A program made the translations under genes and the position numbers. A stretch of DNA of 34,870 nt. It comes from a virus. The stretch's first letter is position 1; the number at the start of each line of letters is the position of its first letter. Where the stretch lies: positions 1-34,870 of IMG/VR virus record IMGVR_UViG_3300021962_000337; one strand, 5' to 3'. The notes under the pieces are model-generated. The model was given only the letters and a program-made list of their open reading frames with translations. It did not search any database and was not told the origin of the DNA. Shown here one piece after another: positions 1-34,870 of the stretch.

Positions 1-2
1 AT

Positions 3-449
3 TTTTCAAAAAATGGTGTAAATACTATAAAAACTTTTTACGATGAAGAATATTCATCATCTTTATTTGCTTTAGATTACATTGGAAAATTAGCAGGACA
101 AATCATAAAAAATCAATCAGTAACAGGTTCATCTGAAATTGGTAGATTATATCAAACAGCAGTAACTCAATCATTTGATTCAACTCTTGCTATAAGCGGT
201 TCTGCATGGAGTGGTTCTAATTTTGTTATAACCAAATTATTGGATGTTATACTAGATACAATAGAAAATCCTAATTTAGTAGCACAGCCCGCTATAAAAT
301 TAGTAACAAATGTAACTATACCAGCTGCCGATTCACTTTCACCTGTTGTAAGTGGTAAATTAGTGTTAGAAGAAGGATATGGATTCATTGTTTCTGGTTC
401 AACGGACTTAAGTGTAATTCTTTCTCTGCTTGAAAGTGCGAATGAATAA
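3..449 (+). CDS. 3' end of an unrecognised phage virion-type protein (partial)
   Basis: An open frame enters from the left edge and stops at 447-449, giving about 148 residues of a C-terminus. An internal ATG at 240 lies in the same frame, but the frame is open and protein-like well before it (for example YDEEYSSSLFALDYIGKLAG near the edge), so 240 is unlikely to be the true start. The sequence is acidic to neutral, without membrane segments, and contains short TGSSE, SGSAW and VSGSTDLS stretches that resemble the SGS-rich style of the fibre gene downstream. I do not recognise the family. Its position directly before the fibre operon suggests a structural or neck/baseplate role, by inference only. 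A host-type promoter overlaps its last codons and may serve the fibre A gene. Confidence 0.75.
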   Translation, partial: FSKNGVNTIKTFYDEEYSSSLFALDYIGKLAGQIIKNQSVTGSSEIGRLYQTAVTQSFDSTLAISGSAWSGSNFVITKLLDVILDTIENPNLVAQPAIKLVTNVTIPAADSLSPVVSGKLVLEEGYGFIVSGSTDLSVILSLLESANE

Positions 450-464
450 GTGATATTATCTTTG
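430..464 (+). promoter_or_regulatory. Candidate Bacteroidetes-type promoter (TTG ... TATCTTTG)
   Basis: TATCTTTG at 457-464 fits the Bacteroidetes -7 consensus TAnnTTTG. A TTG at 430-432, 24 bases upstream, could be the -33 element; this spacing is slightly long. It overlaps the end of the upstream gene and precedes fibre A by about 53 bases. Matches to such short motifs arise by chance in AT-rich DNA. Confidence 0.4.
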
Positions 465-469
465 GGTAA

Positions 470-497
470 TATTTATAAGGGATTCATTATATTTATA
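470..497 (+). promoter_or_regulatory. Doubled TATTTATA element before fibre A (candidate phage late promoter)
   Basis: TATTTATA occurs at 470-477 and again at 490-497. The second copy ends 20 bases before the ATG at 518. The same octamer is found in front of seven other putative transcription units in this window at similar distances. It probably drives the operon 518-12228. The promoter role is inferred from recurrence and position. Confidence 0.55.
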
Positions 498-517
498 AAA
501 AAGCTGGAAAGTAAAGA

Positions 518-3500
518 ATGGCAATTAGTAATCTATTAACAGGAAGGGTAAGGGTAGTTTCACCTAAAAATGTAACGCAAGAAAGGTATCAGTTTTTGGA
601 CTTATCTCAAGCTGAACCAAATTTAGGTGTCCCAAATTTCTCAGCATCTCTTTCTGGTTCTCCAGCTATCGTAGTTTCGGATGACCAGGGTAATAGAGGA
701 TTTGTAAGAAGTTTGGATTTAGATAGAGTAACTGGACAATTTACAGGTTCATTTACTGGTAGTGCAACATCTTTGAGTGGTAGCTTCTCTGGCTCTTTTA
801 CTGGTTCATTTATAGGTGATGGTTCTCAATTAGTTAATTTACCTGCAGCAACTTTTATAGCAAGTGGTTCGGCAACTGCATCTTTTAAAGAAGGTAATTT
901 AGTAGTAAATACAAATACAAGAGTTCAAGGTGACCTTTATGTTGATGATACAATTTATGCGGAAAGTATAATTGTAAATTATATTTCATCTTCTGTAATT
1001 TATTCATCAGGCTCAAACGTATTTGGAGATAATTATACCGATACACAACAATTTACTGGTTCTGTATTAGTTAGTTCATCTATTATTGTAAATGATATTA
1101 CTGCATCTCAATCTATTACTGGTTCATTTACTGGTTCATTTTTTGGTGATGGTACAAATTTATTCAATTTACCTGAAGCAACAAAATTAGCAACAGGTTC
1201 AATAACTGCATCTGTTTCACCTCAATTTGGATTTAAGGTAGAATCAATAGGTACTGGTTCTCAATTTACTGGAAGTGTTGATATTAGTGGTAGTTTATTT
1301 ATAAAACCATATAGTGGTTCTATTCAATTAGCAACAGGTTCATCTTATTATGGAGAAGGTAGATACCTTAGAGAAATACCTCGTTCAGCATTAACGGAAG
1401 ATGCATTAATATCTACCGAAATTAAAAGTGGTAGTGTGACCGCATCGGTAGCACCAAATTTTGGATTTAAAGTAGAATCGGCAGCAAGTGGTTCTAGAAT
1501 TACAGGTAGTGTATTTGTTACTGGTAGTATGATTATAACAGCTACTAGCGGTGCATTAATACTTGGTTCATCATCAGCATATTTTGGTGAAGGTACTTAT
1601 TTACGAAATATTCCTAGAAACGCACTTACTGAAGATGCGTTAATCTCAACTGAAATTAAAAGTGGTAGTGTAACTGCTTCTGTTTCTCCTAATTTTGGAT
1701 TTGTAGTAACATCTGTTGCTAGTGGTTCTAAATTTACTGGTTCTCTTTTTGTAAGTGGTAACATTCAACTTGGACAGGGTTCAATTTATTCTGGTAGTGG
1801 TGCTGGATTATTTGATATTCCATTATCTGCATTAGCAGAGGAGGTTGTAGCAGCTACAAGAATACAAACAGGTAGTGTAACTGCATCTGTATCTCCTGAA
1901 AGAGGATTTCAAGTTATTTCTGTTGCTAGTGGTTCTCAATTTACTGGTTCTATATTCATAACTGGTAGTGGTGTTGAGTTATCATCAGGTTCATTTAGTG
2001 GTAGTGGTGCTAGATTATTTAATATTCCTAAAACAGCAATTTCTGATTTAGATACATCATTAATATTCTCTAGTTCATACACAGCATCTATTAATCCTGA
2101 CCACGGATTCAGAGTTAATACTCGTTCAACAATTAGTGGTAGTTTTGTGGTGTCATCATCCGCAGAACCTTTAGCAACATCATCAATACCAAATTATTTT
2201 TATGTAACTAATATTGGTGCATCATCATATAATTTCGATGGAGCTGCGTCTGGACAAGACCCTATATTGACTTTAGTTAGAGGAGTAACTTATCAGTTTG
2301 AAGTAAATGCAACAGGTCATCCTTTTTACATAAAAACAGCTGGAGTAACTGGAATTGGTTCTCAATATACAACTGGTGTTTTAAATAATGGAACTGCAAG
2401 TGGTTCTGTATATTTTACTCCACCATCTGGGTCTCCTGATACATTATATTATATATGTCAGTTTCATAGTGATATGTCTTCATCTATCAACATAGTTGAT
2501 AATCTATATTTACAAGATAGAATTTTATTTGAAGGAAATACTGCAATTAGTGGTGGATTATATGTAAGAGATTATGTAAGAGCAAGAGAATTTACTGGTT
2601 CATTTAGTGGTTCATTATTTCAAGGTGATGGTGGTGGATTATTTAATATACCACGTTCGGCTTTTACCGGAGATGCGTTTAGAATTGCATCTGGTTCGGT
2701 AACTGCATCAACTACACCTGATTTTGGATTTAGAGTAGAAACATCGGCAACTGGTTCAGCATTTGGTTCGCAATTTACTGGTTCGGTTGATGTAAGTGGA
2801 AGTGTTCAGGCGTTTGCTGTAAGTGCATCTATTATATCTGGTTCATTCTTTGGTGATGGTAGTAATTTAAGAAATGTACCATCGGAAGTATCGAATAGAA
2901 TTTCAAGTGGTAGTGTAACAGCATCGGTAAACCCAGATGGGGTTGGTTTTAAAGTAGAATCTGCACAATTTGGTTCTAGATTCACTGGTTCATTATTTAT
3001 TAGTGGTGGTGGTATATTTTTAGAAAGCGGTTCATCCTACTCTGGTAGTGGTAGATTCCTTTATGATATTCCTCGTTCTGCTTTATCATTTGATATTAGT
3101 TTAATAGCAAGTGGTAGTGTAACAGCATCAGTATCACCAACGTATGGTTTTAAAGTAGAATCTGCTCAAAGTGGTTCACGCTTTACTGGTTCTTTATTTG
3201 TAAGTGGTGGTATCTATGTAAAAAGTGGTTCTCATTATTCTGGTAGTGGTAGATATTTGTTTGATATACCTGCTGCAGCAATTTCTGATTTAGATACTTC
3301 AAAAATATTTAGTGGTAGTGTTACTGCATCTGTATCTCCTGATTTTGGATTTGTTGTGAATTCCGTAGCAAGTGGTTCTAGAATTAGTGGTAGTTTGATT
3401 GTTAGTGGTTCATCACGCTTCTTTATGGGAGTATCTGCATCAGTATTTAGTGGTAGTGGTGCGGGTTTAACTGATATTCCATTTTCAGCACTTTCACAAG

Positions 3501-6500
3501 AATTATTTAGAATTGCTTCTGGTTCTGTAACAGCATCTGCATTGCCTGATTTTGGATTTAAAGTAGACTCGGTAGCAAGTGGTTCACAGTTTACTGGTAG
3601 TGTAGCTATAAGTGGTAGTTTAAGAATAACAACAACTTCTGGTTCATTGATATTAGGTTCTTCATCTGCATATTTTGGTGAGGGTACTTATTTAAGAAAT
3701 ATACCTAGAAACGCCTTATCCGAAGATGCACTTATTAGTACTGAAATTAAATCAGGTTCGGTAACCGCATCAGTTTCTCCTAACTTTGGATTTGTTGTAA
3801 AATCCGTAGCAAGTGGTTCATTCTTTAGTGGCAGTGTTAGAGTTAGTGGTAGTTTATATGTAGAAACTGGAAGTGTTTATTATGGAGATGGTAGTGGATT
3901 AACAAATATCACTGTTGCTAATTTAGCAATTGATGCAACAAAAATATTTAGTGGAAGTGCAACGGCATCCATTTCACCTGATAGAGGATTTCAAGTAAAT
4001 ACGTTTTCTAACATTAGTGGTAGTTTTATAGTATCATCTTCTAATAGAGAAGTATTAACATCTTCATTATTTCCTGTTTATAATGTAACGGCTGATGGAA
4101 GTAGCGCTTATATATTTAGTGGTTCGATTCAAGGTTCAAATCCAACAATAACGTTAGTAAGAGGAGTTCAGCATGTATTTAACATAAATGCATCAGGTCA
4201 TCCATTTTATATTAAAACTGTACAATCAAATGGTACGGCTAACGCATATAATACAGGTGTAACAAATAATGGTACTGATAGTGGTATTATTTTATTTACA
4301 CCACCATCTGGCTCACCTAATACTTTATATTATAATTGCCAATTACATTCATCAATGGCTGGTGTATTTAATGTTGTTGATGCAATAGTAATACCTGCCG
4401 AAATTAAATTTATTGGAGATACTAAAATAGAAGGTACATTAACTGCTTCAATGTATAGTGGTAGTGGTAGAGGATTATTTGATATTCCTCGTTCAGCATT
4501 ATCGGAAGAAGTATTTAGAGTAGCAAGTGGAAGTGTATCAGCATCAGTTGCTCCTGATTTCGGATTCAAAGTAGAATCGGAGGCAAGCGGTTCTCAACTT
4601 ACTGGTAGTTTACAAGTTACAGGTAGTATCTATATGTACGCTACAAGTGGAGCATTACTTCTTGATTCATCTTCTAATTTCTTTGGTGAAGGTAGATATT
4701 TAAGAAACATACCTCGTTCAGCTTTAACCGAAGATGCATTGGTATCATCTGAAATCAAATCTGGTTCAGTAACCGCATCGGTTTCACCTGATTATGGATT
4801 TATAGTATTAACACCATTTACATCTTCATTGGGTGAAAATGGAGCATTTACCGCATCAATAGCATCTCAATTTACTGGTTCTATATCTGTATCTGGTAGT
4901 TTATTTGTAAGTGATACAAGTGGTGGTTTGTTCATTGAATCATCATCATTCATATATGCGGAAGGTACTTATTTAAGAAATATACCTCGTTCAGCTTTAA
5001 CTGAAGATGCGTTATTATCATCATTCATTGTGTCTGGTTCAATAACAGCATCTGTAACTCCTGATGAAGGATTTAAAGTTATTACTGATAGAACAGGTTC
5101 TCAATTGGGTTCTCAATTTACTGGTTCAATTGAAGTTAGTGGTAGTATTAGAGCAACCGATTTCTTATTTGGTGATGGTAGATTTATTACTAACGTACAA
5201 GCTGCAGCAGCTCCTTTAATAGCAAGTGGTTCAGCAACTGCATCGGTAGCAAGTGGTGAATCATTTATAGTAAAAACTGCAAAGACTGGTTCTCAAATAG
5301 GTTCTGAATTTACTGGTTCAGTTAGTGTTAGTGGTTCATTATACGCATCTGATTTTATATTTGGTGATGGTAGATTTATTACTAATGTACAAGCGGCAGC
5401 AGCTCCATTTATCGCAAGTGGTTCTGCAACTGCTTCGGTAGCAAGTGGAGATACACTTATTGTTGTAACATCTGCTACTGGTTCACAATATGGTTCTCGT
5501 TTCACTGGTTCAATAGATGTTAGTGGAAGTATTAAAGCATTCTCATTTGTTGGAGATGGTTCTCAATTAACAAATGTACAAGCAGCAGCATCTCCATTAA
5601 TATCAAGTGGTTCTGCAACAGCATCGGTAGCAAGTGGTGAAAGATTTATAGTAGAAACATCACCTGCATCTGGTTCATATAAATCACAATTTACATCATC
5701 GGTAGCAATTAGTGGTTCAATCACAGCATCACTTTATTATGGTGATGGTGGTGGCTTATTTAACATTCCACCTGATGCGATTGAAAACTTAGAGTTATTT
5801 AAAATCAACTCTGGTTCTGGTGTTGCTATTATTGACCCAACTAAATTAGATGTAAACGTTCCAATCACTGCTGCAAGATACGATGGTGATGGTAGTGGAT
5901 TATTTAATATCCCACCTGAAGCGTTAGATGATTTAAAAATTGATAGAATCCAATCTGGTTCAGTAGAAGCTGTAATTTCTCCAAACAAAGGATTACAAAT
6001 CGGAACTAGAACATTTGTATCTGGTAACTTAAGTGTTACTGGTTCATTGTTTGTAAGTGGTGGAAACATTGTGGCAAACTCTGGTTCTGTTTTCTTTGGA
6101 GATGGTAGTGGTTTACGAAACATTAATATTGCTAATTTATCATTTGAAACATTCATACTAAAGAGTGGTTCTGCAACTGCATCTATTTCACCTGATAACG
6201 GATTTGTAGTTAATACATCTTCATTTGTTTGGGGTGATTCTTATGTTGATAGAAGATTAAGAGCAAATGAAATTACAGCAAGTAATTATCTATTCTCTCC
6301 ATTAGTTAGTGGTTCGTTCTTAGGTACATATAATTTCCAAGGAGTTGGACCAACTGCATCTGCAGAATATGATATTTTAAGATTTGATGAAGTAAGAGGC
6401 TATTTTATACCTCAACCTGAAACATCATTAACTGAAACTGTATCGTTTAGCAATGTAAGTAATTTAACAATTGTACACAACTTAGGAATTTTATATCCTA

Positions 6501-9500
6501 TGGTTCAGGTGTACGCAACTGGTTCTGAAGACCAGATTATACCTGGTACAATTAAATCAATTGATGAAGATACAATTCAAATTATATTTGCTGGATTAAC
6601 TTCTGGACATGTTGTAATTGGTAGTGGTGGTTCGTTAATCAATGGAACGGTAAATGGTGATAGAGTATTTGGAACAGTATTATCAGCATCTCATGCGGTT
6701 AGAGCAGATATAGCAGATGCAGTAACTGGATTTGATTCAGCATCATTATCAGCATTATCTGCTTCATTAGCAAATGCAAATGAATATGTAAGAAATAATC
6801 AAACATCATCAATGGCGGTGTTTAGTGCAGTAAGTTCATCTTACGCATTAACCGCATCTTATGCTTTAAATGGTGGGGGTGGTGGTACTGATTTGTTTGT
6901 ATATCATACAAGCTCATTAGTAAAATCACAAGTTGCAAAAATAAACTTTAGTGGTTCTGGTGTAGATGTAATTGCATCTGGTTCTGATGGTATATTGGTA
7001 ACAATAAACGGAGGAGCAGCTCAAAGTTCTGAAACAGCATCTTATATCTTATCAACTGGTGTGGATGGTCCGTTAGGAATGAATAGTATTTATTACGCTA
7101 TTACTTCATTAACTGCATCTTACGCATTAAATTCGGCAAATACTGATACATCTTCATTCTTAAACATTAATACTGACCAAAAAATAAATGCATCACTTAT
7201 TATTAGTGGAAGCTTGGGAGTTAGTGGTAGTGTTTTCTTTAGTAGTAGTATAGCATTCCAAAGTTTACCTTCTGGCTCATCCAATGAAGTTGTAATTTGG
7301 GACCCGGTAACTAAGAGATTAGCATATAGAAACGTAGCGGCAGCAGTAGGTTCTTCTGGAACTGGTGGTACTTCTGGTTTTAATGGTTCGTCTGGTTCTT
7401 CTGGAACTTCTGGTTCAAGTGGTACTAGTGGAGTTGATGGAACATCTGGTTCATCTGGTTCATCTGGTAGTAGCGGTACTAGTGGAGTTGATGGAACTTC
7501 TGGAAGTAGTGGTTCATCAGGAAGTAGTGGTTCGTCTGGTTCAAGCGGAAGTAGTGGTTCGTCTGGTTCATCAGGAACATCTGGCACTTCTGGTTCAAGC
7601 GGAAGTAGTGGTTCATCGGGAACATCTGGAACTACTGGTTCAAGCGGAACGAGCGGCTCATCTGGTTCAAGTGGTTCTTCTGGAACATCCGGCACATCGG
7701 GAACTTCTGGAAGTAGTGGTTCAACCGGTTCAGCTGGAACTTCTGGCACATCTGGTTCTTCTGGTACTTCGGCAACTTCTGGAACATCTGGTTCAAGTGG
7801 AAGTAGTGGAAGTAGTGGCAGTAGTGGAACAACCGGTTCGTCTGGTACGTCAGGAACTTCTGGTAGTAGTGGAACATCCGCAACAAGTGGTACTTCAGGA
7901 ACTTCTGGAACAAGTGGTAGTAGTGGTACTCAAGGTACATCTGGTTCGTCTGGCACAAGTGGAACGTCTGGTACATCGGGAACTTCTGGTTCAACTGGAA
8001 CTGGTGGTACATCTGGCACATCAGGTACAAGCGGTTCATCTGGTTCATCTGGTAGTGGTGGTAGTTCATCAACAGCAGGTACAGGTGGTACGTCTGGTAC
8101 TTCGGGAACTTCTGGTTCAACTGGTACGGGAGGTACATCGGGTACGTCTGGTGAAGATGGAACTTCGGGAACATCAGGCACATCTGGTAGTAGTGGTGAG
8201 GCTGGTACATCTGGTACGTCAGGAACTTCTGGTACAAGTGGTACTTCTGGAAGTGGTGGGACATCAGGTTCATCTGGTAGTAGTGGAAGTAGTGGTTCGA
8301 CTGGTTCAGCTGGAACTTCTGGTTCTTCTGGAACAAGTGGAGAAGATGGTACATCAGGTTCATCCGGCTCATCTGGTAGTAGTGGAACAACTGGTTCGTC
8401 TGGTTCATCTGGCACATCTGGTAGTAGTGGTACTTCAGGAACGTCTGGCACATCAGGAACTTCTGGAAGTTCTGGAAGTAGTGGAACAACAGGTTCTTCG
8501 GGTACGTCTGGGTCTTCTGGAACTGCTGGTTCTTCTGGAGTAGATGGTACATCGGGAACTTCTGGCACGTCTGGTTCAAGTGGAACTTCTGGTACAACAG
8601 GAACTTCTGGAAGTAGTGGAACTTCTGGAAGTAGTGGTTCTGATGGAAGTAGTGGTTCGTCTGGTTCATCCGGTTCTGCTGGTTCATCCGGTTCGGCTGG
8701 AACTAGTGGAACGGCTGGCTCTTCTGGTACAACGGGTTCGTCTGGAACGGCTGGCTCTTCTGGAACGGCTGGTTCTTCTGGAACTGATGGTAGTACGGGT
8801 TCAGCTGGTAGCACAGGTTCTGCTGGTAGTAGTGGAACTGATGGTACAACTGGGTCTTCTGGTTCATCTGGAAGTTCTGGTACTAGTGGAATAGATGGAA
8901 CATCTGGAACGGACGGAAGTAGTGGTACGTCTGGGTCTACGGGAACTGATGGTACTTCAGGAACAACTGGCTCATCGGGTACAACTGGTTCGTATGGTAC
9001 TTCGGGAACATCTGCAATAGATGGAACTTCTGGTACTGATGGAAGTAGTGGCACGTCTGGGTCTACGGGAACTGATGGTACTTCGGGAACAACAGGTTCG
9101 TCTGGAACAACAGGTTCAACAGGAACATCGGGAAGTAGTGGTACAAGCGGCACTGATGGTACAAGCGGTACGGATGGTTCAACAGGTTCAGCAGGTTCAT
9201 CTGGGTCATCTGGTTCTTCTGGAGAAAGTGGTACAAGCGGTTTAGATGGAACTTTCTTTGGAAGTAGTGGTTCATCTGGAACGGATGGAACGTCTGGTTC
9301 ATCTGGCACAAGCGGAAGTAGTGGTACAAATGGTACTTCAGGCTCTTCTGGTTTAGATGGAACTTTCTTTGGTAGTAGTGGTACAGCAGGTACATCGGGA
9401 ACTTCCGGTTCATCTGGCACAAGCGGAAGTAGTGGTACAAATGGTACTTCAGGTTCGTCTGGTTTAGATGGTACATTCTTTGGAAGTAGTGGTTCATCTG

Positions 9501-10867
9501 GTTCAAGTGGTACGGGTGGTACAAGTGGTGAAGATGGAACTTCAGGTTCATCTGGTTCAAGTGGTTCGTCTGGAAGTTCTGGATTAAATGGTACATTCTT
9601 TGGTTCATCTGGTTCAAGTGGTTCATCTGCAACTTCTGGTACAAGTGGAAGTTCGGGTGAAAATGGAACTTCTGGAATTGATGGTACATCGGGTTCTTCT
9701 GGAAGTAGTGGATTGGATGGAACATTCTTTGGTTCTTCTGGAACTAGCGGAAGTACAGGTACGGCCGGCTCATCGGGAACCAATGGTACAACTGGTACGG
9801 GCGGTTCTTCGGGAACTTCTGCTACCTCTGGTAGTTCGGGATTAAATGGTACATTCTTTGGTAGTAGTGGTACATCCTCAACATCAGGTACATCTGGTTC
9901 AAGTGGTTCTTCTGGAATTAGTGGTACAGATGGCACATCTGGTTCAAGCGGTACATCTGGTTTAGATGGTACATTCTTTGGTACAAATGGTACATCGGGA
10001 ACTAGTGGAACAAATGGAACAACAGGTACGGCTGGTTCATCTGGGTCTACGGGAACTGATGGTACATCTGGTACAACTGGTACATCTGGTAGTGGAGGAA
10101 CATCTGGTTTGGATGGTACATTCTTTGGAAGTAATGGAACATCTGGTACAAATGGTGCTCTTGGTAGTGATGGACAAGATGGTACATCTGGTACGTCTGG
10201 AACATCATTCAATGGAGTAACTTCTGGTACTTCTGGTACAAATGGTATTAGTGGCTCTAATGGAACTTCGGGTACATCAACACCTGGAATTACTTCTGGA
10301 ACATCTGGAACTCCTGGTATTAGTGGTACATCTGGAACTTCTCCTGCTGGATTTAGTTCTGGTACATCTGGTGGAGCTGGTACTAATGGTACTTCTGGTT
10401 TTACAACTATTAGTGGTACAACTGATAATGGTGTATTAACTTTAGAAGGTTCATCACCAAATGTTAGAGCAGAATCTAATATGTTATTTGATGGTAGTAC
10501 ATTAACTGTAACAGGAAATGTAATAGTAACAACTTCAGTAGCAGCAACAACATTTAGAGAAACGTACTCCGACCAAGGTACTGGTGGTAGTGTAACTTTA
10601 GACCTTTCAACCGCAAATAATTTTAGAAGACAATTCAATGGTTCGGCAACTATTTCATTCAGTAATCCTCCAGCATCAAATGCATTTGGATTTACATTCG
10701 TAATGGTTAATGCTGGTACATATTCAATAACATGGCCTGGTTCAATAGATTGGGTAGGTGGTACATCTCCAATTTTAACATCAACTGGAACTGATGTATT
10801 AACATTCTTTACATTTGATGGTGGTACTACTTATTATGGATTTGTTGTTGGAAAAAATCTTAGTTAA
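518..10867 (+). CDS. Giant collagen-like tail fibre (fibre A) with two cupredoxin-like domains
   Basis: A 3449-residue virion fibre, probably host-contacting. Residues 1-60 form a non-repetitive N-terminus (RVVSPKNVTQERYQFLDLSQ), a likely attachment region. Residues about 115-1895 carry about 22 copies of a module opening with SGSVTASVSPxFGF, followed by FTGSxxVSG and GDGSGLxNIPRSAL segments. Two cupredoxin-like domains interrupt this array (residues about 562-662 and 1188-1288). Residues about 1965-2045 include an IVHNLGILYP element common in phage fibres. Residues about 2278-3295 are almost pure Gly-X-Y with Ser/Thr in X and Y. The last 150 residues form a beta-rich tip with SITWPGSIDW and a closing GFVVGKN stretch, like many phage fibre tips. 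No S74 chaperone is present here. Start: GGAAAG lies 8 bases before the ATG. The fibre assignment is strong; the receptor is unknown. Confidence 0.9.
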   Translation: MAISNLLTGRVRVVSPKNVTQERYQFLDLSQAEPNLGVPNFSASLSGSPAIVVSDDQGNRGFVRSLDLDRVTGQFTGSFTGSATSLSGSFSGSFTGSFIGDGSQLVNLPAATFIASGSATASFKEGNLVVNTNTRVQGDLYVDDTIYAESIIVNYISSSVIYSSGSNVFGDNYTDTQQFTGSVLVSSSIIVNDITASQSITGSFTGSFFGDGTNLFNLPEATKLATGSITASVSPQFGFKVESIGTGSQFTGSVDISGSLFIKPYSGSIQLATGSSYYGEGRYLREIPRSALTEDALISTEIKSGSVTASVAPNFGFKVESAASGSRITGSVFVTGSMIITATSGALILGSSSAYFGEGTYLRNIPRNALTEDALISTEIKSGSVTASVSPNFGFVVTSVASGSKFTGSLFVSGNIQLGQGSIYSGSGAGLFDIPLSALAEEVVAATRIQTGSVTASVSPERGFQVISVASGSQFTGSIFITGSGVELSSGSFSGSGARLFNIPKTAISDLDTSLIFSSSYTASINPDHGFRVNTRSTISGSFVVSSSAEPLATSSIPNYFYVTNIGASSYNFDGAASGQDPILTLVRGVTYQFEVNATGHPFYIKTAGVTGIGSQYTTGVLNNGTASGSVYFTPPSGSPDTLYYICQFHSDMSSSINIVDNLYLQDRILFEGNTAISGGLYVRDYVRAREFTGSFSGSLFQGDGGGLFNIPRSAFTGDAFRIASGSVTASTTPDFGFRVETSATGSAFGSQFTGSVDVSGSVQAFAVSASIISGSFFGDGSNLRNVPSEVSNRISSGSVTASVNPDGVGFKVESAQFGSRFTGSLFISGGGIFLESGSSYSGSGRFLYDIPRSALSFDISLIASGSVTASVSPTYGFKVESAQSGSRFTGSLFVSGGIYVKSGSHYSGSGRYLFDIPAAAISDLDTSKIFSGSVTASVSPDFGFVVNSVASGSRISGSLIVSGSSRFFMGVSASVFSGSGAGLTDIPFSALSQELFRIASGSVTASALPDFGFKVDSVASGSQFTGSVAISGSLRITTTSGSLILGSSSAYFGEGTYLRNIPRNALSEDALISTEIKSGSVTASVSPNFGFVVKSVASGSFFSGSVRVSGSLYVETGSVYYGDGSGLTNITVANLAIDATKIFSGSATASISPDRGFQVNTFSNISGSFIVSSSNREVLTSSLFPVYNVTADGSSAYIFSGSIQGSNPTITLVRGVQHVFNINASGHPFYIKTVQSNGTANAYNTGVTNNGTDSGIILFTPPSGSPNTLYYNCQLHSSMAGVFNVVDAIVIPAEIKFIGDTKIEGTLTASMYSGSGRGLFDIPRSALSEEVFRVASGSVSASVAPDFGFKVESEASGSQLTGSLQVTGSIYMYATSGALLLDSSSNFFGEGRYLRNIPRSALTEDALVSSEIKSGSVTASVSPDYGFIVLTPFTSSLGENGAFTASIASQFTGSISVSGSLFVSDTSGGLFIESSSFIYAEGTYLRNIPRSALTEDALLSSFIVSGSITASVTPDEGFKVITDRTGSQLGSQFTGSIEVSGSIRATDFLFGDGRFITNVQAAAAPLIASGSATASVASGESFIVKTAKTGSQIGSEFTGSVSVSGSLYASDFIFGDGRFITNVQAAAAPFIASGSATASVASGDTLIVVTSATGSQYGSRFTGSIDVSGSIKAFSFVGDGSQLTNVQAAASPLISSGSATASVASGERFIVETSPASGSYKSQFTSSVAISGSITASLYYGDGGGLFNIPPDAIENLELFKINSGSGVAIIDPTKLDVNVPITAARYDGDGSGLFNIPPEALDDLKIDRIQSGSVEAVISPNKGLQIGTRTFVSGNLSVTGSLFVSGGNIVANSGSVFFGDGSGLRNINIANLSFETFILKSGSATASISPDNGFVVNTSSFVWGDSYVDRRLRANEITASNYLFSPLVSGSFLGTYNFQGVGPTASAEYDILRFDEVRGYFIPQPETSLTETVSFSNVSNLTIVHNLGILYPMVQVYATGSEDQIIPGTIKSIDEDTIQIIFAGLTSGHVVIGSGGSLINGTVNGDRVFGTVLSASHAVRADIADAVTGFDSASLSALSASLANANEYVRNNQTSSMAVFSAVSSSYALTASYALNGGGGGTDLFVYHTSSLVKSQVAKINFSGSGVDVIASGSDGILVTINGGAAQSSETASYILSTGVDGPLGMNSIYYAITSLTASYALNSANTDTSSFLNINTDQKINASLIISGSLGVSGSVFFSSSIAFQSLPSGSSNEVVIWDPVTKRLAYRNVAAAVGSSGTGGTSGFNGSSGSSGTSGSSGTSGVDGTSGSSGSSGSSGTSGVDGTSGSSGSSGSSGSSGSSGSSGSSGSSGTSGTSGSSGSSGSSGTSGTTGSSGTSGSSGSSGSSGTSGTSGTSGSSGSTGSAGTSGTSGSSGTSATSGTSGSSGSSGSSGSSGTTGSSGTSGTSGSSGTSATSGTSGTSGTSGSSGTQGTSGSSGTSGTSGTSGTSGSTGTGGTSGTSGTSGSSGSSGSGGSSSTAGTGGTSGTSGTSGSTGTGGTSGTSGEDGTSGTSGTSGSSGEAGTSGTSGTSGTSGTSGSGGTSGSSGSSGSSGSTGSAGTSGSSGTSGEDGTSGSSGSSGSSGTTGSSGSSGTSGSSGTSGTSGTSGTSGSSGSSGTTGSSGTSGSSGTAGSSGVDGTSGTSGTSGSSGTSGTTGTSGSSGTSGSSGSDGSSGSSGSSGSAGSSGSAGTSGTAGSSGTTGSSGTAGSSGTAGSSGTDGSTGSAGSTGSAGSSGTDGTTGSSGSSGSSGTSGIDGTSGTDGSSGTSGSTGTDGTSGTTGSSGTTGSYGTSGTSAIDGTSGTDGSSGTSGSTGTDGTSGTTGSSGTTGSTGTSGSSGTSGTDGTSGTDGSTGSAGSSGSSGSSGESGTSGLDGTFFGSSGSSGTDGTSGSSGTSGSSGTNGTSGSSGLDGTFFGSSGTAGTSGTSGSSGTSGSSGTNGTSGSSGLDGTFFGSSGSSGSSGTGGTSGEDGTSGSSGSSGSSGSSGLNGTFFGSSGSSGSSATSGTSGSSGENGTSGIDGTSGSSGSSGLDGTFFGSSGTSGSTGTAGSSGTNGTTGTGGSSGTSATSGSSGLNGTFFGSSGTSSTSGTSGSSGSSGISGTDGTSGSSGTSGLDGTFFGTNGTSGTSGTNGTTGTAGSSGSTGTDGTSGTTGTSGSGGTSGLDGTFFGSNGTSGTNGALGSDGQDGTSGTSGTSFNGVTSGTSGTNGISGSNGTSGTSTPGITSGTSGTPGISGTSGTSPAGFSSGTSGGAGTNGTSGFTTISGTTDNGVLTLEGSSPNVRAESNMLFDGSTLTVTGNVIVTTSVAATTFRETYSDQGTGGSVTLDLSTANNFRRQFNGSATISFSNPPASNAFGFTFVMVNAGTYSITWPGSIDWVGGTSPILTSTGTDVLTFFTFDGGTTYYGFVVGKNLS
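2201..2503 (+). other. Cupredoxin-like domain 1 inside fibre A
   Basis: Residues about 562-662 of fibre A. They contain ILTLVRGVTYQFEVNATGHPFYI, then FTPPSGSPDTLYY and CQFHSDM. The candidate type 1 copper ligands are H601, C647, H650 and M653, arranged H-x45-C-x2-H-x2-M, close to the plastocyanin/cupredoxin arrangement. The domain interrupts the SGS module array. Copper binding is inferred from ligand retention only. Confidence 0.7.
4079..4382 (+). other. Cupredoxin-like domain 2 inside fibre A
   Basis: Residues about 1188-1288 of fibre A form a second copy of the domain at 2201. It has ITLVRGVQHVFNINASGHPF, then LYYNCQLHSSMAG. The four candidate copper ligands are H1228, C1274, H1277 and M1280, with exactly the same spacing as in copy 1. 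Outside the ligands the two copies differ at many positions, so this is not a recent exact duplication. Confidence 0.7.
7349..10400 (+). repeat. Collagen-like Gly-X-Y repeat block of fibre A
   Basis: About 1000 residues in which Gly recurs every third position, mostly GTS and GSS triplets, with rare Asp, Ala, Asn or Glu and almost no Pro until near residue 3265. The last third (from 9240) contains eight LDGTFFG or LNGTFFG interruptions. The DNA is built from ggt/gga aca/act/agt tct/tca words, which creates long antisense and out-of-frame open frames that are not genes. Confidence 0.92.
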
Positions 10868-10878
10868 TAATTAGAGTT

Positions 10879-11781
10879 ATGAGTATAGCAAGAAAATTAA
10901 TACCATCGGATTCGGCAATAGTATTTCCGTTTGTATTTAGAATAACAACAACGACATCTAATACGGTATTTACATGTCCTTTATCTGATTATGGTGGACT
11001 AACACCTCAATTAAATATAAATTGGGGAGATGGAAATACGTCACCTTTAATTACATCATCATCATCGGTTAATAGAATACATACATACGCATCAGCTGGT
11101 ACTTACACAATTACTATAAGTGGATTTATGCCAGGCTTTACGGTTAATAACAATTCTGGAATCAGAAACCTTATTACTGAATTAGTTCAATGGGGAATTG
11201 TTGGATTGAGAGCCGTAAATTTTTATGGATGTGTAAATTTAACAACAATACCTGGTAGTGCCTCTTTGAGTGGAGTTGGTGGATATACTGGATTAAATGA
11301 AGTACAATCTTTTGCTAATTTTATGAGAGGTACAAGAATAACGTCAATACCATCTGATATATTTGATTTTTCTCCAAACGCAACAACGTTTACGGATACA
11401 TTTTCCACTATTACAACATTAACAACTGTACCAAATGGATTATTCAATAATGTACCAACAGCAACAACATTTGCATCTTGCTTTTTTGGTTGTACGGCAC
11501 TAACATCGGTGCCATCAACTTTATTTGATAATAATATAAACGTTGTAAACTTTTCTGGTACTTTTAGAAATTGCCGTTCTTTAACAAACGTATTACAATT
11601 TACAAATAATACAAATGTTACTATTTTTAATAACGTTTATAATATGAGTTCAACGGCAAATTCATTAACAGGAACTGCTCCTGAACTTTGGAATAGAACT
11701 CCAACCCCATCTGGTACTGATGCTTTTAATAATTGTACCGGATTATCAAACTTTGCATCTATACCTTTAAATTGGAAATAA
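10879..11781 (+). CDS. PKD plus BspA-like leucine-rich-repeat surface protein
   Basis: A 300-residue protein starting 11 bases after fibre A. Residues about 45-82 look like a PKD-type beta sandwich (NINWGDGNTS, then HTYASAGTYTITISG). From about residue 110 onward there are BspA/DUF285-type leucine-rich repeats with the pattern F-x-x-C-x-x-L-T-x-V-P-x-x-L-F, for example FFGCTALTSVPSTLFDN and FRNCRSLTNV. Proteins with this repeat are known as bacterial surface and adhesion proteins. Between a giant fibre and a fibre chaperone, a role as a fibre tip or accessory adhesin is the natural inference. No signal peptide is visible, which fits a virion protein rather than a secreted one. Confidence 0.75.
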   Translation: MSIARKLIPSDSAIVFPFVFRITTTTSNTVFTCPLSDYGGLTPQLNINWGDGNTSPLITSSSSVNRIHTYASAGTYTITISGFMPGFTVNNNSGIRNLITELVQWGIVGLRAVNFYGCVNLTTIPGSASLSGVGGYTGLNEVQSFANFMRGTRITSIPSDIFDFSPNATTFTDTFSTITTLTTVPNGLFNNVPTATTFASCFFGCTALTSVPSTLFDNNINVVNFSGTFRNCRSLTNVLQFTNNTNVTIFNNVYNMSSTANSLTGTAPELWNRTPTPSGTDAFNNCTGLSNFASIPLNWK

Positions 11782-11784
11782 ATT

Positions 11785-12228
11785 ATGTATTTAAGAATAG
11801 TAAATAATACAACAACATATCCATATACAATTCAAGAATTAAGAGAATCGTTACCGAATGTTAGTTTACCTGCTAATTTAACAAATGAACAATTAGTAGA
11901 GTGGGATATGTACGAAGTAGAATTCGTATCTGCACCAAATGACCATACAAAAAATATTTCAGAAGGAATTCCTACTTTAAATGGTGGAAAATATTATCAA
12001 AATTGGATACAAACCAATGCTTCTGAAATCGAAATACAACAAAGAATAGAAGATAAGTGGGTTGAAATTCGAGATATAAGAAATCAATTATTATTAGAGT
12101 GTGATTGGACACAATTAAGTGATGTTCCTACTGAAACTAAAAATATGTGGAGTACTTATAGACAAGAATTGAGAGATATAACAAATCAATCAAATCCATT
12201 TAATATAAATTGGCCTGTGAAACCTTAA
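11785..12228 (+). CDS. Tail fibre assembly chaperone (Phage_tail_APC-like)
   Basis: A 147-residue protein three bases after the PKD/LRR gene. The C-terminal half has the hallmark of the phage tail assembly chaperone family: RDIRNQLLLECDWTQLSDVP (D107, W108), then W-x-x-YRQELRDI at residues about 122-132 and a final NINWPVKP. In that family the protein helps folding or oligomerisation of tail fibre tips and is normally encoded directly after the fibre gene, as here. The N-terminus (MYLRIVNNTTTYPYTIQELRE) resembles short fibre-associated segments. It closes the first fibre operon; the next gene has its own TATTTATA element. Confidence 0.82.
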   Translation: MYLRIVNNTTTYPYTIQELRESLPNVSLPANLTNEQLVEWDMYEVEFVSAPNDHTKNISEGIPTLNGGKYYQNWIQTNASEIEIQQRIEDKWVEIRDIRNQLLLECDWTQLSDVPTETKNMWSTYRQELRDITNQSNPFNINWPVKP

Positions 12229-12243
12229 AAGAGGGATAGTTTA

Positions 12244-12251
12244 TATTTATA
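12244..12251 (+). promoter_or_regulatory. TATTTATA element before second fibre operon
   Basis: TATTTATA lies 26 bases before the ATG at 12278, in the 49-base gap after the chaperone gene. It is the probable promoter for 12278-20785, by recurrence of the motif. Confidence 0.5.
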
Positions 12252-12277
12252 TCTATAAGATAAAAGATTAGATACAA

Positions 12278-12559
12278 ATGGTAATACATAGTCCCATATT
12301 TTCGGGTTCAATAATTCAAGATAGAAATAATGCGTACGCTGACCTTAGCGGTTCGTTTACTGGTTCTTTAACTGGTTCTTTTAAGGGAACAATTGATGTT
12401 CAGCAAGCATCATTTAATAATCTTATTGTAAATAATAGTTTATCAGTAAGTGGTTCTATCAAAATGACCGGTTCGATGAATTTAACGGCTGGTGGATATT
12501 TAGTAGATGGGGTGAATGTATTAGATTCAGCAATAGCCTTTGCAATAGCATTGGGATAA
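12278..12559 (+). CDS. Small fibre-related structural protein
   Basis: A 93-residue protein made of the same building blocks as fibre A: SGSFTGSLTGSFKG near residues 24-37, then LSVSGSIKMTGSMNL and a hydrophobic tail IAFAIALG. It looks like a single shaft module without N-terminal attachment or tip domains. It could be an independent small subunit or the remnant of a fragmented fibre gene. It is followed 12 bases later by the next gene and shares the 12244 element. The exact role is unknown. Confidence 0.7.
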   Translation: MVIHSPIFSGSIIQDRNNAYADLSGSFTGSLTGSFKGTIDVQQASFNNLIVNNSLSVSGSIKMTGSMNLTAGGYLVDGVNVLDSAIAFAIALG

Positions 12560-12571
12560 AAATAAAAAGAA

Positions 12572-12904
12572 ATGGCAAACGCATTTAAAAATAGTATAAC
12601 GGGTTCAATCGGAACAGCAGGTGTTAAAGTTTATGAAACGCCTGTAAATACATCTACAACTGTAATTGGTGTTGGTGTAGCAAATGTAAATTCAAATAAT
12701 ATTTCAGTTAGTGTAATGGTTAGAGATAGCTCTGCAAATAAAGCTGTATATGTTGTAAAGGATTCACTTATTTTACCTGGTAGTTCTAATGTGTTGGTTG
12801 GTGGTGAGCAAAAGTTAGTTTTAGAAAGTGGAGATTTTCTTTCAGTAACATCATCATTAGCTAATTCTGCGGATGTAATTGTTTCAGTATTGGAGATAAC
12901 ATAA
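12572..12904 (+). CDS. Small virion structural protein (cyanophage/T4-like type)
   Basis: A 110-residue beta-rich protein without membrane segments (MANAFKNSITGSIG, KVYETPVNTSTTVIGVGVAN, KLVLESGDFLSVTSS, VIVSVLEIT). It resembles small structural proteins often found next to fibre genes in marine T4-like phages, where a NAFKN opening, an N-terminal VY strand and a C-terminal LESGD element recur. That resemblance is from memory and not computed. It sits between two fibre-type genes with short gaps on both sides, so a fibre or baseplate connector role is plausible. Confidence 0.68.
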   Translation: MANAFKNSITGSIGTAGVKVYETPVNTSTTVIGVGVANVNSNNISVSVMVRDSSANKAVYVVKDSLILPGSSNVLVGGEQKLVLESGDFLSVTSSLANSADVIVSVLEIT

Positions 12905-12916
12905 AAGTTGTAATGA

Positions 12917-15900
12917 ATGGAATATTTAGGTGGTAACCCTAACGGTTTAAACCAATTAAGTTCAAGCTTAATTGCGTTATATGTAAGTGGTAGTAAGATA
13001 GCTAACTTCACATCGGAATCGGTGAATGTAGTTGGTAATTTTACTGCTTCTGGAATTCAAACTAATTTAATCGTTAGTCAATCTAATTCACCTATATCAG
13101 TTGTAGGTAATGTAAAAATAACTGGTTCTCTAAATATATCATCATCAATATCAGCATCTATATTTCAAGGTGATGGTAGTGGATTATTTAATATTAATGC
13201 TTCGGCAATCGGAGATTTAGCACAATTAAAATCAGGCTCAGCAATTGCTCAAATTTCTCCAAACAAAGGATTAATTATAAACACTGGAGTTTCTGTTGAT
13301 AATTTTTTAATAGTAAGTGGTAGTGGTATTTTCAAAGGTGATATTCAGGTAGCTGGAAAAGTAACTACAACTGAATTACATACAACATTTATATCATCAT
13401 CAGTAATATTTTCATCTGGTTCAAACAAATTTGGTGATAATGTACTTGATAGACAAGAAATAACTGGAAGTTTATCTGTTAGTGGAAGTATAGGAGTTAC
13501 TGGAAACACAATTCCAACGGATGATACAACAAATGAAGTACTTGTAGTAAATTTAACAACAGGTAGAATTGGTAGAAGATTTGCTGCAGCAACTTCTGGT
13601 ACATCGGGAACTTCTGGTTCATCTGGAAGTGGAGGTACATCTGGCACAAGCGGTAGTGGTGGTACATCTGGTTCGTCTGGAAGTGGTGGTACATCTGGCA
13701 CAAGCGGAAGTGGTGGTACATCGGGTACAAGAGGTACTTCTGGTTCTGGTGGTACATCGGGAACTTCTGGTTCTTCTGGTTCAACTGGTTCTGGTGGTAC
13801 ATCTGGAACTTCTGGAAGTGGAGGAACTTCAGGAACTTCTGGGTCATCTGGAACTTCTGGTTCTGGTGGTACATCTGGAACTTCTGGAAGTGGAGGAACT
13901 TCAGGAACTTCTGGCTCGAATGGTTCTTCTGGTAGTGGAGGTACTTCTGGTACAAGCGGAAGTGGAGGAACTTCAGGAACTTCTGGTTCTTCAGGAAGTA
14001 CAGGTTCCGCTGGTTCATCTGGTAGTGGTGGTACAACGGGTTCTGCTGGTTCATCTGGTAGTGGAGGTACAACGGGTTCTGCCGGTACTTCTGGATTAAC
14101 AGGTTCATCTGGCTCATCAGGAACAAATGGTTCATCGGGAATAAATGGTACTTCTGGTAGTGGAGGTTCATCTGGTACTGCTGGTAGTGGTGGTATAAGT
14201 GGTGCTGGTGGTTCGGCTGGAACAAGCGGAACAGGCGGTACAAGTGGTACATCGGGAACGTCTGGTTCAACTGGAACTGGTGGTACGTCTGGTTCTTCTG
14301 GTATAGGTGGAGCTGGTGGTACGGGAGGAACATCAGGAACTTCTGGTTCTTCTGGCTCGTCTGGAAGTAGTGGAAGTGGAGGTTCTTCTGGAACATCAGC
14401 AACAAGCGGTTCATCTGGTTTAACTGGTTCATCTGGAACTGGAGGAACTTCGGGAACAAGTGGAACATCAGGTTCAACCGGTTCGGCTGGTTCATCTGGA
14501 AGTGGTGGTACTACTGGTACATCTGGCTCGGCTGGAACTTCTGGTACAACTGGTACAAGCGGTAGTGGTGGTACAAGCGGTCAAAGTGGTGGTATCAAAT
14601 ATGATTTTTCTACAATAACAACGGATTCCGATCCTGGTAATGGAAAGGTTCAATATAATAATGCAACAATTGCTTCTGCAACTTTTATTTATATTGATAT
14701 TTTAGACCAAAGTGGTAATAACCAATTAGCATGGTTTAATAGTTGGGATGATAGTAATACACCAAATAATAGAGGTAATATTATATTATCATCAAGAGAT
14801 AGTGGTACTATAAACAATATATTTACAATTACAGGCAATGTAACTAATGCATCTGGATATTTTAAAATACCTGTAATTTATGTTAGTGGTACATTACCAA
14901 CTAACAACGCACAATTAGTAGTAGGATTTGCTAGAACAGGAGATAGTGGTACATCCGGCTCATCTGGTACTACTGGTACATCTGGAAGCGCTGGAACATC
15001 GGGTACATCAGGTACCACTGGTACATCTGGGTCAGCTGGGACATCCGGTTCAGCAGGAACTTCTGGTAGTGGTGGTTCAGCTGGTACATCTGGTAGTGGT
15101 GGTTCATCCGGAACAACAGGAACTTCTGGTAGTGGTGGCACATCTGGCACTTCCGGAACTGCAGGAACTGCAGGTAGTGCTGGAACATCTGGCTCAGCTG
15201 GAACTGCTGGTAGCGGTGGTACTTCTGGAACTAGAGGCACATCTGGTAGTGGAGGTACGTCTGGTACATCGGGAAGTACTGGAAGCTCAGGTACATCTGG
15301 AAGCGGAGGAACTTCAGGAACTTCTGGTTCAGCTGGTTCTTCTGGTAGTGGTGGTACATCTGGATTATTATCATTAACTGGTACAACTGATAATGGTGTA
15401 ATCACATTAAACGGAACTGCACCAAACGGAACGGTTGAAAGTAATTTGACTTTTGATGGTACATTATTGACAGTAACCGGTAATGCAACAATTACAGGAA
15501 ATTTAACTGTAAGTGGTACAACAACTACAATTAATACTGAAACAATCCTATTAGCGGATAATATAATAACTCTTAACTCAAACTTCACATCTGGAGCACC
15601 AACTGAAAATGCTGGTATAGAAGTTAGAAGGGGTTCATCATCAACGGTATCATTCTATTGGGATGAAAGTAGTGATAGATGGTATGCAGATAATACATTA
15701 CAAGTAAATGGTAATGTGGTTCTTAGTGGTACAATTGATACTGGGCAGGGTGCAACTGAAGTGTATCTAATGAACCAAAATGTTCGTACAACCGATAACG
15801 TTCAACATGCAACAATTACAGCTACTAATGGTGTTAGTGTAACTGGGGGAAATCTTTCAGTAGGTGCTGGTAATATAACTATAAGTGGTACAATTGATAC

Positions 15901-18900
15901 TGGACAGGGCGCAACTGAAGTTTACTTAATGAATCAGAATGTTCGTACAACTGATAGTGTAACTTTTGCAAATATAACTGGACCTTTATCTGGTAATGCA
16001 ACAACAGCAACAACCGCAACTTTCATAAATGTACAAGATACAAGAGCAACTGCTAGTACACCACAAACTCAAAATGCAAACCAAGGTGTAAGATTTGATT
16101 TTAAACAAAACTCAACAAATGGTTTAAGTGATGGTGGTACTTACAATGGTGTAATGTATTTCCGTAAATATGGAGGTACAAGTGACTGGAGTGGTGGTGG
16201 TGCAAACGAATTAGGATTTACCGATAATGGTAATATGTGGCTACGTTATGGTAGTTCCACATCTTGGGGTGCTTGGAAACGTATAATGGATACAACATCA
16301 TACGCTTTTGCAGCTAATATGGACCAAAATGTTCGTACAACTGATATTGTAAGATTTAGCCAATTGGGATTGGGTGGTGTAACACCTGATGTTAGGTTAA
16401 GTGCAAATGGAGATATTCATGTAAGTGGATACATTTATCAGGGTGGAACGGCTGGTTCAGTTGGAAGTTGGGGTTCACGAACAATTGTAAGTAGTGGAGA
16501 CTATTTTATTGATGCTCGTTCATTCCGTTTTGATAATGATGGATATGGGTCAAGCTGGTCATTTATTATTAATAGTTCTGGAAATGTTATTGCTAGTGTA
16601 GATATGAGAGCACCTATATTCTATGATACCGATAACACTGGATATTATATAAATGGGGCAGGTAACTCAAATTTAAATACATTACAGGCATATTCATATC
16701 AAGGTAATTCAAACGTAGCTGGTACTGGTAATGCATCATATCATCCATCTGGTATCTATTCAACCGGTACTAACTGGTTGTATGGTACAATGTATTTGAA
16801 TGTAAACTCAATCAACGATGCAGGTGATATTAGATTATATAATTCATCTTATCATTTTAGAGCAAGATACACCGCCGGTTCTGATGTATATCACGCATCT
16901 CTTAATTGGTATGGTTTACAATTAGGTAATAATGGTGCAAACTATATTGTAGCTGGTAGAACAAATCCAAATGGTTGGTTAGATATTTATGTAAATAATA
17001 CATCTGATTTTACGACTATTAATGGACAACATGCTGCAAGATTTGATTCCGATAGAATTGTATATATTTACAATCAGATTAGAACTCCATTTATATATGA
17101 TTTAAATAATACTGGATATTATTTAGACCCAGCATCAACATCTCGTTTTAATACAACAATAACTGATACAACATACTTCGGTTCTGATACTAATAAAGGA
17201 TATGCACAAGGATATGGAACATATTCATCTCTTTTCACAAAAGTAGCATACATGTCATTCGATTGGAATGCAAACTACAATTATTATTTTTACCATGGTA
17301 TATCATCAACTGATTTAAATGGTAGTTTTAGTGATTCAATGAGTATTAACTCATTTAATGATATTATACTAAGACTTGATTCAAATAATAATAACAACAA
17401 CTCTTATGTGCGATTTATGGATAATACCGATGGTAATAACCAATTTGCATATATTGGTAGAGAAAGTGGAAATTCGATTGCATACTTTGATAATAGAGTA
17501 TATGGTGCGATATTTTACGATTCGAATGATAGTGGATATTACATAGACCCTAACTCAACATCAATGTCAGCACTACGAATGAGAGGTGGTGCATTGTTTG
17601 GACCAAATCCAACTTGGGGAGCATACCTTTTAGTTGGTGGAGATGGTAGAAACGGATATGTAGATAGTGCATTTGCATCAGTAGCAACAACTAATGGTAA
17701 CTTACATTTAGATGCTGGTAGTGGTTATGCTACTTATATAAACTATTATGATGGTAGTGTAATTTATTTTGGTAATGGTGCCTATACTAACTGGGGTGAA
17801 TTTAGTAGTGGTATATTCTACGCATACAATCAAATGCGTTCCCCAATAATGTATGATTACAATGATACTGGATATTATGTAGACCCTAACTCTACTACAA
17901 ACATTCGTTATCTAAAAGTTAATACAACAGGTACATCATCAGCAACAAGAGCTCTTACAATTAAGCAAGACGGATTTGGTGAATACAACTATGGTTCATA
18001 TCCTGGAGCTTGGACATCGGCATTACAAATCCAAAATAATGATAATACCAAAATGATTTGGATTTCACCATTGGATAGTGGAAACTGGGCAAACTTTAGA
18101 GTAAATGGTTCTACTGCTGGATTACACTTTAATATGGGTGGTGGTATAAATGCAAATGGTACTACAACTTGGGAAATTTATAGTTCTTATGTTTATAGTG
18201 GATACCCTATATATGGTTCAATATTTTATGATTCAAATAATAGTGGTTATTATATAGACCCTACTGGTACATCTCGTATAGGTGGTATTGAAATTAGTGG
18301 ACCAAATGATTCAAGTCAAGGTATCTACTTCAGAGGTGTTACTGGTGATGCACCGGGTTCATACCATCATACAGCATTAGTTGAACGTTTATGGAGAAAT
18401 GGTGATGAATCGGAACTATTGATTTTCAAAGGTAATGATCCTGATACATCAACCATACATGACCGTATGAGAATTGCGGCAACGGGTAGAATTTTATTCC
18501 ACTCTACTGCTGGTTATGGTAACCTTAATGATTATATATCCGCAGCTGGTACTGGTAATATTGAAGGCAGTGGATATTTTTATGGTTCTGAATTCCATGT
18601 ACCTGGCGCAATTCAAACACCAATAATGTATGATAGAAACAACTCTGGGTATTTTGTAGACCCAGCTGGACGTTCTCGTTTATCATCAATGGATTATGGT
18701 AATGGTAGTTACTATTTAGCAGGTGGTTCTTGGGGTTATAGACACAATACTCCGTATGGATATATTGAATTTGGACCTGCAAACTCATCACATGCACACA
18801 TTTATACTGACCGTTCAAACTTCTACTTTAACGTATATGACCTTTACGCAAATGGATATAGAGTAGCACTTTATAACTATTGGTACGGAAATATGTACTT

Positions 18901-20785
18901 AGGAAGTGGTGGTGATTTTTACGCAACTATTTTCTATGATACAAATAATACTGGATATTATTGTGACCCTGCTTCTACGAATAGATTAAACTTTGTAAAC
19001 TCAAACAACCACTATATTCAACCTGGTTATATGTTGTATAGTGATAGTGGTGGTTGGACTGGTGAATATAATAAAATACAATGGCATAGTTCCCACATGT
19101 ATTTCCAAAAAATGCAAGAGGGATATTGGATATTCAGAAGACCTTCTGGAGCCGAACCGCATCTATTTGCGGTAGATGGTAACTACTATAACTCATATAT
19201 GGGTTGGATGAGTAACTACATTAACCAAAATGTTAGAACCGATGCTTCTCCAACTTTCTATGACCTTTATGTAAACGGATGGTTTAGAAATAACACAAAC
19301 GGACATGGTCTATATAACCAAAATAGAGGAATGCACTGGTACACCAATAATGGATATTGGAAATCAGCTGGTGGTGGATATGGATATGGTGGTATTGTAA
19401 TGTACAATAACTACGAATCTGATTTAAGAGGATACTCTGGATATTGGGATGGTAGTGGATTTGGTATGTTAAATAGTTCTGGTAACTGGCAAATTCGTAT
19501 TGAATATGGTAACGCTCACATGGAGTTGTATCGTATTACTTATATGAACGATGCTAGAGCATACATTTACTATGATAGAGATGATACTGGATACTATATT
19601 GATTCTAACTCTCGTTCTCAATGGTTGGGTTTAACTGATAGAGGTAAGGGTAATATAGGTCTAAGTGGTAAATCAAATTATAGAAGACCTCAAGATTATA
19701 CAGGTGATAGAAACTATTGGACAGGTGCTGAAGGTTGGGGTACTACTGACTTTAACTGGACAATGGATTGGGGTTCTGGATTTAATGATTCTTGGTCTAA
19801 CCCAGGTAACCAGCCTCCTGGTACATCTCACTGGTTGACAGCACAAGCTTTCCACTACTCTTGGACTTATGGTGGTGGTTATGGTTGGCAATTGACTGGA
19901 GGACCTGTTGATAGATTATGGTTTAGAAACTCTTGGTCATCTCCATCGGGATGGAAAGCACAAGTCGATTCAAATAACAGAGGAGAATATTGTATTCCAA
20001 CATACGATTATAACCACTATTCAAGAGTTTACTTTACTTACAATAGAGGATACTACGCAACTCAAACCGATTCGGCGATGTTGCAACCATATTCTACTGG
20101 TAATAATGGTGCGTTCATGTCATTCCACAAAGGTGGTTACTATGCACTTAACTTAGGTTTGGATGGTGATAACGTTGTAAGATGGGGTGGTTGGTCTTCT
20201 AGATGGCAGAGATACTATTTGAATGATGATACATTGGGTACTCCTTATGTATTACGTTCAAACTTTGATAACTATGGTGGTGGTGGTGTATGGGTATCTG
20301 ATGATGGTGACCTTTGTGATTTGAACGATGGTTACTTAGCATTAAGAGCATCTTATGGTTTAAGAATACATACTGGTAATAGAGGGGGTGGTGCTACTAT
20401 CGCATTAAGATATGATGGACAAATTATTGCATCAAATAATATTATTGCGTATGGTTCTCCATCGGATAGAAGATTAAAAGAAAATTTAAAACCTTTAGAA
20501 AATTCATTAGATAAAGTAATGAAAATGAGAGGTGTTGAATTCGATTGGAGAGAGGGTACTGATGAATACGAAACTACTGGATTGAGACATGATATAGGAT
20601 TTATAGCTCAAGAAATTGAAGATATAGTTCCTGATTTAGTTAGAGCAGGCGAAGATGGATATTTAGCAGTTAGAGATAGAGGTATCCCAGCATTGTTATT
20701 AGAAGCTATCAAAGAATTAAAAGGTGAATTAGATGAAGCTAAGGCTGAAATAAAAAATTTAAGAGAAAAATTAGGGTTTGAGTAA
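12917..20785 (+). CDS. Giant tail fibre with collagen-like blocks and C-terminal S74 chaperone (fibre B)
   Basis: A 2622-residue fibre. Residues 1-225 share SGS-type shaft modules with fibre A ([31 protein letters not shown]). Residues about 228-558 are collagen-like; about 559-675 form a globular insert ([20 protein letters not shown] and onward); about 676-814 are collagen-like again. Then [13 protein letters not shown] modules follow, with repeated MNQNVRTTD elements, and from about residue 1230 eight YDxNNTGYYxDP repeats in an aromatic, Gly/Asn-rich body. Residues 2516-2622 are a Peptidase_S74 intramolecular chaperone with [12 protein letters not shown]. In this family the Ser/Lys dyad drives self-cleavage just before the Ser, after trimer folding. 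A short coiled coil ends the protein. It is the last gene of its operon. Confidence 0.92.
13598..14592 (+). repeat. Collagen-like block 1 of fibre B
   Basis: About 330 residues of Gly-X-Y, richer in GSG and GGT triplets than fibre A. Long identical words recur inside the block, such as [11 protein letters not shown]. The end is abrupt, at GGTSGQSGG followed by the globular insert. Confidence 0.9.
14945..15360 (+). repeat. Collagen-like block 2 of fibre B
   Basis: About 139 residues of Gly-X-Y restarting after the globular insert, with more Ala (GSA, GTA triplets) than block 1. It leads directly into [17 protein letters not shown], the module that also follows the collagen block of fibre A. 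Confidence 0.9.
16606..19640 (+). repeat. Eight YDxNNTGYYxDP repeats in fibre B
   Basis: The motif (I/M)(F/M/Y)YDxN(N/D)(T/S)GYYxDP recurs near nucleotides 16622, 17096, 17516, 17849, 18224, 18628, 18934 and 19570. It separates variable aromatic-rich segments of about 100-210 residues. Examples are [17 protein letters not shown] and [17 protein letters not shown]. The repeats probably mark conserved trimer-forming shaft joints between variable surface modules; this is inferred. Confidence 0.8.
20462..20785 (+). other. Peptidase_S74 intramolecular chaperone domain and cleavage point
   Basis: Residues 2516-2622 of fibre B begin [12 protein letters not shown], then [46 protein letters not shown]. 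The candidate catalytic Ser is S2516 and the Lys is K2521. Cleavage is expected just before S2516, releasing about 107 residues. Confidence 0.9.
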
Positions 20786-20794
20786 AAACTCATA

Positions 20795-20802
20795 TATTTA
20801 TA
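20795..20802 (+). promoter_or_regulatory. TATTTATA element before 20822
   Basis: TATTTATA lies 19 bases before the ATG at 20822, directly after fibre B, within the AT run catatatttatatatataaa. It is a candidate phage late promoter by recurrence. Confidence 0.5.
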
Positions 20803-20821
20803 TATATAAAAGGAAAGAACT

Positions 20822-21247
20822 ATGGCAATTAAAATAGCAGCACAAATAGGAACATCACAAGGTATAACTGATGGAGCTTATGTTAGAATTTATCGTTATG
20901 TGGTAGATAGAAACAAAGGTGCATTGGAATTATATGTGAACGTTTTTAAAGATGAAGAAAGTGCAAGACTTTTAGAAACAAATATTTCAAATCGTATGGG
21001 AGCGCCTATTAACGAAAGATTTCTTGCAAAAGTTGATGCAATCCCACATTGGCATTCATTATCTATGTATAGAGTTGAAGAAGAAGTAATTGATGGAAGG
21101 GTATATGAGAAGAAAGTTCCTGATTTTAGTGCTTTGGAAGGAGATAATATATTTGCAAAAGCATATCCTCTTTTAAAAGCAAAGATAGCATCTGACTTAA
21201 TGGAAAGAAATGTTATACAATCAGCAACGGTATTACAGGACGCATAA
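20822..21247 (+). CDS. Conserved-type phage protein of unknown function
   Basis: A 141-residue soluble protein. No signal peptide, membrane segment or catalytic motif is seen. The first half has beta character (AYVRIYRYVVDRNKGALELYVNVFKDEESA) and the end is helical (AYPLLKAKIASDLMERNVIQSATVLQDA). I do not recognise it by name. Its place between the fibre operon and the sheath gene, and its own promoter-like element, suggest a small virion or assembly protein. An AGGAAAG purine run ends six bases before the ATG and supports the start. The next gene follows after 10 bases, so the two are probably cotranscribed. Confidence 0.72.
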   Translation: MAIKIAAQIGTSQGITDGAYVRIYRYVVDRNKGALELYVNVFKDEESARLLETNISNRMGAPINERFLAKVDAIPHWHSLSMYRVEEEVIDGRVYEKKVPDFSALEGDNIFAKAYPLLKAKIASDLMERNVIQSATVLQDA

Positions 21248-21257
21248 ATAAAATAAA

Positions 21258-21545
21258 ATGATAACAAATATAGAAGATAAAAATTTATTTGGTAAAACAA
21301 TTAATACTGTTTTTACTAATTTATTAAGATATGATTTAGAGCAAGATGATTGTGTGATTAGATATGAATTAAGGTATAAAGACCCTAATAGAGAATCTGT
21401 AGCAATTCCAGATACTATAATAACTAGCGGTGAGTGGAAAGTTCCTGAAAATGTATTAAATGCATGGACTGGTAGTAATTTTTATTTAGCAGAGAAGTTA
21501 TGTGAAGATTTTGATTTAACAATTATAGAGCATCAAAATAGTTAA
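21258..21545 (+). CDS. Small phage protein of unknown function
   Basis: A 95-residue acidic protein, beta-like in the middle (DCVIRYELRYKDPNRESVAIPDTIITSGEWKV) with a helical end (SNFYLAEKLCEDFDLTIIEHQNS). No known motif is apparent. It starts 10 bases after the stop of the previous gene and has no separate promoter-like element, so it shares that transcript. The next gene is preceded by its own TATTTATA. Probably a structural or assembly accessory; this is inferred from context only. Confidence 0.68.
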   Translation: MITNIEDKNLFGKTINTVFTNLLRYDLEQDDCVIRYELRYKDPNRESVAIPDTIITSGEWKVPENVLNAWTGSNFYLAEKLCEDFDLTIIEHQNS

Positions 21546-21559
21546 TTTATAAAATACGA

Positions 21560-21567
21560 TATTTATA
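21560..21567 (+). promoter_or_regulatory. TATTTATA element before 21584
   Basis: TATTTATA (context acgatatttatacta) lies 16 bases before the ATG at 21584, in a 38-base gap. Candidate late promoter. Confidence 0.5.
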
Positions 21568-21583
21568 CTAAAATAATAAGAAA

Positions 21584-21970
21584 ATGGCAATTAATTATAC
21601 TTGGAAAATAACAGCATTAAAAAAATCAAATAGTGGTGATTTGGAAAATGTTATCATAGGTACAAGATGGGAATGTATTGGAACAGATAGTGATGGAGCA
21701 ACTGGAACTTTTGTTGGAGCAACTCCGTTCTCTGTAAACTCTGTAAACCCAGAAAGCTTTGTAGATTATTCATCTTTAACTGAAGATACGGTATTGGGTT
21801 GGATTAAAAATCACGTAAGTGGTTCAGGTCCTACAAACTATTGGCCTCATATTAGTGAGAGAATACAAAAAGCTATTGAAGCTAGTAAAGGAGTTGTTCA
21901 AGACGTAAATGAAATTGATTTACCTTGGTCACCTGTTTCTGGTTCTAACTCTGGTTCAATAGTACCATAA
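21584..21970 (+). CDS. DUF7936-like small phage protein
   Basis: A 128-residue protein beginning AINYTWKITALKKSNSGDLENVIIGTRWECIGTDSDGATGTFVGA and continuing SFVDYSSLTEDTVLGWIKNHV. This combination (W-x-I-x-x-L near the start, a W-x-C beta strand, then LTE-x-x-VLGWI) is typical of a small family widespread in T4-like marine phages and annotated only as DUF7936. Function unknown. The C-terminal SPVSGSNSGSIVP tail is low complexity. A strong terminator follows at 21994, so this gene appears to form its own short transcript. Confidence 0.72.
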   Translation: MAINYTWKITALKKSNSGDLENVIIGTRWECIGTDSDGATGTFVGATPFSVNSVNPESFVDYSSLTEDTVLGWIKNHVSGSGPTNYWPHISERIQKAIEASKGVVQDVNEIDLPWSPVSGSNSGSIVP

Positions 21971-21993
21971 TGATTAAAAAATATGATAGTTTA

Positions 21994-22033
21994 AATATCC
22001 AAAGCATTATATTATGTTTTGGATATTTTCTTT
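21994..22033 (+). terminator. Factor-independent terminator after 21970
   Basis: AATATCCAAA at 21994-22003 pairs perfectly with TTTGGATATT at 22018-22027. Inside it, GCAT and ATGT extend the stem (one G-U pair), leaving a TATATT loop. The stem is followed by TTCTTT. It separates the small-gene unit from the sheath gene. Confidence 0.8.
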
Positions 22034-22034
22034 A

Positions 22035-22042
22035 TATTTATA
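22035..22042 (+). promoter_or_regulatory. TATTTATA element before tail sheath gene
   Basis: TATTTATA lies just downstream of the terminator and 54 bases before the sheath ATG. This is the longest leader of the set and may reflect a structured or specially regulated 5' leader for an abundant protein. Confidence 0.5.
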
Positions 22043-22063
22043 TGTGTATTTCATAACTAGCAA

Positions 22064-22079
22064 ATACAAACTTAAAATA
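22064..22079 (+). repeat. 16-base repeat ATACAAACTTAAAATA, copy 1 (sheath leader)
   Basis: An exact copy of the sequence at 25070-25085. Here it lies 17 bases before the sheath ATG. Both copies are in 5' leaders of tail genes. Function unknown; it could be part of a promoter or a translation signal. Confidence 0.6.
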
Positions 22080-22096
22080 CAAATTGTAGAAATAAA

Positions 22097-24427
22097 ATGG
22101 CAGAAAGAATCGTATCACCTGGCGTATTCACAAGAGAAAATGACCTATCCTTCTTAGCACAAGGAATTGGTGAAATTGGAGCAGCATTTATTGGACCTTT
22201 TAAACAAGGACCTGTATTCGTTCCAACTATTGTTAGAACGCAATCAGAATTCGAAAGTATTTTCGGAACTCCTGATGGAACTTATTATACTGAATATGCA
22301 GTACAAAACTATTTAAGAGAAGCTGGCGTAGCTACCATCGTAAGAGTTGGTGGTGTTGGTGGTTATCAAGAAGCAGCACCTATCGGTATTTTTGCATCTG
22401 GTGGTCTTGTTGGTGAAAAACTAATTGGTGTACTACATTCAACTAAAACTGGAAATCAAAATGTTGCTAAATCAGTATCTTTGGTATCTGACCCAAGAGC
22501 AGCATATTCTGGTTCATTCTTAATATCAGGTTCTGATTTTGGTTGGGTATCTGCATCAATTTTACCAAAAGATGCAAATGACCTTTCTGATGTTTTTGGT
22601 ACTTCTCCATTTGGTTCTAAAAAAGCATACGCATATACATACTTTGAAAACTTAGCATCTGCATCATATTCAAACGCAGCAGCTGGTGAGTGGGGTGGTA
22701 CTGTTGTAAGTGCAACTGCACTTCCACAGCAAGATTACGCATTTGATGCACAAGCTGCTGAAACACCAATGGTACAATCTCAATTGATTAGTGGTGAAAG
22801 ATATGATTTATTTAAGTTTGTAACTTTAGGACATGGTACATTATATAATACTAAATTTAAAATTGGTATTTCTAATGTAAAGGCAGCTGGTGAAGATGGT
22901 TCAACTGATTATTCTGTATTTACTGTAACAATCCGTTCATTTGGTGATACTGATAAGAGAAAGAGTGTTGTTGAAACATTTAATAATGTAAACTTAGACC
23001 CTGCTTCTCCTAACTACATAGCTAGAAGAATTGGTGATAGATATTTCACAATTGGTTTGGATGGTAAAATGACTGAATTTGGTGATTATTCAAATAAATC
23101 ACAATATGTAAGAGTTGTAGTTTCTGATGCAGGTTCATTCCCAATATCAGCAGCACCATTCGGACATGGAGCATATACAAATCCTATTAAGGCAACTAAC
23201 AATGCACAAGCATTAAAAGTACCAGCAGCAATATACCAAACTAATTCTACCGGTAATACATCATCATCTCCAATATATTTTAGTGGATTTGATTTTGAAA
23301 CAACTGGAATTAAGTTAGATAATGCAAATTATATGAAACCAATCCCAACAAACGCTGAGACTGGTTCTAACGTATCATTTGCATTTGATGCAAATGGCTT
23401 AACTTATCAAATGACTGGTTCGGTTTCTGGTGATATGGTTAAAAGACAATTTATCTTAGGATTCCAAATGGGATTTGATGGTACTAATCCTGTAACACCA
23501 ATATTAAAAGCTGGTGATGCTGGATGGGGAGCTGGAAATACGCAAGGATTTAATTGTTCTACATCAACATCATCTGGTTCAGTAGCATATACTAAAGCAA
23601 TCGCAGCAGTATCTAATCCTGATGAGTATGATATTAATATGGTAGTAACTCCTGGTATTGTAAGAAGATTACACCCAGCTATTGTTACTAGAGTAATTGA
23701 TATGGTTGAGGAAAGACAAGATTCATTCTACATTGCTGATTTCAACGATTACGCTGATACAATCACTCAAGCAACTGATGAGGCTAACTCTGTTGATTCT
23801 AACTATGTTGGTACTTACTATCCTTGGGTTAAAACAATCGATACAAATACTAACAAACTTACAACTGTTCCACCATCTACATTACTTCCAGCGGTTTACG
23901 CTAGTAATGATAGATTGGCAGCTGAATGGTTCGCACCTGCTGGTTTAAATAGAGGTGGTATTGTAGGAGCAGTTAGTGTATTGAATAGATTAACACATGC
24001 GGAAAGAGACACTCTATATGAGAACAAAGTAAACCCAATCGCAGCATTCCCTGGACAAGGTATTGTAGCATTCGGACAGAAGACATTGCAAGATAAGGCT
24101 TCAGCATTAGATAGAATCAACGTAAGAAGATTACTTATCACTGTTAAGAAGTTTATCGCTTCTACATCTCGTTTCTTAGTATTCGAACAAAATACTTCAG
24201 AGACAAGAGGAAGATTCTTGAACACTGTTAATCCGTATTTGGAAACAATTCAACAAAGACAAGGTTTATACGCATTCAAAGTGGTGATGGATGAAACTAA
24301 CAACACTCCGGATGTAATAGACAGAAATATTATGGCGGGACAAATTTTCTTACAACCGGCTAAGACAGCTGAATTCATAGTAATTGATTTCAACATCTTA
24401 CCAACTGGAGCAAGTTTCTCAGCATAA
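22097..24427 (+). CDS. Tail sheath protein (T4 gp18-like)
   Basis: A 776-residue contractile sheath subunit. The N-terminus MAERIVSPGVFTRENDLSFLAQGIGEIGAAFIGPFKQGPVFVP is typical of T4-type sheath proteins, followed by a GTYYTEYAVQNYLREAGVATIVRVGG segment. The C-terminal 150 residues carry the conserved sheath core: DRINVRRLLITVKKFIASTSRFLVFEQNT, then FLNTVNPYLETIQQRQGLYAFKVVMDETNNTPDVIDRN and QPAKTAEFIVIDFNI. The middle (about residues 120-480) is a less conserved insertion domain, usual for this family. The length is slightly above T4 gp18 (659 residues). It polymerises around the tail tube and contracts during infection. It is flanked by its own terminator and promoter-like element, suggesting high independent expression. 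Confidence 0.96.
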   Translation: MAERIVSPGVFTRENDLSFLAQGIGEIGAAFIGPFKQGPVFVPTIVRTQSEFESIFGTPDGTYYTEYAVQNYLREAGVATIVRVGGVGGYQEAAPIGIFASGGLVGEKLIGVLHSTKTGNQNVAKSVSLVSDPRAAYSGSFLISGSDFGWVSASILPKDANDLSDVFGTSPFGSKKAYAYTYFENLASASYSNAAAGEWGGTVVSATALPQQDYAFDAQAAETPMVQSQLISGERYDLFKFVTLGHGTLYNTKFKIGISNVKAAGEDGSTDYSVFTVTIRSFGDTDKRKSVVETFNNVNLDPASPNYIARRIGDRYFTIGLDGKMTEFGDYSNKSQYVRVVVSDAGSFPISAAPFGHGAYTNPIKATNNAQALKVPAAIYQTNSTGNTSSSPIYFSGFDFETTGIKLDNANYMKPIPTNAETGSNVSFAFDANGLTYQMTGSVSGDMVKRQFILGFQMGFDGTNPVTPILKAGDAGWGAGNTQGFNCSTSTSSGSVAYTKAIAAVSNPDEYDINMVVTPGIVRRLHPAIVTRVIDMVEERQDSFYIADFNDYADTITQATDEANSVDSNYVGTYYPWVKTIDTNTNKLTTVPPSTLLPAVYASNDRLAAEWFAPAGLNRGGIVGAVSVLNRLTHAERDTLYENKVNPIAAFPGQGIVAFGQKTLQDKASALDRINVRRLLITVKKFIASTSRFLVFEQNTSETRGRFLNTVNPYLETIQQRQGLYAFKVVMDETNNTPDVIDRNIMAGQIFLQPAKTAEFIVIDFNILPTGASFSA

Positions 24428-24448
24428 TATAAAAACAAACAAATTAGA

Positions 24449-24456
24449 TATTTATA
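24449..24456 (+). promoter_or_regulatory. TATTTATA element before tail tube gene
   Basis: TATTTATA (context agatatttataatta) lies 21 bases before the tube ATG. Candidate late promoter giving the tube its own transcript. Confidence 0.5.
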
Positions 24457-24477
24457 ATTAAATAAAAGGGCAATAAA

Positions 24478-24975
24478 ATGGCAGATATTCTATCCTTCGA
24501 TAAGATGTTCTATACGAACTTCGAACCAAAAATGAAAAACCGTTATATTATGGAGTTGACTGATACGTCAATCCCATCATTTACGGTAAGTGCGGCTAAC
24601 CGACCAACAATTCAATTTGAAACTGTAAAAATAGACCACATCAACGTTTATAGAAAATTGAAAGGTAAAGGTGAGTGGCAAGACTTGGAAATTACTTTGT
24701 ATGACCCAATCGTACCATCAGCAGCACAAGCAGTAATGGAGTGGGTTCGTTTATCACATGAATCTATCACTGGTAGAGATGGATATGCGGAAATGTATAA
24801 GAAGGATATTGATTTCTATCTATTAGGACCTGTTGGTGATAAGATTGAACAATGGAAATTGAAAGGTGCATTTATCTCTCAAGCAAACTTTGGAGATTTA
24901 GCATATAGTACAACAAATGAGCCTGTAACAATCACATTAACATTAACTTACGATTACGCAATCTTAGAATTCTAA
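24478..24975 (+). CDS. Tail tube protein (T4 gp19-like)
   Basis: A 165-residue tube subunit, about the length of T4 gp19 (163). Features include KMKNRYIMELTDTSIPSFTVSAANRPTI near residues 19-45, WQDLEITLYDPIVPSAAQAVMEWVRLSHES, then QWKLKGAFISQANFGDLAYSTTNEPVTITLTLTYDYAIL. These are the conserved strands and the alpha-loop region of T4-type tube proteins. It stacks in hexameric rings inside the sheath and conducts DNA. It follows the sheath gene as in T4, with an AAAGGG purine run before the start. Two hairpins with a T-run end the transcript. Confidence 0.95.
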   Translation: MADILSFDKMFYTNFEPKMKNRYIMELTDTSIPSFTVSAANRPTIQFETVKIDHINVYRKLKGKGEWQDLEITLYDPIVPSAAQAVMEWVRLSHESITGRDGYAEMYKKDIDFYLLGPVGDKIEQWKLKGAFISQANFGDLAYSTTNEPVTITLTLTYDYAILEF

Positions 24976-24983
24976 AAAATATT

Positions 24984-25036
24984 CCTTACGGAAGCTACCG
25001 AAGGACAACCCTCATCAGAAATGGTGGGGGTTTTTT
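24984..25036 (+). terminator. Double-hairpin terminator after tail tube gene
   Basis: The first hairpin is CCTTACGG (24984-24991) with CCGAAGG (24998-25004), seven pairs and one bulged A, without a T-run. The second is CCCTCAT (25009-25015) with ATGGTGGG (25021-25028), one bulge, followed by TTTTTTATTTTT. The second is a normal factor-independent terminator. The first may stabilise the 3' end of the tube mRNA. Confidence 0.82.
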
Positions 25037-25060
25037 ATTTTTAAAAATTTAAATTTAATG

Positions 25061-25068
25061 TATTTATA
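25061..25068 (+). promoter_or_regulatory. TATTTATA element before gp26-like gene
   Basis: TATTTATA lies 25 bases before the ATG at 25094, just after the terminator T-run. Candidate late promoter. Confidence 0.5.
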
Positions 25069-25069
25069 T

Positions 25070-25085
25070 ATACAAACTTAAAATA
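25070..25085 (+). repeat. 16-base repeat ATACAAACTTAAAATA, copy 2 (gp26-like leader)
   Basis: Identical to 22064-22079. Here it starts one base after the TATTTATA octamer and ends eight bases before the ATG at 25094. Confidence 0.6.
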
Positions 25086-25093
25086 ATAAAGTT

Positions 25094-25855
25094 ATGAACG
25101 AAAAGCAATATGATTTTCCAACCGAAGTGTTGGATTTACCATCGGAAGGTAAAGTATATCCAAACGATAACCCATTATCATCTGGAAGAATTACAATAAA
25201 ATTAATGACAGCAAAAGAAGAAGATATTCTTTCTTCTACAAACCTTATCAAAAAAGGTGTTGTATTGGATAAGTTATTTGAATCTATTATAGTAGATAAA
25301 GTTAATCCAAATGATATTATAATTGGTGATAAGAACGCAATCCTTTTAGCAACAAGAGTATTGGGTTATGGACCTGATTACGATTTTAATTTTTATTCAA
25401 CCAAATTAGGAGAAACTATTCAAATAAAATCAGATTTAACACAAGTTAAAACTAAAGAGATTGATATGTCACTTTTTGATAATAAAAATGAATTAGAATA
25501 TGTAACACCTTATGGAAAAAACAAAATTTCATTTAAGTTATTGACACATGGTGATGAAAGAGAAATTGATAGAGAAATTGAAGCTCTTAAGAAATTAAAT
25601 AAAGATTTATCATCAGATATTACAACTCGTTTAAGATATATGATTAAATCAGTAGATGGTAACTCTGAAGTGGGTTATATTACTAGATTTGCTAATAATA
25701 TGAGAGCTATGGATAGTAGAGCATTTAGAGATTATGTTAAGAGTATTTCACCGGATATGGATATGAAAGTACAATATACCCATGCAGATGGTGAGGTGGA
25801 GGAGGCGCCTATCTCTTTGGGAGTAAACTTTTTTTGGCCTACCACCGAATCATAG
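25094..25855 (+). CDS. T4 gp26-like baseplate/tail assembly protein
   Basis: A 253-residue protein resembling the T4_baseplate family (T4 gp26 and relatives). Typical parts are the N-terminal DFPTEVLDLPSEGKVYPNDNPLSSGRITIKLMTAKEEDIL, a central TPYGKNKISFKLLTHGDEREIDREIEALKK, then TRLRYMIKSVDGN and FWPTTES at the end. In T4 gp26 is needed for baseplate hub assembly. In this position, before a tape-measure-like gene, such proteins are thought to act like the lambda G chaperone. The gene ends in a run of seven T (25829-25835) beyond which a second frame continues protein-like sequence, so a longer gp26-extension fusion may also be made. Confidence 0.82.
   Translation: MNEKQYDFPTEVLDLPSEGKVYPNDNPLSSGRITIKLMTAKEEDILSSTNLIKKGVVLDKLFESIIVDKVNPNDIIIGDKNAILLATRVLGYGPDYDFNFYSTKLGETIQIKSDLTQVKTKEIDMSLFDNKNELEYVTPYGKNKISFKLLTHGDEREIDREIEALKKLNKDLSSDITTRLRYMIKSVDGNSEVGYITRFANNMRAMDSRAFRDYVKSISPDMDMKVQYTHADGEVEEAPISLGVNFFWPTTES
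25829..25835 (+). other. Candidate programmed frameshift site (T7 run)
   Basis: The 0 frame reads AAC TTT TTT TGG CCT and stops at 25853. A +1 slip of the Phe tRNA on the T7 run (or a -2 slip) gives TTT then GGC CTA CCA and enters the frame ending at 26045. The decoded stretch (GLPPNHSIDLHTQIFDMVHY) runs smoothly into the downstream ORF and looks protein-coding. The site lies eight codons before the 0-frame stop. Frameshifting is inferred. Confidence 0.5.
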
Positions 25856-25883
25856 TATAGATTTACACACTCAAATTTTTGAT

Positions 25884-26045
25884 ATGGTACACTATGGTAA
25901 TGGGTTTACCGTTATGGAGTTGTACCAAATGCCAACCAGACTAAGAATGTTTTATTATAATAAATTAGCTGATGCAAAGAAAAAAGAAAATGATGAGGTA
26001 GAAAAAGGAAATAAAGCAGCATCAAAAGTTAGGGTTAGACGATAA
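25884..26045 (+). CDS. gp51/T-like tail chaperone extension, probably made by frameshift
   Basis: If initiated at the ATG at 25884 it would be 53 residues, including FTVMELYQMPTRLRMFYYNK followed by a Lys/Glu-rich tail. The same frame is open back to 25827 and encodes plausible protein (DLHTQIFDMVHYG) before that ATG, so the ATG is probably internal. In T4-like phages a small partner with a G-x-GF-x-x-x-x-Y-x-MP-x-x-LR-x-FY pattern follows the gp26-like gene; this resemblance is recalled, not computed. No good ribosome binding site precedes 25884. Together with the T7 run upstream this favours production as a C-terminal extension of the gp26-like protein, like lambda gpGT. The stop codon sits in the loop of the following terminator hairpin. 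Confidence 0.6.
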   Translation: MVHYGNGFTVMELYQMPTRLRMFYYNKLADAKKKENDEVEKGNKAASKVRVRR

Positions 26046-26058
26046 TCCTAACTTTTTT
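26024..26058 (+). terminator. Factor-independent terminator overlapping the end of the extension ORF
   Basis: AAAAGTTAGG (26024-26033) pairs perfectly with CCTAACTTTT (26047-26056), a 10-base-pair stem with a 13-base loop that contains the TAA stop (26043-26045). The T-run is part of the 3' arm. It ends the gp26 unit. Confidence 0.8.
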
Positions 26059-26076
26059 ATTTATAGGATATTTATA
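26058..26076 (+). promoter_or_regulatory. Doubled TATTTATA element before baseplate/tape-measure operon
   Basis: TATTTATA at 26058-26065 starts in the terminator T-run, with a second copy at 26069-26076. The second copy ends 20 bases before the ATG at 26097. It probably drives 26097-34608, where no further element of this kind is placed between genes. Confidence 0.55.
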
Positions 26077-26096
26077 GATGTTAAACTATATTAATT

Positions 26097-26333
26097 ATGA
26101 AAAAGTATAAAATATCAGAATCCAAATTAAATGAATTTTGGGGTTGGTTTGGTAAAAAGAAACCACAACTATTACAAAAAGTAATAGATAATGATCCTGT
26201 ATTGAAAAAAATTGATAAAGAAATGAAAGATTTGGTTGATAGCCAACTTCCAATTTTATTAAGATTAAAAAAACAACACCCTGACCTTTGGAAAATTGCA
26301 GTAGAAAAAGGATTAGTGGGCCCTAATATATAA
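26097..26333 (+). CDS. Small basic protein of unknown function
   Basis: A 78-residue Lys-rich protein (MKKYKISESKLNEFWGWFGKKKPQLLQKVIDNDPVLKKIDKEMKDLV). It is predicted mostly helical, without signal peptide or membrane segment. It is the first gene of the last operon and ends six bases before the tape-measure-like gene. Not recognised. Its location between a tail chaperone and the tape measure suggests an assembly helper or a capped tail-tip component, but this is only context. Confidence 0.65.
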   Translation: MKKYKISESKLNEFWGWFGKKKPQLLQKVIDNDPVLKKIDKEMKDLVDSQLPILLRLKKQHPDLWKIAVEKGLVGPNI

Positions 26334-26339
26334 TTCTAA

Positions 26340-28736
26340 ATGGCTGAAGATAACGAAAAACAATTAGATGCTCTTAATAAAATAGAAGATGCTCAAAAAC
26401 GTATTGATGAGCTTTTGAAAAGACAAGCCGTGTCTAATGAAAAAAATGCAAAAAAACTTCAAAAACAAATTGATAGTGAACGTGAACTGATTAAATTAAA
26501 AAAAGAAGAGCTTACTGAAATCGAAAAGGTAACAAAAGAATTAGAGTATCAAAAGAATAAACAAGAAGAAATAGTTGATACTTTAAGTATTTTTGATAAG
26601 TTAGAAAAAGATATACAACATGGATTAAAAGGTAATAATAAAGAAATAACCGCATTTTCAAGTATAAGCTTTCAAATAGCAGCAAATAAAAAAAAGCAAT
26701 TAACCGCAACAGAAGAAGAAAGAGTAGCTTTGCAAAAAATAATTGACGAACAAGAAGCTTCTGCAAATAGCCTTGTTAAAATGGTAAATCATCACCATAA
26801 AAAAAATGAAGCGATTTCTATTGAAGAATCTGTAAGAAAAAGAATGAAAGGTGCTAGTGAGGATGAGATACAAAGTATGATTATTCTCGAAAAGTATCAG
26901 GAAAAAGCAATTAAAAAGCATGAAAGAATACATGAATTACAACATGCAATTGCACATGAAGCCCACCATCTACCGGAAGGTTTAAGAAATTCAGTAACTG
27001 GTGCTATCAATTTAGGCAAATCAGTTATGAAAGCTGGAATGGCGTTTGGGCCATTATTATTGTTGGTAGCTGCGTTAGGAGCAGGTTTGCATGCATTTAT
27101 GGAATTGGATGCAGCAGCAGAAGATTATAGAAAAACTACGGGCTTTACAGCCAATCAGACCAAACAAATAGATGCCGATGTGCATCATATTGTACTTGGA
27201 TATAAGAAATTTGGTGTTGGTGCTAAAGAGGCCTATGATGTTATTAATGAATTAGCAAATGCACAAAGTGATATGTTTCACTTTAGTGAAGATACTGTTG
27301 GTGCACTTTCTCTACTAAACACAAGAATGGGTATTGCGGCAGGAGATAGCGCAAAAGTAACATCCATGTTTGAACAAATTGGAGGACTTAGTGAAGAAAC
27401 CGCAGCTAATGCAACTATAACAGCAGCATCACTTGCATCTAAAGCAGGTATATCGGCCAAAGAATTATTTCAGGATATGGCACAAAGTTCAGGTGTACTA
27501 GCCAGTCACATGAAGGGAAATGTTCAGATGTTTGTTGCGCAAGCAGCTAAAGCTAAAATGTTGGGAACTACATTAAAAGAAATGGCCGGTACTGCTCAAA
27601 AGCTTTTAGATTTTGAAACTAGTATTGAGGAAGAATTAACAGCAGCAACATTTGTTGGTGGTCAATTCAATTTAGGTAGAGCTAGAGCATTAGCATACGA
27701 AGGAAAAATAGCAGATGCAAACGATGAAATATTAAATCAGGTTCAAAGAACTGGAGACTTCCGAAAGCAAGATTACTACACACAACAACAATTAGCAAAA
27801 GCAGCAGGAAAATCCGTTGAAGATATTGTAAGAGAATTAGGAGTTAGAGATAAATTAGGTAAATTAAGTGGTGACCAATTAGATAACGCAAATAAATTAG
27901 TAGAAAGTGGTGTAGATATAAGTAAGTTAAGTGATGAGGACCTCAAAAAGAAAGCAGAGGCTTTAGCAAAAGAAGAAAAAATAGCAGGAGTAATGACGGA
28001 TATTCAAAATAGAATTGCTGGTATTGTTGAATCCGTTGGTGGTAACTTAACTCCTGTATTTGATGTATTAGGTGGTCTTTTGATTGGATTATTAACTGTA
28101 GTTGGGGAGATTGGTAAAGGATTTAAATTTATGCAAGAAAACGCAGCAGCTATGGTAATTGGTATTGGTGCAGTACTTGTAGCAATGGGATTTTTAATCG
28201 CAGCAAAAATTAAAGCCCTTATGCTATCAAAACAACAGGCGGCAGCAACTCAACAAGAAGCTATGGCTGAAGGACAAAAAGCTGGTTTTAGTATTTGGGG
28301 GTCTTTGGCAAAAATTCCATTTGGAGTAGGATTGGCTCTTGCAGCTGGATTGGTGGGTTTAATGTTTGCTGGTATTAGTTCATTGTTTAAAAAAGGAAAT
28401 GACGTATTTTCACCTGGAAGTAATTCATCGGGATATGGTAACAGAACCCTAATGGGACCTGAAGGTGCAATACAACTTAATAATAAAGATTCTGTTATAG
28501 CAGGAACTGACTTATTTTCAAAAACAACACAATCACAATCATCACCTGCACAAACGGTATCACCTGTAGCCTCAGCAAACAACAATATGATAAGTGCACT
28601 AATAAACGAATTTAGAGGTGTTAGAGCGGATATGGCAAGTGGTAAGATAGGAGTTTATATGGATAATAATAAAGTTACTGCAAATGTGACTAGAACTTTA
28701 GATACTAGTACTAGAAATAATTTCGCATTAACATAA
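26340..28736 (+). CDS. Tape-measure-like protein
   Basis: A 798-residue protein with the organisation of phage tape measures. Residues 1-210 are strongly coiled coil (Lys/Glu-rich heptads). A hydrophobic segment lies at about 235-255 (FGPLLLLVAALGAGLHAFME). A long Ala-rich helical body follows (about 260-560). Further hydrophobic segments are at about 573-595, 603-625 and 661-685. The C-terminus ends ALINEFRGVRADMASGKIGVYMDNNKV, a common closing pattern. Tape measures set tail length and often insert into the host membrane during DNA delivery. By the usual rule of about 0.15 nm per residue the tail would be near 120 nm; this is an inference. It sits downstream of the gp26-like chaperone genes, as expected. 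Confidence 0.82.
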   Translation: MAEDNEKQLDALNKIEDAQKRIDELLKRQAVSNEKNAKKLQKQIDSERELIKLKKEELTEIEKVTKELEYQKNKQEEIVDTLSIFDKLEKDIQHGLKGNNKEITAFSSISFQIAANKKKQLTATEEERVALQKIIDEQEASANSLVKMVNHHHKKNEAISIEESVRKRMKGASEDEIQSMIILEKYQEKAIKKHERIHELQHAIAHEAHHLPEGLRNSVTGAINLGKSVMKAGMAFGPLLLLVAALGAGLHAFMELDAAAEDYRKTTGFTANQTKQIDADVHHIVLGYKKFGVGAKEAYDVINELANAQSDMFHFSEDTVGALSLLNTRMGIAAGDSAKVTSMFEQIGGLSEETAANATITAASLASKAGISAKELFQDMAQSSGVLASHMKGNVQMFVAQAAKAKMLGTTLKEMAGTAQKLLDFETSIEEELTAATFVGGQFNLGRARALAYEGKIADANDEILNQVQRTGDFRKQDYYTQQQLAKAAGKSVEDIVRELGVRDKLGKLSGDQLDNANKLVESGVDISKLSDEDLKKKAEALAKEEKIAGVMTDIQNRIAGIVESVGGNLTPVFDVLGGLLIGLLTVVGEIGKGFKFMQENAAAMVIGIGAVLVAMGFLIAAKIKALMLSKQQAAATQQEAMAEGQKAGFSIWGSLAKIPFGVGLALAAGLVGLMFAGISSLFKKGNDVFSPGSNSSGYGNRTLMGPEGAIQLNNKDSVIAGTDLFSKTTQSQSSPAQTVSPVASANNNMISALINEFRGVRADMASGKIGVYMDNNKVTANVTRTLDTSTRNNFALT

Positions 28737-28747
28737 AAGATAATTAA

Positions 28748-30880
28748 ATGCCAACTTTAGAAGAATTATTTAGAAACAAAAAATACGATAGGCTTGAGGG
28801 TAAAACACCACAAGAGGCATTTGCTGTAAGAAATAGTAAAGATATTCAGATATCAACAATAAGTCCTTTACTTAATGCTTCATCTGTTAAACTTATAAAT
28901 AAAATAAGATTAGGTGGAAATGCTGAAAGATTTACAGAAACTAGAGTTGAAAGTGAATTGATTGGATTACTTCCATTTGCTAATTTTTCTTCAGCAGTGT
29001 TATATGGTACTGATATTTTAAGAATCTCATCTCAAAATACATCATTAGGAGAAGCTATGAAAGCTGGTACTGGTGGTAGGGGATTGGTAGCAACTGCTGC
29101 TAGAGTAGTAGGTGATACTGTTGGGGAAGCCGTACAATTTGGTGGTTCCCGATTATTAAAAGTACCATCAACATTTAACGCAAAGAGTGCAATAACAAAA
29201 GCTGGGGCAGCTATAAAAAATACATTAGGTTCTTTATTTCCGGATGTATTAATCCCATCTAAAATAGTTGCAAGTCCAGCATTTACAGCTAAAGTTCCTG
29301 GCTTCAATGAAGAATATCGAGTTCATGAAACATTAGCAAATTTAAAAGCATTTTCATCTGGAACTAAATTAGCATCATTTTTAGCAAAAAACGCAACTGG
29401 TACACCTGACCAAATTAAACAAGCTGTTATTGGGCAAGGATTAAACATAGCACAACAACAGGCAAAAAAATTTGTATCAAATCAATTAGTAAAGATTTTA
29501 TCAAAGGGTGGTGATAAAGCACAACAAATGGCTAAAGAATTACAACAAAGTCAAGTTGTTTTTCTTAGATACTCATCTTTAAAAAAATATTCCGATGTTG
29601 TAAAAAATGAAAGACAATTTGGAAAACCTCCATTAAATTTCGCTAATCAGGAATATACAAAAACTGATACTAGTATCGATGATAGACTTGACCTTTCAAC
29701 TAAATACGCAATAGAATTTAGTGGTGAAACAGATGAAAATAAAAGAGGAAAAGCTAGATTTTTAAAAGAAAAAAACCAAGCGGAATCAAATTACATTGAT
29801 GGTGAAACTAATGGTGTTTGGAAATATTCAAAAGTCCCACGTAAAACCGATAGAACAACACTTGGAATAGGTACGTTTGGCGATAATAAAAATAGAGCAT
29901 ATCCCTACAATGGGGAAACATCAGATGTAAATAGTGAAAATGATTTTGTACCACTAAAATTCACTTCAGTAGCTACAGGAACATCTGTAATATTTAGAGG
30001 TACTATTACTGGATTGAGTGAACAATTTTCACCATCTTGGGATAGTAGTAGATTTATTGGAGCTCCATTTAATTTTTATACATATCAAAGTATTGAGAGA
30101 ACTGTACAATTTTCATTTAAAGTATTTTCTCTAACTGGATTAGAACATAAAGCATGTTGGTCTAAGTTAGGTTATCTATCTTCATTATGCTATCCTCAAA
30201 GTTATATGTCTGCCACTGGTGCTGTAAGTGCTCCATTTTTGAAATTTACATTGGGTGATATGTATAGAAATAAGGAATGCTTTATTGAAAACATGTCTTA
30301 TAATATAGATGATAACTATCCTTGGGAAGTAGGACTAAATGGTAAAGACCTACAAAATTATAGATTACCAACAATTGTTGAAGTTACAATTACATTGAAA
30401 TTCGTTGAAGCAAAATCAAATACATATAATCAAAAAGTTGATTCCGATGGTAAATTAGATAATACTGAACTTGGAAGTAAGATGTATGGATTTAAAGAAA
30501 CTTACAATAGTGTTGAAAGTAAGCAAAATGATAAACAATTCACATCAACAAATAAAGCCGATGTAGCAGCTGACCCATTAAAACCCGAATCTGAAAAAAA
30601 TCAGCAAGAACAGGGAGACCCATATCCGCAAGATTCAACAGAGGAAGCATTATTTATTCAGAAACAATTTAAACTTAGTAAAACAAATATGGCTCATACC
30701 GCATTAGGACAAACCAAAGCAAGACCAATTTATCAACAAAAGAAAACTCGTAAATTATATTTTGGTGATGGTACTCCATATACTGGATTCCCTGCAAGTA
30801 TTGGACCGGATTTAAGTTTTGTTACCAAACAGGATGTTGTGGCTAATCCATTTACTCCTAATATAGATAATATAGCATAA
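28748..30880 (+). CDS. Baseplate/tail-tube initiator-like protein (gp48/gp54-type)
   Basis: A 710-residue protein. The N-terminal half is variable and helical (residues about 100-280, Ala/Lys-rich). The C-terminal half has a tube-like beta region, residues about 400-560: NDFVPLKFTSVATGTSVIFRGTITGLSEQFSPSWDSSRFIG, then YQSIERTVQFSFKVFSLTGLE, KLGYLSSLCYP and IDDNYPWEVGLNG, ending in RLPTIVEVTITLKFVE. This arrangement is seen in baseplate proteins that start the tail tube in T4-like and related phages (gp48/gp54 role), although I identify it by pattern rather than alignment. It begins 11 bases after the tape measure and ends one base before the next ATG. The last 150 residues are charged and probably flexible. 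Confidence 0.68.
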   Translation: MPTLEELFRNKKYDRLEGKTPQEAFAVRNSKDIQISTISPLLNASSVKLINKIRLGGNAERFTETRVESELIGLLPFANFSSAVLYGTDILRISSQNTSLGEAMKAGTGGRGLVATAARVVGDTVGEAVQFGGSRLLKVPSTFNAKSAITKAGAAIKNTLGSLFPDVLIPSKIVASPAFTAKVPGFNEEYRVHETLANLKAFSSGTKLASFLAKNATGTPDQIKQAVIGQGLNIAQQQAKKFVSNQLVKILSKGGDKAQQMAKELQQSQVVFLRYSSLKKYSDVVKNERQFGKPPLNFANQEYTKTDTSIDDRLDLSTKYAIEFSGETDENKRGKARFLKEKNQAESNYIDGETNGVWKYSKVPRKTDRTTLGIGTFGDNKNRAYPYNGETSDVNSENDFVPLKFTSVATGTSVIFRGTITGLSEQFSPSWDSSRFIGAPFNFYTYQSIERTVQFSFKVFSLTGLEHKACWSKLGYLSSLCYPQSYMSATGAVSAPFLKFTLGDMYRNKECFIENMSYNIDDNYPWEVGLNGKDLQNYRLPTIVEVTITLKFVEAKSNTYNQKVDSDGKLDNTELGSKMYGFKETYNSVESKQNDKQFTSTNKADVAADPLKPESEKNQQEQGDPYPQDSTEEALFIQKQFKLSKTNMAHTALGQTKARPIYQQKKTRKLYFGDGTPYTGFPASIGPDLSFVTKQDVVANPFTPNIDNIA

Positions 30881-30881
30881 T

Positions 30882-31175
30882 ATGAGAAGTAGATACGAAA
30901 CAAATGATACTAAAAAAACTAATGATGGTAGAATTGTATATAAAACTAAAAGATATCCAAATATACCATTAAGAGAAACTGATGTATATGTTGCTACTGA
31001 AACTGGTGATAGATTGGATACACTAGCTAATTATTTTTATGGACATGCATCTTTATGGTGGATTATAGCAGCTGCAAATAATATACATAATGCAAAATTT
31101 TCTTTTCCAGATGGTACTATACTTAGAATACCAGTACAATATATAGAAATTGTAAATAACCAAACTAATATATAA
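30882..31175 (+). CDS. gp53/LysM-like baseplate protein
   Basis: A 97-residue protein. The core ATETGDRLDTLANYFYGHASLWWIIAAANNIHNAKFSFPDGTILRIP (residues about 44-88) is a LysM-like fold characteristic of small phage baseplate proteins such as T4 gp53 and the gpX group: G-D-R-L-D, then FYG, LWWIIA, N, and a final LRIP. In T4, gp53 locks neighbouring wedges together at the baseplate hub. The start lies one base after the previous stop, and the hub gene follows after three bases, so translation is likely coupled. The catalytic role of LysM in cell-wall binding is not implied here. Confidence 0.8.
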   Translation: MRSRYETNDTKKTNDGRIVYKTKRYPNIPLRETDVYVATETGDRLDTLANYFYGHASLWWIIAAANNIHNAKFSFPDGTILRIPVQYIEIVNNQTNI

Positions 31176-31178
31176 TAG

Positions 31179-34100
31179 ATGTGGCCTCAACTTACTAATA
31201 TAAATCCTAAAATAGTAGAAAGAATAAAGCAAACGGATTCAATTGAAACATCAAAATTAAATTGTTTTGTTAGAATAATATCTGGTGCTGGTAATGGTTT
31301 AGTAATGTCATCAAATCCTGATTGGAAATTGTTTACTGCAGCTGGAGCAGCGCAAGCATCATTTTATGGAGATTCAACCCATAGTGGTGCGATTGGTATG
31401 AGTTGGGATGGTAAACCTGTATATGCAATAGACCCAACGGTATTAGATACTCCGTATAAACCATCACCAATAGTAACAGCTATAAATGTAAAAGAAGGTA
31501 AAGACCAAATATCAAGACATTGTGATTTAAAATTAACAGCATTTACTTTAGCACAAGTTGAAACATTACAAGCTTATTTAATGGAGCCTGGTTATTCACT
31601 TTTAATAGAATATGGATGGAATACCGATAATGGTGTAAGTGGATTGATACCATTAGACCCATCTACTATTGTTTCTGATACCGGTAAATATAATTTGGAC
31701 CAGGATACATTACATAATAAACGAATTCAATCTAAAGGTGAGTATGATTCATTTTTTGGATTTATTGTTGGTGGTAGTGTTAGTTCAAATGGAGATGTAT
31801 TTGATATGTCTATAAAGTTAAGAGGAGCCCCTGGCTTACCAACATATTTACAATCACAACATAGTATAGAACCAATTGTAAATGGAAAAGTTTCTAATAA
31901 GGCAGCAGCACCACCATTTGGTGTATCTGAATTAAATTTGGAAGCAGCTGACCAAAGAGCGGAAAGACGTTTTAAAAAAATGTATAATGAATTACCAAAG
32001 ATAAGACAAACTTCTTTTGTAAAAAATATGTTATTTAAAACAAAAGATAACATTTGGACTAGTGCAGATTTTATAAATTTCGATCCTGTTGTTGATAACC
32101 AAATATCAAACTGGAGAGATGGTAGAAAAGTAGATGGTACTGAAATAAAAAAAGAGGAAATTCAACAACCAAAAACACAAAATTCAGGTCAGCAAAATAA
32201 TGATATAAAAAATAATCCACAAGTACAATGGGAACGATTAAATAAAATAGCAACAGATTATGCCGCTAAACCATTTCCAATTACAACTGATAGATTATTA
32301 AAAGAGGGATATACTCAAGCTGAAATAGATGAAGCAATTAAAACAAGAACTTCATTAGAATATTTAAAAGATGACAAGGGTAACGATAGAACTGCATCCG
32401 GTAAATATGTTACACTTAAGCCATTTCCACCACAACCACAACCACCAACACCACCAGCTGCAGCGGGAACTTCCGGAACATCTGGGGCAGCAGGAACAGC
32501 AGGAGCTGGTGGAGGACAGAGTGTTTCTAATTTTACAATAGATGCAACTGAAATCATGTTGGATGGTGGATTACCATTACCTAAAGAAAAGTTATTTTCA
32601 AAAAATAGATATGTTAGATTCGGTAAAATAGTATCATTATTAAACGAAAACTCTGGAATAGAATCAATTGAGTTAGCTGGTAGAAATGTGAATGTAATAA
32701 TTGATATTACAGATGTACATATTGGTGCATTTAAAGGTATATATTCAATTAAACCTGAAGCATTAATAATACCTGGACTTATTCCTGATTTTAGCAAATT
32801 CTTTATGGAGCAAAATTTAACGGATTTAAATGAAGATACTACACCTCTTATAAATAATTCAATATATTCTATTTCATTCGCACAACCCGAAGCATTAACC
32901 GGTAAGCATAACGAAGAACCATACTATTGGGGTAAGTTAGAAAATTTGTATTTAAATTTTGAATTACTTAAAAAAGAATTATCAGATGCAAATAAAACAA
33001 TGCGTGACGTTTTACAATCATTGTTAAATGAAATGAGTGCAGCTGTTGATTCGTTTTGGAATTTTCAAATAGTTGAGAAAAAAGCAAAAGTAGATGGTAA
33101 AGATACAACTGTATATACCGTAATTGATGAAAATTGGGTTGGTAAAAATACATCCACTCCTGTTCAATTTGTACATAGTGGTGAAAAATCTAAATTTTTA
33201 CAAGCTGATTTAAGTATCGATATACCGGGTTCTATGACAAGCCAAATAATATCAAAAAGATTATCGCTATCAACAAACCCATCACAGCCAAACATAGAAG
33301 TAAGTGCACCTAACTATCCATCTATATTCAATGGTAAGCCCGATAGATTTATGACAGGTTATGTAAAACCCGCCGGCGCTGCTGGAAATACCGGAGGAGC
33401 TGGTACATCTGGTACATCTGGTACATCTGGAGCTGAACAAACTGTAGTTGAACAAAGATTAAATAAATTTCAAGCATCTACATTAACTTCTGAACAACAA
33501 GAACAAAGGCAGAAATTAATAGATAGAGATAAGGCAAATGCCGAATTAATAAAAAAAGGAGAAGGTAGTCCTAATACAACAGAAGCAGCAGCTTTAAAAC
33601 TAAATAATGAAAAAATTAATGCTCTTAGACTTAATAATGTAGCTCAAATAGCTTCATTTGGACTGGCCGCTGGTACGATTGAAGAAAATAATAGACAAAT
33701 CGATAAAATAAAAGCCCAATCAGCTGAAATAGAGAGGCGAATAAATGTTAGAAAAGAAGCTATTGATAAAGAATCAAAAGCAATCGAAGAAGAAATTAAA
33801 TCGTATGAAGACCAGGCCAAACAGCAAGTAGTGGCTAATATATCATCTAATTTGGAAAAAATTGATGTAGTTCCAAATCCTGAAGAAAATCTACTTACTG
33901 AAGATGTATTTGCAAACTTTTTAAATTCAATGGATGTATTTAAAGCAAAATTTAAAGTGTATTGTTGTACGGATAAAAAGTTTTTGAATGTACTTAAACA
34001 AAACGCAATGAGTAGAAGACTTAGTGGTGGTGGTAGATTATCACATCCATTACCTATCAAATATTCGTTTACAATTATCGGAAAGAGTGGTATAAGGAGA

Positions 34101-34238
34101 GGAGATACTTTTAACATTATAGGAATTCCAAGAAAATATGCAGCTTGTGGATTATTTCAAGTAACAGAAGTTGAACAAACTATACAGGATATGAAATGGG
34201 TTACTCGTGTTCAAGGAGAATATAGACAACAACAATAA
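31179..34238 (+). CDS. Baseplate hub protein (gp27-like) with collagen-like linkers and coiled coil
   Basis: A 1019-residue protein. The N-terminal part (PSPIVTAINVKEGKDQISRHCDLKLTAFTLAQVETLQAYLMEPGYSLLIEYGWN) resembles hub proteins of T4-like phages. Residues about 640-745 continue hub-type beta segments (VQFVHSGEKSKFLQADLSIDIPGSMTSQIISKRL). The final 70 residues, FTIIGKSGIRRGDTFNIIGIPRKYAACGLFQVTEVEQTIQDMKWVTRVQGEYR, are a typical hub C-terminal domain. Two low-complexity insertions are unusual: a Pro-rich plus GTSGTSGAAGTAG linker at about 418-447, and [13 protein letters not shown] at about 733-752. A long coiled coil follows at about 755-900. Expected role: the trimeric hub joining tube, spike and wedges. 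No lysozyme domain is visible. Confidence 0.78.
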   Translation: MWPQLTNINPKIVERIKQTDSIETSKLNCFVRIISGAGNGLVMSSNPDWKLFTAAGAAQASFYGDSTHSGAIGMSWDGKPVYAIDPTVLDTPYKPSPIVTAINVKEGKDQISRHCDLKLTAFTLAQVETLQAYLMEPGYSLLIEYGWNTDNGVSGLIPLDPSTIVSDTGKYNLDQDTLHNKRIQSKGEYDSFFGFIVGGSVSSNGDVFDMSIKLRGAPGLPTYLQSQHSIEPIVNGKVSNKAAAPPFGVSELNLEAADQRAERRFKKMYNELPKIRQTSFVKNMLFKTKDNIWTSADFINFDPVVDNQISNWRDGRKVDGTEIKKEEIQQPKTQNSGQQNNDIKNNPQVQWERLNKIATDYAAKPFPITTDRLLKEGYTQAEIDEAIKTRTSLEYLKDDKGNDRTASGKYVTLKPFPPQPQPPTPPAAAGTSGTSGAAGTAGAGGGQSVSNFTIDATEIMLDGGLPLPKEKLFSKNRYVRFGKIVSLLNENSGIESIELAGRNVNVIIDITDVHIGAFKGIYSIKPEALIIPGLIPDFSKFFMEQNLTDLNEDTTPLINNSIYSISFAQPEALTGKHNEEPYYWGKLENLYLNFELLKKELSDANKTMRDVLQSLLNEMSAAVDSFWNFQIVEKKAKVDGKDTTVYTVIDENWVGKNTSTPVQFVHSGEKSKFLQADLSIDIPGSMTSQIISKRLSLSTNPSQPNIEVSAPNYPSIFNGKPDRFMTGYVKPAGAAGNTGGAGTSGTSGTSGAEQTVVEQRLNKFQASTLTSEQQEQRQKLIDRDKANAELIKKGEGSPNTTEAAALKLNNEKINALRLNNVAQIASFGLAAGTIEENNRQIDKIKAQSAEIERRINVRKEAIDKESKAIEEEIKSYEDQAKQQVVANISSNLEKIDVVPNPEENLLTEDVFANFLNSMDVFKAKFKVYCCTDKKFLNVLKQNAMSRRLSGGGRLSHPLPIKYSFTIIGKSGIRRGDTFNIIGIPRKYAACGLFQVTEVEQTIQDMKWVTRVQGEYRQQQ

Positions 34239-34242
34239 TATT

Positions 34243-34608
34243 ATGGGAATTAGTAGAATAGAATACCACGAATTATTAACATTGGAAAATAAACCTTTGA
34301 TAAAAACTCAAACAATTAAATCTCATATACCAACTCCAACTTATGCAGATTATAGACAGGGTTATGTTGTTAGATATTTTATTCAAAGAATAAATGATAA
34401 TGATGCTTTAATATATGAAGTAAACGAAACTGATTATCTAAGATTTTCGTTAGATGAATTTTATAATGCGGTAAATATAGAATGGAGATTGACCGGTGGA
34501 GAAGATGCAATTAAAGATTCAAATGCAAAATCAGTAAAATTGGGTTCTAAAAAAATGAAAAATTTAATATTCTATTTAGTAAATTATTTGCAATTTAGTG
34601 GTTATTAA
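34243..34608 (+). CDS. Conserved-type phage protein of unknown function
   Basis: A 121-residue protein starting at the ATG at 34243, five bases after the hub stop. The same frame is open further upstream to an ATG at 34207, but that start would overlap the hub gene by 32 bases and add an Asn-rich leader, so 34243 is preferred. The central IPTPTYADYRQGYVVRYFIQRINDNDALIYEVNE resembles a small protein common in T4-like marine phages near baseplate genes (pattern DY-x-x-GYxxRYF...ND). Its function is not known. It is the last protein gene before the tmRNA. Confidence 0.7.
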   Translation: MGISRIEYHELLTLENKPLIKTQTIKSHIPTPTYADYRQGYVVRYFIQRINDNDALIYEVNETDYLRFSLDEFYNAVNIEWRLTGGEDAIKDSNAKSVKLGSKKMKNLIFYLVNYLQFSGY

Positions 34609-34609
34609 T

Positions 34610-34640
34610 TTGGTAGTTTAATTATTTTTTCGTATATTTG
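34610..34640 (+). promoter_or_regulatory. Bacteroidetes-type promoter for the tmRNA
   Basis: TTG at 34610-34612 and TATATTTG at 34633-34640 with 20 bases between them match the Bacteroidetes primary-sigma consensus (TTG ... TAnnTTTG). The predicted start is only a few bases before the tmRNA 5' end at 34654. This suggests host RNA polymerase makes the tmRNA independently of the TATTTATA-marked genes. Confidence 0.65.
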
Positions 34641-34653
34641 TATTTATTAATAT

Positions 34654-34870
34654 GGGGGTGACTTGGAATTGATTACAATGAGAATTGTAGTATCACACGT
34701 AGACAGAAGTGCTAGATGTCTTTAAATCTGTACAAAACAATAACTGACGTAGAATTATCTACTTGGAGCTTCGAAGATGCTATGGCATTTGTAGGAGCTT
34801 ACGATTACGCTGTAGCAGCCTAATCACCTCCCGCATCACTCGTGGGATTTAAATAGAAGTGAACAAACCG
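34654..34870 (+). ncRNA. ssrA: Phage-encoded tmRNA (3' part beyond the window)
   Basis: The 5' end GGGGGTGACTTGGAATTGAT fits the tmRNA acceptor stem and D-loop analogue. TTACAAT-GAGA-ATTGTAG forms the next hairpin. A pseudoknot is possible: TATCAC (34691-34696) with GTGCTA (34709-34714), one mismatch, crossed by ACAGA (34703-34707) with TCTGT (34727-34731). An A-rich spacer follows, then an open tag frame ending GAYDYAVAA and TAA at 34821-34823, close to the standard tag end YALAA. A hairpin TCCCGC/GTGGGA follows the tag. tmRNA with SmpB rescues stalled ribosomes and marks the unfinished protein for proteolysis. The 3' acceptor half must lie past 34870, so the end cannot be checked here. Confidence 0.88.

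Follow-up and report, generated by a model that had tools for sequence, protein, structure and literature searches.

A phage-encoded one-piece tmRNA whose 25-residue tag apparently joins a conserved phage-specific extension to a host-like degron

The window analysed here, a stretch of viral DNA of 34,870 nucleotides, ends in a gene that a sequence-only reading took to be a phage tmRNA with an unusually long tag frame. Is it a tmRNA, where on it does translation resume, and what kind of tag does it encode? A tmRNA releases stalled ribosomes and marks their incomplete proteins for degradation. Phage tmRNAs are usually seen as spare parts or as remnants of integration sites. They were listed earlier (PMC4131195) and occur in 402 of 18,146 phage genomes (PMC9004378), and tags in the tmRNA database are most often 10 amino acids long (PMC11915505). 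Window positions 34654–34870 carry the 5′ part of a phage-encoded one-piece tmRNA with a 25-residue tag, a reading to which we assign a probability of about 0.92. The features that define the gene and its surroundings are:

34609–34640, plus strand: Bacteroidota-type promoter-like sequence, TTTGG at 34609–34613 and TATATTTG at 34633–34640, 13 nt before the gene start; the arrangement recurs in relatives
34654–34870, plus strand: 5′ part of a one-piece tmRNA (ssrA) gene, ended by the contig end; assigned from the relatives' complete genes with ARAGORN and Rfam RF00023
34654–34660, plus strand: 5′ arm of the acceptor stem, GGGGGTG, read from the sequence; in relatives it pairs with CACCTCC at the 3′ end, including G3-U70
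34824–34862, plus strand: helix 5, TCAC 34824–34827 pairing with GTGA 34859–34862 and, apically, CCCGC 34830–34834 with GTGGG 34842–34846; found in folds of the window, L008 and L016

The window's own cut-off copy is neither called by ARAGORN nor matched by Rfam, and the tmRNA claim is borne out by complete copies in relatives. Over the 217 nt of the window gene, two loci, L008 and L011, show 98.2% identity and each hold a complete tmRNA of 388 nt; L011 is also about 85% identical upstream of the gene. Relatives that extend past the window's cut are called as tmRNA by ARAGORN, and the complete ones match RF00023 with 66–86 bits (E 6e-24 to 3e-32) against a gathering score of 47, a range that widens to 66–108 bits with further complete genes. 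The tRNA-like 3′ half expected downstream is present in relatives that are 98% identical, while that of the window copy lies beyond the contig end: the window supplies the 5′ arm, and the acceptor stem, G3-U70, T arm and 3′ half are read in L008, L011 and others alone. As in other one-piece tmRNAs, the tag frame is open, has a small hydrophobic end and reaches its stop codon at helix 5. A 30-mer from the window tmRNA has exact matches in 68 viral contigs and none in the contigs of an 84,980-species genome collection.

The sequence upstream of the gene resembles the Bacteroidota promoter consensus and may act as a promoter. A TANNTTTG box lies within 60 nt upstream in 47 of the 178 loci that have that upstream stretch, and 42 of the 47 show the arrangement of TTG, 20 nt and TATATTTG, in most of these 42 with the box 13–14 nt before the gene start.

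The position at which translation resumes can be read from two further elements:

34701–34733, plus strand: pseudoknot 1, stem 1 AGACA 34701–34705 with TGTCT 34717–34721, stem 2 GTGC 34709–34712 with GTAC 34730–34733; the pairing is kept across relatives
34734–34745, plus strand: 12-nt spacer with the resume-setting element, ending in AATAACT, its A at −4 being 34742; placed by the element in relatives and the E. coli rule

The pseudoknot had been placed roughly correctly, with its end near 34731, although it actually closes at 34733. Its pairing is preserved despite strong sequence divergence: among 63 distinct segments there are 27 forms of stem 1 and 33 of stem 2, and the mean pairing score is 22.2 compared with 10.2 in shuffles. 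The resume codon of E. coli tmRNA follows pseudoknot 1 by 12 nt and A86 by four (PMC2481249). Counting in the same way, GAC 34746 stands 12 nt after the pseudoknot with A at −4 and T at −5. The number of loci with A at −4 is fixed by the search pattern and was excluded as proof; we used instead the in-frame [AG][TC]AA[AC]NG element, which lies immediately 5′ of the long frame in every one of the 168 loci that the tag motif retrieved. The first residue of the tag varies (D, A, V or G) while its distance from AATAA is constant, and the ARAGORN long-tag calls in relatives start near nt 93, corresponding to GAC 34746 of the window. The resume codon is therefore GAC 34746. The proposal of a long frame from at or near GTA 34749 was right as to the frame and one codon late as to its start, since GTA itself is preceded by T at −4 and stands 15 nt from the pseudoknot; likewise the open frame and its stop at TAA 34821 hold, with 25 codons rather than 24. 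The other proposal was that translation resumes at GGA 34794, so that the tag is the nine-residue GAYDYAVAA and the preceding 48 bases (45 as first described) are an insertion in the spacer. This tag does resemble those of the hosts, and ARAGORN reports short tags (ANEYALAA, ADEYAYAA) in a few relatives; in the closest relatives of the window, the program also reports spurious tags further on, such as VNKPEHYLSAP. However, GGA 34794 has T at −4 and is 60 nt past the pseudoknot, the resume element precedes GAC in all relatives (168 of 168 tag-motif loci have it before the long frame), the supposed spacer is conserved as protein, and a start there with ordinary spacing did not arise from the RF00023 covariance model. 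We regard resumption at GGA as very improbable.

Read from GAC, the tag has the following parts:

34746–34823, plus strand: tag reading frame, 25 codons and TAA 34821, encoding DVELSTWSFEDAMAFVGAYDYAVAA; defined by the resume element, the sequence and ARAGORN in relatives
34746–34793, plus strand: conserved, apparently phage-specific tag extension of 16 codons, DVELSTWSFEDAMAFV; defined by protein-level conservation and by the absence of the motif from Bacteroidia genomes
34794–34820, plus strand: host-like degron end, GAYDYAVAA; defined by alignment to the host-type GENNYALAA (shuffle p 0.002)

The same alignment upholds the protease-recognition style of the end (AVAA) pointed out earlier. 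A family of such tags was gathered by four further pattern scans and by one that required only the resume element and the end of the tag. It comprises at least 214–215 viral loci, 214 being the core-pattern count, and at least 62 distinct tags of 23–26 amino acids (22 of 23 residues, 34 of 24, five of 25 and one of 26), and related long tags are borne by very divergent tmRNA bodies. The pattern blind to the extension recovered, among the matches listed, 48 distinct in-frame tags, 45 of which have the extension; the three exceptions, two related 27-residue tags and one 18-residue tag, belong to other tmRNAs that score 75–88 bits in Rfam. The tag has no match in 50,697 phage records or among PDB sequences. 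In one locus of the family (L209:2916-3332) a GOLLD RNA (276.8 bits) adjoins the long-tag tmRNA and a large tRNA cluster.

The hosts are likely to be Bacteroidota, and the unusual length of the tag stands out against their tmRNAs. RF00023 matches above the cut-off were obtained in 91 of 99 Bacteroidia genomes, and ARAGORN called tags in 76 of 90 Bacteroidia loci, all of 8–10 residues compared with 25 in the window, mostly GENNYALAA-like and resuming at nt 90–99; one of the 76, DQVDKLNSVP (nt 130), is probably false, and the other 14 loci, with no call or a late false call, fall outside the tag-length count. The core motif of the tag occurs in none of 395 Bacteroidia genomes. Given this absence, the short Bacteroidia tags and the conservation at the protein level, the tag is apparently a host-like degron preceded by a conserved, seemingly phage-specific extension of about 16 residues.

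Selection on the extension was assessed with 56 distinct nucleotide tags, among the matches listed, from a pattern that leaves the extension columns free. Summed entropies at codon positions 1, 2 and 3 are 6.7, 5.5 and 15.6 bits, so that third positions are about 2–3 times as variable as the first two, and insertions and deletions are in-frame only. Comparing all pairs by the Nei-Gojobori method, which are non-independent and uncorrected for kinship, gives a pN/pS of 0.34 and a dN/dS of about 0.23. The two other reading frames run into stops in 56 and 39 of the 56 tags. Folding the aligned tag region gives no more stability than codon-column shuffles do, as 34 of 100 shuffles are just as stable. 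Judged from these alignments, the extension evolves as a protein and without a conserved RNA structure. In four loci (L278, L283, L247 and L282) the tag ends in DEATFA instead of Y-A-x-A-A with the extension unchanged; this persistence alongside an altered degron suggests that the extension is selected in its own right.

The frame might instead be a small protein gene and no tmRNA tag at all (MSLNLYKTIT-DVELSTW..., from ATG 34716), and the window and its close relatives do have an in-frame ATG 30 nt upstream of the tag. That stretch is pseudoknot 1, however, complete relatives match the tmRNA model, and 73 of the 119 distinct upstream regions show an in-frame stop with no start codon before the tag, so that an ordinary open reading frame is impossible there. 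This reduces the idea to practically nothing. A passive copy of a host tmRNA, retained as an integration site, deserves hardly more credit: phages use tmRNA genes as attachment sites, a subject taken up for phage Panino (PMC11590407), but here the gene is whole and has its own promoter-like sequence, the tag is unlike bacterial ones, and a tyrosine integrase was not found in nine related records of up to 274 kb. A more serious alternative is that the extension is functionless: tag templates would tolerate a change of length, a long one was inherited, and its end still works as a degron. Tag templates in E. coli can be changed while barely affecting tmRNA function (PMC2481249), unrelated long tags occur in other phage tmRNAs, and neither a partner nor a structure was found for the extension. 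Against this stand the two- to threefold excess of third-position variation, the dN/dS of 0.23, the in-frame indels and the retention of the extension on very divergent tmRNA bodies, and we consider the absence of any function unlikely. Since a large group of related phages has retained it at the protein level, the extension probably does something.

A likely course of events in the infected cell can be sketched. The tmRNA would be charged with alanine and bound by SmpB of the host; since 13 related records, possibly incomplete, yielded no smpB, host SmpB probably serves. Stalled ribosomes of the infected cell would then be freed, with the nascent chain receiving the 25-residue tag, and the final residues, which seem to imitate the Bacteroidota ssrA degron, would direct the product to the Clp protease of the host. 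Our best guess, held tentatively, is that the extension of about 16 residues precedes the Clp degron as a recognition element for some phage or host factor and alters the manner, place or speed of processing of tagged proteins. Equally tentative is its role as a phage-specific address by which a dedicated phage or host factor redirects, speeds or delays degradation during infection. The recognition role is a guess, because three kinds of test came out negative: the hydrophobic moment does not indicate a significant amphipathic helix in the extension, local alignment to other long phage tags gives no significant match, and a search for the motif elsewhere in the family loci returned only truncated copies of the same tag. 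If the extension is an address, the phage rewrites the quality control of ribosome rescue, beyond supplying more tmRNA. One of nine related records, the 182,846-base record of L204 (L570), has a ClpP-family ORF at 19430–19912 (E 1e-26), which could be a head-maturation protease.

The rest of the window carries contractile-tail genes and related records reach 274 kb, so these phages appear to be large myophages. Relatives of the window's tail sheath are found in Flavobacterium phage immuto, Microcystis phage Mel-JY01 and a 484-kb uncultured phage. The sheath of Mel-JY01 (PP395634.1 31986–34403, L571) stands nearer to that of the window (about 48–52%) than do the listed Synechococcus phage sheaths (35–38%), and the named host of this phage may deserve a check. 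At 518–10867 the window has an ORF of 3449 amino acids with long collagen-like repeats and tail-fibre matches. Maribacter phage Panino was considered as a cultured relative and rejected; its annotated tmRNA (PP540027.1 27557–27889, L072) overlaps tRNA-Asp and tRNA-Thr and is probably spurious.

A literature search with limited coverage of subscription journals found no description of this long-tag tmRNA family. It may be under-reported, because ARAGORN reports wrong tags for several of the genes, including the window's closest relatives. A large family with a conserved extension absent from the examined Bacteroidia tags implies that the tag itself is selected in the phage.

Long phage tags as such have a precedent in the annotated mycobacteriophage tmRNA (Bixzunavirus, e.g., Shifa, MT889395), which is also a one-piece molecule with a 25-residue tag, ATDTDATVTDAEIEAFFAEEAAALV, and a resume position near nt 95. 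Unlike the window tag, it lacks the AA end and belongs to phages of different hosts, and its similarity to the tags of the window family is not above shuffles (p 0.19 and 0.28). Long tags are also not common to all phage tmRNAs, as Enterococcus phage vB_Edu_21C1 has an ordinary 10-residue tag, AKNEELLAVA. The tmRNA of the 484-kb uncultured phage (L574:1501-1947; LR756508.1 92434–92880; 72 bits) has a 36-codon frame, GVNNADYESAGFTAEDFAQMDGESLYHGSERKPAAV, which begins at the expected resume position, nt 97, after ATCTATAACT; this is a single sequence, and a pattern scan found no relatives of its tag. Another viral tmRNA (L438:2569-2988 and L442:1577-1996; 75.5 bits), missed by ARAGORN, has an apparent 18-residue tag, ENVKSLIFGSRTAYAVAA. 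Profile tests of the extension for homology to the mycobacteriophage, 484-kb phage, L410 and L438 tags gave p values of 0.10–0.31. The viral tmRNAs at L404:2510-2936 and L410:2733-3156 (RF00023 88 and 87 bits) are like the window family in combining a long extension with a host-like degron in 27-residue tags, VKSQSERVAEGEAILASIFASEYALAA and VKSQSERVEEGASIIAMAFASEYALAA (VKSQSERV...ASEYALAA), but the similarity of their extensions to that of the window is within chance and their records are without the window's tail sheath. The tmRNAs of the Bacteroidota hosts, of the GENNYALAA type, share the architecture of the window family, its resume position (nt 90–99) and similar last residues. The third residue from the end is L or M in 40 of 42 distinct host tags and V in 32 of the 62 distinct phage tags listed, and the host tags differ above all in being 8–10 residues long, without the extension that precedes the degron in the phages.
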